In this document: positions 1 through 64,000 of the stretch, one piece after another
Position numbering within the stretch: position 1 is the stretch's first letter
Layout of the letters: every line of letters starts with the position of its first letter
Assembly: GCF_000379825.1 (NCBI RefSeq)
Contig: NZ_KB903813.1
Span: 757,333 to 821,332 of the forward strand
Source of the DNA: Longispora albida DSM 44784
GTDB taxonomy: Bacteria > Actinomycetota > Actinomycetes > Mycobacteriales > Micromonosporaceae
Length of the DNA stretch: 64,000 nucleotides
Reading direction: 5' to 3'
Notes under the pieces: generated by a model
The model's input: the letters and a program-made list of their open reading frames with translations, nothing else
Told to the model about the DNA's origin: nothing
Database searches by the model: none
Made by a program: the position numbers and the translations under genes

Positions 1-1361
<1,361 letters not shown>

Positions 1362-2528
1362 GTGAACCCCATGAACCGCCGTACCGTTCTCCGTACCGCC
1401 GTCATCGGTGGCGGCAGCGTCGCCTTCTCCGGTGCGCTCTGGTCGGGGGCCGCGCACGCGGCGCCCGCGCAGAACGCGGCCAGCCCGTACGGGCCGCTCC
1501 AGGCCGCCGACGCCAACGGCATCCAGCTCCCGGCCGGGTTCACCAGCCGGATCGTGGCGCGCTCCGGCCAGACCGTCTCGGGTACCTCGTACACCTGGCA
1601 CAACGCCCCCGACGGTGGCGCGGTGTTCGCCGACGGCAGCGGCTGGATCTACGTGTCCAACTCCGAGATCAACCCGGGTGGCGGTGCCTCGGCCATCAAG
1701 TTCAACTCCAGCGCCGCGATCACGGGGGCGTACCGGATCCTGTCGAACACCCGGCAGAACTGCGCCGGCGGCAAGACGCCGTGGAACAAGTGGCTGTCCT
1801 GTGAGGAGGTCAGCCTCGGGTACGTGTACGAGTGCGACCCGTGGGGCAGCGCCGCGGTGCAGCGCCCGGCGCTCGGCAAGTTCAAGCACGAGGCCGCAGC
1901 CTGTGACCCGGTCCGGCAGGCGATCTACCTGACCGAGGACGAGAGCAACGGCTGCTTCTACCGGTTCCTGCCGTCGACCTGGGGCAACCTGGCCTCCGGC
2001 ACGCTCCAGGTGCTGAAGGCCGGCACGGCGACCTCCGGCTCGTTCACCTGGGCGACCGTGCCAGACCCGGACGGCTCGCCGACCGCCACCCGCGACCAGG
2101 TCTCCGGCGCCAAGCGGTTCAACGGCGGCGAGGGCTGCCACTACGCGAACGACACGGTCTGGTTCACCACCAAGGGCGACAACCGGGTCTGGCAGGTCAA
2201 CCTGCTCAACAGCACCTACGAGCTGGCGTACGACGACGGCCTGGTCAATCCGGGCCCTGCCCCGCTGGCCGGCGTGGACAACATCACCGGCTCGACGGCC
2301 GGTGACCTGTACGTCGCCGAGGACGGCGGCAACATGGAGATCTGCATGATCACGCCGGACGACAAGATCTCGGTGTTCCTGCGGGTGACCGGCCAGAGCA
2401 GCTCGGAGATCTGCGGCCCGGCGTTCACCCCGGCCGGCAACCGGCTCTACTTCTCCTCGCAGCGCGGCACGAGCGGGTCGGGCTCCGGCGGGATCACCTA
2501 CGAGATCACCGGCCCGTTCCGCACGTGA
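1362..2528 (+). CDS. Tat-exported PhoX/DUF839-like phosphatase-family protein
   Basis: 388 residues. The N-terminus carries a twin-arginine signal (MNRRTVLR, then a hydrophobic run and AHAAP cleavage), so the protein is exported folded. The body matches the DUF839/PhoX beta-propeller pattern: repeated blades with VFADGSGWIYVSNSE, CGGxTPWxxWLSCEE-like (CAGGKTPWNKWLSCEE), EGCHYANDTVWFTTK and DNITGSTAGDLYVAEDGG. PhoX enzymes are Ca/Fe-dependent alkaline phosphatases. This member is about 390 aa, shorter than the longest PhoX proteins, so enzyme activity is inferred. The GTG at 1362 is chosen because AGGAG (1351-1355) sits 6 nt upstream; an ATG at 1371 is an alternative. Confidence 0.85.
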   Translation: MNPMNRRTVLRTAVIGGGSVAFSGALWSGAAHAAPAQNAASPYGPLQAADANGIQLPAGFTSRIVARSGQTVSGTSYTWHNAPDGGAVFADGSGWIYVSNSEINPGGGASAIKFNSSAAITGAYRILSNTRQNCAGGKTPWNKWLSCEEVSLGYVYECDPWGSAAVQRPALGKFKHEAAACDPVRQAIYLTEDESNGCFYRFLPSTWGNLASGTLQVLKAGTATSGSFTWATVPDPDGSPTATRDQVSGAKRFNGGEGCHYANDTVWFTTKGDNRVWQVNLLNSTYELAYDDGLVNPGPAPLAGVDNITGSTAGDLYVAEDGGNMEICMITPDDKISVFLRVTGQSSSEICGPAFTPAGNRLYFSSQRGTSGSGSGGITYEITGPFRT

Positions 2529-2562
2529 CGACCTCTTGAGGGTAAATGTCGGAGGGGGTGGC

Positions 2563-2568
2563 TACCCT
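2563..2568 (+). promoter_or_regulatory. -10 element for leaderless start of nuclease gene
   Basis: TACCCT followed by 7 nt and the ATG at 2576. The spacing matches leaderless starts elsewhere in this window, which argues against the upstream in-frame ATG at 2546. Confidence 0.5.
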
Positions 2569-2575
2569 CTGTGGC

Positions 2576-3496
2576 ATGACGACTGAGCAGGAGCCGGCGC
2601 TGACCTACAGTGCGCGGACTCTTGCCGCGCTGACGGCGAATCCGGGCTGTGCGCGCCGGGCCCTGCTCGACACCACAGGTGCCGACAAGGCCGAGGTGGC
2701 CGGGCAGCTCGGATTTCCCATGCCCAGTGGCCAGTCCCGGTTCGCGATCACCCGGGGGAATGCGTTCGAGGCGCAGGTCAAGGCCGACCTGCTGGCCATC
2801 ACCGGCCACGAGGAAGGCCGGGTCGCCGAGGTCGCGCTGCGGCTCGAGGTCGCGGGGCAGGTCGTCGGCCTGGAGCCTGACGCGCTGCTGGTCGAGGATG
2901 ACGACCTTCTTTTCGTCGTACTGGCCAAGAGCTTCCCGATCATCGACGGGCGGGCCAGCCCCGAGAAGGTGTCGGCGGCCGCCCGTCAGGCAGCGGTGTA
3001 CGTGCTGGCCCTGCAGCGCATGGGGCGCGCGGTCAGCGAGGAGGTCATCCTCGTCTGCCCGGAGAACTTCTCGAACAAGCCGGTCGCCGCGAAGGTGGAC
3101 GTGCGCCGGCAGCTCAGCGTCCTGGCGCGCCAGCTCGACCGGCTGCCCCCGGCCGAGGGTGACGGCGCCGACCCGGTGGCAGCGGCGAAGGCGGCGCAGG
3201 CCCGGTATGCCCCCGAGTGCCTGGCAGCCTGTGAGCTGGCCTTCTTCTGCCGGGACGAGGCCCGCCGCGAGGGCGCGACGGATGCGATGGGCCGCTCGGT
3301 CCGCGACGAGCTGGGCGGAGTGTCCTCGGTGGGCGAGGTCCTCCGCCAGGCCATGAGCGGTACCGGGGGCGGGGTCGCCGACGACGAGACAGCCGAGCTG
3401 CTGAGCCGGGCCTGGCGGCTGCGGCAGGCGGCACTGGCGAGTACGGCGGGCACAGCGAATACGGCGGGTATGGCTGGCGTGGCGGGTGGGGTGTAG
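2576..3496 (+). CDS. Cas4-like PD-(D/E)XK nuclease with predicted Fe-S cluster
   Basis: 306 residues; first gene of a coupled three-gene unit. The order of conserved positions resembles Cas4/RecB-type nucleases: a Cys near the N-terminus (C25 in NPGCARRALL), E65 (GNAFEAQVK), D102 (EPDALLV), K118 (VVLAKSF), the Q138xxxY142 motif (RQAAVYV), and three C-terminal cysteines C215, C219, C225 (ECLAACELAFFC). C25 plus the C-terminal three would ligate a 4Fe-4S cluster as in Cas4, AddB and Dna2. The usual E of the E-x-K motif is L116, so activity may be altered or my alignment shifted. The extreme C-terminus is low-complexity (TAGTANTAGMAGVAGG). The stop overlaps the next GTG. Likely processes DNA together with the helicase; inference. 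Confidence 0.6.
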   Translation: MTTEQEPALTYSARTLAALTANPGCARRALLDTTGADKAEVAGQLGFPMPSGQSRFAITRGNAFEAQVKADLLAITGHEEGRVAEVALRLEVAGQVVGLEPDALLVEDDDLLFVVLAKSFPIIDGRASPEKVSAAARQAAVYVLALQRMGRAVSEEVILVCPENFSNKPVAAKVDVRRQLSVLARQLDRLPPAEGDGADPVAAAKAAQARYAPECLAACELAFFCRDEARREGATDAMGRSVRDELGGVSSVGEVLRQAMSGTGGGVADDETAELLSRAWRLRQAALASTAGTANTAGMAGVAGGV

Positions 3497-4977
3497 TGGG
3501 CATTCTGGATGCGCTGGCCAGGGCCGAGGCGGCGGCGACCGGCCGTGCGCAGCCGATCGCGACCGTCCGGCACGTGCACCTGACGGAGCGGCCGCTGGTG
3601 CTGGTGCCGCTGGCGATGGCCGGTGAGGCCGCGGCACCCCTGGCCGTGATGCTGGGCTGCGACCGGGAACGGCCACGGGTGCTCGTCGTACCCCAGCCCA
3701 GGGACCGCGACCTCCGGCGGGCCTTCATGTCCGAGCTGGCGGCGGCGATCGCTGCCGAGCTGGGGATGGCGGGGCTGGGGGCTGCGGGGTCGGCTGCGGA
3801 CGAGAACGCTGTGGAGGCTGGCGTGGCTTCCCGGCCGGGTGCTTTGCGCGGCCGGGTTGGCGGGCCTGAGGCGGAGGGGGCTTCGGGCGCGGTGAGTGTG
3901 GGTGATGCGGGGGCTTCGGGCGAGGCGGCTGCTGCCCCGGCGCCGGGTGACGGTGCCGTGGACGGGTTCGCGGCTGCTGAGCCGCAGCTGGTGGTGCCCA
4001 ACGTGGCCGGAATCGAGTTTCTGGGGCTGCTGGGGCGGGCGACGCGGTTCCAGGAGGGTGACCAGGTCGGGCGGTGGCTGACGTTCTTCGCCGACCGGGC
4101 GCAGATGCCGGGGTCGGCGAGCCTGATCGCTGCCACCCGGGCGCTGGGCCTGCACTGGGCTACCGGGCAGAGCGCTGTCGAGGATGCGAATCTCGCCTCG
4201 CTGCTCGCCTGGCTGGACGGCGGTGACCCGGTCGCGGCCGAGCGGCAGGCCGCGGGTCCGCAGACCGATCCCGAGTTCGACAACCAGGTGCTGTCCCCGC
4301 TGATCGCCGACTACGACGACGGCTGGCCTGGCGCGGCTGACCGGATCACCGAGGCGCTGACCGGGCAGCTCGCCGGTACGTGGCAGCAGGTGTGGCGGGC
4401 ACTCGACGCCGTGCGCGAGCTGCCGGAGGCACCCTCGGCCGCCGACCGGTGGACGTGGGACGTCATGGCGTACGCCGGGTTCATGACCGACCCGCTGCCG
4501 CAGCCCCGGTCGGAGGGGCCGATCGCGGCCGCGGCGAGGCTGGATCGGCTGGAGCGGGCCCAGGCTCGGTACGAGGTGCAGCGGGCTTTCGACGATCCGC
4601 TGGTGATGGCCGGGTACGAGCTGACCGGCGACGCGTTCCGCTGCACGGTCCTCGCCGTCGAGCGTGATCGGAAGGAGGGGCGGAAGCTCCGGCCTCGGAT
4701 CACGGTCGACCTCGCGTCGCCGGTACAAAAGAATGGGCCGTGGACCTCTCCCGCACGCCGGGGGCAGACCGCGGAGCTGGAGGAGGCAGACGGCGGGGTG
4801 GCGGTTTTCGTCCTGGCCGGCGGGATGGGGCGGGGGAGCGCTCCGGCGGAGGGCTCGGTGCCCGAGGTCGGGGAGCAGCTCGTCTACACGACGCTGAGTG
4901 ACAGTTTCCAGCGGTCGGCGACGTTCCCCGAGGACGTGCCGTGGACGCATGGCGGGGGTGCCGCCGATGCTGGATGA
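3496..4977 (+). CDS. Unknown protein linking nuclease and helicase genes
   Basis: 493 residues, no family I can name. It starts at a GTG sharing one base with the upstream TAG, and its 3' end overlaps the helicase start by 11 nt, so the three products are probably made together. N-terminal ~90 residues look folded (LVLVPLAMAGEAAAPLAVML, VLVVPQPRDRDLRRAF). Residues ~92-160 are an Ala/Gly-rich low-complexity linker. The middle is helical and Trp-rich. The last ~110 residues look beta-rich (CTVLAVERDRK, LRPRITVDLAS, GGVAVFVLAGG, EQLVYTTLSDS) and could be a small beta-barrel. In Dna2 and Upf1 a beta-barrel/stalk lies between nuclease and helicase, so a clamp or bridge role is suggested by context only. 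Confidence 0.75.
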   Translation: MGILDALARAEAAATGRAQPIATVRHVHLTERPLVLVPLAMAGEAAAPLAVMLGCDRERPRVLVVPQPRDRDLRRAFMSELAAAIAAELGMAGLGAAGSAADENAVEAGVASRPGALRGRVGGPEAEGASGAVSVGDAGASGEAAAAPAPGDGAVDGFAAAEPQLVVPNVAGIEFLGLLGRATRFQEGDQVGRWLTFFADRAQMPGSASLIAATRALGLHWATGQSAVEDANLASLLAWLDGGDPVAAERQAAGPQTDPEFDNQVLSPLIADYDDGWPGAADRITEALTGQLAGTWQQVWRALDAVRELPEAPSAADRWTWDVMAYAGFMTDPLPQPRSEGPIAAAARLDRLERAQARYEVQRAFDDPLVMAGYELTGDAFRCTVLAVERDRKEGRKLRPRITVDLASPVQKNGPWTSPARRGQTAELEEADGGVAVFVLAGGMGRGSAPAEGSVPEVGEQLVYTTLSDSFQRSATFPEDVPWTHGGGAADAG

Positions 4978-6229
4978 GATCCTCGCTGACGTGCTGTCCG
5001 GGAAGCACCGGGGTGTCGTGGTCGACTCGCCGCCCGGGGCCGGGAAGTCCACTCTGGTCGTCGCGGCCGCCCTGCGGCTGCCCGGGCGGCTGATGATCGT
5101 CGCCCAGACGAACGAGCAGGTCGACGACCTGATCGAGCGGCTGGCGGCGAAGGATCCCGAGGTGACGATCGGGCGGCTGTCCGCAGGTGGCTACCAGGCC
5201 GCCGAGCGGATCAAGCTGCCCAACGTGACTGTCGCGCCGAAGGTGGCCGGGCTGGGCGAGCCACGGGTGACGATCGCGACCGCAGCCAAGTGGGGCACCC
5301 TGACCGAGGGTGAGTGGCCGTGGGCGATCGTCGACGAGGCGTACCAGATGCGGTCGGACGCTCTGCTCCGGATCGCTGGCCGCTTCGAGCGGGCGTTGTT
5401 CGTGGGTGATCCCGGTCAGCTCGACCCGTTCTCCACTGTGGATGGTGAGCGCTGGTCGGGGCTGTCGTGGGATCCGTTGCAGAGCGCGGTTTCCGTGCTG
5501 CTCCGGCACAATCCGGATCTGCCGGTGCACCGGCTGCCGGTGTCGTGGCGGCTGCCTGCCAGCGCCGCGCCGCTGGTGTCGGCGGCGTTCTACCCGTTCA
5601 CCGGGTTCACGTCGGGCACCGGGCCGGGGGATCGGCGGCTGGAGCTCGGCGAGGGCGACGGCCGGGCCGAGGACCAGGCGATCGAGATGGCTGCCGCCGG
5701 GGGCTGGGCGCTGTACGAGCTGCCGGGCAAGCACGTCGTGCGAACCGACGCCGAGGCGGTGAGTGCCGTGGCCAGCCTGGCGGAGCGGCTGCTCAGCCGG
5801 GGGATCGTGGCGCACGACGAGAAGGGCACGTCGCCGGTGACGGCCGACCGGGTCGCGATCGGTGCCGCGCACCGCGACCAGGTGGCCGCGATCCGGGCCG
5901 CCCTCGGTGACCTGCCGGTCACTGTGGACACCGCGAACAGGTTGCAGGGTCGGGAGTACGAGATCACGATCGTCCTGCACCCGCTGTCGGGGCGGCGGGA
6001 CGCCACGGCGTTCCACCTGGAGTCGGGGCGGTTGTGCGTGCTGGCGTCACGGCACCGGCACGCCTGCATCGTGGTCGCCCGGGCTGGGATCGCCGAGCTG
6101 CTGGACGCGCATCCGTCCACTGAGCCTGTTCCGCTCGGGGTGCCGGTGGCGTTCCCGGACGGCTGGGCTGCGCATCAGGCGGTGCTGGCCCACCTGAGCG
6201 AGTTCCGGGTCCCGGCCGCGGGGGCTTGA
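4967..6229 (+). CDS. Small SF1 (Upf1/Dna2-like) helicase or AAA ATPase
   Basis: 420 residues forming a minimal superfamily 1 helicase core. Walker A is SPPGAGKST (21-29), motif II DEAY (123-126), motif III GDPGQLDP (147-154), motif IV-like SWRLP (193-197), a QGREYE motif V region (327-332), and an arginine-finger motif VI-like stretch LASRHRHACIVVAR (359-372). There is no extra accessory domain, so loading or specificity may depend on the two upstream proteins. Start chosen at the ATG at 4967 because GGGGGTG lies 6 nt upstream; the ATG at 4949 is the alternative. It overlaps the preceding gene by 11 nt. Role as translocase for the Cas4-like nuclease is inferred from gene coupling. Confidence 0.8.
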   Translation: MLDEILADVLSGKHRGVVVDSPPGAGKSTLVVAAALRLPGRLMIVAQTNEQVDDLIERLAAKDPEVTIGRLSAGGYQAAERIKLPNVTVAPKVAGLGEPRVTIATAAKWGTLTEGEWPWAIVDEAYQMRSDALLRIAGRFERALFVGDPGQLDPFSTVDGERWSGLSWDPLQSAVSVLLRHNPDLPVHRLPVSWRLPASAAPLVSAAFYPFTGFTSGTGPGDRRLELGEGDGRAEDQAIEMAAAGGWALYELPGKHVVRTDAEAVSAVASLAERLLSRGIVAHDEKGTSPVTADRVAIGAAHRDQVAAIRAALGDLPVTVDTANRLQGREYEITIVLHPLSGRRDATAFHLESGRLCVLASRHRHACIVVARAGIAELLDAHPSTEPVPLGVPVAFPDGWAAHQAVLAHLSEFRVPAAGA

Positions 6230-6370
6230 GGCGTCCGGCTGCGGGAGTGTGAGATGTCCGGCCGGGGATCGTGGGCCGTCCCGGCCGCAGGAGCCGGAGC
6301 CATCCGGGCTGCGGGATCGTGAGCCCGGCTGCGGGAGCGTGAGCGGTCCCGGCCACAGGAGCCCGAGACC
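6211..6370. repeat. Cluster of imperfect ~20 bp direct repeats
   Basis: Two interleaved repeat types. Type A, CCGGCTGCGGGAGCGTGAG and variants, is at 6235-6253, 6304-6323 and 6325-6343. Type B, CCCGGCCGCAGGAGCCGGAG and variants, is at 6211-6230, 6280-6299 and 6348-6367. The first copy covers the last codons of the helicase gene; the rest fill the gap between two convergent genes. Spacing is irregular, so it is not CRISPR. Confidence 0.7.
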
Positions 6371-6398
6371 GGGATAGGCCTGGGCGGATCAGGACAGA

Positions 6399-6983
6399 TC
6401 AGGCGTGGCCGGGGTCTGGGGTGCCCCAGACGATCTCGGTGCCGTCGACGGCGCGGAGGACACCGGTGCTCGCCTGGTCGGCGATCGCCCGTTCGAGCTG
6501 GTGGTTGCCCGGCCATTCCGCGAGCCGCCAGAGCTGGGCCTTGTCCGTGGCGGTCAGGGTGAGGGCGAGCAGCCCCGCTGCCTGGCCGGCGTGGCCGGTG
6601 AGGGTCGCGCGGCGGATCAGCTTCTCGAAGAGTTCCTCGACGCGGTGGAGCTGGAGCAGGCTGAGGCGGCGGCGTTCCTCCGGGTCGGGGTAGCCGGTGA
6701 AGGCGCACAGGCTCAGGCTGCCCCGGACGTGGTGGAAGAGCTCGGGCCCGCGGAGGCGCACCTGTTCGATGTCCTTGCGGCGGCGGTGCTCGGCGATCTC
6801 GTACTCCTCGTTGACGTGCCGGGAGGCCGAGTGCCGGTCGGCGGCCACCGCGAGGAGCATCAGGGCGAGGAGCGGCGCGAGTGAGCACAGGAGCAGCGTG
6901 TTACCGGAGAGGGCCGAATAGCCGATCACCACGAGGCACAGGCACGCGGCGATGACGGCGCCCAGCTGCGCCGCGGTCCGCAT
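6399..6983 (-). CDS. Small membrane protein, unknown function
   Basis: 194 residues. Two hydrophobic helices occupy roughly residues 5-50 (AAQLGAVIAACLCLVVIGYS and a second Leu/Ala-rich segment). A charged, helical, probably cytoplasmic domain of ~140 residues follows (HRRRKDIEQVRLRGPELFHHV, RRLSLLQLHRVEELFEKL). No catalytic motif is visible. The start at 6983 has GAGGGAGG a few bases upstream. It converges on the helicase gene; the repeat cluster lies between, so it need not belong to that system. Confidence 0.7.
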   Translation of the reverse strand: MRTAAQLGAVIAACLCLVVIGYSALSGNTLLLCSLAPLLALMLLAVAADRHSASRHVNEEYEIAEHRRRKDIEQVRLRGPELFHHVRGSLSLCAFTGYPDPEERRRLSLLQLHRVEELFEKLIRRATLTGHAGQAAGLLALTLTATDKAQLWRLAEWPGNHQLERAIADQASTGVLRAVDGTEIVWGTPDPGHA

Positions 6984-7047
6984 CGTTGGCCTCCCTCATC
7001 GAATGACGTACACATTAGGAGACTTGTGCCGGACAGGCTAGACGTGC

Positions 7048-7872
7048 TCACAACCTGTGCTCAGTAGTCTCCCGAGTCGTTGCCGTGTTGTGTTCCTGGT
7101 GGTAGCGGCGGGCTGTGAGGGCGGCGATCCGGACGGCGAGTTCGGGTGCGAGCCGGGTACCCCACCAGGCGAGCCGGCCCGACAGCGGCGCGACGATCAG
7201 CGCCTTGTTCCGGGCGACGCCGCGGAGGATGTCGCGGGCGAGGCGGGTGGCCGGGTACAGCGGGACGGGGATGTGGCCCCGGGCCGAGGAACCCATGCCG
7301 GTGGCTCGCAGGCCGGGGTTGACGTTGTCGAGCAGCGGGGTGTCCACAAAGCTCGGGCAGACGGCGCTGACCCGGACATTGTGGATGGCCGCTTCGGCGC
7401 GGAGTCCGAGGCTGAGGCCGACGACCGCGTGTTTGGTCGTGGTGTACGGGACCATCAGCGGAGCCGGGGTGAGCCCGGCCAGGGACGCGGTGTTCACGAT
7501 GTGGCCGTGGCCCTGGCGGATCATGCGCGGGTACGCGGCGTGGACGCCGTGGATCACGCCGCGCAGGTTGACGTCGATGGTGCGCCGCCAGTGGTCGAGG
7601 TCGAGTTCGCTGGCCGCGCCGCCGGTCGCGATGCCGGCGTTGTTGAACACGACGTCGACGCGGCCGTGGCCGGCCCAGGCCTGCTCGTAGGCTGCGTCGA
7701 CGGCTTCGGCGTCGGTGACGTCCAGTTCGATGGCGGTGCAGCCGAGCCGGGCCGCGACGACCTCGGTGGCCGGGGAGATGTCGGCGATGATGACGCGGGC
7801 GCCGCGCCGGCGCAGCTCGGTGGCGAGGGCCAGGCCGATGCCGGAGGCCCCGCCCGTGATCAGCGTGATCAT
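7048..7872 (-). CDS. Short-chain dehydrogenase/reductase
   Basis: 274 residues, classical SDR. The NAD(P)-binding glycine motif TGGASGIG is near residue 7, then the acidic D of the IIADIS strand (favouring NAD), NNAG, the catalytic Ser (TAS) and YTTTK. The start ATG overlaps the monooxygenase stop (ATGA), so the two are co-translated. Such pairs typically act on cyclic or long-chain alcohol/ketone substrates: the dehydrogenase oxidises an alcohol and the Baeyer-Villiger enzyme inserts oxygen. The specific substrate cannot be read from sequence. Confidence 0.9.
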   Translation of the reverse strand: MITLITGGASGIGLALATELRRRGARVIIADISPATEVVAARLGCTAIELDVTDAEAVDAAYEQAWAGHGRVDVVFNNAGIATGGAASELDLDHWRRTIDVNLRGVIHGVHAAYPRMIRQGHGHIVNTASLAGLTPAPLMVPYTTTKHAVVGLSLGLRAEAAIHNVRVSAVCPSFVDTPLLDNVNPGLRATGMGSSARGHIPVPLYPATRLARDILRGVARNKALIVAPLSGRLAWWGTRLAPELAVRIAALTARRYHQEHNTATTRETTEHRL

Positions 7873-9308
7873 GCCGGAACCCCCACTGGGGTGATCACGT
7901 AGTCGGCAGGGTCGAGCCTGCGGACCCGGTTGCGGTACTGCCACGCGAAGCCCGGCCAGATGGTCCGGTTCACCCCGTGCTCGTCGAGGTACCAGCTCCG
8001 GCAGCCCGTGTTCCACACCGCGCTGTCCAGCCTGGACTGGATCTCCGCGGCGAACCGGCGCTGCACCTCCGGCCTGACCTCGATCGCGCTGGCCCGGTCG
8101 AGGAGCTCCAGGGCCTGCATGACGTACCTGACCTGCTGTTCGATCATGTACACGACCGAGTTGTGCCCGAGGCCGGTGTTCGGCCCGAGCAGCACGAACG
8201 CGTTCGGGAAGCCCGCGATCGAGATGCCGAGATGTGCGGACATGCCGTCGCGCCAGGCCTCGCCGAGCGTGCCGGCCGGGCCGGTGATGGTCTGGCCGTC
8301 GAGTGCGTCGGTGACGTGGAAGCCGGTGCCGTAGACGATCACGTCGGCTTCGCGCAGCCGGTCGGTGACGATGCCGTCCGGGGTCACCTCCCGGATCTCG
8401 TCCGTGATCAGGCTGACGTTGGGCCTGGTCAGCGCCGGGTAGTAGTCGTTGGAGATCAGGATCCGCTTGCAGCCGATCGTGTAGTCCGGGGTGAGTTCCG
8501 CCCGCAGTGCCGGGTCCTTGACCTGCCGCCGCATGTGCCAGCGCGCCACGGCGGCCGCCACACCCATCAGCCTGGGGTGCACGAATCCGAGCGCGCGGGA
8601 CTCCAGCCGCCAGAAGATCGAGGCGCGGTAGAGGCGCTGGACGGCGGGGAGCGCCCGGAAGACGGCCTGCTCGGCCCTGGTCAGCCGCCGGTCGGGCTTG
8701 GGGATCACCCAGGGCGGGGTCCGCTGGTAGACGTCGACCCGCGCCGCGACCTTCGCGATCTGCGGCACGAACTGCACGGCGCTCGCGCCCGTCCCGATCA
8801 CCGCGATCCGCTTGCCGGTCAGATCGAGACCGTTGTCCCACCGGGCGGAGTGGAAGGCGCGGCCGCCGAAGCTGTCCAGGCCCTTGATTTCCGGGTACCT
8901 GGGCACATGCAGCGCCCCTATCCCGAGCACGACTGCCCGGGCGGTGTGCCGGTCCCCGCTGGTCGTGACGAGTTCCCAGTGGTCGCCTGCCCAGGTGGCC
9001 TCCCTGACCTCCGAGCCGTACCGGATGTGCGGGGTGATCCCGTACTTGCCAGCGCAGTGCCGCAGGTAGTCCCAGATCTCCTGCTGCCGGGGGAACATCC
9101 GGGTCCACGAGGGATTCTGCTCGAAGGAGTAGGAGTACATGTGGGACTGGATGTCGCACGCGCAGCCGGGATAGGTGTTGTCGCGCCACGTACCGCCGAG
9201 GTCCGGTGCCTTCTCGAGGAGCAGGAAGCCGTCCCGCCCGGCCTTCTTCAGCGCGATGGCCATGCCCAGCCCGGCGAACCCGGCCCCGATGATGATCACG
9301 TCATGCAT
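7869..9308 (-). CDS. Flavin-containing Baeyer-Villiger-type monooxygenase
   Basis: 479 residues, class B flavoprotein monooxygenase using FAD and NADPH. The FAD motif IIGAGFAGLG is at 6-15 and the second nucleotide motif IGTGASAVQ at 171-179. The fingerprint FGGRAFHSARW (147-157) matches FxGxxxHxxxW, which marks Baeyer-Villiger and N-hydroxylating flavin monooxygenases. Also present: GGTWRDNTYPGCACD near 38-52, typical of ketone-oxidising members. The ATG at 9308 is preferred because GGGAGG lies 5 nt upstream; the TTG at 9311 is too close to it. First gene of a two-gene operon with the SDR, behind a double palindrome. Confidence 0.9.
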   Translation of the reverse strand: MHDVIIIGAGFAGLGMAIALKKAGRDGFLLLEKAPDLGGTWRDNTYPGCACDIQSHMYSYSFEQNPSWTRMFPRQQEIWDYLRHCAGKYGITPHIRYGSEVREATWAGDHWELVTTSGDRHTARAVVLGIGALHVPRYPEIKGLDSFGGRAFHSARWDNGLDLTGKRIAVIGTGASAVQFVPQIAKVAARVDVYQRTPPWVIPKPDRRLTRAEQAVFRALPAVQRLYRASIFWRLESRALGFVHPRLMGVAAAVARWHMRRQVKDPALRAELTPDYTIGCKRILISNDYYPALTRPNVSLITDEIREVTPDGIVTDRLREADVIVYGTGFHVTDALDGQTITGPAGTLGEAWRDGMSAHLGISIAGFPNAFVLLGPNTGLGHNSVVYMIEQQVRYVMQALELLDRASAIEVRPEVQRRFAAEIQSRLDSAVWNTGCRSWYLDEHGVNRTIWPGFAWQYRNRVRRLDPADYVITPVGVPA

Positions 9309-9318
9309 CAATGCCTCC

Positions 9319-9360
9319 CTACTTGCGGGTAAGGTACCGGGTTTCCTTACTCGTGGGTAG
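9319..9360. promoter_or_regulatory. Tandem 15-bp palindromes upstream of monooxygenase operon
   Basis: CTACTTGCGGGTAAG (9319-9333) and CTTACTCGTGGGTAG (9346-9360) are each near-palindromes of the TTAC-N6-GTAA class. TetR-family regulators of lipid and ketone catabolism in actinobacteria bind such sites. Both lie in the promoter of the leftward operon. No TetR gene is adjacent, so the regulator would act from elsewhere. Confidence 0.5.
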
Positions 9361-9412
9361 GGTTCGCGAGCCGCGAGATCGAACCCGGCCGGCGGGGTGG
9401 CACAATCGCTGG

Positions 9413-9820
9413 ATGCAGTGGCGGCAGGTGCTCCGGCCTGCGGGGTGGTGGCCCCGCCGGGTACTGGCCCTCGTCCTCCTGCTCGGCCTCATCGGCCTGC
9501 ACGGCGCCGACTGCGCGACCGGCGGCGCCCACCGCCCCGTGTCCGCGCACGCGGCCCACTCCCCGGTCATGCACTCAGTTATCAGTGCTGATGGGAGTGC
9601 CGCGCCGCACGCCGTCCCGGCCGGGCCGGTCGCCCCGCAGAAGCACCTCGGGCACTCCACTGCCTGGCTGCTGGTCTTCGGCCTGCTCCTGGCCCTGGTA
9701 CTCGCCTCGGCCCGCCCCGGGCCCGCCGCCACTCCCGCTCGGGCTTCCCGGTCGCCGGGACCCCCGCCCTTCCCCTGGGGCAGGCTCACGCTCGCCCAGG
9801 TCTGCGTACTCCGGATATAG
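9413..9820 (+). CDS. His-rich membrane protein (DUF6153-like)
   Basis: 135 residues. Two membrane segments (residues ~15-32 and ~83-100) flank an extracytoplasmic loop rich in histidine (GAHRPVSAHAAHSP, PQKHLGHS). Layout and position directly before a DUF305 gene resemble the actinobacterial DUF6153 family, which I name only by resemblance. The ATG at 9413 follows CACAAT by 6 nt, a weak version of the leaderless pattern used nearby. The loop may bind a metal such as copper; inference. Confidence 0.6.
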   Translation: MQWRQVLRPAGWWPRRVLALVLLLGLIGLHGADCATGGAHRPVSAHAAHSPVMHSVISADGSAAPHAVPAGPVAPQKHLGHSTAWLLVFGLLLALVLASARPGPAATPARASRSPGPPPFPWGRLTLAQVCVLRI

Positions 9821-9822
9821 GA

Positions 9823-9849
9823 GAACTCCGCCCTGCTACATCGGAGTTC
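9823..9849 (+). terminator. Hairpin between membrane protein and DUF305 genes
   Basis: GAACTCCG (9823-9830) pairs with CGGAGTTC (9842-9849) around an 11-nt loop, followed by TTCGATCT. Possible terminator or attenuator between two co-directional genes. Confidence 0.5.
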
Positions 9850-9890
9850 TTCGATCTATCCATCCATCACTCTGGACTAATGGAGTACCA

Positions 9891-10487
9891 GTGAAGCGAG
9901 CAGCACTCGTCACCCTGTCCACGGCTGCCCTCGTCGCGACCCTCGCGGCCTGCTCCTCCGGCAGCGGCGAGCACTCCGGCGGCCACGGCCAGCCCGCGAG
10001 CCAGCCGGCCCCGTCCGTCTCCACCACGGCGCGGGCCAACGCCGCCGACATCACCTTCGCCCAGCAGATGATCGTCCACCATGCCCAGGCCATCGAGATG
10101 GCGAAGCTGGCCCCCACCCGGGCCGGTACCCAGAAGGTGAAGGGTCTCGCCGCGCGGATCCAGAACGCCCAGCAGCCCGAGATCGACAAGATGACCGGCT
10201 GGCTGCGCGCCTGGGGTCAGCCGGTGGCCGCACCCGGTGGCGGGCACGGCGGGCACGGGTCGATGCCCGGAGTCATGTCCGATGACGACATGAGGAAGCT
10301 CGCAGCCGCCTCGGGTACCGCGTTCGACAGGATGTTCCTGACGATGATGATCGCCCACCACGAGGGGGCCGTCACGATGGCGCGTACCGAGAAGGAGTCC
10401 GGCGTCAGCCCGGAGGCCAGGGCGCTCGCCGAGCAGATCATCAAGGACCAGACTGCCGAGATCACCGAGATGCGCGGCATGCTCTGA
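9891..10487 (+). CDS. DUF305 lipoprotein (possible copper binding)
   Basis: 198 residues. N-terminal lipobox (TLAACSS, Cys near residue 20) predicts a membrane-anchored extracytoplasmic lipoprotein. Two DUF305 half-domains each carry the FAQQMIVHHAQAIEMA / FLTMMIAHHEGAVTMA motif, with HH plus Met residues that suit Cu or Ag binding (CopM-like family). A Gly/His linker (GGGHGGHGSM) joins them. The GTG at 9891 is preceded by GGAG. The His-rich gene upstream supports a shared metal-related role. Confidence 0.85.
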   Translation: MKRAALVTLSTAALVATLAACSSGSGEHSGGHGQPASQPAPSVSTTARANAADITFAQQMIVHHAQAIEMAKLAPTRAGTQKVKGLAARIQNAQQPEIDKMTGWLRAWGQPVAAPGGGHGGHGSMPGVMSDDDMRKLAAASGTAFDRMFLTMMIAHHEGAVTMARTEKESGVSPEARALAEQIIKDQTAEITEMRGML

Positions 10488-10499
10488 CCCACCCGGCGG

Positions 10500-10524
10500 G
10501 GCCGGGCGCGACAGGTGCCCGGCC
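10500..10524 (+). terminator. GC-rich hairpin after DUF305 gene
   Basis: GGCCGGGC (10500-10507) pairs with GCCCGGCC (10517-10524), 13 nt after the stop codon. No T-run, as usual for high-GC actinobacterial terminators. Confidence 0.5.
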
Positions 10525-10652
10525 TCCGTCCATACAGCGAGTACAGTGACGCCGTCATCACGCGGCGTGTTATGGGTACCCGTTGGGGTGAGAGATCCCC
10601 CGAAGGACTATTCTGCCTTCGGCCAGCACACCAGCAGCAATGGAGGGCATTC

Positions 10653-12386
10653 GTGACTGCTGTCGAGCCGAAGCCGATCGTGACCCGGCCCTGGCCGGTT
10701 CACCAGGGCATCAAAGGATCGGCGTTCGCCCGACTGCTCCGCACCACTGACGCGAAGCAGATCGGGATCATGTACATGGTCACGGCCTTCGCGTTCTTCT
10801 TGGTCGGCGGGTTCCTCGCCCTCCTCATGCGCGTCGAGCTGGCCGAGCCGGGCGGGCAGTTCCTGTCGCCAGAGCAGTACAACCAGGCGTTCACCATGCA
10901 CGGCACGATCATGCTGCTGCTGTTCGCCACCCCGATCGTGTTCGCCTTCGGCAACTACATCGTCCCGCTCCAGATCGGTGCGCCGGACGTGTCGTTCCCG
11001 AGGCTGAACGCGTTCGCCTACTGGCTCTACCTGTTCGGCGGCACGATCGTCGTCGGCGGGTTCGCGACCCCGAACGGCGCCGCCGACTTCGGCTGGTTCG
11101 CGTACTCCCCGCTGACCGACGTCGCGCACTCGCCGGGCGCCGGCGCCGACATGTGGATCGTCGGCCTGATCATCTCCGGTCTGGGCACGATCCTCGGCGC
11201 GGTCAACATGGTCACCACGATCCTGACGCTCCGCGCGCCGGGTATGACCATGTTCCGGATGCCGATCTTCACCTGGAACCTGCTGATCACCAGCCTCCTC
11301 GTGCTGATGGTCTTCCCGATCCTGGCCGCGGCGCTCTCCGCGCTGGCAGCCGACCGGATCCTCGGCGCGCACGCCTTCGACCCGGAGACCGGCGGTGCGA
11401 TGCTCTGGCAGCACCTGTTCTGGTTCTTCGGCCACCCCGAGGTGTACATCGTGGCGCTGCCGTTCTTCGGCATCGTCTCCGAGATCTTCCCGGTGTTCAG
11501 CCGCAAGCCGATCTTCGGCTACAAGGGCCTGGTGGGCGCGACCCTCGGCATCGCCGCGCTGTCGATGACCGTGTGGGCGCACCACATGTTCGTCACCGGC
11601 CAGGTGCTGCTGCCGTTCTTCTCGCTGCTCAGCTTCCTGATCGCCGTGCCGACCGGTATCAAGTTCTTCAACTGGATCGGCACCATGTGGCGGGGTCAGC
11701 TGACCTTCGAGACGCCGATGCTGTTCTCGCTCGGCTTCCTGGTCACGTTCCTCTTCGGTGGCCTGTCCGGCGTGCTGCTGGCAGCCCCGCCGATCGACTT
11801 CCACGTGTCCGACACGTACTTCGTGGTGGCCCACTTCCACTACGTGCTCTTCGGCACCATCGTGTACGCCGTCTACGCCGGCATCTACTTCTGGTTCCCG
11901 AAGATGTTCGGCCGGATGCTCGACGAGCGCCTCGGCAAGTGGCACTTCTGGATGACCACGATCGGCTTCCACACCACCTTCCTCGTCCAGCACTGGCTGG
12001 GCACCGAGGGCATGCCGCGCCGGTACTTCGACTACCAGGAGCGCGACGGCTTCACCCTGCTGAACCAGATCTCCACGATCGGCGCGCTGATCACGGGTCT
12101 GTCCACGCTGCCCTTCCTGTGGAACGTGTACAAGTCCTACAAGGCCGGCAAGCTGGTCACGGTGAACGACCCGTGGGGCCACGGCGCCTCGCTGGAGTGG
12201 GCGACCACCTGCCCGCCGCCGCTGCGTAACTTCGACTCGATGCCGCGGATCCGCTCCGAGCGGCCGGCCTTCGACGAGAAGTTCCCGGAGTTCGCCCCGC
12301 AGGCATCGCCGCTCGCGGTGCCGGCCGGTGGCGCCAAGCCGAACACCCCAGAGTCGGACGGCGGCGCCACCTACAAAGACCACTAG
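10653..12386 (+). CDS. ctaD: Cytochrome c oxidase subunit I
   Basis: 577 residues, a full-length aa3-type oxidase subunit I with ~12 membrane helices. Diagnostic motifs in order: FTMHGTIM (heme a ligand), [14 protein letters not shown] (Cu-B His covalently linked to Tyr), [10 protein letters not shown] (Cu-B His pair) and [15 protein letters not shown] (His ligands to heme a3 and heme a). It reduces O2 to water and pumps protons in the membrane. Subunits II and III (ctaC, ctaE) are not beside it. The GTG at 10653 has GGAGG 6 nt upstream. The gene ends just before the structured element at 12404. Confidence 0.97.
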
Positions 12387-12403
12387 GTCTTTTGGGTAGT
12401 GCC

Positions 12404-12519
12404 GACCCGCTGAGCGAAAATCTGAGCTGCGCAGAAAAACCGCCCAAGTACACCAGTACTAGGGCGGTTTTTCTGCTTGTCAGATTTCCGCTCAGCGGGC
12501 CACCTCGCGTTAGATCAAG
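12404..12519. repeat. Dispersed structured hairpin element, copy 1
   Basis: 116 bp between ctaD and a convergent gene. Outer arms CCCGCTGAGCG-A-AAATCTGA (12406-12425) and TCAGATTTCCGCTCAGCGGG (12480-12499) pair with one mismatch. The middle stem GCAGAAAAACCGCCC (12431-12445) pairs perfectly with 12462-12476. The tip is AGTAC-ACCA-GTACT. The 3' flank GTTAGATCAAG is also shared with copy 2 at 38703-38820. Probably a bidirectional terminator or mobile palindrome. Confidence 0.85.
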
Positions 12520-12550
12520 AGCTAAGAGCTGATTGTGTACTGGCATGCAG

Positions 12551-12583
12551 AAGGGCCGGGCTCCCCCGTGGAACCCGGCCCTT
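12551..12583 (-). terminator. Terminator of LPXTG protein gene
   Basis: AAGGGCCGGG (12551-12560) pairs with CCCGGCCCTT (12574-12583), just past the 3' end of the leftward surface-protein gene. The gene thus has its own hairpin besides the larger element at 12404. Confidence 0.65.
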
Positions 12584-12601
12584 GCTGTGGTGTGTCGCTT
12601 G

Positions 12602-13630
12602 TTACGCCTCGACGTGGGCGTCGCGGCGACGGCGGCGGCCGAAGATGCCGACCAGGCCGGCGCCGATGGCGACCAGGCCGACGCCGAGGGCCGCGATCGA
12701 CGGCGTGCTGACGCCCGTCTTCGGCAGGGTCTCCTCGGCTGGCTTGGCGACCGGGGCGGCGGGCGGCTGGGCGGCCGGGGTCGTGACGACCGGAGCGGGC
12801 GCGGCGGCCACCGTGACCTTCTGGGTGGAGACGTTGTCGCCGGGCTTCGCGTCCAGCTCGACCGGGCCGAACGTCAGGACGGCCTCGGCCTCGCCAGCCT
12901 CGGTGAACACGGCCGAGAATTCGCCGGTGCTCCGCTCGCCGGGCTTCACGATGTGCGCGCCCGTCAGGTGGCCCTCGGGGGTGATCGCCGGCTGGTGCTC
13001 GATCTTGAGGCCCTTGCCGTTGATCTTGAGCACGCCCTCGGCGCCGTTCACGAGCTCGGTGCCGTTGTTGGTGAGCGAGACCCGGATCAGGGCCCGGTCA
13101 CCGGCCTTCGGTGAGGTGATCGGCCGCTTGGCGTAGTCGAGGATCTCGACGCTGGCGGCGATGTCGCCCTTCTTCGGCACGTAGAAGGTGAGGTCGTGGG
13201 GCTTGCCGGAGCCGTCCTTGCCGTAGGCGACCGAGCCGGTGAAGGTCTTGCCGTACGGCCGCTCCTGCGGGTCGTACGCGACGCCGAAGAGGCGTTCTTC
13301 TTCCTTGCCGGGCTCGACGACGCCGGCGGGGACGTACCACTTCACGCTGCCGTCCGGGTTGGTCCCGGTCTCACGGGCCGAGCCGTCGCCCATGATGCGC
13401 CAGCCGGCCGGCATCGTCACGACAGCCTCGCAGGGTGCCGTGGCGGTCCCGTTGTTGGTGCAGATGAACTTGGTGCTCATGCTGTACAGGGGGCCGAACG
13501 GCGAGAACGGGTACTGCGTGATCTTCAGTGTGACGTCTGGCGTCGTCTCGGCGAGCGCCGGAGTGGCGAGCGCGAGCGTCGCGGCGGAAACGCCCAGTGC
13601 CAGTGCCGCGGCGCGGCGGATGGTCTGCAT
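12602..13630 (-). CDS. LPXTG-anchored cell-surface protein
   Basis: 342 residues. Signal peptide 1-27 (ending PALAE), then ~240 residues of beta-sandwich-like sequence (TNNGTATAPCEAVVTMPAGW, SLTNNGTELVNGAEGV) resembling DUF11/Ig-type repeats. An Ala/Pro spacer leads to LPKTG at 302-306, a hydrophobic helix and RRRRR. This is a complete sortase signal, so the protein should be covalently linked to peptidoglycan. No sortase gene is in the window. ATG 13630 starts the signal peptide; the purine-rich GAGGGGG is ~12 nt upstream, rather far for a Shine-Dalgarno. Ligand or adhesive role unknown. Confidence 0.85.
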   Translation of the reverse strand: MQTIRRAAALALGVSAATLALATPALAETTPDVTLKITQYPFSPFGPLYSMSTKFICTNNGTATAPCEAVVTMPAGWRIMGDGSARETGTNPDGSVKWYVPAGVVEPGKEEERLFGVAYDPQERPYGKTFTGSVAYGKDGSGKPHDLTFYVPKKGDIAASVEILDYAKRPITSPKAGDRALIRVSLTNNGTELVNGAEGVLKINGKGLKIEHQPAITPEGHLTGAHIVKPGERSTGEFSAVFTEAGEAEAVLTFGPVELDAKPGDNVSTQKVTVAAAPAPVVTTPAAQPPAAPVAKPAEETLPKTGVSTPSIAALGVGLVAIGAGLVGIFGRRRRRDAHVEA

Positions 13631-13749
13631 GTGGTTCTGTGCCCCCTCGTGATGGAACGTGCCGACGAGAAACACTCCGCCGGGAGCTGTTTCGTTGCAC
13701 CGGGCTTGGTAACGAGTAGGTCACGAAAAGGCAGGCGTACGCTGTCCGC

Positions 13750-15027
13750 GTGACCGCGTTCTACACCGACCAGTACGAGCTGACCATGATGTCGGCGGCC
13801 CTCCGGGATGGCACTGCCCACCGGCCCTGTGTGTTCGAGGCTTTCGGCCGCCGGCTGCCCAACGGGCGCAGGTACGGCGTCGTGGCCGGTACCGGCCGGC
13901 TCATGGAGATGATCCGCGACTTCCGGTTCAGCGAGGCGGAGCTGGAGTACCTGGCTGACCGGCGGGTCGTGGACGACGCGACGCTGGAGTGGCTGGCCGC
14001 GTACCGGTTCACCGGGGACATCCAGGGGTACGCCGAGGGCGAGCTGTGGTTCCCCGGCTCCCCGATGCTGACCGTGACCGGCACGTTCGCCGAGTGCGTC
14101 GTGCTGGAGACGCTGATCCTCTCCGTGCTCAACCACGACTGCGCGATCGCTGCGGCGGCGGCCCGGATGGTCACCGCGGCCCGGGGCCGTCCGATCATCG
14201 AGATGGGCTCGCGGCGTACGCACGAGGAGGCGGCGGTGGCCAGCGCCCGCGCCGCGTACCTGGCCGGGTTCGCGTCCACGTCGAACCTCGCGGCCGGGCG
14301 GCGCTGGGGTGTCCCCACTGCCGGTACGGCCGCGCACGCCTTCACGTTGCTGCACGATGACGAGAAGGCTGCGTTCGCCTCGCAGGTGGCGGCGCTCGGG
14401 GCCGGTACGACGCTGCTGGTCGACACGTACGACATCAGCCAGGGCATCCGCAATGCCGTGGCGGTGGCCGGGCCGGGGCTCGGCTCGATCCGGATCGACT
14501 CCGGTGACCTGTCGATCCTGGCCCAGCAGTCCCGGGACCTGCTCGACGAGCTGGGCGCGGCCGACACGAAGATCGTCGTCTCGGGTGACCTCGACGAGTA
14601 CGCCATCGCGTCGCTGGCCGCCGAACCGGTGGACGCCTACGGGGCCGGCACCGCTGTCGTGGTCGGTTCCGGTGCGCCGACCGCCGGGCTCGTCTACAAG
14701 CTCGTCGAGGTGGACGGCCGGCCGGTCGTCAAGCGCAGCGAGAACAAGGCCACGGTCGGCGGGCGGAAGACGGCTGTCCGGCGGCACAAGCCGACCGGTA
14801 CGGCCACGGAGGAGATCGTCGCCTCGCAGGGGACGCCGGAGCCGCAGGCCGGTGACCGGGTGCTGCAGCGCTGGTACATGAAGGATGGTGTTCTGGTCGA
14901 TGACCTGCCTACGCTGAAGGACAGCCGTGAGCACCTGCGGCAGTGCCTGATCTCGATCCCGTGGGAGGGCCTGAAGCTCTCGCCCGGCGATCCAGCCATT
15001 CCCGTGACCGTCACCGGAGGCCAGTGA
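13750..15027 (+). CDS. pncB: Nicotinate phosphoribosyltransferase
   Basis: 425 residues. Converts nicotinate plus PRPP to nicotinate mononucleotide in NAD salvage (Preiss-Handler route). Visible family marks: N-terminal TDQYELTMMSAAL, the EMGSRRTHEEAA segment, the phosphoribosyl-binding IRIDSGDL, and VVGSGAPTAGLVYKLVE near the C-terminus. The GTG at 13750 follows TACGCT by 6 nt, a leaderless start. Its stop overlaps the nicotinamidase start, so deamidation and ribosylation are encoded together. Confidence 0.95.
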   Translation: MTAFYTDQYELTMMSAALRDGTAHRPCVFEAFGRRLPNGRRYGVVAGTGRLMEMIRDFRFSEAELEYLADRRVVDDATLEWLAAYRFTGDIQGYAEGELWFPGSPMLTVTGTFAECVVLETLILSVLNHDCAIAAAAARMVTAARGRPIIEMGSRRTHEEAAVASARAAYLAGFASTSNLAAGRRWGVPTAGTAAHAFTLLHDDEKAAFASQVAALGAGTTLLVDTYDISQGIRNAVAVAGPGLGSIRIDSGDLSILAQQSRDLLDELGAADTKIVVSGDLDEYAIASLAAEPVDAYGAGTAVVVGSGAPTAGLVYKLVEVDGRPVVKRSENKATVGGRKTAVRRHKPTGTATEEIVASQGTPEPQAGDRVLQRWYMKDGVLVDDLPTLKDSREHLRQCLISIPWEGLKLSPGDPAIPVTVTGGQ

Positions 15028-15575
15028 TGTCCCGCGCGTTGATCATCGTCGACGTCCAGAACGACTTCTGTGAGGGCGGCTCGCTGGCCGTGGCCGGCGG
15101 TGCGGCCGTGGCGGCTGGTGTGACCGACGCGCTTCGTTCCCAGTCCTGGGATCACGTCGTGGCCACGCAGGACCACCACATCGACCCGGGTAGCCACTTC
15201 AGTGACACTCCGGACTATGTGGACTCCTGGCCGGTGCACTGCGTCGCCGGTACTGAGGGGCAGAAGTTCCACCCGGCGCTGGTTACCGACCGGATCGAGG
15301 CCGTCTTCCACAAGGGTGACTACGCGGCCGCCTACTCGGGCTTCGAGGGCAACGCCGCTGGTGAGGGCCTGGCGGAGTGGCTGCGGGACCGGGGCGTCAC
15401 CGAGGTCGACGTCGTCGGGATCGCCACCGACTACTGCGTCCGGGCCACGGCGCTCGACGCGGCCCGGGAGGGCTTCGCCACGAAGGTACTGGTCGGCCTG
15501 ACCGCCGCCGTTGCCCCCGAGTCCCGCGAGCGGGCCCTCCGCGAGCTCGCCGACGCCGGGGTGACCCTCGGCTGA
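15027..15575 (+). CDS. pncA: Nicotinamidase / pyrazinamidase
   Basis: 182 residues, isochorismatase-fold amidohydrolase that deamidates nicotinamide to nicotinate for the adjacent PncB. The catalytic triad is Asp in VDVQNDF, Lys in FHKGDY and Cys in ATDYCVRAT. The metal site is carried by TQDHHIDPGSHF. Start ATG 15027 overlaps the pncB stop (TGATG) with GGAGG (15016-15020) in position. In mycobacteria the same enzyme activates pyrazinamide. Confidence 0.95.
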   Translation: MSRALIIVDVQNDFCEGGSLAVAGGAAVAAGVTDALRSQSWDHVVATQDHHIDPGSHFSDTPDYVDSWPVHCVAGTEGQKFHPALVTDRIEAVFHKGDYAAAYSGFEGNAAGEGLAEWLRDRGVTEVDVVGIATDYCVRATALDAAREGFATKVLVGLTAAVAPESRERALRELADAGVTLG

Positions 15576-15647
15576 GGCCTCCGCGCCCACTGTCCGCGCG
15601 GGCTGGAAGAATGATCGCGTGCGAGCGCGTCCTGCGAGAGTGAGCCG

Positions 15648-16019
15648 GTGAGACTGCATCTGGTCACCGGGCTGGCCGGGCTGATCGTGCTCGTCGTGAT
15701 CTTCGAGCTGCTCCGCCGCCGTCAGCTCCGGGTGAAGTACGGGGCGCTCTGGCTGGTCGTCGCCGCTGCCGCGCTGCCGCTGGCCGTCGTCCCGAGCGCG
15801 CTGGACGGCCTGGCCGGCGTGCTGGGTATCGCCTCCGGCGTCAGCCTGGTGCTGTTCGGGGCTGTCGTGTTCCTGCTGCTGGTCTGCATCCACCTGTCGT
15901 GGGAGGTCAGCAGGCTGGAGGAGGAGACCAGGGCACTGGCGGAGGACGTCGCCCTGATCAGAGCCGACCTGGACCGCCGAGGACCCGAAAGGCCACATGG
16001 AACGCGTGGACCGTCATGA
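15648..16019 (+). CDS. DUF2304 membrane protein
   Basis: 123 residues: three hydrophobic helices (residues ~5-22, 33-52, 60-85), then a coiled-coil tail (SWEVSRLEEETRALAEDVALIRADL). This is the DUF2304 pattern, a family usually found beside dolichol-phosphate-mannose-synthase-like glycosyltransferases, as here. Stop and next start overlap (ATGA). Likely a membrane partner of the glycosyltransferase. Confidence 0.8.
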   Translation: MRLHLVTGLAGLIVLVVIFELLRRRQLRVKYGALWLVVAAAALPLAVVPSALDGLAGVLGIASGVSLVLFGAVVFLLLVCIHLSWEVSRLEEETRALAEDVALIRADLDRRGPERPHGTRGPS

Positions 16020-16723
16020 GTGATCTGCGGATGCTGGTGATCATCCCGGCGTGGAACGAGGAGGGTTCCGTCGCCGCCGTGATCGCTGAACTGCGCGACG
16101 CCGTACCCGAGGCCGACGTCCTCGTCGTCGACGACGGCTCGGCCGACGCGACCGCCGAGCTGGCCCGCGCGGCCGGGGCGACGGTACTCAAGCTGCCGTA
16201 CAACCTCGGGGTCGGCGGGGCGATGCGCCTCGGGTACCGGTACGCCGACGAGCGCGGCTACGACATCGCCCTGCAGTTCGACGCCGACGGGCAGCACGAC
16301 CCGGCGTACATCCCGGCCCTGGTCGCCGAGCTGGACCGTGCCGACCTGGTGATCGGTGCCCGGTTCGCCGGGGCGGGTGACTACACGGTGCGCGGGCCGC
16401 GCCGGTGGGCGATGGTGATGCTGGCCGGGGCGCTGTCCAGGCTGGCCGGTACGCGGCTGACCGACACGACGTCCGGCATGCGGTGCGCGAACCGCACGGT
16501 CATCGGTTACTTCGCGCGCAACTATCCGGTGGAGTACCTGGGCGACACCATCGAGACGCTGGTGCACGTCGCCCGGCGCGGGCTGGTCGTGCGGCAGGTG
16601 CCGGTGGCGATGCGGGTCCGGCAGGCCGGTACGCCGAGCCAGTCCCCGGCGAAGGCCGCGATCTACCTGGGCCGGGCGTTCCTGGTGCTGCTGCTCGCGC
16701 TCCTGCGCCGTCCCGGTACCTGA
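16016..16723 (+). CDS. Family 2 glycosyltransferase, polyprenyl-phosphate type
   Basis: 235 residues, GT-A fold like dolichyl-phosphate mannose synthase. VIIPAWNEEGSV at the start, VVDDGSAD and the metal-binding DADGQHD support a soluble or membrane-associated GT2. A C-terminal hydrophobic segment (FLVLLLALLRR) may anchor it. It probably charges polyprenyl phosphate with a sugar, which GtrA and DUF2304 partners help move across the membrane. Start chosen at ATG 16016, which overlaps the upstream stop. Its last 61 nt are antisense to gtrA-like coding sequence. Confidence 0.88.
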   Translation: MSDLRMLVIIPAWNEEGSVAAVIAELRDAVPEADVLVVDDGSADATAELARAAGATVLKLPYNLGVGGAMRLGYRYADERGYDIALQFDADGQHDPAYIPALVAELDRADLVIGARFAGAGDYTVRGPRRWAMVMLAGALSRLAGTRLTDTTSGMRCANRTVIGYFARNYPVEYLGDTIETLVHVARRGLVVRQVPVAMRVRQAGTPSQSPAKAAIYLGRAFLVLLLALLRRPGT

Positions 16724-17211
16724 CAGCGCTGCCGGCGCAGCTGCACCCAGCGCCGTCCGATGACGACGTGCGGCTCGCGGGCGGACGGCTTCGGGCGGGC
16801 CTCGCGGAAGATCCAGTACCGGGACAGGGCGTAGTTGACCACGAACAGGGCGACGGAGCAGAGGACCTTGGCGCCCAGGTACGGCACGCCCCAGCCCGTG
16901 ATCTTGGCGATGAGCAGCACGGTCAGCCCGAGGTTGAGCCCGACCAGGCACGCGTACCGCAGCATGTGCAGCCCGATCAGCCCGTGCGCCCGGAACACCC
17001 ACGACCGGGTCAGCAGGAAGTTCACCGCGAACGCGACCCCGAACGCCGCGGCTGTCGCCGTCCGCAGCTCCAGCCCGGCGAGGCTGTGCAGGGCGTAGAG
17101 CACGCTCGCGTCCAGCAGGAAACAACTCTGGCCGATGATCAGATAACGGACGCTGGGCTGCCGGAGTAAGCGGAGCAGCGGGTCAGCCAGCGCGGTGCTC
17201 ACGGTGGTCAC
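16663..17211 (-). CDS. GtrA-like membrane protein
   Basis: 182 residues with four membrane helices between ~20 and 135, matching the GtrA/DPMS flippase-like family (RYLIIGQSCFLLDASVLYAL, FAVNFLLTRSWVF, VNYALSRYWIF). These proteins are thought to translocate polyprenyl-linked sugars. The last ~45 residues are a basic, low-complexity tail that overlaps the 3' end of the convergent glycosyltransferase gene, so the true end may carry little function. The GTG at 17211 is the only reasonable start. Confidence 0.82.
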   Translation of the reverse strand: MTTVSTALADPLLRLLRQPSVRYLIIGQSCFLLDASVLYALHSLAGLELRTATAAAFGVAFAVNFLLTRSWVFRAHGLIGLHMLRYACLVGLNLGLTVLLIAKITGWGVPYLGAKVLCSVALFVVNYALSRYWIFREARPKPSAREPHVVIGRRWVQLRRQRCQVPGRRRSASSSTRNARPR

Positions 17212-17342
17212 GGTGCTCCAGCGGTCGACGCCTGACGGCAGCTGCGGCGCGCAGCGAGCCCGAGGCTACCCAGCCCCGGCAAGCCGTTCCATCCCCAGAA
17301 CCCTAAACGTGACCTGCGTGACTGCCGCCACCCGCCACCCGG

Positions 17343-17430
17343 CCCGGGAATCCCCTAACGGAACCCACAAACTACATAATCGAGCCGTCCTTTATGTAGT
17401 TTAGGGGAACTTATTAGGGGAAAACCCGGG
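17343..17430. repeat. Nested AT-rich inverted repeat
   Basis: Inner arms AAACTACATAA (17369-17379) and TTATGTAGTTT (17392-17402) are a perfect 11-bp match. Outer arms CCCGGGAATCCCCTAA (17343-17358) and TTAGGGGAAAACCCGGG (17414-17430) also pair with a small bulge. It lies downstream of the ABC operon and upstream of the gtrA-like gene. Terminator for the ABC operon, or a small palindromic element. Confidence 0.65.
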
Positions 17431-17431
17431 C

Positions 17432-18043
17432 TCAGGACGTATGGACTAGGAGCTGGCCGTCTTCGATGCGTTCCACCCGGTCGACCAGGTCGAGGGAGCG
17501 CTCGTCGTGGGTGGCGATCAGGACGGCGGCGCCGGAGTCGTGGGCGTGGCGGGCCAGGAGTTCCATGACGGCACGGCCGCGTACCCGGTCGAGGGCCGAT
17601 GTGGGCTCGTCGGCCAGGAGTACGGGTGCCCCGGTGAACAGGGCCTGGGCCACGCAGGTGCGCTGCTTCTCGCCGCCGGAGAGCTGAGCCGGGTACCGGC
17701 TGGCCAGGCCGGCGAGGTCGACGGCGGCCAGGATCTCCGCTGCGCGGGCCCGGTCGGCTGCTGTGATCCGCTGTCCGGCCACGACCCGGCGGACGAGCAG
17801 GTTCTCCTCGACGGTCAGGTACGGGATGAGCGCCCCGCCCTGGAGGACGAAGGCCGGCCGGCCGGCGGTGCTCACCGTGCCGGAAGCGGGGGACAGGAGC
17901 CCGCCGGCGATGGCCAGGAGCGTGGTCTTGCCCGAGCCGGACGGGCCGAGGAGCGCGACGAGCTCGCCGGGCTCGACGGTGAGGTCGATGCCGTGCAGGA
18001 CCTCGACGGGGCCGTAGGCGTGGCGGATGTCGGTGAGTCGCAT
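17432..18043 (-). CDS. ABC transporter ATP-binding protein
   Basis: 203 residues, MacB/LolD-type ATPase. Walker A GPSGSGKTT, Q-loop (FVLQGGALIP), signature LSGGEKQRTCVAQAL (canonical LSGGEQQRVA with substitutions), Walker B VLLADEPTSALD and the H-loop ATHDE. Start ATG shares one base with the permease stop (TGATG). It powers the FtsX-type permease encoded upstream. Confidence 0.92.
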   Translation of the reverse strand: MRLTDIRHAYGPVEVLHGIDLTVEPGELVALLGPSGSGKTTLLAIAGGLLSPASGTVSTAGRPAFVLQGGALIPYLTVEENLLVRRVVAGQRITAADRARAAEILAAVDLAGLASRYPAQLSGGEKQRTCVAQALFTGAPVLLADEPTSALDRVRGRAVMELLARHAHDSGAAVLIATHDERSLDLVDRVERIEDGQLLVHTS

Positions 18044-19020
18044 CAGGAACTCCGTCCGAGGCTGAGCAGCGGGTCGACGGTGAGCAGGCGGCGCATGGAG
18101 ACGAGGGAGCCGGCCAGGGCGAGGAGGGTCAGCAGCCCGGCGGCGGCGAGGGTGTCGGAGAGCCGGAGCGCGAAGACGCCGTCCGGCAGGAGTACCGAGG
18201 ACATCGCGGCGAGGCCAGCGCTGACGCCGACGCCTGCCGCGAGGGTGAGCAGGACTTCGAGCAGGTACGAGCCGAGGAGCAGTGTCCGCCTGGCTCCCGT
18301 CGCGCGCAGGACGGCCAGTGAGCCTTCCTTCTGGAGGGTGAGTATCCAGAACACGGTGGCGATGAGCAGCGCTGCCCCGCCGTACAGGAAGGATCTGATC
18401 AGGCCGATGGTGCTGGTCTCCGCGACGTAGCTGCCGACGGAGCCGATCGCCTCGTCCTTTGTGGCCAGCTCGGTGCCCGGCGGTGCCGTCACGCTCCCGT
18501 CGAGCAGGTAGGCCGAGACACGGCCCGGGGTACGCCGGAGTTCCTGCCACGTGCTGAGCGGCACCTGGGCGACCGGCGTGTGCTGGTACGTGCCGAGGTC
18601 AGCGAAACCGGCGACGGTCAGTTCCATGCCGCTGGGCTGGACTTTCACGGTCTGGCCCGCGCGGAGTTTCTCCTTGGCCGAGGTGTCGAGGATCAGGCCG
18701 GGCTGGTCGCCGATGCCGAGCAGCCCGACGGAGACGACCTCCTGCCCGGAGGCCAGGTTGGCCATCGAGAAGCCGATCGGGGTGCCGCCGACGGGCAGCC
18801 CGGCCGGCAGGTCGGAGCGGTCGAGGGAGCGCTGGACGTGCCCGGCGAAGAGGACGTGGTCACCGGGGAGCTTGCGCAGGCCGGACACCGAGGCCTCCCC
18901 GAGCCCGACGGCCAGGCCCGTCATGACGAAGACGAGGTACGCGACCAGGGCCACCAGGGTGGCGAGCAGGCCGAATCGGACCCGGCTGTGCTTGATCTCC
19001 CGCCAGGCGAGGAACCACAT
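18043..19020 (-). CDS. FtsX-type ABC transporter permease
   Basis: 325 residues. One N-terminal membrane helix (FGLLATLVALVAYLVFVMTG), a ~190-residue extracytoplasmic domain, and three C-terminal helices (LLIATVFWILTLQ, TLAAGVGVSAGLAAM, LLTLLALAGSLVSMRRLL): the DevC/MacB permease plan. Such pairs export peptides, lipids or antibiotics, or release lipoproteins. Divergent from a TetR gene; the palindrome at 19045-19059 lies in its promoter, so repression by that TetR is likely. Confidence 0.9.
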   Translation of the reverse strand: MWFLAWREIKHSRVRFGLLATLVALVAYLVFVMTGLAVGLGEASVSGLRKLPGDHVLFAGHVQRSLDRSDLPAGLPVGGTPIGFSMANLASGQEVVSVGLLGIGDQPGLILDTSAKEKLRAGQTVKVQPSGMELTVAGFADLGTYQHTPVAQVPLSTWQELRRTPGRVSAYLLDGSVTAPPGTELATKDEAIGSVGSYVAETSTIGLIRSFLYGGAALLIATVFWILTLQKEGSLAVLRATGARRTLLLGSYLLEVLLTLAAGVGVSAGLAAMSSVLLPDGVFALRLSDTLAAAGLLTLLALAGSLVSMRRLLTVDPLLSLGRSS

Positions 19021-19044
19021 CAGGTAAGCCTTCCCTCAGTTTTA

Positions 19045-19059
19045 CCGACACACTGTCGG
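19045..19059. promoter_or_regulatory. Probable TetR operator between ABC operon and tetR
   Basis: CCGACA-CAC-TGTCGG is a 6-bp palindrome with a 3-bp spacer. A further GTGTCGG half-site lies at 19079-19084. It sits between the divergent ABC operon and TetR gene, the classic place for an autoregulated TetR operator. Confidence 0.55.
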
Positions 19060-19111
19060 GAAAAAGTTACCTACGTCGTGTCGGAAACGCAAGGGCCACT
19101 ATGCTGGCCCC

Positions 19112-19684
19112 ATGCCCCGGATCACCGCGCCCACCGTCGCCGAGCACCGGTCCCGGCGCCTGGAGGCGCTGCTGGAGGCCGGCCGCGAGCTGGTCACCGA
19201 GGGCGGTCCGGACGCGCTGACCCTGGCCAACCTGGCCAAACGGGTGGGTTTGAGCCGTCCGAGCCTGTATGAGTACTTCCGCTCGCGTGAGGACCTGGCC
19301 GCAGCGATCGTCGAGGACGAGCTGCCCCGGTGGACGGCGCTGGTCGCCGAGTCGCTGGGCGGGGAGGCTCCGCTCGCCGAGAAGCTCACGTCCTACGTCC
19401 AGATGCAGCTGGAGCTGATGCGCGACGGCCGGCACGCCGCAGCCGTGGCCCTGTCGGCGCACGCGCTGCCGGAGGACGCCCGGCAGCGGATCCGCGACGG
19501 TCACCAGCGCCTGCTGGAGCCGCTGGTGGACACGCTGGCCGACGCCGGGGTCGCCGAGCCGCGCCTGCGCGCCATGCTGATCCAGGGCATCGTCGAGTCG
19601 GCCAACCGGCTGCCGGTCCCCGACGGCACGGCGCTGGTCGCCGTGACGGTTGATCAGATCCTCCACGGAATCGACACGAAGTAG
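19112..19684 (+). CDS. TetR-family transcriptional regulator
   Basis: 190 residues. HTH in residues ~20-60 (ALTLANLAKRVGLSRPSLYEYFRSREDLAAAI), followed by a variable ligand-binding helical domain. The start ATG lies 6 nt after TATGCT, so the mRNA is probably leaderless. Likely represses itself and the divergent ABC exporter genes, with the exported compound as inducer; inference from layout. Confidence 0.92.
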   Translation: MPRITAPTVAEHRSRRLEALLEAGRELVTEGGPDALTLANLAKRVGLSRPSLYEYFRSREDLAAAIVEDELPRWTALVAESLGGEAPLAEKLTSYVQMQLELMRDGRHAAAVALSAHALPEDARQRIRDGHQRLLEPLVDTLADAGVAEPRLRAMLIQGIVESANRLPVPDGTALVAVTVDQILHGIDTK

Positions 19685-19698
19685 CTTAAATTCGATCC

Positions 19699-20961
19699 AT
19701 GCGGAATCCGCTGGACTGGTCACTTCTGTCGGGCGGGCTGCCCGTCGCGCTGACCATCCTGGGGATCGCCGCACTGGCTCTTCTGGTCTTCCGGGCGGGC
19801 CTGCGGATCGTCCTGCCGGCCGCTCTCGGTTCCGCGGCTGTCGCGGTCGCCGTCAAGTACATCGTGGACCGGGTGTGGCGGCCGTTTCCCGATCCGCTGC
19901 CGTGGGCTGTGGTGCTGTGGATCGGGGTGCTGCTGCTCGCGCTGACGATCGCGGCCGCCCGGCGCAGGATGCTGCCGCTCCTGGCTGTCGTGCCGGTTCT
20001 GGCCCTGTGCGCGTTGCAGATCAACAGCTTCTTCGCGTACTACCCGACGAGCCGCGCCGCTCTCGGCCTCCAGACCCGGACGTCGCCGCTGCCGCCCGGC
20101 GGCAGGCCCCTCGTGACAGCCCCGCCCGGTACGGCGCTCGCCGATGTGTGGCAGGCCCCGGCTGGCCTGCCGGCGAGGGGTTCGCTGTCCTCGGTGGCCA
20201 TTCCCGGTACGGTCTCCGGCTTCCGGGCCCGCCCCGGCCTGGTCTACGTGCCGCCCGCGTACCTGACGGAGCCGCGCGCCCAGCTCCCCGTCCTCATCCT
20301 GCTGGCCGGCCAGCCCGGCGAGCCGATGAACTGGATCACCAGCGGCCAGGTACCAGCGATGATCGACGCGTTCGCCGCCGCGCACCGTGGCCTCGCCCCG
20401 ATCGTCGTGATCCCCGACGACCTGGGCTCCACGCTCGCCAACCCGCTGTGCGTCGACTCGAAGCTCGGCAACGTCGAGACGTACCTGAAAACCGACGTTC
20501 CACAGTGGATAGCCGGCAATCTCCAGTCGGCCGGCGTCAAGGCCATCGGGGGCTTCTCCCACGGCGGCACGTGTGCGCTACAGCTCGCCGTCCGCGCGCC
20601 CGACGTGTACCCCGTCTTCCTCGACATCTCCGGCCAGCGTGAGCCGACCCTGGGTTCCCGGGCCGAGACGGTGGCCAGGGCCTTCGGTGGCGACGCCGCG
20701 GCCTTCGCCGCCGTGAACCCGCTGGACGTCCTGAAAACCAAGCAGTTCACGGCCTCCGCGGGCACGTTCGTCGTCGGCAGCGGCGACCACGAGTACCTGC
20801 CCCAGATGCGCGAAGCCTTCGCCGCGGCCAAGGCCGCCGGGATGGACGTGCGGTTCCAGGAGCTGCCGGGCGGGCACGACTGGTCGGTGTGGCACCCGGC
20901 CCTCGAACGGAACCTGCCCTGGCTGGCAGGCCGGTCCGGGATCACGAGGGCCACACCTTGA
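19699..20961 (+). CDS. Membrane-anchored alpha/beta-hydrolase esterase
   Basis: 420 residues. About four membrane helices in the first ~115 residues, then an extracytoplasmic esterase domain resembling antigen-85/esterase D. The nucleophile elbow is GGFSHGGT, with candidate acid in GSGDHE and His in GGHDWSVW. The start follows TAAATT by 6 nt (leaderless). Its stop overlaps the TTG of the DUF2156 gene (TTGA), so the two proteins are coupled. In Pseudomonas a periplasmic hydrolase next to an aminoacyl-phosphatidylglycerol synthase removes the amino acid; a similar job here is a reasonable inference. Confidence 0.82.
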   Translation: MRNPLDWSLLSGGLPVALTILGIAALALLVFRAGLRIVLPAALGSAAVAVAVKYIVDRVWRPFPDPLPWAVVLWIGVLLLALTIAAARRRMLPLLAVVPVLALCALQINSFFAYYPTSRAALGLQTRTSPLPPGGRPLVTAPPGTALADVWQAPAGLPARGSLSSVAIPGTVSGFRARPGLVYVPPAYLTEPRAQLPVLILLAGQPGEPMNWITSGQVPAMIDAFAAAHRGLAPIVVIPDDLGSTLANPLCVDSKLGNVETYLKTDVPQWIAGNLQSAGVKAIGGFSHGGTCALQLAVRAPDVYPVFLDISGQREPTLGSRAETVARAFGGDAAAFAAVNPLDVLKTKQFTASAGTFVVGSGDHEYLPQMREAFAAAKAAGMDVRFQELPGGHDWSVWHPALERNLPWLAGRSGITRATP

Positions 20962-23483
20962 GCGCCCTCGCCGTCCGCCTGGCCGGTGGCTGGTCCCGGG
21001 TCTGGGCCGCGATCCGCCGGGCCCCGCTGATCCTGGGCTGTGTGGCGCTGCTGTGGCTGGTCGGGCTGGTCGGGCTGGTCAGCGGGGCGGTGGTCACAGG
21101 GCCGTCGGAGGACGTGACGACCCGGCTCGGCATCGGCCTGCGGGCCTTCGCCGACGGGCACTGGTGGAGCCCGCTGACCTCGCCGCTGTTCTGCATGGGC
21201 CCGTGGTCGTACGTGCTGACCACGCTGCTGTTCCTCGTCCCCGGCGTACCGGCCGAGCGCCGTCTCGGTGCCCGCGCCACGGCGGCCATCCTGCTGTTCA
21301 GCCAGGTGGCCGGGTGTGTGCTCGGCGTCGGGCTGATCAAGCTCGGCACGCTCGCCGGGGAGACCTCGCTGAGCCTGGTGAGCAACTACAACCAGTTCGG
21401 TGCCTCTCCGGCTGCCGCCGGGCTGGGCCTGGCCCTGAGCTGCAGGTTGTCGGCGTTGTGGCGGCGGCGTACCCGGCTCATCCTCGTCGGCGGCCTGCTG
21501 CTCTGGGCGCTCTACGCCGGCGACGTCCTCGACTGGGTACGGCTGTGCGGTGGTCTGGCCGGCCTCGCGCTCGGGATCGTCATCTACGGCCGGAGCGGCA
21601 GGCTCACGGCACCCTCCCACGCCGAGACCCGGGTACTGGTCGGCATGCTGGTCGCTGGCGGGGCGCTCGGCGCGCTGCTCACGGTCGCCGTGCCCGACGC
21701 GCTCGGCCCGCTGTCGAGCTGGCGGAGCCTGCTGGTCAGCCCGGTGCCGGGCAAGGAGGTCATCGACAGCTACTGCGCCGACCCCGAGTTCGAGGACATC
21801 TGCCGGGAACTGCGCGGGGAAGGCGCGCTCGGCGGCCTGCTCGGTCTGGTGCTGTCCGCAGTGCCCGCGCTGCTGCTCCTGGTGGCCGCCGAGGGCCTGC
21901 GCCGTGGCCGGCGGCTCGCGTGGTGGATCGCGTTGCTGGTGAACCTGATGATGCTCGGGCTGGTCGCGTGGACGACGGCCGACAACATCGCCAACCCGCT
22001 GCCCCTCGAAGCAGGCGAGAGCCGGATCAGCGTCGCGCGCCAGATCGCCGAGTCGGCCGAGCCGATGCTGCTGGTCATCGTGACCATCGTCGTGCTGCTG
22101 GCCGCCCGGCGGCACTTCGCGATCCGGGTACCGCGCGGCCAGTTCCTCAGCTTCGTCCTGTACGTGCTGGGCACGCTGACGGCCGTCGGCTTCGGGTACG
22201 TGTGGGGTGGCGCGCTGGTCGCCAGCCAGTTCGACCCCGAGGCCAACCTCGGCAGCCTCTTCGCCGACTTCCCGAAACGCCTGCTGCCACCGGTCTACCA
22301 GAGCCTGTTCGGGGTGGGGCTGCTGCCGGACGGGCCGGTCGCCAGGATCCTGTTCGGATACACGGGCCTGGTGTTCTGGCTGGTCACGCTGGCCGGCCTG
22401 CTCGTGCTGTTCTGGCGGACCCGCGCGGTCACCGAGCCGGGTGCCGCGGCGAGAGCCCGCGAGGTGCTGAAGCGCGGCGGCTCGAACCTGTCGTACATGA
22501 CGATGTGGGAGGGCAATCACTACTGGTTCACGCCGGGCGGGAAGTCCGCCGTGGCGTACAGAGTCATCAATGGGATCGCGGTGACCACCGGAGACCCGAT
22601 CGGGCTTCCCGCAGAGCGAGCCGAAGCGGTCGCTGGTTTCGCGGAGTTCTGCGCGACCCAGGGCTGGACGCCGTGCTTCTACAGCGTCACCGAGGACAGC
22701 CGGGAGGCGGCGCTCGACCTCGGCTGGCGTGCTGTGCAGGTCGCCGAGGACACCGTCCTGGCGCTCGCCGAGCTCAAGTTCTCCGGCAAGAAGTGGCAGG
22801 ACGTCCGGACCGCGCTGAACAACGCGGCGAAGGCCGGCATCACCGCCCAGTGGTACACCTTCCCCGAAGCGCCGCTCCCCATCGCCGAGCAGGTCCGCGA
22901 GATCTCGGAGGAGTGGGTCGCCGACAAGGGCATGCCGGAGATGGGATTCACGCTCGGTGGACTGTCCGAACTGGAGGATCGCAGCGTCCGGATCCTGGTC
23001 GCCGTCGACGCCGACGGCAAGGTCCACGGCGTCACCAGCTGGCTTCCCGTGTACCGGGACGGCGAGCCGATCGGCTGGACCCTCGACTTCATGCGCCGGG
23101 GTGTGGCGTCCGGCCCGGACGGCACGCCGGTCTTCCGTGGCGTGATGGAGTTCCTGATCGCCTCGGCGGCACTGTCCTTCAAGGACGAGGGTGCCGAGTT
23201 CCTCTCCCTGTCGGGCGCGCCACTCGCCCGGCTCGACCGTGGCGAGCAGCCGACGGCGCTCCAGCGGCTCCTCGACTTCACCGGCCGGACCCTGGAGCCG
23301 GTGTACGGCTTCCGCTCGCTGTTCGCCTTCAAGGCCAAGTTCCAGCCGGCCTACGAGCCGATGTACATGGCGTACCCCGACCCGGCCGCGTTGCCGGCGA
23401 TCGCCAGCGCCATCGGCCGGGCCTACCTGCCGCACCTCACCCCGGGCCAGGGCCTGCGGATGATCCGCTCGTTCACGCGGTGA
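20958..23483 (+). CDS. Rhomboid-like / DUF2156 fusion (MprF-type aminoacyl-lipid synthase)
   Basis: 841 residues. The N-terminal ~215 residues resemble a rhomboid membrane core (HWWSPLTSPLFCMGPWSYVLTT; GASPAAAG in place of GASG). More membrane helices run to about residue 490. Residues ~507-830 form a DUF2156/phosphatidylglycerol lysyltransferase domain (SYMTMWEGNHYWF, AYRVINGIAVTTGDPIG, FYSVTEDSREAALDLGW). MprF-type domains move an amino acid from aminoacyl-tRNA to a membrane lipid, lowering surface charge. Start TTG 20958 has GAGGG 7 nt upstream and overlaps the esterase stop. Whether the rhomboid part is a protease is uncertain. Confidence 0.8.
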   Translation: MSALAVRLAGGWSRVWAAIRRAPLILGCVALLWLVGLVGLVSGAVVTGPSEDVTTRLGIGLRAFADGHWWSPLTSPLFCMGPWSYVLTTLLFLVPGVPAERRLGARATAAILLFSQVAGCVLGVGLIKLGTLAGETSLSLVSNYNQFGASPAAAGLGLALSCRLSALWRRRTRLILVGGLLLWALYAGDVLDWVRLCGGLAGLALGIVIYGRSGRLTAPSHAETRVLVGMLVAGGALGALLTVAVPDALGPLSSWRSLLVSPVPGKEVIDSYCADPEFEDICRELRGEGALGGLLGLVLSAVPALLLLVAAEGLRRGRRLAWWIALLVNLMMLGLVAWTTADNIANPLPLEAGESRISVARQIAESAEPMLLVIVTIVVLLAARRHFAIRVPRGQFLSFVLYVLGTLTAVGFGYVWGGALVASQFDPEANLGSLFADFPKRLLPPVYQSLFGVGLLPDGPVARILFGYTGLVFWLVTLAGLLVLFWRTRAVTEPGAAARAREVLKRGGSNLSYMTMWEGNHYWFTPGGKSAVAYRVINGIAVTTGDPIGLPAERAEAVAGFAEFCATQGWTPCFYSVTEDSREAALDLGWRAVQVAEDTVLALAELKFSGKKWQDVRTALNNAAKAGITAQWYTFPEAPLPIAEQVREISEEWVADKGMPEMGFTLGGLSELEDRSVRILVAVDADGKVHGVTSWLPVYRDGEPIGWTLDFMRRGVASGPDGTPVFRGVMEFLIASAALSFKDEGAEFLSLSGAPLARLDRGEQPTALQRLLDFTGRTLEPVYGFRSLFAFKAKFQPAYEPMYMAYPDPAALPAIASAIGRAYLPHLTPGQGLRMIRSFTR

Positions 23484-23837
23484 CTACAGGGTCTGGTACT
23501 TCACCTTCACCACGCCGGTACCCAGGCTCGCGATCTTCCGGAACGCGCCGCGGGTGAGATCCAGGCACCGGCCCTCGACGAACGGGCCACGGTCGTTGAT
23601 CCGCACGGTCACCGACTTGTTGTTGGCGAGGTTGGTGACCTTCACCCTGGTACCGAACCGCCACGTCTTGTGCGCGGCCGTCATCGCCTCCGGGTTGAAC
23701 CGCTCACCACTCGCTGTCGTCGTCCCGCTCGCGTACCAGGAAGCCTTGCAGGTACCGCTCGCTGCCGTTGCCGGGGTCGCGACCAGGACGGTGGCCGCGA
23801 TGCCGACCGCCACGGCAGCGGCGAGTTTCTTGGACAT
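23484..23837 (-). CDS. Secreted RlpA-like double-psi beta-barrel protein
   Basis: 117 residues. Signal peptide 1-26, then a single RlpA/expansin-like DPBB domain: KASWYASGTTTASGERF, MTAAHKTWRFGTRVKVTN, VTVRINDRGPFVEGRCLDLTRGAF. The DRGP motif and catalytic-type Asp are present. The family includes lytic transglycosylases acting on peptidoglycan. There is no SPOR domain. GGAGG precedes the ATG. Stop codons of this gene and the DUF2156 gene are adjacent and convergent. Confidence 0.88.
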   Translation of the reverse strand: MSKKLAAAVAVGIAATVLVATPATAASGTCKASWYASGTTTASGERFNPEAMTAAHKTWRFGTRVKVTNLANNKSVTVRINDRGPFVEGRCLDLTRGAFRKIASLGTGVVKVKYQTL

Positions 23838-23930
23838 TCCTGCCTCCTCACGTAGGTACCGCCAGACCGTAGGGACGGCCGGTTAACGTCCGCTGAATCC
23901 AGGCCCCGGCGGCCGGGGCGCGGCCGGCGT

Positions 23931-23936
23931 TAAGGT
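23931..23936 (+). promoter_or_regulatory. -10 element of clpS (leaderless)
   Basis: TAAGGT, then 6 nt, then the clpS ATG at 23943. The transcript would begin at or next to the start codon. Confidence 0.5.
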
Positions 23937-23942
23937 GAGGGC

Positions 23943-24239
23943 ATGACAGCGGCTCAGGTACTCCCAGCCGAGGCCGTCGAGGTCGAGATCTCCGAGAACA
24001 CCGACCCCGACCGGCCCTGGATCACCGTCGTCCACAACGACCCGGTGAACCTGATGACGTATGTGACGTGGGTGTTCCAGAAGCTCTTCGGGTACAGCCG
24101 CGAGAAGGCGGAGAAGCTGATGCTCGACGTGCATCACAAGGGCAGGGCCATCGTGTCCTCCGGCGCCAAGGAGCGCATGGAGTTCGACGCGACCCGGCTG
24201 CACGGCTACGGCCTGTGGGCCACGGTGGAGCGGTCGTGA
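23943..24239 (+). CDS. clpS: ATP-dependent Clp protease adaptor ClpS
   Basis: 98 residues. Binds N-degron substrates and delivers them to ClpC/ClpA-ClpP. The hallmark substrate-pocket segment [16 protein letters not shown] and the following helix-forming [17 protein letters not shown] are intact. The start follows TAAGGT by 6 nt. Its stop overlaps the DUF2017 start (GTGA), the usual actinobacterial pairing. Confidence 0.96.
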
Positions 24240-24697
24240 GCTTCGTACGCGAGGGCGATGCCATCAGCGTGAAGTTCGACCCGGAGGACGTCGAGGTCCT
24301 GCGGTCCGTGCTGACCCAGGTGAGCGGGCTGATCGCCGAGGGCGACTCCGCCGACCCGGCGCTGGCCAGGCTCTTCCCCGACATCTACGCGGACGACCCG
24401 GAAGCCGCCGCCGAGATCCGCAAGTACACCCAAAGTGATCTCAAGCAGGAGAAACTCGACGCGGCAGGCGTGCTGATCGGCCAGCTCGGCGAACACGTCA
24501 CGCTGACCACCGACCAGGCCGACGCCTGGCTGCGCGCCCTCAACGACGCCCGCCTCGTCCTCGCGATCCGCCTCGGCATCGGCGAGGACTTCGACATCGA
24601 GGGCGAGGACGACCCGATCGACGAGGACCCGGACGTCTGGACCTGGATCTACCGCTACCTCTCCTACCTCCAGGCCAGCCTGATCGACGTGCTCTGA
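24236..24697 (+). CDS. DUF2017 protein
   Basis: 153 residues, acidic and mostly helical, always found after clpS in actinobacteria. No catalytic motif; function unknown. GTG 24236 overlaps the clpS stop. Conserved features include [16 protein letters not shown] and [18 protein letters not shown] at the C-terminus. Co-expression suggests a role connected with regulated proteolysis. Confidence 0.88.
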
Positions 24698-24761
24698 GCC
24701 GTGGCGGCCGTGTGACACACGTAATCAGCGCTCTGTCAGGCGGAGCCGGTAGGATATCGCC

Positions 24762-25229
24762 GTGCTGACCATAGACCGGGCGATCGCAGACGCGATCATC
24801 GCCCACGCCCGCCGGGACCACCCGGACGAGGCGTGTGGCGTCGTGGCCGGTCCGGCCGGGTCGGACAAGCCACTGCGGCACATCCCGATGACGAACGCCG
24901 AGCGGTCCACCACCTTCTACCGCTTCGACTCGATGGAGCAGCTGAAGGTGTGGCGGCAGATGGACGACCTGGACGAGGAGCCGGTCATCATCTACCACTC
25001 GCACACCGCCACCGAGGCGTATCCGTCGCGGACCGACATCTCCCTGGCTGGCGAGCCCGGCGCGCACTACGTGCTGGTCTCCACCCGGGAGCCGGACACC
25101 ACGGAGTTCCGCTCGTTCCGGATCGTCGACCAGCAGGTCACCGAGGAGCCGGTCCAGGTCGTGGACTCCGACGCCGTGCAGACCTACATGTTCGGCCAGA
25201 CCCCCACCACGGTGGTCTACGACTGTTAG
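24762..25229 (+). CDS. mec: JAMM metallopeptidase (Mec-type)
   Basis: 155 residues, JAB1/MPN+ zinc protease. The zinc site is complete: a Glu near residue 22 (PDEACGVV) and HSHTATEAYPSRTD (HxH-x7-S-x2-D). In Mycobacterium tuberculosis Mec(+) cleaves cysteine from the sulfur-carrier protein CysO. The GTG at 24762 follows TAGGAT by 6 nt. It precedes cysO and cysM. Here it may also process the CysO C-terminal extension. Confidence 0.92.
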   Translation: MLTIDRAIADAIIAHARRDHPDEACGVVAGPAGSDKPLRHIPMTNAERSTTFYRFDSMEQLKVWRQMDDLDEEPVIIYHSHTATEAYPSRTDISLAGEPGAHYVLVSTREPDTTEFRSFRIVDQQVTEEPVQVVDSDAVQTYMFGQTPTTVVYDC

Positions 25230-25286
25230 AGGCGCCAGACCTCCAGTCATCCAATAGATCATCTTTCGTTCTGGGAGTTACCTGAC

Positions 25287-25601
25287 ATGGCCATCGAAGT
25301 TCGCATCCCGACCATCCTGCGGTCCTACACCGGCGGCGCCAAGGCCGTCGAGGGCGCCGGCACCACGCTCTCCGAGCTGCTGAGCAACCTCGACGGGCAG
25401 TACAACGGCCTGCGCGGCCGGCTGATCACCGAAGAGGGCGGCCTGCACCGCTTCGTGAACATCTACGTCAACGACGAGGACGTCCGCTTCACCGGCGCGC
25501 TCGAGACCAAGCTCGCCGACGGCGACTCGGTCACCATCCTGCCGGCCGTCGCCGGTGGCGCGTTCGGCTTCGCCGCGATGGCTGCCCTCGCTTCCGCCTA
25601 A
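25287..25601 (+). CDS. cysO: Sulfur-carrier protein CysO with C-terminal extension
   Basis: 104 residues, ubiquitin-fold MoaD/ThiS family carrier for cysteine synthesis by CysM. The core matches CysO (IEVRIPTILRSYTGGAKAVEG, FVNIYVNDEDVRF, DGDSVTILPAVAGG). Active carriers end in a free Gly-Gly, but here 14 residues follow the GG (AFGFAAMAALASA plus context) before the stop. Activation would therefore need proteolytic trimming. The upstream JAMM protease is an obvious candidate, as in other bacterial carrier systems with masked GG ends. Confidence 0.88.
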   Translation: MAIEVRIPTILRSYTGGAKAVEGAGTTLSELLSNLDGQYNGLRGRLITEEGGLHRFVNIYVNDEDVRFTGALETKLADGDSVTILPAVAGGAFGFAAMAALASA

Positions 25602-25618
25602 AGCTTTCTCACTGGTAC

Positions 25619-25649
25619 CGGCCGGGCGCGTCCCCATACCGCCCGGCCG
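25619..25649 (+). terminator. Hairpin between cysO and cysM
   Basis: CGGCCGGGCG (25619-25628) pairs with CGCCCGGCCG (25640-25649) around an 11-nt loop. Terminator or attenuator that separates or tunes cysM expression. Confidence 0.6.
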
Positions 25650-25688
25650 TTCCTGTCCCACATTCTTCTTCTGTACTGTTTTCGCTAG

Positions 25689-26651
<963 letters not shown>

Positions 26652-26661
26652 GCCCGTGATC

Positions 26662-26703
26662 GTGGGACCCCTCATGCTGCTATAGCGACATGAGGGGTCC
26701 CAC
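26662..26703. terminator. Strong bidirectional terminator
   Basis: GTGGGACCCCTCATG (26662-26676) pairs perfectly (15 bp) with CATGAGGGGTCCCAC (26689-26703), loop 12 nt. It lies between convergent cysM and a leftward membrane-protein gene. Confidence 0.85.
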
Positions 26704-26709
26704 CACGAA

Positions 26710-27135
26710 TCAGGCCGAAGCGGTACTGATCGCCCCGGCGACCAGGCACGCCGTCGCCAGCCCCAGCATCGCCCACGGCACGAACCGCCGCTGCACCGTC
26801 GCGAAGCCACCAACCGTCAACGCGATCCCCAGCACCCCGATCACCACGATCGTCGGCTGGAACCACGACGGCGTACCAGCGATCATCCGCACCAGCGCCG
26901 ACGCGCCGACCACGAAGCCACCCAGCCCGAGCACGAACGCCCACACCGCCACCGCCGCCAGCGTCCGCTGCCGGGGCGGAGTCCTCGGCCCCGCGTCAGC
27001 ATCCCGGCCCGGCCCCACAGCGGCCACCAGCCGCGCCCGCAGCGGCACAGAACGATCCGCGGCGATCCGCTCGTTCTCCGCCAGCCCCAGCGTGGCACCG
27101 AACCCCACCAGATCGCTGTCTGTTTCGTTGCTCAC
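26710..27135 (-). CDS. Small membrane protein, unknown
   Basis: 141 residues. An acidic N-terminal ~65 residues (SNETDSDLVGFGATLGLAENERIAADR) lead into three or four hydrophobic helices (AVAVWAFVLGLGGFVVGAS, TIVVIGVLGIALTVGG, AMLGLATACLVAGAI). No family recognised. The GTG at 27135 is preferred over an upstream in-frame ATG because it begins the conserved-looking acidic part. It sits where rhomboid and murI genes occur in related clusters but resembles neither. Confidence 0.6.
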   Translation of the reverse strand: MSNETDSDLVGFGATLGLAENERIAADRSVPLRARLVAAVGPGRDADAGPRTPPRQRTLAAVAVWAFVLGLGGFVVGASALVRMIAGTPSWFQPTIVVIGVLGIALTVGGFATVQRRFVPWAMLGLATACLVAGAISTASA

Positions 27136-27350
27136 AGCGTCCCATTCTTCCGTATCGCCACCCGGGACACCCGCGCGACCCGGGTAAACCTGTACCAGAG
27201 CGTACGAAGCTCGATGTCGCCTTCGCGACATCTGCTCTGAGATTGGCAGGCAGCGGGCCTCCGGCGGCGTAGGCTGCGCAGCGTGACACGCCTAGCGGGC
27301 ACAGCGCCCCGCCCAGCCAGGCGCCTCGAGGAAATGTAGGGGTTTTCTTG

Positions 27351-28097
27351 ATGAAGCTTACGGTTCTCGGCTGCGCTGGAAGTTTCCCCGGGCCGCAGTC
27401 GGCCTGCTCGGCGTACCTCGTGGAAGCTGACGGTTTCCGCCTGCTCGTCGACTTCGGCACCGGAGCCCTCGGCGCTCTCCAGCGCTACGGCGAGCTGTAC
27501 GGCGTGGACGCGATCATCATCACCCACCTGCACGCCGACCACATGCTCGACGCGTGCTCGTACGTCGTCGCCCGCCGATACTGTCCCAGCGGAGCGCTCC
27601 CGCAGATCCCCCTCTACGGACCCCAGGGCGTCGCCGACCGGCTCCACGCCGCATACGGCCACGCCGGGGAGACCCTCGACGACGTGTACGCCTTCCACGA
27701 GCTGCGCCCCGGCACCCTCACCATCGGCCCCTTCGCCATCGCCACCGAGCTCATGGACCATCCAGTGGAGACATACGGGCTCCGGATCAGCCACGGCGGC
27801 CGGTCACTGGCCTACTCCTCCGACACCGGCCCCTGCGACGCCCTCCTCAAACTCGCCGAAGGCGCCGACGCGTTCCTCTGCGAAGCCAGCTACCTCGAAG
27901 GCGCCGACAACCCGCCCCACCTCCACCTCACCGGCAAGGACGCAGGCGAGCACGCGACCAGGGCCGGCGTGAAACGGCTGCTCCTCACCCACCTCGTCCA
28001 GGCCTGGGGCAACGAGGAACAGACCGTCTCCGAGGTCGAAGCCTCATTCGACGGGCCGTTCGACGTGGTGCGCGCCGGGGCACAGTACGAGATCTGA
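27351..28097 (+). CDS. Metallo-beta-lactamase-fold hydrolase (Rv1339-like phosphodiesterase)
   Basis: 248 residues. The zinc motif THLHADHMLD is intact, as are later ligands in YSSDTGPC and the C-terminal LLTHLV. Position between cysM and rph and overall length match the mycobacterial Rv1339 family, reported to be an atypical class II cAMP phosphodiesterase. tRNase Z-like activity is an alternative. ATG 27351 has AGGGG 8 nt upstream. Confidence 0.86.
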   Translation: MKLTVLGCAGSFPGPQSACSAYLVEADGFRLLVDFGTGALGALQRYGELYGVDAIIITHLHADHMLDACSYVVARRYCPSGALPQIPLYGPQGVADRLHAAYGHAGETLDDVYAFHELRPGTLTIGPFAIATELMDHPVETYGLRISHGGRSLAYSSDTGPCDALLKLAEGADAFLCEASYLEGADNPPHLHLTGKDAGEHATRAGVKRLLLTHLVQAWGNEEQTVSEVEASFDGPFDVVRAGAQYEI

Positions 28098-28110
28098 GTA
28101 GGGTGGGAGG

Positions 28111-28836
28111 ATGTCCCGTCCCGATGGCCGCACAGCCGACGCCCTCCGCCCCGTCACCATCACCCGCAGCTGGTCCAAGCACCCCGAAGGCTCCGTCCTC
28201 GTCGAATTCGGCGACACCCGGGTCCTGTGCACGGCCAGCATCACCGACGGCGTCCCGCGCTGGCGCCGCGGCTCCGGCCTCGGCTGGGTCACCGCCGAGT
28301 ACTCCATGCTGCCCAGGGCCACCAACACCCGCAGCGACCGCGAAAGCGTCAAAGGCAAGATCGGCGGCCGGACGCACGAGATCTCCCGCCTGATCGGCCG
28401 CAGCCTCCGTGCCTGCCTCGACCTCAAGGCCCTCGGCGAGAACTCCATCGTCCTCGACTGCGACGTCCTCCAGGCCGACGGCGGTACCCGCACCGCGGCC
28501 ATCACCGGCGCCTACGTCGCCCTCGCCGACGCCGTCGACTGGCTCGCCGCCCGGCACAAGCTCGCCGCCAGCCCCGCCAAGGCCCTGCACCGCTCCGTCG
28601 CGGCCGTCAGCGTCGGCGTCATCAACGGCGAACCCCGCCTCGACCTCTGCTACACCGAGGACGTCGCCGCCGGCGTCGACATGAACATCGTCTGCACCGG
28701 CACCGGCGAGTTCGTCGAGGTACAGGGCACCGGCGAAGACGGCGTCTTCGACCGCGACCAGCTCAACGCCCTCCTCGACCTCGGCGTGGCCGGCTGCGCG
28801 GAACTCACCGCACTCCAGCAGAAGGCCCGGGCATGA
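28111..28836 (+). CDS. rph: Ribonuclease PH
   Basis: 241 residues, phosphorolytic 3'-5' exoribonuclease that trims tRNA 3' ends. Starts [20 protein letters not shown]; contains the conserved [18 protein letters not shown], RxTRSDRES-like stretch ([23 protein letters not shown]) and [13 protein letters not shown]. The start ATG follows TAGGGT by 6 nt. Overlaps rdgB by ATGA. Confidence 0.96.
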
Positions 28837-29414
28837 GAATCCTCCTCGCCTCGCGCAACAAGAAGAAGATCGTCGAACTCCGCCGCATCCTCACCACTGT
28901 GGAGATCGTCGGCCTCGACGACGTGCCGCCCTTCCCCGACACCGTCGAATCCGGGCTCACCTTCGAAGAGAACGCGCTGCTCAAGGCCCGCGACGGCGCC
29001 CGCGTCTCCGGCATGCCCTGCGTCGCCGACGACTCCGGCCTCGCCGTCGACGCCCTCAACGGCATGCCCGGCGTGTTCAGCGCCCGCTGGTCCGGCCGCC
29101 ACGGCGACGACCAGGCCAACCTCGACCTCCTGCTCGGCCAGATCGGCGACGTCCCCGACGAGTACCGTGGCGGAGCCTTCGTCTGCGCCGCGGCCCTCGT
29201 CATGCCCGACGGCACCGAACACGTCGTCATGGGCGAGATGCGCGGCACGATCATCCGCGAGGCGCGCGGCACCGGCGGTTTCGGCTACGACCCGATCTTC
29301 GTCCCGGACGGCCACGAGGTCACCTCGGCCGAACTCACCCCGGAAGCGAAGGACGCGATCAGCCACCGCGGCCAGGCCTTCCGCGAACTCGCGAAGGTGA
29401 TCGCGGAACTGTAG
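28833..29414 (+). CDS. rdgB: XTP/dITP pyrophosphatase (RdgB/HAM1)
   Basis: 193 residues. Removes non-canonical purine nucleotides from the pool. [14 protein letters not shown] at the start, [34 protein letters not shown] and [11 protein letters not shown] match the Ham1 family. Translationally coupled to rph; a strong hairpin follows. Confidence 0.96.
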
Positions 29415-29431
29415 GACCCGAGCACGAGAAC

Positions 29432-29459
29432 GGGGCTCACCGGTTGCCTGGTGAGCCCC
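29432..29459. terminator. Terminator between rdgB and tRNA-Leu
   Basis: GGGGCTCACC (29432-29441) pairs with GGTGAGCCCC (29450-29459), 8-nt loop; serves both rdgB and the convergent tRNA. Confidence 0.8.
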
Positions 29460-29468
29460 ACTCGTTGC

Positions 29469-29554
29469 TGGTGCGGGAGGAGGGACTCGAACCCTCACGC
29501 CCGAAGGCACAGGTTCCTAAGACCTGCGTGGCTACCTGGTTACACCACTCCCGC
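29469..29554 (-). tRNA. tRNA-Leu(TAG)
   Basis: Reads leftward from 29554. Acceptor GCGGGAG pairs with CTCCCGC; the anticodon loop CTTAGGA gives TAG; the long variable arm (TGTGCCTTCGGGCGT) marks a type II leucine tRNA; the T-loop is GGTTCGAGTCC. CCA is encoded (29469-29471). Confidence 0.97.
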
Positions 29555-29576
29555 GTCCCATGCAGTGTAAGGCCAG

Positions 29577-30101
29577 CTATGCGTGATCTGTCGACTGGCT
29601 ATCCGGGCGCTTCCGCTTGCCTTTGCCCGCGAAGGTCGGCGTCTGGCTGTGGCAGTTGGGACAGAGGAACCGGAGATTCTCGCGTCGACAGTCTGCGAAG
29701 TCGCCGTTGATGTGGTCAACGTGCAACGTGAGAGGCTGACCACGCCATTCAGGTCCGTTACGGCAGAACGAACACTCGTGCGCCGTGCCTAGTTCGACAA
29801 GCGCTTGCCGAAGCCGTTGTCCTGCCTGCCTGCGCTGGTCGGGCCTTCTGACGACAAGTACCTCGGCCGGGCTGAGCCGGTTCGGCGGATGAGTGCCGCG
29901 GCTGTGCCCTCGGCCGGTGAAGTGCTCCGTGCTGATGCCTTCACGCGTGATCCTGCGGCGGATGTGGGCGTGGCTGCCACCTGTTAGCCGGATGCCGAGC
30001 CGTCGCATGACTTCATACACGCTGAAGGACTGGGTTACCGCCGACTCCAGCATCTCCCTGGTATAGCGAACTCTGCTCCATTTTGGACGGATGTTTTCCA
30101 T
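29577..30101 (-). CDS. HNH endonuclease with N-terminal HTH-like domain
   Basis: 174 residues. C-terminal HNH nuclease: CSFCRNG zinc knuckle, HVDHINGDFADCRRENLRFLCPNC with catalytic His and second Cys pair. The N-terminal ~60 residues (SFSVYEVMRRLGI, HAHIRRRITREGI) look like a DNA-binding helix-turn-helix. The gene begins 23 bp past the tRNA-Leu 5' end, and its G+C looks lower than neighbours. Both suggest lateral arrival at a tRNA locus. The ATG follows TACGGT by 6 nt. Confidence 0.85.
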   Translation of the reverse strand: MENIRPKWSRVRYTREMLESAVTQSFSVYEVMRRLGIRLTGGSHAHIRRRITREGISTEHFTGRGHSRGTHPPNRLSPAEVLVVRRPDQRRQAGQRLRQALVELGTAHECSFCRNGPEWRGQPLTLHVDHINGDFADCRRENLRFLCPNCHSQTPTFAGKGKRKRPDSQSTDHA

Positions 30102-30172
30102 GTCCGTACCGTAAACTCAGTCCTCGAAATCTTCGCTCAGATGTGCGAATGACCTGCTGGCTGGGCGTGTCG

Positions 30173-30574
30173 TCAGCCCTCGCCGGGCTTGTCCTTCTTG
30201 TCGTCGCCGTTCTCGTCGCGTTTGCGGAGTTCTTCCTCGCGGCGGCGGAGGTCGGCTTCCCAGTCCTTGAGCAGCTTCTCGTCGTCGGAGTTCTTCCGCT
30301 GGGACAGGCCGCGCAGGAAGTCGGGGTCGTCGTCCGGAGCGAGCGGCCGGCTGGGCGGCTGGGGGCTCGCGGGCCGCGCCGGGCCGTCCTTGCGGGGCCG
30401 GCCGGCGATGAACCAGGCGATCCAGCCGATCGGCGAGAACAGGATGATCAGCAGGATCCAGAAGATCTTGGGCAGGTTGCGGACCTCGTCCCGGGGCGTG
30501 GTGATGCAGTCGATGACGGCGTACACCAGCAGGATGACGTCGAGGACGGCGAGCAGGGCGTAGATACGGGCCAC
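30173..30574 (-). CDS. PLDc_N membrane protein
   Basis: 133 residues. Two N-terminal membrane helices with the PLDc_N (phospholipase D nuclease N-terminal) signature LPKIFWILLIILFSPIGWIAWFIAGRP. A Pro-rich linker and a highly charged Lys/Glu tail (RRREEELRKRDENGDDKKDK) follow. Lacks any PLD catalytic domain, like many actinobacterial members of unknown function. GTG 30574 starts the conserved region; CATGAT lies 6 nt upstream. Confidence 0.75.
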   Translation of the reverse strand: MARIYALLAVLDVILLVYAVIDCITTPRDEVRNLPKIFWILLIILFSPIGWIAWFIAGRPRKDGPARPASPQPPSRPLAPDDDPDFLRGLSQRKNSDDEKLLKDWEADLRRREEELRKRDENGDDKKDKPGEG

Positions 30575-30651
30575 GCGGGCATCATGCCGGATGCGCGCAT
30601 GGCACCGCGTCCCCGGTACACCGAAATGCTTTTGATCTGAGGCGCAGTGGT

Positions 30652-30692
30652 GGTTCTCAGGGCGATCCGCAGCCGTCGTCGCCCTGAGAACC
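30652..30692 (-). terminator. Terminator of the bcp operon
   Basis: GGTTCTCAGGGCGA (30652-30665) pairs perfectly with TCGCCCTGAGAACC (30679-30692), five bases past the bcp stop. Confidence 0.8.
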
Positions 30693-30696
30693 AGCC

Positions 30697-31164
30697 TCAC
30701 AGCCCGAGGTCGCGGCGGAGTTTGGCTACGTGGCCGGTGGCCTTGACGTTGTAGAAGGCGTGCTCGATGGTGCCGTCCTCGTCGATGACGAAGGTGGAGC
30801 GGATGACGCCCATGCTGACCTTGCCGTAGTTCATCTTCTCGCCGTAGGCGGCGTAGGCGTCGAGGACGCTCTTGTCCGGGTCGGAGACGAGGGGGAAGGT
30901 GATGGCGTCGCGTTCGGCGAACTTGGCGAGCTTCTCCGGCTTGTCGGGGGAGATGCCGACGACGGCGTAGCCCTGGGCCTGGAGTGAGGCGAGGGAGTCG
31001 CGGAAGTCGCAGGCCTGCTTGGTGCAGCCGGGGGTCATGGCTGCCGGGTAGGCGTAGAGGATGACCTTCTTGCCGCGCAGGTCCTTGAGGGCGAGCTGGC
31101 CGCCGTCGGCGGTGGCCAGGGTGAAGTCGGGCGCGGTGTCGCCCGCGGTGAGTCGCTCGGTCAT
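30697..31164 (-). CDS. bcp: Thiol peroxidase, Bcp/PrxQ type
   Basis: 155 residues, peroxiredoxin reducing peroxides. The peroxidatic Cys is in YPAAMTPGCTKQACDFRD, with the second Cys five residues later (CxxxxC, atypical 2-Cys as in Bcp). The usual P-KDxTPGCT segment reads PAAMTPGCT. Start overlaps the upstream stop (ATGA). Last gene of the redox operon. Confidence 0.93.
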   Translation of the reverse strand: MTERLTAGDTAPDFTLATADGGQLALKDLRGKKVILYAYPAAMTPGCTKQACDFRDSLASLQAQGYAVVGISPDKPEKLAKFAERDAITFPLVSDPDKSVLDAYAAYGEKMNYGKVSMGVIRSTFVIDEDGTIEHAFYNVKATGHVAKLRRDLGL

Positions 31165-32150
31165 GTCGTCACGATATCTCCGCCGTGTGACATGTCCTGG
31201 CGAGCCGGGCCGGGGCGGTGCAGGAGTGCGCCTGCCGCGAGCCCGGTTCCGGCGGCGAGGCTGAGGGCGGTGGCGAGCCTGGCGAGGGCGCCGTCCCAGG
31301 GGACGGGGGCGATGGCGTGGGTGAGGACGGTGATCTGGGTGAGGCCGGCGAGTGCGGCGAGGGCTGCGCCTGCGAGGCCGAGGGCGAAGTTCGCGGCTGG
31401 CTTGCCGAGTGCCGCGTATCCGGCGGCGGCGAGCATGCCGAGTGCCGCTGCCGCTGCCCACAGCTGTCCGGAGTGGAGTGTTTCCGCGTCGGTGTACCGG
31501 CCGGCGGTGTCGGCGAGCGCCACGAGCCCTGTCGCGCCCGCTATCGCTGCTGCCAGGCGCAGGTACCGGGACGCGAAGGCCACGGCGCAGCCGCCGAGGA
31601 GGATGCCGGCCCACCAGAGTCCTTGCTGGGGTGGGGGTACCCAGTCGAGGGTGCCCGTGACCTGCCCGGTCGCCCCGTCGGCGAGCCGGATCGGGATGGT
31701 CCAGTCGCGGAGGCGGTGGGTGCGGCCTGGTTCGGTGCGGGTGATCGGGGGTGGCTGGCCCATCCAGTGCGCGCGGTGGTCGTGCCAGCGGACTGACGAC
31801 GTGGCTGTGAGCTTCTGCCACGTGGGCGGCAGGGCCGGGTCGCCGCCGGAGGGCTTGCCGGTGTTGAGGTATCCGGCGGGGGAGCTGGTGTTGAGGTATG
31901 CGCCGCCGGGGCCGGCTCTCAGGTACGGCTCGCCGGAGTAGCCGAGGATCTCGACGGTGGCGCTGGGGGAGCGGAGTTCGAGGCTGGCGCCGGCTTCGAC
32001 GGGGCGGACGGTGATGCCCCGGCCGGCCGGGGTGATCGAGGTGACCGTCGTCCGGTAGTCGCTGACGCTGGAGCCGGAGGCGGGGTGGGCTGCCGCCGGG
32101 CTGGCGAGTACCAGCCCGGCGGCGATGCCCAGTAGTACTGCCCTGATCAC
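31161..32150 (-). CDS. Exported multi-pass membrane protein, unknown
   Basis: 329 residues. N-terminal signal (ending AAAHPASG), ~150 residues of extracytoplasmic beta-rich sequence, then about six membrane helices (LWWAGILLGGCAVAFASRYL onward). Similar proteins lie near copper or redox genes in actinobacteria, but I cannot name the family. The GTG at 32150 is 9 nt after the preceding stop, and its end overlaps bcp, so it belongs to the redox operon. Confidence 0.7.
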   Translation of the reverse strand: MIRAVLLGIAAGLVLASPAAAHPASGSSVSDYRTTVTSITPAGRGITVRPVEAGASLELRSPSATVEILGYSGEPYLRAGPGGAYLNTSSPAGYLNTGKPSGGDPALPPTWQKLTATSSVRWHDHRAHWMGQPPPITRTEPGRTHRLRDWTIPIRLADGATGQVTGTLDWVPPPQQGLWWAGILLGGCAVAFASRYLRLAAAIAGATGLVALADTAGRYTDAETLHSGQLWAAAAALGMLAAAGYAALGKPAANFALGLAGAALAALAGLTQITVLTHAIAPVPWDGALARLATALSLAAGTGLAAGALLHRPGPARQDMSHGGDIVTT

Positions 32151-32159
32151 ACAGGAAGG

Positions 32160-32891
32160 CTACTTGCTGGCCTCGGTGACCATCCGGGTGAGTTCCTCGA
32201 GTGGCGGCTTGTTCTGGTCGACCTTGGTGCCGTTGACGTACATGGTCGGCGTGCTGGACAGGCCGCGCTTGCTGGCGTCGTCGGTGATCTTCTCGGCCCA
32301 GCCCAGGTACTTGCCGTCGCGCACGCAGGCGGCGAAAGCCGGGTCGATCAGCCCGGTGGTGCCGCCGATCGAGATGATCTGGTCGTCGGTGAGGCCCCGG
32401 GTGTTCTCGGCCGGCTGCTGGGCGAAGAGCGCCTTGGTGAACTCGTAGAGCTTGTTGCCGTCGGAGGCACAACCGGCTGCCGCCGCCGAGCGGGTGGAGT
32501 ACTTGGTGCCGCCGGAGAAGCGGTCGAGGATCGTGATCGGGTGGTACACCAGTGTGATCTTGTTGTCCTTGATCCACTGGTCGACGGTCGGCGAGATGGC
32601 CTCCTCGAGGTTCTTGCACGCCGGGCACTGGTAGTCGAGGTAGATGTCGACCTTGGCCTTGCCGGACGTGCCGGGGATCGTCATGCCGTCCTGCTCGGCG
32701 GTGGCGTTGGCCGGCACCCGGAAGTCCCTGGGCTGCTGGGCCTGCCAGACGCCGTAGCCGATGCCGCCGGCGACCAGCGCGACCAGGACCACGGCGATCG
32801 TGGTCCAGATCAGCTTGCGGCGGCGGTCCTCTGCGGCGATCTGCTGCCGGACGAGCTTCGCCGCGGCCTTCTGCTCGACTCGTTTGCTCAC
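32160..32891 (-). CDS. DsbA-like membrane-anchored thioredoxin-fold oxidoreductase
   Basis: 243 residues. One N-terminal membrane anchor (LIWTTIAVVLVALVAGGIGYGVW), then a thioredoxin_4/DsbA domain with active site CPAC (DYQCPACKNLEE) and the cis-Pro loop SSTPTMYVNG. Probably forms or shuffles disulfides in secreted proteins. Coupled to the MauE gene by GTGA overlap; MauE-type proteins often re-oxidise or support such partners. Confidence 0.9.
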   Translation of the reverse strand: MSKRVEQKAAAKLVRQQIAAEDRRRKLIWTTIAVVLVALVAGGIGYGVWQAQQPRDFRVPANATAEQDGMTIPGTSGKAKVDIYLDYQCPACKNLEEAISPTVDQWIKDNKITLVYHPITILDRFSGGTKYSTRSAAAAGCASDGNKLYEFTKALFAQQPAENTRGLTDDQIISIGGTTGLIDPAFAACVRDGKYLGWAEKITDDASKRGLSSTPTMYVNGTKVDQNKPPLEELTRMVTEASK

Positions 32892-33445
32892 GTTTCGTCC
32901 TCTGTCGACTCTTCTGCTGACCGCGGCTCGTCCGCTGACCCGGCCGGGGTGCCGGCGAGGAACCCGTCGAGCGAGAACCACGTCCGGGGCCGGAGTACCA
33001 GGAATCCAGCGGCGGCCATAAAGCCTATATCGCGCAAAGTCTCCCAAAAGTAATTGGGGGACTCGCCCTCGCCGAGCGCCCCGCCCTTGCTGAAGCAGCC
33101 GCAGTCGATCTGCAGGCCCCGGACCCAGGCGGAGATGATCCCGAAGACGAACACGCTCAGCAGCGCGATCGACACCAGCGCGACCTGCCGGGTGAACAGC
33201 CCGGCGAGCATGAGCAGCCCGAGGGTCACCTCGACGAACGGAAGTGCCGCCCCGACGATCTGCGCCATCGTGGGCGGGAGCAGCTCGTAGGCGTTGACGG
33301 CGCGTACCGAGCCGCTCAGGTCTGTGATCTTCGAACCGCCGGCCCAGAGCCATACCCCGGCCAGCAGTAGTCGGCAAATAGTACTAAAAATCGGATTCCA
33401 GCGGCTCACAGGAGCCGCCACGGGAACGTCAAGAAGCTGCACCAT
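32888..33445 (-). CDS. MauE/DoxX-family membrane protein
   Basis: 185 residues. Four membrane helices (FSTICRLLLAGVWLWAGGSKI, IVGAALPFVEVTLGLLMLAG, ALVSIALLSVFVFGIISAW, and one near 145) with a conserved IDCGCFSKGG cysteine motif, typical of MauE. Family members help form disulfides in partner enzymes. A charged C-terminal tail follows. ATG 33445 lacks a well-spaced SD; the GGGGGG tract abuts it. First of the redox genes, 16 nt behind the sigma factor gene. Confidence 0.85.
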   Translation of the reverse strand: MVQLLDVPVAAPVSRWNPIFSTICRLLLAGVWLWAGGSKITDLSGSVRAVNAYELLPPTMAQIVGAALPFVEVTLGLLMLAGLFTRQVALVSIALLSVFVFGIISAWVRGLQIDCGCFSKGGALGEGESPNYFWETLRDIGFMAAAGFLVLRPRTWFSLDGFLAGTPAGSADEPRSAEESTEDET

Positions 33446-33461
33446 CCCCCCGGAAGGTGTG

Positions 33462-33989
33462 TCAGACGGTGAGCGCCGCCGAGACAGCGTCCACCAGATC
33501 GGCGCGAGCCCGAGCGACTCGCGACCTGATTGTCCCAATAGGCACTGATTCGATCTCAGCGGCCTCGGCATAGGACAACCCGAGCACCTGGGTGAGGACG
33601 AAGGCCGTCCGGCGCTCGGCGGGCAACCGGGCCAGCAGGTCGCGCCCGCTGATCCCGCCGACCGGGTCCGGCTGGTGCCCGGCGGCCTCGAAGGCCCCGT
33701 CGGCCCGGCGCTGCCTGACGACCACCCGGATGTGGTCGGCGCAGGCCCGGCGGGCGATGCCGAGCAGCCACGTGCGCACCGTGGACCTGGCCTCGAACTT
33801 CGGCAGGGCGCGGAAGGCCCGCAGGTACGTCTCCTGGGTGAGGTCGTCGGCCGTCCCGGTGCCGGTCAGCGCCGCGCACAGCCGCCACACCTCGGCCTGG
33901 GTCTCCCTGACCAGCGCCGCCTGCGCGACCGGGTCGCCGTCCCGAGCGGCGAGCGCCCAGCGCGTCGCCGGATCGAGAGGGGGATTCAC
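33462..33989 (-). CDS. ECF sigma factor
   Basis: 175 residues. Region 2 (DDLTQETYLRAFRALPKFEARSTVRTWLLGIARRACADHIR) and region 4 (RRTAFVLTQVLGLSYAEAAEIESVPIGTIRSRVARARADL) are both complete. The GTG at 33989 follows TATTCT by 8 nt; a GTG at 34022 is an alternative adding 11 residues. It directs the downstream redox genes by position. A zinc-finger anti-sigma candidate is divergently encoded 70 bp away. Confidence 0.93.
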   Translation of the reverse strand: MNPPLDPATRWALAARDGDPVAQAALVRETQAEVWRLCAALTGTGTADDLTQETYLRAFRALPKFEARSTVRTWLLGIARRACADHIRVVVRQRRADGAFEAAGHQPDPVGGISGRDLLARLPAERRTAFVLTQVLGLSYAEAAEIESVPIGTIRSRVARARADLVDAVSAALTV

Positions 33990-34058
33990 AAGAGCCGAGA
34001 ATACGGGAGTGTCGCGGGTCACGGGAACTCGCGCGGGCCGCTGCCCGACTACCAGTAC

Positions 34059-34658
34059 ATGAACTGTGGTGCGGTCCGGGCGGCGCTGTCTGCCCACTTC
34101 GACGGTGAGGCGGCGGAACTCTCGGCAGAGCAGACGGCTGCCCACCTGTCGGGCTGCGCGGCCTGCCGGGAGTGGAAACTGCGAGCCGAGCAGGTCAACC
34201 GGATGGTCGCGGTTCCCGTCCAGGTCCCTGACCTGACCGAGCGGGTGCTCGCCGCCGTCATCGACCAGGAGCGTGCTGCCCGGCGCGCCAGGTGGCAGAT
34301 CCTCCGGATCGCTGTCGGTGCCGCGGCTGTGATCCAGCTCCTGCTCGCTCTTCCGGTACTCCTGGACGGAGGCGCCGGCCCGCACGCCAGCCGCGAGATG
34401 GCCTCCTTCGACATCGCGCTGGCGGTCGGGTTCCTGCTCGCTGCGTGGCAGCCGGCCCGGGCGCGTGCCTTCGTACCCGTGGCGGCCGTCCTGGCCTTCT
34501 GCTTCGCGCTGACGAGCAGCATGGACGTGCTGAACGACTCCACGGCCCTCGCGCACGAGACCGGGCACCTGGTCGCGCTGGTGCAGGCGGGGCTGCTGTG
34601 GGCGCTGGGGCGCACCTCCGCTGCCGGTACGGGAGCCCCCGCTACGGTCAGACCGTGA
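34059..34658 (+). CDS. Zinc-finger anti-sigma factor
   Basis: 199 residues. N-terminal zf-HC2 motif (SAHFDGEAAELSAEQTAAHLSGCAACREW: His...HxxxCxxC), then ~4 membrane helices, so it would tether the ECF factor to the membrane and respond to thiol or metal signals. Divergent from the sigma gene rather than downstream of it. Its end overlaps copCD (GTGA), linking the switch to copper handling. Confidence 0.85.
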   Translation: MNCGAVRAALSAHFDGEAAELSAEQTAAHLSGCAACREWKLRAEQVNRMVAVPVQVPDLTERVLAAVIDQERAARRARWQILRIAVGAAAVIQLLLALPVLLDGGAGPHASREMASFDIALAVGFLLAAWQPARARAFVPVAAVLAFCFALTSSMDVLNDSTALAHETGHLVALVQAGLLWALGRTSAAGTGAPATVRP

Positions 34659-36271
34659 AGAAAACGGGCCTCACCCTTCTCGCGCTGCTCGCGGCGCTGA
34701 TCGCCGTCCTGCTGCCGGCCGGGCCTGCCAGCGCGCACGCCGCGCTGCTGCGGACGGACCCGCCTGCCGGTTCACTCGTCGAGCAGGCCCCGCGCGACAT
34801 CAAGCTGTACTTCAGCGAGTCCGTCGACGTCGTCCCCGGCCAGCTGCGGATCATCGGCCCGGACGGCAGGCGCGCCGAGCGGGGCGAGCCGAAGGTGACC
34901 GGCGCGGAGGTGGTGATCGGGCTGCGCGAGGACCCGCCGCGCGGCACGTACCTGGTCACCTACCGCATCCTCTCCGAGGACAGCCACCCGATCTCCGGTG
35001 GCTTCTCGTTCTCGATCGGCACGGTGTCGTCGACGCCGACGGTCCCGGACGGCAACGGCGAGGCCGAGGTCGACCCGGTCGTGAAGAAGCTCGTGCCGGC
35101 GGCCAAGTACCTCGGCTATGCCGGCCTGGCCCTGATGACCGGCCCGCTGATGCTGGCCACGGCGCTGTGGCCTGCCAGGCTGGCCCGGCCGCGCAGGCTG
35201 GTGTGGAGCGGGTTCGGGCTGCTGGCGGGGAGCACGGTCCTCGGCTTGTACCTCCAGGCGCCGTACGTCACCGGTTCCGGCCTCTTCGAGGTCTCCGGCA
35301 GTGATCTGTCCGAGGTGCTCAGCAGCAAGTACGGGTTCGCCGGCCTGGCCCGGCTGGCGATACTCCTGGCAGCAGTCCCGTTCGCCCGCCGGGTACTGGC
35401 GGGCACGGCGGTGCGCTCCGACCAGGTCCTCCTCGGCGTGCTGGCTGCGGCCGGCTCGCTGACCTGGCCGCTCGCCGGGCACCCGAGCGCCTCGCCGGCC
35501 CCGCCGCTGACGGTCGGGGTGGACGCGGTGCACCTGCTCGCGATGGCCGTCTGGCTCGGCGGCCTGGCCGGGCTCGCCGCGTACCTGCTGCCCAAGGGCA
35601 ACGAACGCGAACTCGGCGCGATCCTCCCGGTCTGGTCCCGCTGGGCCGGCTGGGCTGTCGCCGCGCTCGTCGTGGCCGGCCTCGCCCAGGCGCTGATCGA
35701 GATCGGCACCCTCGAAGCGCTGTTCAAGACCCGGTACGGGCAGTACGTCCTGATCAAGGCCGGGCTGCTGGCCGTGCTGATGGGCGTGGCCTTCTACGCC
35801 CGCAAGCTGATCGCCCTGGCCCGCACCAACCCGCTGCGCAAGCTGGTCATCGGCGAGATCGGCGTCATCGCCGTGGTCCTGGTCGTGACGGCGCTGCTGG
35901 TGCAGACCACGCCGGCCCGGACGGCGATCGCGCTGCCCTCCTCGCGCGACCTGCCGTTCTCCGCGACCCTCACCAGCCAGTACTTCCGGGTCCAGCTCGA
36001 ACTCGACCCGGGGTCCACCGGCAGCAACACCCTGCACATGTACGCGTTCACCCCCGAGGGCCAGCCGATCAAGGTGGAGGAGTGGGGGGTGAGCATCGCG
36101 CTTCCCGCCCAGGGCATCGAGCCCGTCGACGTGCCGGTACTGGCGCTCACCTCCGACCACGCGACCGGCGAGCTGACCTTCCCAGCGGCCGGAGCCTGGC
36201 AGCTGCGGGTCACGCTGCGCGTCTCGGACATCAACCAGGCCACCGTCAGCCAAGTCGTCCAGATCAAGTAA
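34655..36271 (+). CDS. copCD: CopC-CopD fusion, copper homeostasis membrane protein
   Basis: 538 residues. Signal peptide ending ASAHAALLRTDPPAGS, where the mature N-terminal His is the CopC copper ligand. CopC domain ~28-125 (RTDPPAGSLVEQAP, LSEDSHPISGGFSFSI, containing the second His ligand). A CopD membrane domain with about eight helices follows (~145-425). The last ~110 residues are another extracytoplasmic beta domain, as in YcnJ. Imports or buffers copper, perhaps to supply the oxidase. GTG 34655 is 6 nt after TACGGT. Confidence 0.9.
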   Translation: MKKTGLTLLALLAALIAVLLPAGPASAHAALLRTDPPAGSLVEQAPRDIKLYFSESVDVVPGQLRIIGPDGRRAERGEPKVTGAEVVIGLREDPPRGTYLVTYRILSEDSHPISGGFSFSIGTVSSTPTVPDGNGEAEVDPVVKKLVPAAKYLGYAGLALMTGPLMLATALWPARLARPRRLVWSGFGLLAGSTVLGLYLQAPYVTGSGLFEVSGSDLSEVLSSKYGFAGLARLAILLAAVPFARRVLAGTAVRSDQVLLGVLAAAGSLTWPLAGHPSASPAPPLTVGVDAVHLLAMAVWLGGLAGLAAYLLPKGNERELGAILPVWSRWAGWAVAALVVAGLAQALIEIGTLEALFKTRYGQYVLIKAGLLAVLMGVAFYARKLIALARTNPLRKLVIGEIGVIAVVLVVTALLVQTTPARTAIALPSSRDLPFSATLTSQYFRVQLELDPGSTGSNTLHMYAFTPEGQPIKVEEWGVSIALPAQGIEPVDVPVLALTSDHATGELTFPAAGAWQLRVTLRVSDINQATVSQVVQIK

Positions 36272-36289
36272 CCGAAAGGTCAAACTGTC

Positions 36290-36982
36290 ATGCGTAAGCT
36301 GCGCGTACTCCTCGCAGGCCTCGGCGCCGCTGCCGTTGTCCTCGCCACCGCCGCCCCGGCGGCCGCACACGTCACCGTGGACGGACAGGCGAAGAAGGGC
36401 GGCTACGCCCGCGTGGTGTTCCGCGTGCCGAACGAGAGCGACACGGCCTCGACCGTCAAGCTCGAGGTCAACCTGCCCGAGTCGCAGCCGATGTCGTCGG
36501 TGCGCACCCAGCCGGTACCCGGCTGGACCGCCGAGCTGGTGAAGACCAAGCTGGCCACGCCGCTGGAGTCGCACGGCCGGAAGATCACCGAGGCGGTCAC
36601 GAAGATCACGTGGACGGCGACCTCGGAGGACGCGCAGATCAAGCCCGGCCAGTTCCAGGAGTTCCCGGTGTCGGTCGGCGCGCTCCCGCAGGCAGACCAG
36701 ATGGTGTTCAAGGCGATCCAGACCTATTCGGACGGTAACGTCGTCCGCTGGATCGAGGAGAAGACGGGTGCCGAGGAGCCGGCCAAGCCAGCTCCGGTGC
36801 TGAAGCTGGTGTCCGACACCGCCCCGGCTCCGGCTGCTGCCGCGAAGTCCGCGGACGCGAAGGACGAGAAGAGCGACGGTGTCTCGCTGGTCGTCGGCTA
36901 CGGCGGGCTGGTCGCAGGGCTGCTGGCTCTGGGGCTGGCCGCCGCGGCGTACGCGCGAGCCGGGAAGAAGACCGCCCAGTAG
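36290..36982 (+). CDS. ycnI: YcnI-like copper-binding protein (DUF1775)
   Basis: 230 residues. The signal peptide ends AAAAHVTV; the mature N-terminal His-Val-Thr is the known YcnI copper site. DUF1775 beta domain ~27-160 includes the conserved Trp (PGWTAELV, VVRWIEEK). A Pro/Ala linker and C-terminal membrane helix anchor it. 18 nt after copCD, in the same operon. Confidence 0.92.
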   Translation: MRKLRVLLAGLGAAAVVLATAAPAAAHVTVDGQAKKGGYARVVFRVPNESDTASTVKLEVNLPESQPMSSVRTQPVPGWTAELVKTKLATPLESHGRKITEAVTKITWTATSEDAQIKPGQFQEFPVSVGALPQADQMVFKAIQTYSDGNVVRWIEEKTGAEEPAKPAPVLKLVSDTAPAPAAAAKSADAKDEKSDGVSLVVGYGGLVAGLLALGLAAAAYARAGKKTAQ

Positions 36983-37002
36983 TCAGTGGACAGTCCACAG
37001 GA

Positions 37003-37036
37003 GAGGCCCCCGTGCGGTGCGTCGCGCGGGGGCCTC
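37003..37036 (+). terminator. Terminator of copper operon
   Basis: GAGGCCCCCG (37003-37012) pairs with CGGGGGCCTC (37027-37036), 20 nt after the ycnI stop. Confidence 0.8.
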
Positions 37037-37074
37037 GGTGTCACCGGAGCTGGCCTGTCACTACGGCTGGTGTG

Positions 37075-37143
37075 TCACCAGGGCCAGAAGTGACAGCAGT
37101 GGTGCCACCAGGGAGCGATCAGTACGCCGATGCCGAGCAACAT
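37075..37143 (-). CDS. Putative 22-residue W/H/C-rich micropeptide
   Basis: Leftward ORF from the ATG at 37143 to a TGA at 37075-37077. The Shine-Dalgarno AAAGGAGA lies 5 nt before the ATG, stronger than for most genes here. The product starts MLLGIGVL and ends IAPWWHHCCHFWPW: a short hydrophobic stretch, then adjacent His and Cys residues suited to a thiophilic metal. It faces the end of the copper operon. Could be a small metal-binding or membrane peptide, or a leader. No homology evidence. Confidence 0.5.
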   Translation of the reverse strand: MLLGIGVLIAPWWHHCCHFWPW

Positions 37144-37459
37144 GACGTTCTCCTTTCGCCGGAGATGACCGTTTCATCATCTCTCGTGGAGGTAACGCTA
37201 TCTGTGCCGGTACATCATGAATAGACCTTTATTTGGGTCTCAGATCTTGCTATGACCTGCATGTACCCACCTGCGCACACATGACCGCAGGCAAATATTG
37301 CGATCCGCGGAACAGGGCGGAACAGATTGGCGGATCATTCGCGCCGCGTGCAACCATCCACATCAGTCGCAGCGTTTAATGTCACGGATCCACGGCTTGC
37401 GCGCGCCCTGAAGCGGCGGGGACCCTGGATGGACGACTGCCCAAGGAAAGGTGGCTGCA
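37144..37459. other. Intergenic region, ~315 bp
   Basis: Relatively AT-rich stretch 37160-37260 with an imperfect palindrome (GAGATGA...TCATCTC near 37162-37181) and a small hairpin (AGACC...GGTCT near 37225). Probably contains the leftward promoter for the micro-ORF and the rightward promoter for the transpeptidase. No other gene seen. Confidence 0.4.
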
Positions 37460-38695
37460 ATGTCGGTTCGGTCGCGCCGCGGAGTGCTCGGCGCTCTCGC
37501 AGGTGCCCTGGCGCTTCCCGTCCTGGCCGCCTGCGGCCCGGAAGAGGGGAAGAAGTCCGGAGCATCGGGAGCGCAGCCCGAATCGGGCCAGCAGACCGCA
37601 GGAGCCGGAAAGCCGGCTCAGGCCGAGGCCGCCATCACGATCACCCCGGCCAACGGCGCGACGGGCGCCAGCCCCAGCCTGAGCGCCGTGACGGTCAAAG
37701 TGGACAACGGCACCCTGGAACAGGTCGTCATGACCAACCAGGCTGGCAAGGAAGTCAAGGGCACCCTCGCGGAGGACAAGAAGAGCTGGACGCTCGGTGA
37801 GCCGCTCGGCTACGAGAAGAGCTACACGGTCAAGGCTTCCGCGGTGACGGCCGAGGGGAAGAAGAGCGAGGCGACCAGCCAGTTCACCACCCTCAAGCCC
37901 GCCAACAAGACCATGCCGACCATCACGCCCGGCAACGGGACGTTCGGCGTCGGCCAGCCGGTCATCGTCAAGTTCGACGAGAAGATCAAGGACCGCAAGG
38001 CCGCGATGCAGCACCTGTCGGTCACGACCTCCCCGCAGGTGGAGGGCGGCTGGCGCTGGTTCAGCGACAGCGAGGTGCACTGGCGGCCCAAGGAGTACTG
38101 GAAGACCGGCACCAAGGTCACCGTCAAGGCCGCTGTCTACGGCGTCGACCTCGGCGGCGGCCTCTACGGCGAGGACGACCGCTCGACCACCTTCTCGATC
38201 GGCAAGTCGAAGATCGCGATCGCCGACCCGGACTCGAAGAAGATGCAGGTCTACATCGACGGGGCCCTGGTCAAGGAGTTCCCGGTCAGCCTCGGCAAGG
38301 GCGGCGTGAAGAACTTCGCCAACGGCAAGACCGTCGACTACTGGACCCGCAAGGGCCCCCACGTCGTCATCGGCAAGCAGAACCCCGTCCGGATGACCTC
38401 CGCCAGCTACGGCGTCCCCGCGGGCACCACCGAGTCCTACGACCAGGTCATCGGCTACGCCGTGCACATCTCCTACGCCGGTGAGTACGTCCACCTGCGC
38501 GACTGGAAGCTCGGCGACCTCGGCAAGGTCAACGACTCACACGGCTGCATCAACGTCGGCCCGGGCAACGCCCAGTGGTTCTACGAGACCTTCGGCCAGG
38601 GCGACATCGTCGACGTGAAGAACGGGCCGAAGATGCTGGAGCCGGGCGACGGCTGGGGAGACTGGGTAATCCCCTACTCCCAATGGGCCAACTGA
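37460..38695 (+). CDS. L,D-transpeptidase lipoprotein (Ldt/YkuD)
   Basis: 411 residues. Lipobox PVLAACG anchors it outside the membrane. Two Ig-like domains (~50-150 and ~150-255) precede the YkuD catalytic domain (~255-390), with the active-site motif SHGCINVGP and upstream YAVHISYAG. Architecture equals mycobacterial LdtMt2, which makes 3-3 peptidoglycan cross-links resistant to most beta-lactams. ATG 37460 has AAGGAAAGG upstream. Confidence 0.95.
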   Translation: MSVRSRRGVLGALAGALALPVLAACGPEEGKKSGASGAQPESGQQTAGAGKPAQAEAAITITPANGATGASPSLSAVTVKVDNGTLEQVVMTNQAGKEVKGTLAEDKKSWTLGEPLGYEKSYTVKASAVTAEGKKSEATSQFTTLKPANKTMPTITPGNGTFGVGQPVIVKFDEKIKDRKAAMQHLSVTTSPQVEGGWRWFSDSEVHWRPKEYWKTGTKVTVKAAVYGVDLGGGLYGEDDRSTTFSIGKSKIAIADPDSKKMQVYIDGALVKEFPVSLGKGGVKNFANGKTVDYWTRKGPHVVIGKQNPVRMTSASYGVPAGTTESYDQVIGYAVHISYAGEYVHLRDWKLGDLGKVNDSHGCINVGPGNAQWFYETFGQGDIVDVKNGPKMLEPGDGWGDWVIPYSQWAN

Positions 38696-38702
38696 CCGTT
38701 TG

Positions 38703-38820
38703 GACCCGGTGAGCGAAAATCTGAGCTGCGCAACGCAAAAGCCCGTGTACAACCAGTACACGGGCTTCCGCGTTGCTTGTCAGATTTCCGCTCACCGGGC
38801 CACTTCGGGTTAGATCAAAG
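38703..38820. repeat. Dispersed structured hairpin element, copy 2
   Basis: 118 bp, 8 nt past the transpeptidase stop and before a convergent gene. Outer arms CCCGGTGAGCG-A-AAATCTGA and TCAGATTTCCGCTCACCGGG. The middle stem GCAACGC/GCGTTGC plus GCCCGTGTAC/GTACACGGGC is unrelated in sequence to copy 1 yet pairs. The tip GTACAACCAGTAC and flank GTTAGATCAAAG match copy 1 (12404-12519). The fifth arm base pair is G-C here, C-G in copy 1. Confidence 0.85.
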
Positions 38821-38845
38821 ACTCAGATCAAGATCTTTGATTTTG
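38814..38845 (+). terminator. AT-rich hairpin with T-run after transpeptidase
   Basis: ATCAAAGA (38814-38821) pairs with TCTTTGAT (38834-38841), followed by TTT. Classic intrinsic terminator shape, unusual in this GC-rich DNA, joined to the end of element copy 2. Confidence 0.6.
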
Positions 38846-38892
38846 TACCGGGGGCGGAAAGTGGCCGTCCACTGGGGAGTGGTGGCTTGTCC

Positions 38893-39423
38893 TCAGTTGA
38901 AGGAGAAGACGACCAGAGTCGCGTTGAGGGCGTTCAGGCCGTTGAAGAGGCAGTCCAGGTTCGGGGTGACGACCGGGGCCTCGGTACCGGTGTCGCCGGC
39001 CAGGGGGCCGGTGTTCACCTGGATGCTCACGGCGGCGCTGCCCGTGGCCAGGTTGGTGTTCAGGACGGCGGAGATGCCGCTCTGCTGGCCGGTCGGCGTC
39101 CAGGTCAGCGTCCCGGTGAGGGTGATGGTCAGGACCAGGGTGCACGGGTTGAGGCCGGGTGCTGCTGTCGCTGTGCCGGAGGCGGTGAGGGTCGCCGACT
39201 TCAGCTGGGTGTAGGCGCCGTTGACGGAGACGCAGCCGGTGAGTGTGCCGGTGGCGGACACGGCGACCGTGCCACCGCTGGTGAGGGCGGGAGTGAAGGT
39301 CGCCTGGGCGGCTCCGGTGCAGGCCAGGTCGCCGACGGCCGCCTGCGCGGGGCCGGCCGGGACGGTCAGCGAGGCGAGCGCGAGGGTCAGTGCGGTTCCG
39401 AGAGCCAGCAGTCGTCGTCTCAT
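38893..39423 (-). CDS. Small secreted protein, unknown
   Basis: 176 residues. Signal peptide 1-28 (ending AQAAV), then a Thr/Ser/Gly-rich beta-type domain (VAVSATGTLTGCVSVNGAY, GTLTWTPTGQQSGISAVLNTN) with four cysteines that could form two disulfides. Resembles small actinobacterial exported beta-sandwich proteins; no named family. AGGAGG upstream of ATG 39423 is strong, suggesting high expression. Confidence 0.78.
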   Translation of the reverse strand: MRRRLLALGTALTLALASLTVPAGPAQAAVGDLACTGAAQATFTPALTSGGTVAVSATGTLTGCVSVNGAYTQLKSATLTASGTATAAPGLNPCTLVLTITLTGTLTWTPTGQQSGISAVLNTNLATGSAAVSIQVNTGPLAGDTGTEAPVVTPNLDCLFNGLNALNATLVVFSFN

Positions 39424-39614
39424 GAGGACAGTTACCTCCTGTTGAGAAGCCAAGCACTCTTCGTATCCATCGGCTGAGATCGACACAAGGTGCTGTTCCG
39501 CTGGGCGAGATGCTGGCGTGGAGTGCGCAGGTGGCGGAACGTGAATGAATGGCGAGGTGCCAGCCGGATATCTGACTGTCCTCATTGGGCGGTTATGCCA
39601 GTAGGCTTGTCCGC

Positions 39615-40460
39615 GTGCGCCGGATAGCCGTGGCTCTGCTCGCTCTCGCGTCCATCGCCGCCTTTGCCTGCAAGTCGGGGAATCCTGGTCCTGGCCCGGG
39701 GCCGACCTCGACGGGCAAGGGCCTGCCGTCCTCGATGGCGGCCCTGGGCGACTCGATCACCGCCGGGTTCGCTTCCTGCCTGCTCCCGCAGCCCTGCCAC
39801 CGCAACTCGTGGTCCACAGGGGACGGTTCGCAGACCCGGAGCCACTACCAGCGGATCCGCGCGGCCAACCCGGCGATCGACGGCCGCGCGTGGAACCTGT
39901 CGGTGTCCGGTTCACGGGCCAGCGGGCTCAACGCGCAGGCGCAGCAGGCCGTGGCCAAGGGCGCCCAGTACGTGACGATCCAGATCGGCGCGAATGACGC
40001 CTGCCGTCCGTCAGCGGGCGAGATGACCAGCCCGGAGGACTTCCGCGCGCAGGTCGACACCGCGCTGAGGACGCTGAAGCAGGGCCTGCCGAACGCGAAG
40101 GTCTTCGTGGCGAGCATGCCCGACCTGTACCGGCTGTGGGAGATCGGGCACACCAACCAGGCCGTCGTGCGGGTGTGGGGCGCGGCTGGCGTGTGCCGGA
40201 GCATGCTGGCGAACCCGGTCTCGCAGGCCAGCGCCGACCGGCAGCGCCGTAACGACGTCCGCGACCGGGTGCGCGCCTTCAACCGCGCGCTGTCGGCCGT
40301 CTGCTCCGGCTACGGGCGCAACTGTGACTACGACGGCGGGGCGGTCAGCCGGTACGACTTCACGGTCTCGCAGCTGTCCCCGGTGGACTTCTTCCACCCG
40401 AACCAGGCCGGGCAGGACACGCTGGCGGAGATCACGTGGAAGGCCGGGCCGTACAGGTAG
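39615..40460 (+). CDS. SGNH/GDSL hydrolase lipoprotein
   Basis: 281 residues. Likely lipoprotein (AAFACKS). SGNH blocks: GDSITAG (Ser), SVSGSRA (Gly block), GANDACR (Asn), and the C-terminal DFFHPNQAG carrying Asp-x-x-His. Secreted esterase or lipase similar to Streptomyces SGNH lipases, with several Cys that may pair. The GTG at 39615 follows TAGGCT by 7 nt. Confidence 0.9.
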   Translation: MRRIAVALLALASIAAFACKSGNPGPGPGPTSTGKGLPSSMAALGDSITAGFASCLLPQPCHRNSWSTGDGSQTRSHYQRIRAANPAIDGRAWNLSVSGSRASGLNAQAQQAVAKGAQYVTIQIGANDACRPSAGEMTSPEDFRAQVDTALRTLKQGLPNAKVFVASMPDLYRLWEIGHTNQAVVRVWGAAGVCRSMLANPVSQASADRQRRNDVRDRVRAFNRALSAVCSGYGRNCDYDGGAVSRYDFTVSQLSPVDFFHPNQAGQDTLAEITWKAGPYR

Positions 40461-40463
40461 CGG

Positions 40464-41630
40464 TCAGCGGGTCGGCGGCACGGGCTGGGGGAGGCCGGGG
40501 GAGTCGACGGAGAAGAGGCGTTTCTCCAGCTCCTCGGCCGCGTAGCTGAGCGCTCCGAGCGTCACGCTGTCCGCGCCCAGTGACGAGACCACCAGCGGCG
40601 GCGATTCGGGGCAGAGCTCGGCGAGGGCCGCGCGCAGCGGCTCGACCAGGACGTCGCCGGAGCGGGAGAAGCCGCCGCCGAGGACGACCAGCTGCGGGTC
40701 GAGGGTCAGCACCAGCGCCGCCGCCCCGACAGCGAGTCTTTTCGTGTACGCCGCGACTGCCGCGACGGCCGTGGCGTCCCCGCCCCGCGCCGCGGCGAAC
40801 AGCAGCTCCCCGGCGACCTCGGCTGGCGTGCCGTCCGGGACGACCGGGCTGGCCAGCAGCTCCGGGGCCGCCCCGGCCCACCGGGAGGCCGGGAGGGTGC
40901 CGATCTCGCCCGTCGCGCCGGTGTGCCCGTGGTAGAGCGAGCCGGCCAGGATCATCGCGGCTCCGGTACGCCGGCCGGCGTGCAGGAAGACGAGGTGCTG
41001 GACGTGCCGGGCCACGCCCCGCCGGTGCTCGGCGAGCGCGGCGAGCTTGGAATCGTTCTCGACGACGACCGGGCACGCGTACTGGCTCTCCAGGTGCGCC
41101 AGCAGCGGAGCCCCGGCCCAGTCGGGGATGGAGTCGGAGCGGGTGACCGTGCCGGCCCGGTCGACGATGCCCGTGGTACCGGCGGTGACGGCCCACAGGC
41201 TGGCAGGCGTGAGCCCGGCGGACCGCAGGCACTCGCCGGCCGCGGCGTCCACGGCGGCGAACCGCTCCTGGTACGAGCAGCCCGGCTCGATCTGGAGGTG
41301 GGCGGTGGCGAGCACGGCGCCGTCGAGGTCACCGATCGCCGCCCGGACGTGGTACGCGCCGATGTCCATGCCGAGCACCCGGCCGGCCTCCGCGCGGAAC
41401 CTGTACCGCCGGGCAGGCCTGCCCAGCCCGCCGGCCGCTGGCGGCTCGACGGCGGCCCAGCCCTGGTCGAGCAGGACGCCGAGGAGATCCTCGCAGGACG
41501 GCCGGGACAGCCCGGTACGCCGGACGAGGTCGGAGACCACCTGGGGCTGCTGGCCGCGGAGCGCGCGGACGACGGTCAGCGCGTTGAGCTGCCGAAGCCG
41601 GGATAGGTCGCCGCCTAGCTGCTCGTCCAC
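40464..41630 (-). CDS. ROK-family regulator lacking the zinc motif
   Basis: 388 residues. N-terminal winged HTH (LNALTVVRALRGQQPQVVSDLVRRTGLSRPSCEDLLGVLLDQGW), then an ROK sugar-kinase-like domain (VLGMDIGAYHVRAAIGDLDG, GTTGIVD, VVENDSKLAALAEH, GHTGATGEIGTLP). The CxCGxxGCxE zinc motif expected after GEIGTLP is absent. Probably a sugar-responsive repressor; kinase activity doubtful. GTG 41630 lies 7 nt after TACGTT, which rules out the TTG at 41639 as start. Confidence 0.85.
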   Translation of the reverse strand: MDEQLGGDLSRLRQLNALTVVRALRGQQPQVVSDLVRRTGLSRPSCEDLLGVLLDQGWAAVEPPAAGGLGRPARRYRFRAEAGRVLGMDIGAYHVRAAIGDLDGAVLATAHLQIEPGCSYQERFAAVDAAAGECLRSAGLTPASLWAVTAGTTGIVDRAGTVTRSDSIPDWAGAPLLAHLESQYACPVVVENDSKLAALAEHRRGVARHVQHLVFLHAGRRTGAAMILAGSLYHGHTGATGEIGTLPASRWAGAAPELLASPVVPDGTPAEVAGELLFAAARGGDATAVAAVAAYTKRLAVGAAALVLTLDPQLVVLGGGFSRSGDVLVEPLRAALAELCPESPPLVVSSLGADSVTLGALSYAAEELEKRLFSVDSPGLPQPVPPTR

Positions 41631-41799
41631 GCCTGACAACGTACAGGAAACACAACTATCGGTACATCCTTGGTGATCCCTCGGATAAATCTATCGTGAA
41701 GGGGTGGAGGAAACATCGGCCCGGGGACCGATCTGTGCCGTCGGGACGGGTCCGTAAGCTGCCATAGCCCAAAAATGTGAGCAGGAGAGCGGAGCCGCG

Positions 41800-43890
41800 T
41801 TGTCAGACACGCCGTCGACCGTCGAGACCGAGATCGCCACCGAGCAGCAGTACGTGGACCGGGTGTACACCCGGCTGGACGAGCTGCGCGCCGAGGCGGT
41901 CGCCAACGAGGCAGCCGGCTACCGGCAGGTCGACGCGCGCACGCCCGGCGCGCTGGTCGAGCGGGATGCCTTCGTCTACCAGGCAGCCCGGAGGCTGCGC
42001 TCGCTGGACAGCGAGTACGAGGGGCTGGTCTTCGGCCGGCTCGACCTGTCGGAGGGCCGTAACCGGGTCCGCTACGTCGGCAGGCTCGGCCTGCGCGACG
42101 AGGCCATGAACACGCTGCTGGTGGACTGGCGCGCCCCGGCGGCGGCCCCGTTCTACCAGGCGACCCCCGAGCACCGGCTCAGCGTCATCCGCCGCCGCGT
42201 GATCCGGTCGAGCGGCCCGAAGGTACTCGGCGTCGAGGACGACCTGCTCGACCCGGAACTGGGCGAGGGCATGACCGTCATCGGCGACGGCGCGCTGATG
42301 GCGGCCCTGACCCGGGCGCGCAGCGCGCAGATGCGGGACATCGTCGCGACCATCCAGGCCGAGCAGGACAAGGCCGTCCGGGCACCCGGCTCCGGCGTCA
42401 CGCTGATCACCGGCGGCCCCGGTACGGGGAAGACGGCGGTCGCCCTGCACCGCGCCGCGTACCTGCTCTACTCGGACCGGCGCCGGTACGAGGGCGGCGG
42501 CGTGCTCGTGGTCGGCCCGTCCCCGGTGTTCATGACCTACATCGAACGGGTGCTCCCGTCGCTCGGCGAGAACGCGGTCACGCTCCGCTCCCTCGGTGAC
42601 GTCGTGGACGGCGTGCAGGCCACCCAGCACGACAACCCGCGGACGGCGGCGCTGAAGGGCTCGCTGGGCATCCGCTCGCTGCTGGTCAGGCTGGTCCGGC
42701 AGGCCCCGCCCGGTACGCCGCAGGAGCTGCGCCTGACCTATCGCGGGGAGGTGCTGCGGCTCGACGCGGCGACGTTGAAGGCGGCTCGCGCCCGGGTACA
42801 CGAAAGAGGAATCCTCCCGAATCACGGCCGCAACCGGGCAGCGGCGGCGCTCATCGCTGACCTGTGGCGGGTCTACCGCGACCGGCTGCGCAACGCCACA
42901 GTGGAGGAACGCGACTCCTTCGTCTCCGACATGAAGGAACGCAACGAGCTGCTCGAATTCGTCACCCGCTGGTGGCCGCAGCTCACGCCCCTCGACGTTC
43001 TCGGCTGGCTCCGCGACCCGGAGCTCGTCCGCCGCCTCGGCGGCCCGAGGGGGCTGACCTTCGCCGCAGAACCCTCCATCCAGGACATCCCGCTGCTCGA
43101 CGAGCTGCGGATGCTGCTCGGTGAGCCCCCGAAGCCGAAGCGCACCGACCCGTTCCACGTGATCGACGGCATCCGGGAGCTGACCACGGCCGCCGACCGT
43201 GAGTTCGCGTCCCGCCAGCCGATCGTCCGCAGCGAGAACTACGACGAGTACGCGCACGTCGTCATCGACGAGGCCCAGGACCTGTCGCCGATGCAGTGGC
43301 GGATGCTCGGCAGGCGCGGCAAGTACGCGAGCTGGACCATCGTCGGCGACCCGGCCCAGGCCTCCTGGGAGGACGCCGCCGAGGCCCGCAAGGCCCGCGA
43401 CCTGGCCACCGGCCGCACCAAGCGCCACACCTTCGAGCTGACCACCAACTACCGCAACTCCGCCGAGATCTTCAACGAGGCTGCCGCGATCGCCCGTCGC
43501 GGCTGGCCGGGGGTCCGGCTTCCTTCAGCGGTACGCACGACGGGGCTCGCCCCCTCCCACCGCGTCTCCGCCAACCCCAGGGAAGCGGTGCGCGCCGCAG
43601 CCGCCGAACTGCTGGACCGCCTCGAAGGCACGATCGGCGTCGCCTGCACCATGTCCCGCCGCGCCGAGGTGGCCGGCTGGATCGAGGGCCTCGACCCCGA
43701 GCGCCTCTTCGCGGTCGGCAGCCTCGAAACCAAGGGCCTGGAGTACGACGGCGTCGTCGTCCTCGAACCGGGCGACATCGCCACCGAGTCCCCCGCCGGC
43801 ATGCGCACCCTCTACGTCGTCCTCACCCGGGCCACCCAGGAACTCATCACGGTCGCCACGAGGCCGGACTGGCAGGAACTGCTGAATTAG
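41800..43890 (+). CDS. HelD-like UvrD-family ATPase
   Basis: 696 residues. N-terminal coiled-coil (ETEIATEQQYVDRVYTRLDELRAEA), then an SF1A ATPase with Walker A GGPGTGKTAVAL, motif II VVIDEAQDLSPMQW, GDPAQASW, TTNYRNSAEIF and C-terminal KGLEYDGVVVLEP. This matches actinobacterial HelD/HelR, which releases stalled RNA polymerase and can confer rifamycin tolerance, rather than DNA helicases. I see no rifamycin-associated element upstream. The TTG start at 41800 has GGAG 5 nt before it. Confidence 0.88.
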   Translation: MSDTPSTVETEIATEQQYVDRVYTRLDELRAEAVANEAAGYRQVDARTPGALVERDAFVYQAARRLRSLDSEYEGLVFGRLDLSEGRNRVRYVGRLGLRDEAMNTLLVDWRAPAAAPFYQATPEHRLSVIRRRVIRSSGPKVLGVEDDLLDPELGEGMTVIGDGALMAALTRARSAQMRDIVATIQAEQDKAVRAPGSGVTLITGGPGTGKTAVALHRAAYLLYSDRRRYEGGGVLVVGPSPVFMTYIERVLPSLGENAVTLRSLGDVVDGVQATQHDNPRTAALKGSLGIRSLLVRLVRQAPPGTPQELRLTYRGEVLRLDAATLKAARARVHERGILPNHGRNRAAAALIADLWRVYRDRLRNATVEERDSFVSDMKERNELLEFVTRWWPQLTPLDVLGWLRDPELVRRLGGPRGLTFAAEPSIQDIPLLDELRMLLGEPPKPKRTDPFHVIDGIRELTTAADREFASRQPIVRSENYDEYAHVVIDEAQDLSPMQWRMLGRRGKYASWTIVGDPAQASWEDAAEARKARDLATGRTKRHTFELTTNYRNSAEIFNEAAAIARRGWPGVRLPSAVRTTGLAPSHRVSANPREAVRAAAAELLDRLEGTIGVACTMSRRAEVAGWIEGLDPERLFAVGSLETKGLEYDGVVVLEPGDIATESPAGMRTLYVVLTRATQELITVATRPDWQELLN

Positions 43891-43900
43891 CTACGCCGGT

Positions 43901-43942
43901 GTCTCCTATTTTGTATACGGGCGAGCATGCAAAATAGGAGAC
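43901..43942 (+). terminator. Terminator after HelD-like gene
   Basis: GTCTCCTATTTTG (43901-43913) pairs perfectly with CAAAATAGGAGAC (43930-43942); 13-bp stem. Confidence 0.8.
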
Positions 43943-43953
43943 GCTGGCAGGTA

Positions 43954-43988
43954 TATCCACCCTATACTGGAAAGGTATAGGGTGGATA
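43954..43988. promoter_or_regulatory. Perfect palindrome upstream of hicAB
   Basis: TATCCACCCTATAC (43954-43967) and GTATAGGGTGGATA (43975-43988) are 14-bp perfect arms with a 7-bp spacer. The AT-rich core contains TATACT. Likely the autoregulatory operator of the toxin-antitoxin pair. Confidence 0.7.
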
Positions 43989-44000
43989 GACTCACTTCCT

Positions 44001-44204
44001 GTGAAGCGTAGAGATCTCCTTCGGCGGATGGCGAAGATCGCGGGTGAGCGTGGGAGGGTGCTGGAGCTGCACAGGGAGGGCGGCAGCCATTCCATCTACC
44101 GGATCGGCGGTAATCCGATGCCGATCGCGGTCCCCAGGCACACCGAGATCAGCGAACTCACGGCCCGGGGAATCCTCGACCTAGTCCGTAGGCTGTCGGC
44201 ATGA
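44001..44204 (+). CDS. hicA: HicA-type mRNA interferase toxin
   Basis: 67 residues, dsRBD-like fold. KRRDLLRRMAKIAGERGRV, the catalytic His in REGGSHSIYRIGG, and IAVPRHTEISELTARGIL are typical HicA blocks. It cleaves mRNA when free of antitoxin. GTG start at 44001. Overlaps hicB by ATGA, toxin first as usual. Confidence 0.93.
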   Translation: MKRRDLLRRMAKIAGERGRVLELHREGGSHSIYRIGGNPMPIAVPRHTEISELTARGILDLVRRLSA

Positions 44205-44611
44205 CCGGGAAGGAGCCGCAGGTGGAGCGCCATGAAATCAACGCCCGCGCCGAACGCAGCGGGAAGTGGTGGGCCGTCATGGCCGTCACGCCCGAGGGGC
44301 ACGAGATCCACACGCAGGCCCGGCGCCTGAGTCAGGTCGAGGCGATGGTCCGTGACGCCGTCGCGCTGGCCTGCGAGTGGCCGGAGGAAACCATCGGCGT
44401 CCAGGTGGAGATCGTCCTGCCCGAGTCGTTCACGGTCGAGATCGCCCAGGCCAGGTCGCTGCGTGAGCAGGCGGAAGAGACCAACCGCCGTGCTGCGGAG
44501 GCCATGCGGAAGGTGACGCATCACCTGGCCGAGGAGGGATTCTCCCTGGCTGAGATCGCGATGACGCTCGGAGTGTCAAAGGCCAGGGCGCAGCAGCTCG
44601 CCGCCGTCTGA
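44201..44611 (+). CDS. hicB: HicB-type antitoxin
   Basis: 136 residues. N-terminal partial RNase H-like HicB fold (INARAERSGKWWAVMAVTPEGHEIHTQARRL), then a helix-rich linker and a C-terminal HTH (FSLAEIAMTLGVSKARAQQLA) for DNA binding. Neutralises HicA and should bind the palindrome at 43954. The module's G+C looks lower than neighbours, suggesting acquisition. Confidence 0.88.
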   Translation: MTGKEPQVERHEINARAERSGKWWAVMAVTPEGHEIHTQARRLSQVEAMVRDAVALACEWPEETIGVQVEIVLPESFTVEIAQARSLREQAEETNRRAAEAMRKVTHHLAEEGFSLAEIAMTLGVSKARAQQLAAV

Positions 44612-44625
44612 GCGGGCTCTTCAGG

Positions 44626-45609
44626 TCAGAACCGGAACGAGGCTTCGACGGGGCGGTGGTCGCTGGCTGTCGAGCCGAGTACGCGGGTGCCGGTGATGGT
44701 CAGGCCCCGGGACAGGACGTGGTCGAGGCGGACCAGGGGCAGCTCGGCCGGCCACGTGAAGCCGAAGAAGCTGCCGGCCTCGCGCTGGGCCTCGGTGAGC
44801 TGGCTGGTGAGCTCGCCGAGGCTGCGGTCGGTACTCGCCGTGTTCAGGTCCCCGGCCAGGATCAGGCGGCGGGCCGGGTCGGCGGCGATCGCTGCGGACA
44901 GGGCGCGCAGGGTGTCGTCCCGGCGCTGGCTGGCCAGGCCGCCGGCGCCCAGCCGGATGGAGGCCAGGTGCACGACGTACAGGGTGACCTGGCCCTTCGG
45001 GGCGGTGACCGTCATCCGGATCGCCCGGACCCAGCCCATGCCGATGTCCACCGGGCGGACGTCGGACAGCGGGTACTTGCTGTAGACGGCCAGGGTGCCG
45101 CGCTCGGTGCGGTTGCGGTAGGTGCTGTCGAGTTCACTGTGGAACTTCACCGAGGCGTCGCCCGTGACCTCCTGGAGGGCGATCACGTCGGCGTCAGCCT
45201 CGCGGAGCGCGCGGCCGGTCGCCGCCGGGTCGGGGTTGGCCGCGTAGACGTTGTGGGAGAGGACCCGCAGGTCGGCCGATCCGCCCGCGCCACGCGGCAG
45301 GAGGGCGGGGCCGAAGAGGGCGACCCAGGCCAGTACCGACAGCGTTGCGGCGATCATGGCCGGGCGGCTCCGGAAGAACACCGCGATCGCGCCGAGGATC
45401 GCCAGCGGCACGCCCAGCCAGGGCAGGAAGCTCTCGACGAGCGAGCCGATGCCGTAGCCGTCCGGGATCCACCTGTGCCCGAGCATCAGGGCCGTGACCA
45501 GCACGATCATGACCGTCAGGACCAGGGGACCGACAAAGCCCGGCTCTTCCGGCGCCGGGGCGGGCGCTGGCGGGACCGGGCTGGGCGGGGCGGCGGGACG
45601 GCGGGCCAT
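44626..45609 (-). CDS. Membrane-anchored endonuclease/exonuclease/phosphatase-family protein
   Basis: 327 residues. A Pro/Ala-rich head and three membrane helices (~25-95), then an EEP (DNase I-like) domain: VLSHNVYAANPD, VIALQEVTGD, AGDLNTAS, LDHVLSRG and the C-terminal SDHRPVEASF. Metal-dependent phosphodiester or phospholipid hydrolase facing outside; substrate unknown. TAACGT lies 8 nt before the ATG. Confidence 0.9.
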   Translation of the reverse strand: MARRPAAPPSPVPPAPAPAPEEPGFVGPLVLTVMIVLVTALMLGHRWIPDGYGIGSLVESFLPWLGVPLAILGAIAVFFRSRPAMIAATLSVLAWVALFGPALLPRGAGGSADLRVLSHNVYAANPDPAATGRALREADADVIALQEVTGDASVKFHSELDSTYRNRTERGTLAVYSKYPLSDVRPVDIGMGWVRAIRMTVTAPKGQVTLYVVHLASIRLGAGGLASQRRDDTLRALSAAIAADPARRLILAGDLNTASTDRSLGELTSQLTEAQREAGSFFGFTWPAELPLVRLDHVLSRGLTITGTRVLGSTASDHRPVEASFRF

Positions 45610-45643
45610 GTCTGTCGACGTTAGCGGGTCCCCGTACGGGGTG

Positions 45644-45672
45644 GCGGGTACTCCCGGAACGGAAATACCCGC
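45644..45672 (-). terminator. Short hairpin after leftward membrane-protein gene
   Basis: GCGGGTA (45644-45650) pairs with TACCCGC (45666-45672). Weak but correctly placed, downstream of the gene ending at 45695. Confidence 0.4.
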
Positions 45673-45694
45673 AAAAGCCCCAGAAAAGCAGGGA

Positions 45695-46792
45695 TCAGGC
45701 GACGGCTGGCTGGGCTAGGCGGCGGCTCGGTGCCGGTGCCCGGCGGATCAGGTACTCGGCGGCGGCCCACAGCACGAGCAGCGCCGGGATCACGTACAGG
45801 ATCGAGGCGTAGGCGACCGGCGGGGCTTCGAGCAGCCGGTCCTGGAGCCACAACCCGCCGTACAGCGCCGCGGGCGCGGCCACGGCCCCGGCGACCTTCG
45901 CGGCCCCTGGCAGCAGGAACGCGAGATCCACGGCCACGGCACCGGCCACCAGCGCGAAGGGCACAGTGGACGGCGGGAAGTCCGTACCGGTCAGCAGCAG
46001 CCAGGCCACGGCACGGTACGCGACGTAGATGCCGGCGACGGCTGTGGCGGCCCAGGGGCGCGCGATCAGGTACCGGGCGGCGATCAGCACGATCAGCCCG
46101 GCGACGCCGGCCCACACCGGATACACCCAGGACTCGACGGGCATCGCGAAGTTGAGGACGGCCTCGCGGTCGACGGGACGCGAGATCTGGTTCGCGGCGA
46201 ATTCGAGGAGGCTCGGCTCGGCGTAGGGCGCGCCACGGTCCCAGGCGGCGATGGACAGCACGCCGTACTCCTGGTGCTGGTTGGGGAACAGCACGTTCTC
46301 CAGGAAGAACAGCCAGAAGGCCACGGCGAGGAACGGGGCGTTGCCGTTGCGGTACCAGCCCCAGATCACCCCGGCGATCATCATCGCGGTCCCGATGTAG
46401 AGCAGCGCGTGGCTGTAGCTCCACGACGTGATGTCGAGCCCGTTGATCTCGTGGTTGAGCAGGTCGATCGGGATGGCGATCAGGAAGACGGCCGTGCCGG
46501 ACTGGACGAGGCGCAGCGCTGCCTTGTCCATGCCGAAGCCGGTGTAGCTGTGGAACAGGACCAGCGCGATGGCCAGCATGGTGCCGGTGGTGTTCAGCAG
46601 GTGCGGCGGGGCCAGGTCGTCGCGCAGCCACTTGAAGTGCCAGGACACGTCCCAGGAGGCGCCGAGCATCTTGAGCAGCAGTGCGAGCGCCCACAGCCGG
46701 TAGACGAGCTGGAGAAGTTCCTCGTGCTCGGCGGGCCCCGGGCCGGCCTTGGCCAGCTCGATCTTGGCTTTCGCCTGGTCGATCACGTTCAC
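45695..46792 (-). CDS. Multi-pass membrane protein, unknown
   Basis: 365 residues with about nine to ten membrane helices; rich in Trp and His near helix ends (GASWDVSWHFKWLRDDLAPPHLLNTTG split between helices, FPNQHQEYG, SYSHALLYIG). No catalytic signature I recognise. The conserved-looking polar residues in helices suggest a transporter or a metal/heme-binding role. The GTG at 46792 has GGAGG 6 nt upstream. Confidence 0.75.
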   Translation of the reverse strand: MNVIDQAKAKIELAKAGPGPAEHEELLQLVYRLWALALLLKMLGASWDVSWHFKWLRDDLAPPHLLNTTGTMLAIALVLFHSYTGFGMDKAALRLVQSGTAVFLIAIPIDLLNHEINGLDITSWSYSHALLYIGTAMMIAGVIWGWYRNGNAPFLAVAFWLFFLENVLFPNQHQEYGVLSIAAWDRGAPYAEPSLLEFAANQISRPVDREAVLNFAMPVESWVYPVWAGVAGLIVLIAARYLIARPWAATAVAGIYVAYRAVAWLLLTGTDFPPSTVPFALVAGAVAVDLAFLLPGAAKVAGAVAAPAALYGGLWLQDRLLEAPPVAYASILYVIPALLVLWAAAEYLIRRAPAPSRRLAQPAVA

Positions 46793-47134
46793 TGCTGCCG
46801 TCCTCCATGTGTCTTTGCCGACACAGTCTGGCCTACCACTCGGTAAAAGAACATCCGGGGAAACCCGTGCGTACTCAGTGCGACTAGCTGACTACTGTAC
46901 GCAGGTCATTGTGTCGGATGCCTGACAGTGCGACCGAAAAATGCCGTCAACTGGACTTTGTGGACGGCTGAATGGGCGTTCAGGCATTGTGCAAGCCCTT
47001 GTCGGAACGGCAGGCTGCGCGGCGGGACGCCATATCGACGTCCTTGCGCCCCGAGGCCCGGCCTGTGGCTGCCGAGGCGCAGCCGGCTTGCCGGACCCCC
47101 GCTGGCGCAGCAGAACACAGTAGGGGGTTCTTCA
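46793..47134. other. Intergenic region, 342 bp, divergent promoters
   Basis: Between the leftward membrane-protein gene and the M36 protease. Holds an inverted pair GCCGACACA (near 46815) and TGTGTCGG (near 46911) 90 bp apart that could be operator half-sites. No coding region with a credible start. Confidence 0.35.
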
Positions 47135-50068
47135 ATGGCAGTACCCTCAGCGTCGCCGTCCAGGCGGCGTATGCGCAGCCGGCTGATCCCCGCCGTGGCG
47201 ACGGTCGTCGCCGTCGCGGCCATGCCTGCTGTCGCGTTCGGCGGCCCCGCCGAGCCGGGCCAGCAGGGCGCGAAGTCGCCGCTGTCCTCGTTCGGCGAGA
47301 CCGCCCGCGGGGACAAGGGGGAGTTCTACGACGCCCGCAGCGCGGCGGAGAACGGCAAGGCCCTGCAGCGCAACGCGACCAAGATCGCGGCGCAGCCCCG
47401 GGCGGGCCTTTCGGCCCTCAAGAGCGATCTCGGCGTCGAGGGGGTAGTCGAGCTCGACTCGCTGACCGGCACGTTCCGCCAGGTCAGCAAGCTGGACGGT
47501 TTCCTGACCGGCCCGAGCAAGGCCGCTCCGGACGCCATCGCGCTCAACTACCTCCGTGACCACACCAGCGCCTTCGGCCTGTCCGCCTCGGACATCAACC
47601 GGATGAGCCTGCGCAAGGTCTACGTCGACGTCGCCGGCAACAGCCACCTGTCGTTCATCCAGACGGTGGACGGCGTGCCGGTCTTCGGCAACGGCTACAA
47701 GGCGCACGTCAGCAAGAACGGTGAGCTGATCTCGATCGACGGCTCGCCCCTCGCCGCGCTGCCCGCCAGCCTGCCGGCCGGCAAGCTCACGGCAGCCACC
47801 GCCCGCGACAAGGCGATCGCCAACGTCGGCGGCCAGGCCAAGTCCTCCGCCGTCGTCAAGACGGCCGGCTCCTCGCAGCAGACCACCTTCGCGAGCAACG
47901 AGTTCGCGCAGAAGGTCGTGTTCCAGACCGTCTCCGGCCCGCGCTCCGCGTGGGAGACGATCATCTACCCCGGCAAGGACGAGTCGTACACCGTCGTCCT
48001 GGACGCCGAGACCGGGGCGGTCCTCTACCGCCGCAGCCTCACGTCGCACTACGGGGACGACGAGGCCCACGGCAGCGTGTTCGAGCAGTTCCCCGGCGCG
48101 CTCCGGGGCGGTGACACGCAGATCCAGAACCTGCGTGGCCTGCCGAAGGACGCGACCAAGCTCTCGGGCAACATCGGTCACGTCTACCTCGACCTGAACG
48201 ACGACAACGCCGCCAACCCGAACGAGGAAGTCGGCCCCGCCGGGCCGGGCGGGAACTTCGTGTACCCGTTCACCAACTTCATCAAGCAGGTCGGCGCCCC
48301 GTGCTCCAGCCACTACCAGTGCTCGTGGAACCCGAACGAGTCCGGCTCGTGGCAGGTGAACGCCAAGCAGAACGCCGTCCAGATGTACTACTTCCTGGGC
48401 CGCTTCGGCGAGCACCTGGAGCAGTCCCCGATCGGCTTCACCCGTGAGGCCGGCAACTTCGACAGCCGTGACGGCGACGGTGTCCAGGGCCAGGCGATGG
48501 ACGGTGCCAACACCGCCAGCGGCATGCCCGACGGCAACCACGCCAACAACGCGAACATGTCGACCCCGCCGGACGGTTTCGCCCCGCGGATGCAGATGTA
48601 CCTGTTCTACAACGACGGCAGCTTCCCGTGGACCGCTGCCAACAGCGGTGACGACGCCAGCATCCTGTACCACGAGTTCGGCCACGGCCTGTCCAACCGG
48701 CTCGTGGTGGACGCGCTCGGCCGTTCGACGCTCGGCAACATCCAGGCCGGCGCGATGGGCGAGGCGTGGAGCGACTGGTACGCGATGGACTTCCTGGTCG
48801 GCGAGGGCTACACCAACGACCGCAAGCTGGTCGGTGACGTCCGCACCGGTGAGTACGTCGGCCACGGCCTGAACTCCGTGCGCTCGCAGCCGATCGACTG
48901 CAAGGTGGGCTGGACCGCCGAGCAGGGCTGCCCCGGCACCGCTGGCGCGGGCCCCGGCGGCTACACCTACGGCGACTTCGGCAAGGTCCGTGGCGTCCCG
49001 CAGGTGCACGCCGACGGTGAGATCTGGTCGGAGACCCTGTGGGACCTGCGCCGGGACATCGGTTCCGAGCTGTCCCGCTCGCTGGTCACCCGGGGCATGG
49101 AGCTGGCTCCGGCCAACCCCTCCTACCTCGACATGCGCAACGCCATCCTGCTGGCCGACCGGGCCATCTACGGCGGTGCGAACAGCGCCAAGATCTGGCA
49201 GGTCTTCGCCGCCCGCGGCATGGGTTTCTTCGCTGCCGCGTTCAACGGCGACGACTCGGCTCCGGCTGAGGACTTCAGCACCCCGCCGCCGGCCGGCACC
49301 GCCAAGGTGACCGTGTCGGGCCAGGTCGTCAACGCCAGCAACGGCGCGCCGATCGCCGGTGCGCTGGTCTCCTTCGCCGGGCACCCGGCCGCCACCGGCG
49401 GCAGCCTGCAGACGGTGACCGACGCCAGCGGCAACTACTCGGTGCAGGTCGTGCCGGGCACGTACAAGAAGTTCAACGTGAGCGGCGCTGGCTACGAGGT
49501 CGTCAGCACCACGCTCGTGGTGACGAGCAGTGGCGCGACGGCCAACTACTCGCTGGTCCGTGACTGGGCCGCCGAGGCTGGTGGCGCGACGATCGCTGGC
49601 TTCAACGGCGACGACTACGACATGTTCGGCTGCGGCCCGCGTGCCCTGATCGACCAGTCGCAGGGCGGTGGCTGGAGCTCGGACGTGATCCTGACCCCGG
49701 GTGGTGGCTTCGAGTCGCGGTTCGCCGTGATCAAGCTGCCGCAGGCGATCGACATCGCGGACATCAAGATCAACCCGTCGAACACCTGTGGCGACGCCGG
49801 CAGCTCCTCGACCGGTGCGTACAAGGTGGAGACCTCGGTTGACGGCACCACCTGGACGCTCGCGAGCAACGGCACCTTCGGTGTCGCCAACCGCAACAAG
49901 ATGAACAGCGTGACGCTGGCCGGCGGGACGACCGCAGGCGTGAAGTTCGTCAAGTACACGATGCTGACCAGCCAGGTCCCGGTCATCGGCGGCTCCTGCC
50001 CCGGTCCGTTCACCGGCTGCCAGTTCGTGGACTCCGTCGAGCTCGCGGTCTACGGCAACGCCAGCTAG
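47135..50068 (+). CDS. Secreted M36 (fungalysin-like) metallopeptidase
   Basis: 977 residues. Signal peptide ~1-38, an FTP-type propeptide to ~300 (HLSFIQTVDGVPVFGNGYKAHVSKNG), then the M36 catalytic domain: zinc motif HEFGH (513-517), third ligand E543 in GEAWSDW. A CarboxypepD-regulatory-like beta domain (VSGQVVNASNGAPIAGALVSF) follows near 730, and a C-terminal ~140-residue discoidin-like carbohydrate-binding domain. Degrades extracellular protein. ATG 47135 has AGGGGG 8 nt upstream; earlier in-frame starts add a non-signal sequence. Confidence 0.94.
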   Translation: MAVPSASPSRRRMRSRLIPAVATVVAVAAMPAVAFGGPAEPGQQGAKSPLSSFGETARGDKGEFYDARSAAENGKALQRNATKIAAQPRAGLSALKSDLGVEGVVELDSLTGTFRQVSKLDGFLTGPSKAAPDAIALNYLRDHTSAFGLSASDINRMSLRKVYVDVAGNSHLSFIQTVDGVPVFGNGYKAHVSKNGELISIDGSPLAALPASLPAGKLTAATARDKAIANVGGQAKSSAVVKTAGSSQQTTFASNEFAQKVVFQTVSGPRSAWETIIYPGKDESYTVVLDAETGAVLYRRSLTSHYGDDEAHGSVFEQFPGALRGGDTQIQNLRGLPKDATKLSGNIGHVYLDLNDDNAANPNEEVGPAGPGGNFVYPFTNFIKQVGAPCSSHYQCSWNPNESGSWQVNAKQNAVQMYYFLGRFGEHLEQSPIGFTREAGNFDSRDGDGVQGQAMDGANTASGMPDGNHANNANMSTPPDGFAPRMQMYLFYNDGSFPWTAANSGDDASILYHEFGHGLSNRLVVDALGRSTLGNIQAGAMGEAWSDWYAMDFLVGEGYTNDRKLVGDVRTGEYVGHGLNSVRSQPIDCKVGWTAEQGCPGTAGAGPGGYTYGDFGKVRGVPQVHADGEIWSETLWDLRRDIGSELSRSLVTRGMELAPANPSYLDMRNAILLADRAIYGGANSAKIWQVFAARGMGFFAAAFNGDDSAPAEDFSTPPPAGTAKVTVSGQVVNASNGAPIAGALVSFAGHPAATGGSLQTVTDASGNYSVQVVPGTYKKFNVSGAGYEVVSTTLVVTSSGATANYSLVRDWAAEAGGATIAGFNGDDYDMFGCGPRALIDQSQGGGWSSDVILTPGGGFESRFAVIKLPQAIDIADIKINPSNTCGDAGSSSTGAYKVETSVDGTTWTLASNGTFGVANRNKMNSVTLAGGTTAGVKFVKYTMLTSQVPVIGGSCPGPFTGCQFVDSVELAVYGNAS

Positions 50069-50088
50069 TCAGTACTGAGTAAAGGCCC

Positions 50089-50119
50089 AGGCCCGGTCCC
50101 CGTCACGGGGGCCGGGCCT
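50089..50119 (+). terminator. Terminator after M36 gene
   Basis: AGGCCCGG-t-CCCCG (50089-50102) pairs with CGGGG-g-CCGGGCCT (50106-50119), 3-nt loop. Confidence 0.8.
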
Positions 50120-50202
50120 GCGGTCATTCATGGACATGGGTACATCTGGGCATCGAATTTCGCTAGGGTTCCGGCATTCCCCTCTAGAGTGGAGTGTCGA
50201 CT

Positions 50203-51612
50203 ATGTCCTTACGCAGAGCGGCTGTGGCGCTGGTCGCCGCCTCGGGGCTCGTGCTGTCCATGACGGCGGCGAGCTCCGGCAAGGAGCCGGTGCCCGGAGC
50301 CGCCGGCATCGGTGACTCCTACTACCCCGACTACGGCAACGGCGGCTACGACGTCGAGCACTACGACATCGACGTCGCCTACACCCCGGCCACCGACCAC
50401 CTGAGCGGCAGGGCCACGATCAAGGCCCGCGCGACCCAGCAGCGGCTCAAGAGCTTCAACCTCGACTTCGCCCTCGACGTGAGCGCTGTCAGCCTGAACG
50501 GCAAGCCGGTGGCCTTCCGCAAGGAGGGCGCGCACGAGATCGTCGTGACGCCCGACTGTGAGCTGAAGCGGCACGAGAAGTTCACCGTCGTCGTCGAGTA
50601 CTCCGGCGTGCCCTCCACGGTCAAGGTGGACGGCTTCACGTCGTGGAAGCGGACCGGTGACGGGGCGCTCGCCGTGAACGAGCCGGAGATCTCCTGGTGG
50701 TGGTACCCGAGCAACGACCACCCGCTCGACAAGGCACTCTTCGACGTGTCGGTCACCGTGCCGGACGGCGTGGAGGCGATCAGCAACGGCGTCCTGACGG
50801 GTGCCCCGGTCAGCTCGGGCGGCAGGACGACGTGGGACTGGCACTCGGCGAAGCCCCAGGCGACGTACCTGACGTTCCTTGCGATCGGCCAGTACGAGAT
50901 CGAGACGAGCACCGCGCCGAACGGGCAGCTGGTCTACAACGCCTACTCGGAGAACCTGGGCGCGCTGAAGGAGAACGCGAAGGTCTCACTGCGGCGTACC
51001 GCCGAGGTCGTGCAGTGGGGCGAGTCGATGTTCGGGCCTTACCCGTACGAGGCCCAGGGTGGTGTCGCGGGGCCGCTGGACGGCATCGGTTTCGCGCTGG
51101 AGACACAGACGCGGCCGGTCTACGGGTACCGCTTCTGGCAGAACGGGCCGAACGTGTCGGTCGTGGTGCACGAGATCGCGCACCAGTGGTTCGGTAACTC
51201 CGTGTCGGTGGCGGACTGGAAGTACATCTGGCTGTCTGAGGGGTTTGCCCGTTACGCGGAGTGGTTGTGGATGGAGACGCACGGCGGTGACACCGCGCAG
51301 CTCTCCTTCGAGAACGCCTACAACCGTTTCCCGGCGGACAATCCGTTCTGGCAGGTGCTCCCGGGCGATCCCGGGCCGGACAACCAGTTCTCCGGCGCGG
51401 TCTACAACCGGGGCGCGATGGCGCTGCACGAGATCCGGCTGGCGCTGGGCGACCAGAAGTTCTTCGCCGTGCTCAAGGGCTGGACGAAGCACAAGCAGCA
51501 CAAGAACGCCACTATCGCCGAGTTCAAGGCGTACGCGGAGCGACTGTCCGGAAAGGACCTGACTCCGGTGTTCGACACGTGGCTCTACTACAAGGGCCGC
51601 CCGGTGCGGTAA
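50203..51612 (+). CDS. Secreted M1-family aminopeptidase
   Basis: 469 residues. Signal peptide ~1-25; N-terminal beta saddle (VEHYDIDVAYTPATDHLSGRATI); catalytic domain with zinc motif HEIAHQWFGN (H323, E324, H327) and E346 (WLSEGFA). The substrate-binding GAMEN motif is replaced by GFALETQ, a variant seen in actinobacterial M1 enzymes. Much shorter than PepN (~850 aa), lacking the C-terminal helical domain. Follows the M36 endopeptidase gene; together they could digest protein to amino acids. Confidence 0.93.
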   Translation: MSLRRAAVALVAASGLVLSMTAASSGKEPVPGAAGIGDSYYPDYGNGGYDVEHYDIDVAYTPATDHLSGRATIKARATQQRLKSFNLDFALDVSAVSLNGKPVAFRKEGAHEIVVTPDCELKRHEKFTVVVEYSGVPSTVKVDGFTSWKRTGDGALAVNEPEISWWWYPSNDHPLDKALFDVSVTVPDGVEAISNGVLTGAPVSSGGRTTWDWHSAKPQATYLTFLAIGQYEIETSTAPNGQLVYNAYSENLGALKENAKVSLRRTAEVVQWGESMFGPYPYEAQGGVAGPLDGIGFALETQTRPVYGYRFWQNGPNVSVVVHEIAHQWFGNSVSVADWKYIWLSEGFARYAEWLWMETHGGDTAQLSFENAYNRFPADNPFWQVLPGDPGPDNQFSGAVYNRGAMALHEIRLALGDQKFFAVLKGWTKHKQHKNATIAEFKAYAERLSGKDLTPVFDTWLYYKGRPVR

Positions 51613-51624
51613 ACGCTCTTCCCC

Positions 51625-51662
51625 GCGATCCCCGCCCGACATTTTTTACGGGCGGGGATCGC
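51625..51662 (+). terminator. Terminator after M1 peptidase gene
   Basis: GCGATCCCCGCCC (51625-51637) pairs with GGGCGGGGATCGC (51650-51662); the loop contains six T. Confidence 0.85.
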
Positions 51663-51764
51663 CTGTACGGAAGCGCATTTCAGCCCACTGTTTGCTACTC
51701 AGGGTGATTGCCTGCGGACTCCCCGGAACGTGACACTCCCGGGACATTGAGGTACGTTCACCGG

Positions 51765-52379
51765 GTGTCATCCCGCCTCCGCGTACCTCTCATCGCCCTC
51801 CTGATGCTCGTGGTGATCGCCGGTGGTGCGGTCTGGTCGGGTCTTTCCGGCCCAGCCTTCCGCGAGCGCGAGAGCATCGACATCGCAGCGGCCAACCTGG
51901 AGAACACCCTGCCGCAGGGCCTCGAGGCCCAGGCACGCGCCGGGGTGACCGACGAGGCAGCCTCCCGTGGCGCGGCCCGAGCGCCGTCCGACGCGCGTGA
52001 GGCGCAGGTGCTGGCCCTGGTCAACCAGGAGCGGAAGAACGCGGGCTGCCGCACGGATCTGGCACCCGACGCCCGGCTGACGATGTCGGCCCGTGGCCAC
52101 TCGCAGGACATGGTGAAGCGCGGCTTCTTCGCCCACACCAACCCCGACGGCAAGGACCCGGGTTCGCGGATCACCGCCGCCGGTTACCGTGGCGGTGCCT
52201 GGGCCGAGAACATCGCGGCCGGCCAGAAGACCCCGGCCGACGTGATGAAGGCCTGGATGAACAGCGAAGGCCACCGGAAGAACATCCTGAACTGCCAGTT
52301 CAAGTACCTGGGCGTCGGGGTGGCCGAGGGCCAGGGCAGCAAGTACGGCATCTATTGGACCCAGAACTTCGGCGGCTAG
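51765..52379 (+). CDS. CAP-domain (SCP/PR1-like) secreted protein
   Basis: 204 residues. N-terminal signal/anchor (VPLIALLMLVVIAGGAVWSG), a linker, then a CAP domain: VLALVNQERKNAGC, MSARGHSQDMVKRGFFAHTNPDG, AWAENIAAG, WMNSEGHRKNILNCQFKYLGVGV. The cavity His and Glu residues are present. The GTG at 51765 follows TACGTT by 6 nt, so upstream in-frame codons are untranslated. The next gene begins inside its last codons. Confidence 0.9.
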   Translation: MSSRLRVPLIALLMLVVIAGGAVWSGLSGPAFRERESIDIAAANLENTLPQGLEAQARAGVTDEAASRGAARAPSDAREAQVLALVNQERKNAGCRTDLAPDARLTMSARGHSQDMVKRGFFAHTNPDGKDPGSRITAAGYRGGAWAENIAAGQKTPADVMKAWMNSEGHRKNILNCQFKYLGVGVAEGQGSKYGIYWTQNFGG

Positions 52380-53437
52380 CCTCCCGGCTGCGCCAGCTGC
52401 GGCTGGCCAGGGGCCTGTCCCAGCGCGAACTGGCCGGTGACGGCTACACCCGCGAGTACCTGTCGATGGTCGAGTCCGGCCGGGTCCGGCCGTCCCGTGA
52501 TCTCCTGCGGTACCTGGCCGGGCGGCTGGGCCTCGATCTCGCTGTGCTCACCGGTGCCCGGGAGCGGTATGCCGGGCTGTGCGCCGGAGGCGAGGAAGCC
52601 CTGGCGGCCGGGGACTACGGCCGGGCGGCCGAGCTGTTCGCCGAGGCCGCTGACTGTGACGTACCGGAAGCCGCCGAGGCCGTGTGCCGCCGGGTCACCG
52701 CGCTCGCCCTGGCCGGTGATCTGCACCGGGCGATCGAGCTGGGGGAGCGGCTGGTGGCGGAGCGGCCTTCGGCTCGGGCTTATGCGACGTTGCTCATGCC
52801 GTACAACATCATTGGAGCGGCGCAACGGGTGGCGGTGACCGCCGATCTGGCCCTGGCCGCCCTCGACGCCCCGGATGCTTTTGTCCTTCGCGCGGTCACG
52901 CAGGCCCTGATCGACCAGGGTCGCTACCAGGAGGCGGTCGGTTATGCCCGCCAGGCCCGTGACCTGTGCGAACCGGGCTCGGCGGAGGCCGGGCTGTGCG
53001 GCCTGGCGCTGGCCTCGGCCCGGATGGAGGCCGGCCGCTGGGCTGACGCCGCGAGCGAGCTGGCCGGGACGTGCACGCTGCTGACCGGCACCGGCCACGA
53101 GAAGCAGGCGCAGTCGATGCTGGCTGAGGCCCTCTGCCGTATGGGCCGCGTGGCCGAGGCCGTGGAGGTCCTCCCGGATCGTGACGGGCTCCCTGGCTGG
53201 CTGCTCGGTTACGCGCACCGCGTGGCGGGCCTGGTCCTCGGCGACGAGGCCGAGCTGCGCGCCTCGGTGGCGGTCTTCACGCGTCTCGGCGCGCGCCGTG
53301 AGGTCGCCGAGTCGAGCCGCGAACTCGGCCGGTTCCTCGCCGCTCGTGGCCGGCCGGTGGAGGCTGCCGAGGCCTACCTGGTGCCGTTCAGCGGATCTGA
53401 TGGCAGCGGCCGTGACGGCCTGAGCAGCTCGGCGTAG
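52355..53437 (+). CDS. XRE-type HTH regulator with TPR-like domain
   Basis: 360 residues. HTH ~10-60 (LRQLRLARGLSQRELAGDGYTREYLSMVESGRVRPS), then alpha-helical repeats (AALAAGDYGRAAELFAEAAD, LIDQGRYQEAVGYARQARDL) like TPR. No ATG/GTG precedes the HTH; the TTG at 52355 overlaps the CAP gene by 25 nt and lacks a clear SD, so translation may be coupled. A peptide- or ligand-sensing activator is plausible. Convergent with a related regulator. Confidence 0.78.
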   Translation: MDPELRRLASRLRQLRLARGLSQRELAGDGYTREYLSMVESGRVRPSRDLLRYLAGRLGLDLAVLTGARERYAGLCAGGEEALAAGDYGRAAELFAEAADCDVPEAAEAVCRRVTALALAGDLHRAIELGERLVAERPSARAYATLLMPYNIIGAAQRVAVTADLALAALDAPDAFVLRAVTQALIDQGRYQEAVGYARQARDLCEPGSAEAGLCGLALASARMEAGRWADAASELAGTCTLLTGTGHEKQAQSMLAEALCRMGRVAEAVEVLPDRDGLPGWLLGYAHRVAGLVLGDEAELRASVAVFTRLGARREVAESSRELGRFLAARGRPVEAAEAYLVPFSGSDGSGRDGLSSSA

Positions 53438-54219
53438 GCGGCTTCGAACGCTGTCATCGCGTCGTCGTAGCGGCCGGCTGCGGCCAGTGCTGCGCCTTCG
53501 GCTGCCAGGCTGGCTGCGGGGCTGAGCCGGGGCTGGGCGGTCAGCAGGCGTTCGAGGGGCCAGCGGACGAGCAGCGCGAGGGCCCGGTCCGGCGAGCCGT
53601 GTGCGATCAGCATCCGGGCTGCGGTCTCCGGTGGCGGGCCGCTGTGGAGGAGAGCGAGCGCTCGCTGGCGGAGTTCGAGGGCGCGTTCGTGCTGGTCGAG
53701 CGCGTGGTAGGGCTCCTGGAGCGCCGCGCACAGCCAGCCGGTGTGCTCGGGGTCGGGGTGCTCGGGGAGTGCGAGCAGCGCGGCCTCCCCGAGGTGGGCT
53801 GCGTACTCGGGCTCGCCGGCCTCGGTCAGGCAGCCGATCCGCCGCGCGGTCGCGTAGACGGCGTCCGCGTCGGGCAGGGTGGCGGCTGCGGCGAAGGCCC
53901 GCGCCGCTTCGGCTGCCGGTAGCCGCTGGGCCGCGCAGCACGCACCCCAGAACGACGTGGTCTCGGGCGGTTCGCTGCCGGTCAGCCATGCCTCGGCCAG
54001 GGATCCGGATCGTGACGCCGGCCCGGTCAGCAGCTCGGCCGCTGTCAGCCCGAGCACGGCGGCGAAGTGTCCGAGCAGCTCAGCGGACGGGCTCGCCCGG
54101 CCAGCCTCCACTGTGGCCACATGCGCGCGCGTGCAGGCACCGGCCGCCAGCTCCCGCTGGGTCAGGCCGCGCTCGGTGCGCAGCCTGCGCAGGCGTGTGC
54201 CAATCGTCTCCGTCCTCAT
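53374..54219 (-). CDS. XRE-type HTH regulator, second copy
   Basis: 281 residues. HTH ~5-60 (LRRLRTERGLTQRELAAGACTRAHVATVEAGRASPS), then helical repeats, the same layout as the rightward regulator at 52355 and clearly related in the HTH. The 3' ends overlap by 64 nt. ATG 54219 gives a start right before the HTH. Target unknown; the divergent secreted protein gene at 54301 is one candidate. Confidence 0.82.
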   Translation of the reverse strand: MRTETIGTRLRRLRTERGLTQRELAAGACTRAHVATVEAGRASPSAELLGHFAAVLGLTAAELLTGPASRSGSLAEAWLTGSEPPETTSFWGACCAAQRLPAAEAARAFAAAATLPDADAVYATARRIGCLTEAGEPEYAAHLGEAALLALPEHPDPEHTGWLCAALQEPYHALDQHERALELRQRALALLHSGPPPETAARMLIAHGSPDRALALLVRWPLERLLTAQPRLSPAASLAAEGAALAAAGRYDDAMTAFEAAYAELLRPSRPLPSDPLNGTR

Positions 54220-54300
54220 TGACGGCAGTCTTGCACGGCTCCACAGTAAACCCGTCATTTACTTAAGTATTTCGATGGCTTACCCCTCATGGAGGCCCCG

Positions 54301-55224
54301 ATGCGACGTCACCGCACACGGTTGAAACTTCTAGCTTTGTCAGTACTGGCGGCGGGGTTCACCATCCCTGCCACCACCGCGGAGGCCGCGGCCCCGGCCG
54401 GCCCGGGAATCGTGGCCAGTGTCCCCGACTCGGCCGCGGCGAGAGCCAGGCGTGCGCCCGCCGTGGCGAAGTTCCGCGAGCTGCACGAGCTGCGCAAGGC
54501 CCGGCACCAGGGCGTCGCACCGCCGGCCTCCGCCGCCGCGCAGCTCCACCACTTCTGGGGTGTCGAGCCGGACAACTCCACAGGGGACGGTCTCCAGGCC
54601 ACGCAGAGCGTCGTACCGAACTGGCGGACCAGCAAGGACGGCGACTTCATGTACACGCCGACCATGAAGCCACCGGGCGGCTCGTGCATCGAGGTCACCA
54701 CGGCCTACTGGCGGTACGGCGGCCGGATCACGAACGAGGTCTGGGCGTGGGACTGGTGCGGCGAGGGCGGCCCGAAGAAGGAAGTCATGATCGACTCGGC
54801 GTTCCTCGCGAAGTACACGACGCAGGTCAACGGGCGGCCCGCGTACACCGTCCGGGTCGCGAAGACGGCGGCGTCCGGCAACCAGTGGACGGCGTACCTG
54901 TTCAACCAGCAGACCCAGTCCTGGGACACCTTCTACACCCAGGGCGGCACCGACCAGAGTGAGCTGCCGTACGGCTGGGACATCTTCGAGTTCTACGCCA
55001 CCAGGAACCCGTCGACGGGCCAGGCGTACTACTGCGCCGACATGCCCAGTACCGGGTTCGAGTCCAGCTCCATCCAGATCCGCCAGAACGGCGTGTGGAC
55101 GCTCGCGACGGCGGCGACCGCGCCGTGGCAGCCGTTCCAGAACCCGGCCGGCAGTACCTACTGGTGCAACTCCCTCAAGTTCCAGAAGGTGGCCGCCAAC
55201 CACGACTGGGTCGTGCGGAAGTAG
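54301..55224 (+). CDS. Secreted Trp-rich protein, unknown
   Basis: 307 residues. Signal peptide 1-31 (ending AEAAAP), an Ala/Arg linker, then a compact ~220-residue domain rich in Trp, Tyr and Cys (WGVEPDNSTGDGLQATQS, AYWRYGGRITNEVWAWDWCG, GWDIFEFYATRNPSTGQAYYC, GSTYWCNSLKFQ). Composition suggests carbohydrate binding or a small hydrolase, but no family is recognised. GGAGG 5 nt before ATG 54301 fixes the start. Between two regulators. Confidence 0.78.
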   Translation: MRRHRTRLKLLALSVLAAGFTIPATTAEAAAPAGPGIVASVPDSAAARARRAPAVAKFRELHELRKARHQGVAPPASAAAQLHHFWGVEPDNSTGDGLQATQSVVPNWRTSKDGDFMYTPTMKPPGGSCIEVTTAYWRYGGRITNEVWAWDWCGEGGPKKEVMIDSAFLAKYTTQVNGRPAYTVRVAKTAASGNQWTAYLFNQQTQSWDTFYTQGGTDQSELPYGWDIFEFYATRNPSTGQAYYCADMPSTGFESSSIQIRQNGVWTLATAATAPWQPFQNPAGSTYWCNSLKFQKVAANHDWVVRK

Positions 55225-55236
55225 GGGGCTGGACGT

Positions 55237-55270
55237 GCATGGCATGCATTGCATACAGTGCATGCCATGC
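55237..55270. promoter_or_regulatory. GntR autoregulatory palindrome over promoter and start codon
   Basis: GCATGGCATGCA (55237-55248) and TGCATGCCATGC (55259-55270) are perfect 12-bp arms. The spacer holds the -10 TACAGT (55254-55259), and the right arm contains the ATG at 55267, 7 nt after the -10. Confidence 0.75.
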
Positions 55271-55893
55271 AGGCTGACGTGGCCAGGGAACAGCTCAGGG
55301 CCAGAATCCTCGACGGTGTCTACGCGCCGGGCCAGCGGCTCACCGAGATCGAGACCGCCGGCGCGCTCGCGATGAGCCGGACACCGGTCAGGGAGGCGTT
55401 CCGCGCGCTGGCGGCCGACGGCCTGGTCACCCCGGCCGGGCGCGGAGTGCAGGTCACCACGCTCGGCCCGGCGGAACTCCGCGACGCGTACCAGGTCCGC
55501 GCGGCCCTCGAGGCCCTCACCGCCGAGCTGGCCGCCGCACGGCAGGCGGCAGGGGAGATCGCACCGGCGGCCCTCGCGGCTCTCGTCCGCGACGCCGAAC
55601 TCGCCGAGCAGGCCACCGAGGCCGGAGAGCTCTGGCAGGCCGCGCTCCGCAACCGGGCCTTCCACCGCCGGATCGCCGGCCTGGCCGCCAACCCGGCGGC
55701 CCTGGCCATCCTCGACCGGCTCTGGGACCAGATCCTCGTCTCCACCCGGCAGTCCCTCACCACGCCCGGCCGGGGCGCCGCGGCGGGAGCCGAGCACCGC
55801 GACCTGCTCGACGCGATCAGGGCCGGTCAGCCCGAAGCCGCAGCCCGAGCTGCCCGCGACCACGTCCTCGCCCACCCCGGCCTCGGAGGTTAG
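55267..55893 (+). CDS. GntR-family regulator (FCD type)
   Basis: 208 residues. Winged HTH at 5-70 (AREQLRARILDGVYAPGQRLTEIETAGALAMSRTPVREAFRALAADGLV), then an FCD helical ligand domain with metal-site His residues (RAFHRRIAGL, AEHRDLLDAI). Binds an organic acid in most relatives. The start lies in a perfect palindrome, so it very likely represses itself. The OsmC gene 5 nt downstream is presumably in the same operon. Confidence 0.92.
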   Translation: MQADVAREQLRARILDGVYAPGQRLTEIETAGALAMSRTPVREAFRALAADGLVTPAGRGVQVTTLGPAELRDAYQVRAALEALTAELAAARQAAGEIAPAALAALVRDAELAEQATEAGELWQAALRNRAFHRRIAGLAANPAALAILDRLWDQILVSTRQSLTTPGRGAAAGAEHRDLLDAIRAGQPEAAARAARDHVLAHPGLGG

Positions 55894-55898
55894 CCGCC

Positions 55899-56369
55899 AT
55901 GTCCACAGTGCACACCTACACGCTCGACCTCGACTGGACGGGCAACCTCGGCACCGGCACCAGCGGGTACCGGGACTACGACCGGGCACACCAGATCAGC
56001 GCGCCCGGCCGGGCTGACATCCTCGGCAGCTCCGACCCGGCGTTCCGTGGCGACGAGGCCCGGTGGAATCCCGAGCAGCTGCTCGTGGCCTCGCTCTCCC
56101 AGTGCCACCTGCTCTGGTACCTGCACCTGTGTGCCGTGAACGGTGTCGTCGTCACGTCGTACACCGACAGCCCGGCCGGGACGATGGCCGAAACCAGGAC
56201 GGGCGGCCACTTCACCGGCGTCGTCCTGCGCCCGCAGGTCGAGGTGGCCTCGGCGGAGATGACGGACAAGGCGCTGGCGCTGCACCACGAGGCCCACCAG
56301 CACTGTTTCATCGCCAGCTCGGTGAACTTCCCGGTCAGTCACGAGCCGGCGGTCAGCGTCAGGGCCTAG
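55899..56369 (+). CDS. OsmC-family peroxide-reducing protein
   Basis: 156 residues. Two reactive cysteines lie in SLSQCHLLWYLHLC and HQHCFIASSVNFPV, the OsmC/Ohr pattern; WNPEQLLVASLSQCH is conserved. Reduces organic hydroperoxides or binds small thiol-reactive substrates. GGAGG precedes ATG 55899; transcribed with the GntR gene, which suggests control by an organic effector. Confidence 0.88.
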   Translation: MSTVHTYTLDLDWTGNLGTGTSGYRDYDRAHQISAPGRADILGSSDPAFRGDEARWNPEQLLVASLSQCHLLWYLHLCAVNGVVVTSYTDSPAGTMAETRTGGHFTGVVLRPQVEVASAEMTDKALALHHEAHQHCFIASSVNFPVSHEPAVSVRA

Positions 56370-56387
56370 GCATTTACCTGTCAGGCC

Positions 56388-57350
56388 CTATCGGGCGTGC
56401 CAGAGTTTGAGCAGCTCAGCTTCTTCGGCGCGGGTCAGGCCAGCGGCCAGTTCCGGTTCCGGGTCCTGCGCGCGCCACCAGTCGAGAGTGGTACGCGCGG
56501 TCTCCGAGGTGGACCGGGTGATCAGCCCGGCCGCCCTGGCCGGCGACGTGTCGCGGCTGAGGAAACCGGCCCACTCCGGCTCCGGCAGCCACAACGGCAG
56601 CGAACGCTGACCGGCCCACGGCGACACGCCCTGCTCCAGCAGGAACTCCTGGTCCACCCAGGTCAGCTTGGCCGTCGACCCGACACCGGAGGCGACCTCG
56701 GCCAGGAACTCGCCGAACGGGCGCGGCAGCCCGATCCCGTCGAACACGCCCGTCTGCCCGTGCAGGACCGACCGGAGGAGCCAGGCGGCCAGATCGTCCA
56801 CCTCGACGTACTGGACGAGGCGGTCGGGGTGGCCGGGTGCCAGCACCTCGCCGCCCTGGGCCAGCCGCACCGGCCAGTACGAGAAGCGGGGGACCGCGTC
56901 AGCCGGGCCGACGATCAGCCCGGCACGGCAGATCAGCGAAGGGATGCCGCTGGCCAGGACGGCCTGCTCGCAGGCGACCTTGCGCTCGCCGTACTCCTCA
57001 GTGCCCGGTGCGAGCAGCGGAGCCGTGGCGGCCAGCTGACCCGGCGTCGCGTTGTCCGAGTACACCGAGCAGGTGGACACGAACGTCCAGTGCCCGGCCC
57101 GGCCGGCCAGCGCCGCCAGCGCGTCGCGGACATGCCCGGGATCGCGGGAGACGTCGATCACAGCGTCGAACGACAGGCCGTCCAGCGCACCGAGGCCCTG
57201 GTCGCGGTCGAGCTCCACGAAGGTCGTGCCCGTGGGGGCCGTGCCGCTCGTCCCGCGTGCGGCGCACGTCACATCGTGGCCGGCAGCGTGAGCCTGGGCG
57301 GCGATCGCCCGGCCCAGGAACACTGTTCCACCCAGGATCAGAATGCGCAT
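56388..57350 (-). CDS. NAD-dependent epimerase/dehydratase-family protein
   Basis: 320 residues, extended SDR. NAD motif ILGGTVFLG at 4-12; the canonical YxxxK reads YGERK (EEYGERKVACE) with STCSVYSDN upstream. Similar proteins act as nucleotide-sugar or reductase-like enzymes; substrate unknown. The last ~70 residues contain SLPLWLPEPEWAGFLSRDT typical of this actinobacterial group. Confidence 0.88.
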   Translation of the reverse strand: MRILILGGTVFLGRAIAAQAHAAGHDVTCAARGTSGTAPTGTTFVELDRDQGLGALDGLSFDAVIDVSRDPGHVRDALAALAGRAGHWTFVSTCSVYSDNATPGQLAATAPLLAPGTEEYGERKVACEQAVLASGIPSLICRAGLIVGPADAVPRFSYWPVRLAQGGEVLAPGHPDRLVQYVEVDDLAAWLLRSVLHGQTGVFDGIGLPRPFGEFLAEVASGVGSTAKLTWVDQEFLLEQGVSPWAGQRSLPLWLPEPEWAGFLSRDTSPARAAGLITRSTSETARTTLDWWRAQDPEPELAAGLTRAEEAELLKLWHAR

Positions 57351-57398
57351 GCCGGCAAGTATGCCCGGTCTCGCCCCGCAGAATGCCGATCAGCAGCC

Positions 57399-57404
57399 TA
57401 GGCT
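57399..57404 (+). promoter_or_regulatory. -10 element of orn (leaderless)
   Basis: TAGGCT, 6 nt before the GTG at 57411. Confidence 0.5.
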
Positions 57405-57410
57405 AGGCAC

Positions 57411-58025
57411 GTGAGCGAGCTTCTTGTCTGGATCGACTGTGAAATGACCGGCCTCGACCTCGGGCGCGACGCGCTGATCGAGGTGGCGGCCCTGGTCACC
57501 GACCCTGAGCTGAACGTGCTGGGCGAGGGGGTCGACATCGTCATCAAAGCACCGGACGAGCTGCTCAGCGGCATGGTCGACGTCGTGCGCGACATGCACG
57601 CCCGCTCCGGCCTCACCGAGGAGGTGCGCGCGGCCACCGTCACCATCGGACAGGCCGAAGAAATGATCATGGAGTACGTGACGAAGCACGTGCCCTCGCC
57701 GCGCACCGCCCCGCTGTGCGGCAACTCGATCGCCACCGACCGGGGCTTCATCGCCCGGGACATGCCGGCCCTCGACGCGCACCTGCACTACCGCATGATC
57801 GACGTCTCCTCGATCAAGGAGCTGGCCCGCCGCTGGTACCCGCGGACCTACTACGGCCAGCCGGCCAAGGGGCTCGCGCACCGGGCGCTGGCCGACATCA
57901 AGGAGAGCATCCGCGAGCTGGAGTACTACCGCCGGACGCTGTTCGTCCCGGCACCCGGGCTCGACGTGGACGGCGCCAAGGAGGTCGCGGCCCGGGTGGT
58001 CGCGGACATGCCGGTCGCGGGCTGA
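57411..58025 (+). CDS. orn: Oligoribonuclease
   Basis: 204 residues, DEDDh 3'-5' exonuclease that degrades di- to penta-ribonucleotides, including pGp[12 protein letters not shown] (D, E), [16 protein letters not shown] (D), and [12 protein letters not shown] (H, D) are intact. Essential last step of RNA decay in most actinobacteria. Start follows TAGGCT by 6 nt. Confidence 0.96.
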
Positions 58026-58075
58026 GCCGCAGGGACCCGGCGGTTCGCGCCGCCGGGTACACGCTGGAAACCAGG

Positions 58076-58103
58076 AAAGGCCTGATCCGGAGATCAGGCC
58101 TTT
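58076..58103. terminator. Terminator between orn and tRNA-His
   Basis: AAAGGCCTGATC (58076-58087) pairs with GATCAGGCCTTT (58092-58103), 4-nt loop; works in both directions. Confidence 0.85.
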
Positions 58104-58125
58104 CGCATCCGCTTCGCGGAATCTG

Positions 58126-58199
58126 GGTGACTGACGGGACTCGAACCCGCGACCCCCGGGACCACAACCCAGTGCTCTACCAGCTGAGCCACAGCCACC
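58126..58199 (-). tRNA. tRNA-His(GTG)
   Basis: Reads leftward. The extra G(-1) is encoded at 58199 opposite C73 at 58126, diagnostic for histidine. Acceptor GTGGCTG/CAGTCAC; anticodon loop TTGTGGT gives GTG; T-loop GGTTCGAGTCC. CCA is not encoded in full. Confidence 0.95.
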
Positions 58200-58342
58200 A
58201 CGTGCACCTCACTGCTGAGGCGACGCCCAATAGTAGCCGAAGCCCCCGGGGTTCGCGCTACCGGGTTGGGCCGGGGCTGGGCCGGCCCCCCGGATTCGCG
58301 TCCCCGCCGAACCCCTGCTAATGTTCTCTCCGTTGCCAACGA

Positions 58343-58415
58343 GCGCCGCTAGCTCAACTGGCAGAGCAGCTGGCTCTTAACCAGCGGGTTCGGGGTTCGA
58401 GTCCCTGGCGGCGCA
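58343..58415 (+). tRNA. tRNA-Lys(CTT)
   Basis: Acceptor GCGCCGC pairs with GCGGCGC; D-arm AGCTCAACTGGCAGAGCA; anticodon loop CTCTTAA gives CTT; T-loop GGTTCGAGTCC; discriminator A. A -10-like TAATGT lies at 58319-58324. Confidence 0.97.
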
Positions 58416-58423
58416 CGGTAACG

Positions 58424-58460
58424 AGGCCCCGGTTTGTGGAAACACAGACCGGGGCCTTTT
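58424..58460 (+). terminator. Intrinsic terminator of tRNA-Lys
   Basis: AGGCCCCGGTTTGTG (58424-58438) pairs with CACAGACCGGGGCCT (58443-58457, one mismatch) followed by TTT. Confidence 0.85.
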
Positions 58461-58596
58461 CCGTGTCCTGGGAACGTCCAGTGTGGCGCACCTGCCCACG
58501 CCCGGGTGCAGTTATGGGGAGTTTCTCCAAACTCAGGCCTTTCGTCAGCCTCCGCGATTAAATGACCTTCGTAGACGACATCGGAGGTTTGTGACG

Positions 58597-59106
58597 ATGA
58601 TCCGGCATGCCGCACGATGGTTAATCGGGATGTTCCTGGTGCTGGGAGCTGCTGCGCTCAGCGGCCCGCCAGCGTCCGCCAACTACCCGGTGCAGTACGG
58701 AGCCCTGACGGTCAGCGGGCAGGCCCAGGCCGGGCGGCCGGTCCAGATCTCCGGCAGCGGGTACTCGCCGGGGGCGACGGTCACCGTCCGGCTGAGCACC
58801 GGCGCCGTGGTGGGGACGGCGACCGCCGACGCGACGGGCAGCTTCTCGTACTCGGCGACCATCCCGGCTGGGCTGTCCGCCGGTACGCACAAGCTCACCG
58901 CGACCGGGCCGATGCCGGGTGGTACGCGGGAGCTGTCGGCCGAACTCGTCGTGAGCGGCAGCAGCGGCGGCTATGTCCGTGCTGACGACGGCGGCGCGAC
59001 GATGCCGGTGACCGGTGCGCCGATCGCGGGCCTCGTGATCGGCGCGCTCGCCATCGGGGGCGTGGGGACGGCACTGGTGGTGGCCTCCCGTCGTCGGTCC
59101 GGCTGA
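58597..59106 (+). CDS. Secreted protein with MPVTG sorting-like signal
   Basis: 169 residues. Signal peptide 1-31, an Ig-like domain of ~85 residues (VSGQAQAGRPVQISGSGYSPGATVTVRL), then MPVTG (136-140), a hydrophobic helix and RRR. This has the shape of an LPXTG signal with Met for Leu, so a sortase may or may not accept it. The ATG at 58597 is 9 nt after GGAGG; the GTG at 58591 is possible. First gene of the polysaccharide cluster by position. Confidence 0.78.
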   Translation: MIRHAARWLIGMFLVLGAAALSGPPASANYPVQYGALTVSGQAQAGRPVQISGSGYSPGATVTVRLSTGAVVGTATADATGSFSYSATIPAGLSAGTHKLTATGPMPGGTRELSAELVVSGSSGGYVRADDGGATMPVTGAPIAGLVIGALAIGGVGTALVVASRRRSG

Positions 59107-59120
59107 GGCGGCCGGGCGCC

Positions 59121-61178
59121 GTGGCAGCGGTCTCGGCCGCAGGGAGAAGCGCCCCCGCCGTGGGCAAACGTGCCAGTGGACCAGCTGCTGGCCTGGCATT
59201 CCTGGCCACTATGGCTTTCGCGACCGGCAGCATGTCGGCAGTGCACCTGGTGGCCAGCCGCATGCTCGGGCCGTCCGGGTACGGGGCGCTGGGTGCCGTG
59301 CTCTCCATCATGGCGATCCTGGTGGTACCCGCCGTGAGCTGCCAGACGCTCTTCGCGGCCGAGGTGGCGCGCCGGCGGGACCGCGACGAGCACTACGACC
59401 CGACCCGGGCACTGCACCGGGCACTCGTGGTGGGCGGTGCCGGTACGGTGCTGCTGCTCGTGCTCGCTCCGGCGATCACCGCGTACCTGCGGCTGCCGAG
59501 CCTGGCCCCGGCGCTCTGGCTGGCGTTGTACTGCGTGCCGCTCGCCGTGGACGCTGTGGCCGGTGGCGTGCTCTACGGCCGCCGCCGCTTCTGGACGGTC
59601 AGCCTGGTCACCCTCGCGGGTGCGCTGTGCCGGCTTGGCTGCACGGTGTTGTTCATCGAGCTCGGGTTCGGGCTGACGGGTGCGGTCGCCGCGTCGATCT
59701 GCGCGGACGGGCTGCGTGCCGTCGTGCTGTGGCTGCTGGTGCGCCGGTCGGCCAGGCGGGGCGCGCCGGTGCTGTGGGTCGACCCGGGGCAGGCGCTCGC
59801 CGGTACGGCCGCGATGGCTGGGCTGTGGTTGCTGCTCGCCGCCGACGGGATGCTCGCGCGGCACATCTTCCAGCCTGCGGACTCCGGTCACTACACCGCA
59901 GCGGTCACGGTGACACTGCCGCTGGTGGTACTGGCGCAGGCGGTGGGGATGCTCGTGCTGCCCCGGTTCGCCGCGCTGGGGCCGAGGCGGGCCCAGCGGC
60001 TGCTGATCGCGACGCTGGTACTGCTGGCCGGATGCGGGGGTGCGGCTGGCCTGGCGCTCGCGGCTTCCGGGCGGTGGCTGCTGCCGGTGTTGTTCGGTGA
60101 GGACTTCGCCGCTAGTACGGGGCTGGTGGCCGTGCGGGCCGCTGCGGCTACGGGGCTGGGGATTCTGTGGGTCCTCGTCCAGTACCACCTGGCGCGCCGG
60201 CACACATTGCGGACTCTGGTGGCGTGGCCAGCGGTGATCGTGCTCGCGGTCAGTGCTTCCGTGTGGCATCCGGGACCGGGTGGGCTGGCCGGGTTGCTGG
60301 CGCTGTGCGTCGCGGCCGCGATCGTGCTCGGCCTGACCGGTGCGAACCTCGCCCGGCCTGTCAGGCGGCCGGAGCCGGTGCCCGCGAGCCCGGCCGGCCT
60401 GGACCTGAGCGTCGTCGTCCCGTTCCACAACCCGGGTGAGCAGTTGCGCCCGCACCTGCTGGCCCTCGTCGGGGCGCTGCGGGACACCGGAATGTCGTTC
60501 GAGGTGATCGCGGTGGCCGACGGGTGCACGGACGGCAGCCCCGGCAGCGTCACCGACCTCGGCCCGCTCGGCGTCCGGACGATCCGGCTGTCGTACAACA
60601 TGGGCAAGGGCGCGGCGGTGCGGGTGGGGCTGCGGGAGGGCCGGGGGCGGTACCTCGGCTTCATCGACGGCGACGGTGACCTCGACCCCGCGCACTGGCT
60701 GCCGATCCTCGGCCTGATCCGGCTGTACGAGCCCGACGCCGTGATCGGTTCCAAGCGCCATCCGCTGTCGCACGTCGGCATTGAGGTGTCGTGGACTCGG
60801 CGGCTGTGCTCCGCCGGGTACCGGGGGCTGGTCGGCACGCTGTTCCCCTACCTGCCGGTGCGCGACACGCAGGTCGGGCTCAAGGTGTTCCGCCGCGAGA
60901 TGCTGGCCGAGCTGCTGCCGCTGAGCGTCGAGCGCCGTTACGTGCTCGACCTGGAACTGCTGGTGGCCGGGTGGCGGCACGGATACCGGCGGATCCTGCC
61001 AGCGCCCGTGACCCTGCGCCGTACCGGGCGCTCCACAGTGAACCCCCGCGCGGTCTGGTGGATGCTGGCCGACACCCTGCGGCTGGCCGTCCGGACGCTG
61101 CGCGGTGACTACGACCCCGTCCCGGTGCCCCGATCCGGCAACCGGGCTCCCGTCCCGTCGATGAGTGAGCTGGTGTGA
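59121..61178 (+). CDS. Flippase-glycosyltransferase fusion
   Basis: 685 residues. The N-terminal ~415 residues form ~12 membrane helices like polysaccharide flippases (MATE/MVF superfamily; ASRMLGPSGYGALGAVLSI). From ~430 a GT2 domain begins (LDLSVVVPFHNPGEQL, VIAVADGCTDGS, GFIDGDGDLDPAHW), of the polyprenyl-phosphate-sugar synthase type. The two activities, transferring sugar to lipid and moving it out, are thus in one chain. GTG 59121; stop overlaps the FkbM gene (TGATG). Confidence 0.85.
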   Translation: MAAVSAAGRSAPAVGKRASGPAAGLAFLATMAFATGSMSAVHLVASRMLGPSGYGALGAVLSIMAILVVPAVSCQTLFAAEVARRRDRDEHYDPTRALHRALVVGGAGTVLLLVLAPAITAYLRLPSLAPALWLALYCVPLAVDAVAGGVLYGRRRFWTVSLVTLAGALCRLGCTVLFIELGFGLTGAVAASICADGLRAVVLWLLVRRSARRGAPVLWVDPGQALAGTAAMAGLWLLLAADGMLARHIFQPADSGHYTAAVTVTLPLVVLAQAVGMLVLPRFAALGPRRAQRLLIATLVLLAGCGGAAGLALAASGRWLLPVLFGEDFAASTGLVAVRAAAATGLGILWVLVQYHLARRHTLRTLVAWPAVIVLAVSASVWHPGPGGLAGLLALCVAAAIVLGLTGANLARPVRRPEPVPASPAGLDLSVVVPFHNPGEQLRPHLLALVGALRDTGMSFEVIAVADGCTDGSPGSVTDLGPLGVRTIRLSYNMGKGAAVRVGLREGRGRYLGFIDGDGDLDPAHWLPILGLIRLYEPDAVIGSKRHPLSHVGIEVSWTRRLCSAGYRGLVGTLFPYLPVRDTQVGLKVFRREMLAELLPLSVERRYVLDLELLVAGWRHGYRRILPAPVTLRRTGRSTVNPRAVWWMLADTLRLAVRTLRGDYDPVPVPRSGNRAPVPSMSELV

Positions 61179-62125
61179 TGAGCGCAGTCAGCAGCACAGT
61201 GGACAGTACGGTGGCTGGGATCGCCAGCTGGGCCCGGCGGCGGTTCGCCAACACTGCCGTCGAGCGCCTGCCGTTCGTCAGAGCGGCGCATCAGGCGTTG
61301 TTCCGGCTCACGTGCGACGGTACCGAGCAGCAGGCCGACTTCCGTGGCTCGCGGCTCACCGTGCCGACCAGCGACATCACGATGGCGCCCGGGCTGCTCC
61401 GCGGGTACTACGAAAAATGGGAACTGACAGCCTTCGAGCAGCTGGCGGCGGCCAGCGGCCTGATCGTCGACGTCGGGGCGAACATCGGCGTCTACGCGTG
61501 CGCCGGCGGGCTGCACCTGCCGCCCGGCGGCAGGCTGGTCGCCATCGAGCCGGTACCGCAGAGCATTTCCTATCTGCGGCACAACCTGGCGGCGAATGGC
61601 CTCGATGGTGTCGTGCAGGTCATCGAGGCTGCGGCAGGCGCGCACCCCGGTCGGTTGCGGCTGCATCTGGCCAGCGGGGCGATCGGGACGCACTCGGCGG
61701 CGTCGTCCAATGTGACCGGACATGGCGGGCTGGCCGACGTGCCGATGATCCGGGTCGACGATGTCGTGTTCGGGCAGCCGGTCGACGTGCTCAAGGTCGA
61801 TGTCGAGGGCTACGACGGCTACGTCCTGCGGGGCGCTGAGGAGATGCTGCACCGGGACCAGCCCGCGATGCTCATCGAGTACGTGCCGAAGCAGTTGCGG
61901 GCGTGCGGGTTCCCGCTGGCCGAGTTCGCCGCACGGGTGTTCGGCGCGTGTGAGCGGGTGTATCTGGTGGACGAGCCGCGCGACGTGTTCACCGAGTGCG
62001 ACGAGGCCGGGGTGCTGGCGCTCGCCGAACGGGACGTCCGCTACAACCTCGTCGGCGCGAGCCGCCCGGAGCACCTGGCGATCCTGGCGGCCGTCGCGGC
62101 GGAGGTGTCGCCGTGCGCATCGTGA
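61178..62125 (+). CDS. FkbM-family methyltransferase
   Basis: 315 residues. SAM motif I IVDVGANIGVYA, motif II-like LVAIEPVPQ, and the FkbM-specific VDVLKVDVEGYDGYVLRGAEEML. Probably O-methylates a sugar of the surface glycan. Start ATG 61178 is coupled to the flippase fusion; its end overlaps the GT4 gene by 13 nt. Confidence 0.9.
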   Translation: MSAVSSTVDSTVAGIASWARRRFANTAVERLPFVRAAHQALFRLTCDGTEQQADFRGSRLTVPTSDITMAPGLLRGYYEKWELTAFEQLAAASGLIVDVGANIGVYACAGGLHLPPGGRLVAIEPVPQSISYLRHNLAANGLDGVVQVIEAAAGAHPGRLRLHLASGAIGTHSAASSNVTGHGGLADVPMIRVDDVVFGQPVDVLKVDVEGYDGYVLRGAEEMLHRDQPAMLIEYVPKQLRACGFPLAEFAARVFGACERVYLVDEPRDVFTECDEAGVLALAERDVRYNLVGASRPEHLAILAAVAAEVSPCAS

Positions 62126-63177
62126 TCTTCAACTGGCGGGACCTGCGCCATCCGGCGGCGGGCGGGGCCGAGGTGTACACGCAGCAGGTCGCCAGCCGGT
62201 GGGCTGCTGCCGGGCATGACGTGACGTTGTTCTGCGCTGCCGTGCCTGGCTGCCCGTCCGAGGAGACCGCCGACGGCGTGCGGGTGGTGCGTGGTGGCGG
62301 AAGACATGGTGTGTACCGGGCGGCCCGCGCCTGGTACCGGGGCCTGGCTGGCCGGGTCGACCTGGTCGTCGACGAGATCAACACGAGGCCCTTCGGCTGC
62401 CCGTCGTGGGCGGGGGACGTGCCGGTGGTCGCGCTGGCGCACCAGGTGTGCCGCGAGATCTGGTCGTACGAGATGCCGCCGCCGTTGTCGTGGGCCGGCC
62501 GGTACGTGCTGGAGCCGTGGTGGCTGCGGCAGTACCGCGACGTGCCGGTGCTGACGGTGTCGCAGTCGAGCGCGGAGTCGCTGGCGGAGTACGGGCTGCG
62601 GCGCGTCCGGGTCGTGCCGGAGGGCGTGGAGCACAGGGGCCGGCCAGCTGTGGAGCGGGAGGAACAGCCGACGGTGCTCTTTGTCGGGCGGCTCGCGCGG
62701 AACAAGCGGCCGGATCATGCGCTGGCGGCGTACCGGCTGCTCCGGGAACGGATGCCGGAAGCCCGGCTGTGGTTCGTGGGTGATGGCGAACTCGCTCCCA
62801 CGCTGGAGGGTGCTGGCGTCCGGTGCTTCGGCCGGGTACCAGGGCCGGTGCGCGACGAGCTGATGGCCCGCGCGCACGCCCTCGTCGTCACGTCGGTACG
62901 GGAAGGCTGGGGGCTGGTGGTGGACGAGGCCGCGGCGATGGGGACGCCGGCCGTGGCGTACGACGTACCCGGGCTGCGGGACTCCGTGACAGCCGCCGGG
63001 GGAGTGCTCTGTGCGCCGGATCCGGGGGCTCTGGCCCGGGCGCTCGCCGAGCACCTGCCCGGCTGGGCCGCCCGGCCCGCGACGGCTGGCTGGGCGGGCG
63101 GGGCTGTTGACTGGGACACCGTCGCGGCGGAGGTACTCACCGCTGCTGCCAGCGAGGCGGGGGTGGTGGCCGTATGA
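62113..63177 (+). CDS. Family 4 glycosyltransferase
   Basis: 354 residues, GT-B fold. RHPAAGGAEVYTQQVASRWAA (acceptor loop), VLFVGRLARNKRPDHALAAY and the C-terminal EGWGLVVDEAAAMGTPAVAYDVPG (E-x7-E donor site) are classic. Retaining transferase in cell-surface glycan synthesis. GTG 62113 has GGAGGTG 5 nt upstream. Overlaps the next gene by ATGA. Confidence 0.92.
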   Translation: MRIVIFNWRDLRHPAAGGAEVYTQQVASRWAAAGHDVTLFCAAVPGCPSEETADGVRVVRGGGRHGVYRAARAWYRGLAGRVDLVVDEINTRPFGCPSWAGDVPVVALAHQVCREIWSYEMPPPLSWAGRYVLEPWWLRQYRDVPVLTVSQSSAESLAEYGLRRVRVVPEGVEHRGRPAVEREEQPTVLFVGRLARNKRPDHALAAYRLLRERMPEARLWFVGDGELAPTLEGAGVRCFGRVPGPVRDELMARAHALVVTSVREGWGLVVDEAAAMGTPAVAYDVPGLRDSVTAAGGVLCAPDPGALARALAEHLPGWAARPATAGWAGGAVDWDTVAAEVLTAAASEAGVVAV

Positions 63178-63962
63178 CCCGCGTGACCGTCGTCGTGCCG
63201 ACCCGGAACGCCGCGCGGACGCTGGAGGCCTGCCTGACCAGCATCCGCGCGCAGTCCTATCCGGACACCGAGCTGGTCGTGGTCGACAACCATTCCACGG
63301 ACGGCACCCCGGAGATCGCCGCCCGGTACGCCGACCAGGTGCTGGTCGCGGGGCCGGAGCGCAGCGCGCAGCGTAACCACGGCTGGCGGGCCGGAACAGG
63401 TGAGCTGGTCGGGTTCGTGGACGCGGACATGGTGCTCGAACCGGGTGTGGTCGCCGACGCCGTGGCCGTGCTGAGCCGCGACCGGGGGCTGGGGAGCCTG
63501 GTCGTGCCGGAGCACGCGTTCGGCGACGGGTTCCTGGCCGGCTGCCGGGTACTGGAGAAGCGGATCTACCTCGGGGACGCCAGCGTGGAGGCCGCCAGGT
63601 TCTTCCGGCGGTCGTTGCTGGAGGAACTGGGTGGCTACGACGAGTCGCTGACGGCCTTCGAGGACTGGGAACTCGCCGACCGGCTGGCCGGGCGCGGCCA
63701 CGGCGTCGGCCGGACCACCGCTGCCATCTGGCACGACGAGGGCCGGGTCTCGCTGCGGGTCGCGTTCACGAAGAAGCGGTACTACGGCCGCTGGCTGCCC
63801 GTCTACCGCGCCAGGGACGCGCGGCCGCTCGCCCGGCCAGCCCTGCTGGCGAAGCTGCCGGTGGGCAGGCATCCGGTACGCAGCGCCGGCCTGCTCGTGC
63901 TCAAGTGCGCGGAGCTGGCGGGCATGGCCCTCGGGACTCTCGACGCCCGACGCGCTCGGTGA
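63174..63962 (+). CDS. Family 2 glycosyltransferase
   Basis: 262 residues, GT-A fold: VVVPTRNAARTLEACL, VVDNHSTDGT, the metal-binding DADMVL and the acceptor motif TAFEDWELADRL. Adds a sugar to the glycan of this cluster. The C-terminal ~50 residues contain basic and hydrophobic patches for membrane association. The cluster probably continues past the window; 38 bases remain after the stop. Confidence 0.92.
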   Translation: MTRVTVVVPTRNAARTLEACLTSIRAQSYPDTELVVVDNHSTDGTPEIAARYADQVLVAGPERSAQRNHGWRAGTGELVGFVDADMVLEPGVVADAVAVLSRDRGLGSLVVPEHAFGDGFLAGCRVLEKRIYLGDASVEAARFFRRSLLEELGGYDESLTAFEDWELADRLAGRGHGVGRTTAAIWHDEGRVSLRVAFTKKRYYGRWLPVYRARDARPLARPALLAKLPVGRHPVRSAGLLVLKCAELAGMALGTLDARRAR

Positions 63963-64000
63963 CGGGGCGTCACCGGCGACCGCCGCGGATGTCCCTGCCG

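Follow-up and report, generated by a model that had tools for sequence, protein, structure and literature searches.

The 64,000 nt stretch of the Longispora albida DSM 44784 genome (G000) analyzed here, hereafter referred to as the window, contains two strong hairpins at 12404..12519 (copy 1) and 38703-38820 (copy 2), both located 3' of a rightward gene and opposite a leftward one, as reported by the first-pass annotation. Copy 1 lies between COX1, whose stop codon (12384..12386, + strand) is 17 nt before GACCCG, and a leftward gene for an LPXTG-anchor protein, and copy 2 lies between an L,D-transpeptidase gene (stop codon at 38693-38695) and a leftward ORF with no Pfam match. The folding energies are -69.6 (+ strand) and -79.0 kcal/mol (- strand) for copy 1 and -69.7 (+) and -84.2 kcal/mol (-) for copy 2, with z scores of -10.9 to -13.0 relative to shuffled sequences, none of which (0/200) was equally stable. 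A hairpin-like sequence (AAGGGCCGGG...CCCGGCCCTT) also occurs at 12551-12583, in the space separating copy 1 from the leftward gene for the LPXTG protein, and this gene may accordingly own a separate terminator.

The elements are longer than the hairpins first recognized, extending over about 12397-12540 and 38693-38848, with TAGTGCC or TGACCGTTTG at one end and GTAC at the other. Copy 1 (12397..12540, with the - strand folding better) consists of a TAGTGCC left end, the nested hairpin, a purine-rich stretch, and a GTAC right end. Its outer and middle arms form an inverted repeat (12406..12425 and 12480..12499, + strand) around the core stem and apical loop, a variable module that is itself an inverted repeat (12431..12476, +), while the conserved 3' flank CCACCTCGCGTTAGATCAA, the purine-rich stretch, and the GTAC end occupy 12500..12540 (+). 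Copy 2 (38693..38848, -) has a TGACCGTTTG left end, in which TGA is the stop codon of the L,D-transpeptidase gene, a nested hairpin (outer and middle arms at 38705..38724 and 38780..38799, core stem and loop at 38730..38776, both inverted repeats, +), and a TTTTGTAC right end. The outer arms are common to both copies, with an outer pair that is C-G in one and G-C in the other (CCCGCTGAG/CTCAGCGGG vs. CCCGGTGAG/CTCACCGGG), and the apex GTACA(A)CCAGTAC and the flank GTTAGATCAA are present in both, in agreement with the earlier description. The same description held that the middle stems differ completely in sequence, which is true of other copies of the family but not of this pair, as both contain an A-rich part, CCC, and GTAC. 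A covariance model (R1) matched copy 1 at 12396-12518 (-, 133.9 bits) and copy 2 at 38695-38818 (-, 125.3 bits), as well as a third, degenerate relative consisting of TTTTGATCTGAGGCGCAGTGG and a short hairpin at 30632-30703 (+, 25.7 bits, E 2.2e-5).

A Dispersed Family of Nested Palindromes

With copy 1 as the query, BLAST returned 76 matches in the L. albida genome, many being the same copies on the opposite strand, and R1 gave 149 matches, with some elements matched on both strands. A right-end pattern matched 98 sites at ≤3 mismatches, and a looser one matched 120 sites at ≤2 mismatches (62 forward, 58 reverse); the reversed-pattern control matched none in either search. Among 101 right-end sites examined, 95 had a left end within 190 nt (a script criterion), so that both ends are present, whereas six had no left end, one of these being cut by the end of a contig. 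The body from GACCC to GATCAA is 115-120 nt long in 83 of the 95 copies, and the 13-mer of the loop occurs 77 times in the genome. The right ends listed for contig C2 (882 kb) lie beyond 508 kb.

In the orientation of the window + strand, an element is composed of TAGTGCC or TGACCGTTTG, an outer arm GACCCGCTGAG, a middle arm, the core stem, the loop, the mirrored arms, and CCACCTCGCGTTAGATCAA, after which follow purine-rich AAGATC/AAGAGC units and often TTTTGTAC. Middle arms and cores are interchangeable among copies. The middle arms are of four main types, three of which are combined with both kinds of left end, type D (5 copies) occurring with a single kind, and the core hairpin exists in 74 distinct versions forming 15 similarity clusters. 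The core is missing from several copies (e.g., L065, L084, and L104), and one mosaic copy (L024) joins one arm type to the core of another. The loop of the conserved apex includes the hexamer ACCGGU, which is self-complementary (as is ACUGGU if wobbles are allowed), and loop-loop pairing between copies is thus conceivable.

The elements are short, non-coding, and dispersed in many copies, as are MITEs. Those in the form found at gene ends have a strong outer palindrome with unlike termini, and a clear target duplication was not seen for this form among the L. albida copies. The family is one of MITE-like nested palindromes of the Micromonosporaceae and some relatives, in which one hairpin occurs in many interchangeable shells, and we regard the identification of the elements as a repeat family as very probably correct. 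Among the possibilities raised by the first-pass annotation, a mobile palindrome with retained arms and an exchanged core is well supported by the 120 right-end matches, the mosaic L024, and an orthologous site in a second species (L143/L122, below), and the elements are presumably mobile. That annotation had also proposed to scan the genome and its relatives with a covariance model, and had made its case depend on further copies and on conservation; R1 finds copies in this genome, in a genome of the same genus (G001), and in other genera. The family was not found described in the open-access literature searched, including text searches for the loop and for one core.

Position at Gene Ends

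Gene contexts, here and for the elements of other genomes described below, are based on calls by a GC3-based heuristic rather than on annotation. The left gene is on the + strand in 79 of the 95 L. albida elements, and the contexts are +- (45), ++ (33), -- (9), and -+ (6), with two undetermined. For 70 of those 79 (70/95), the stop codon of the rightward gene falls within -10 to +11 nt of GACCCG. The commonest offsets from GACCCG are 8 (18 genes), -10 (17), 4 (16), and 7 (8), of which -10 and 4 correspond to stop codons inside the element (CGCTGAG and TAGTGCC) and 7 and 8 to its edge. In 30 of the 45 convergent pairs, both stops are at the element, and almost nothing else lies between the two genes. 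On the other hand, a rightward gene is missing from the left side of 16 of the 95 elements, and the stop is further away in 9 of the other 79, which counts against the explanation favored below. At the 17 loci with offset -10 (e.g., L007, L014, L019-, L081, and L101), the upstream gene continues into the element and terminates at the TGA of CGCTGAG or a variant, by which the protein, read by eye, would gain a C-terminal tail of PTR-like sequence from the repeat.

The position between convergent stops in 30 of 45 pairs, together with a hairpin followed by TTCTGTT at the copy 1 site in G001, makes a function as a bidirectional terminator plausible, and a terminator-like role of the elements is likely when judged by their placement. 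Bidirectional intrinsic terminators likewise place a strong hairpin between convergent stops, but the present hairpins differ in that 120 related right ends exist in one genome and in that no T-tract was found at the two window copies. A search for T-tract terminators gave no site at 12300-12700, and none in copy 1, and one weak site at 38600-39000, outside copy 2.

Orthologous Sites in a Second Species

A DNA pattern for the left arm was present in only 1 of 41 genomes (its own) and absent from the 40 relatives examined, as if the family were private to this genome; this pattern was too narrow, and R1 found copies in G001. In that genome, R1 had 75 matches (with some elements matched on both strands), and the right-end pattern had 23 matches at ≤2 mismatches (control, 3), 18 of them at ≤1 mismatch. 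Half of the G001 stretches examined (10/20) align to element loci of L. albida, and in all ten matched gaps the element is present in both species with an interior that differs in each pair. The orientation is opposite in two of the ten (L153/L012 and L157/L028), and at the orthologous site L143/L122 the two copies have identical arms and unrelated cores, and the L. albida loop is inverted. Neither window copy has a counterpart at the orthologous gene ends of G001. After COX1 (matched stretch 93% identical), G001 has a hairpin of -37.8 kcal/mol and then TTCTGTT, and after the L,D-transpeptidase gene (74%), a 320-codon ORF begins approximately 10 nt past the stop.

The 44 listed of the 75 R1 matches in G001 are all within 4.65-8.61 Mb of its single 8.68 Mb contig, a region that surrounds the parS cluster (6.3 Mb). 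The clustering of these listed matches and the occurrence of half of the sampled stretches at L. albida loci suggest that a large part of the family may be ancient and have ceased to move, which counts against the explanation favored below. The conserved 13-nt loop UACCGGUGUUGUA is lacking in five of nine G001 elements examined. The apex GCAGGGC..GCCCT replaces the TACAACACCGGTA loop in L145, L146, L148, L151, L153, and L154 of G001, and right ends with TTACGCCGCG, where L. albida has GTACYGG, occur in five of the nine elements. Homogenization of ends and apices within each species is a possibility here. One L. albida gap (L120) contains both a deletion derivative with a short outer hairpin only and a divergent full element, and the matching G001 end (L149) has one element.

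Relatives in Other Genera

Among 150 genomes from the taxonomic family of L. albida, 61 had R1 matches, including its own, and 42 of the 298 genomes examined from the order contained the loop 13-mer. Of 19 loop-13-mer loci read, 12 (families f1, f2, f13, and f15) form the apex of a nested palindrome. The other seven (six f8 and one f4) do not and were dropped; the six f8 loci read like Asn-Thr-Gly-rich coding repeats, which we take to be MPTR-like. A scan of named genomes gave at least 117 stretches, and the 80 listed comprised 76 from genera of the Micromonosporaceae, as judged by name, two from an Actinophytocola MAG, one from Skermania, and one from a Prevotella MAG. The Prevotella match (L228) was dropped as a chance match; it was excluded from the clustering, shared-type, and shell analyses and from the mismatch counts made alongside the gene contexts, and is included in the tally of 74 elements below and in the gene contexts themselves.

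The outermost 16-mers pair with ≤3 mismatches in 71 of 73 named-genome elements. They form 24 script clusters, some of which represent one repeat in a shifted register, and include at least eight distinct repeats as judged by eye, and TA is present on both sides of 39 of 71 elements. These outer repeats with TA/CTAG flanks presumably resemble the ends of IS5-like elements. L. albida also carries the transposon-ended form in two copies (L098 and L106), and the end sequences of the family comprise both a AGAGGTCCTAACTCAATG repeat and TAGTGCC...GTAC. With respect to neighboring genes, 18 of 37 rightward genes on the left have their stops at -4 or -3 from the approximate element edge, and 16 of 37 leftward genes on the right at -6 to 0. 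Twelve named-genome elements were called inside a gene by the GC3-based caller, which also counts against the favored explanation.

A second covariance model (R2) was made from 33 palindromes of the named genomes (alignment A2, 33 of 73 elements). Its best two matches were the window copies (12385-12518, -, 50.9 bits, and 38687-38816, -, 48.0 bits; E 6e-10 and 3e-9), which indicates that the window elements and the named-genome palindromes have the inner hairpin in common. The inner hairpin is homologous across at least eight outer repeats. A relative of the gene-end type (TTGATCTAAACCTGGAGCCCGCTGAGG..., with a TACCGGTGTTGTA loop; R1, 76.9 bits) is present in another family of the order (L174 in G199), and a lone relative (L133, the one R1 match in G018) is at the 3' end of a gene, the C-terminus of which reads, we presume, like a SecA zinc motif.

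Covariation and Its Origin

Alignment A1 contains 63 distinct copies out of 82 full-length L. albida copies, from which near-identical ones were dropped. In this alignment, 39 pairs are predicted and 28 of them have changed on both sides, and 98.0% of cells are paired compared to 76.8% in shuffled and 32.9-46.5% in slid versions. There are 522 double-change cells vs. 147.6 in shuffles, and the covariation score is 0.582 vs. 0.178 (0/500 shuffles). Covarying pairs are therefore in excess of shuffles, as expected for a structured RNA, although copying from arm to arm can yield the same signal. Template switching between arms produces arm homogenization and loop inversion, according to PMC8604942. 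In L083 of L. albida and L207 of Phytohabitans, the usual asymmetry of the internal loop is gone and one arm perfectly complements the other for several bases, and the loops of L014 and L122 are inverted. The conclusion of the first-pass annotation that selection on structure is visible inside the window does not follow, since these arms and loops match the template-switching products given in PMC8604942. As inter-arm copying makes covariation without selection, covariation alone cannot decide in favor of RNA, and the homogenized arms and inverted loops point to DNA-level copying between arms.

The same features may be read as those of selfish palindromic repeats without a host function, in which covariation would result from template switching only and the gene-end position from insertion at TAG/CTAG only. 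Arm homogenization and loop inversion of the kind described in PMC8604942 would be expected under such a reading, which also accommodates the TA flanks in 39 of 71 elements, the stops within approximately 6 nt of the approximate edge (18/37 left and 16/37 right genes), the existence of core-deleted copies, and the absence of both window copies at the orthologous ends in G001. However, half of the sampled G001 stretches match L. albida loci although the interiors turn over, 83 of 95 copies keep a 115-120 nt body, and 30 convergent pairs have almost nothing else between them, and we regard purely selfish repeats as possible rather than probable.

Strand Polarity

In all 86 elements compared, the minus strand gave the more stable fold. 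On this strand, G-U pairs outnumber A-C pairs by 165 to 20 in A1, by 141 to 45 in 22 loop-bearing elements of other genomes, and by 420 to 155 in 74 named-genome elements (the chance match L228 included), among which 67 have more G-U, three have more A-C, and four are ties. When the L. albida cores are considered as 15 clusters, four have more G-U, three have more A-C, and eight are ties; 4 of the 74 distinct cores, in which the loop was not recognized, were left out of the G-U/A-C tally. Mismatch types seen once have G-U to A-C ratios of 32:25 in the named-genome set (p 0.43) and 5:8 in L. albida, whereas types in more than three elements are polar (13:2 and 9:1), the pooled ratios being 22:3 vs. 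62:41 for the rarer types (Fisher p 0.009). The polarity rests on a few common positions and may be inherited. Overall, these sequence comparisons suggest that folding of one strand matters, with a polarity that is moderate and fragile, and its value as proof of an RNA is weakened by the clustered cores and by the types seen once.

If the element worked in its own right as a structured RNA or as a hairpin of single-stranded DNA, the strand bearing the UACCGGUGUUGUA loop would fold and be recognized through the conserved 13-nt loop and the GGCAAG/GCGCAG internal loop, and the shells would only carry it. Such a hairpin is consistent with the minus-strand preference in 86/86 elements, the G-U excess in all three sets (165:20, 141:45, and 420:155), the polarity of shared mismatch types relative to rarer ones (p 0.009), and the retention of the loop across genera. 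It is at odds with the lack of significant polarity among the types seen once (32:25 and 5:8) and among clusters (4:3 with eight ties), and with the loss of the loop in five of nine G001 elements examined. Moreover, no promoter-like site was found in scans of the two window copies, and only tRNAs exceeded an Rfam gathering score in the window and in 16 loci. An RNA or single-stranded DNA function of this kind therefore appears unlikely. The better-folding strand is also antisense to the abutting gene, the opposite of what the terminator of that gene would need, and hence fits poorly with a simple terminator.

Comparison with Known Repeat Systems

The family is similar to MITEs such as RUP, ERIC, Correia/NEMIS, and the Yersinia palindromic sequence, which are reviewed by Delihas (PMC2229807), in that its elements are short, non-autonomous, palindromic, mostly intergenic, and present in many copies. 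The outer inverted repeats of the relatives in named genomes, flanked by TA, are a further similarity. The family differs from these MITEs in having one conserved inner hairpin in many shells, cores replaced copy by copy, and unlike termini in the gene-end form. EFAR repeats of Enterococcus faecalis lie near stop codons and are two-way terminators; the stop-codon position is shared with the present elements, whereas here the core varies and two-way termination is putative.

REP/BIME sequences associated with RAYT resemble the present elements in being extragenic palindromes and in the short left end that is conserved, and GTAG is a mark of REPs. Movement by a Y1 transposase as in REP/RAYT systems would agree with the GTAG-like left end that the hairpin of copy 1 adjoins. 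However, PF01797 had no match at E ≤ 0.001 in L. albida or G001, in a search that was able to find Y1 genes (in two of eight genomes searched), and an origin as REP/RAYT-type repeats is extremely improbable. The elements also share with integron attC sites an imperfect palindrome, one strand that folds better, and a variable middle. The attC core sites are RYYYAAC and GTTRRRY, and the GTTAGAT of the family resembles the latter. In contrast to attC sites, RYYYAAC is not present on the other side, many copies have CTTAGATC, and the copies are scattered rather than in arrays. An identity with attC was rejected as the left core site is absent by reading and the right site is variable (GTTAGAT/CTTAGAT).

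Proposed Mechanism and Implications

The explanation favored here is that of a non-autonomous, MITE-like family, which we hold, with its whole mechanism including the terminator-like role, to be somewhat more probable than otherwise. Copies would have spread by transposases acting in trans, and insertion would land on gene ends because CTAG holds the stop codon TAG. Inter-arm template switching would then renew the symmetry of the arms and also invert loops, while recombination at common arms may swap cores between copies. Once fixed, a copy would become the transcript end of the abutting gene, acting as a two-way, terminator-like hairpin and as a donor of stop codons to its neighbors. Other points against this explanation are that no transposase was identified as moving the gene-end form, that a clear target duplication was not seen for it, that no T-tract terminator was found in either window copy, and that the better fold belongs to the strand antisense to the abutting gene. 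A more speculative and rather improbable reading is that transposons are parasitized by the hairpin module with the 13-nt loop UACCGGUGUUGUA, which would be re-clothed in the ends of many unrelated transposons, exchange its core between copies, and act as a folded single strand of fixed polarity, with the copies at gene ends serving as two-way boundaries.

The 74 versions of the core hairpin, together with the orthologous sites in a second species, constitute a natural experiment on compensatory change, in which two causes, selection acting on a folded strand and arm-to-arm copying within a palindrome, can be separated. Covariation is widely taken as proof of RNA structure, and it can arise here without such selection. 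Interchangeable shells around one hairpin and cores that differ copy by copy are unusual for MITEs, and the copies at gene ends illustrate how a repeat may turn into a donor of stop codons and a boundary of many genes.
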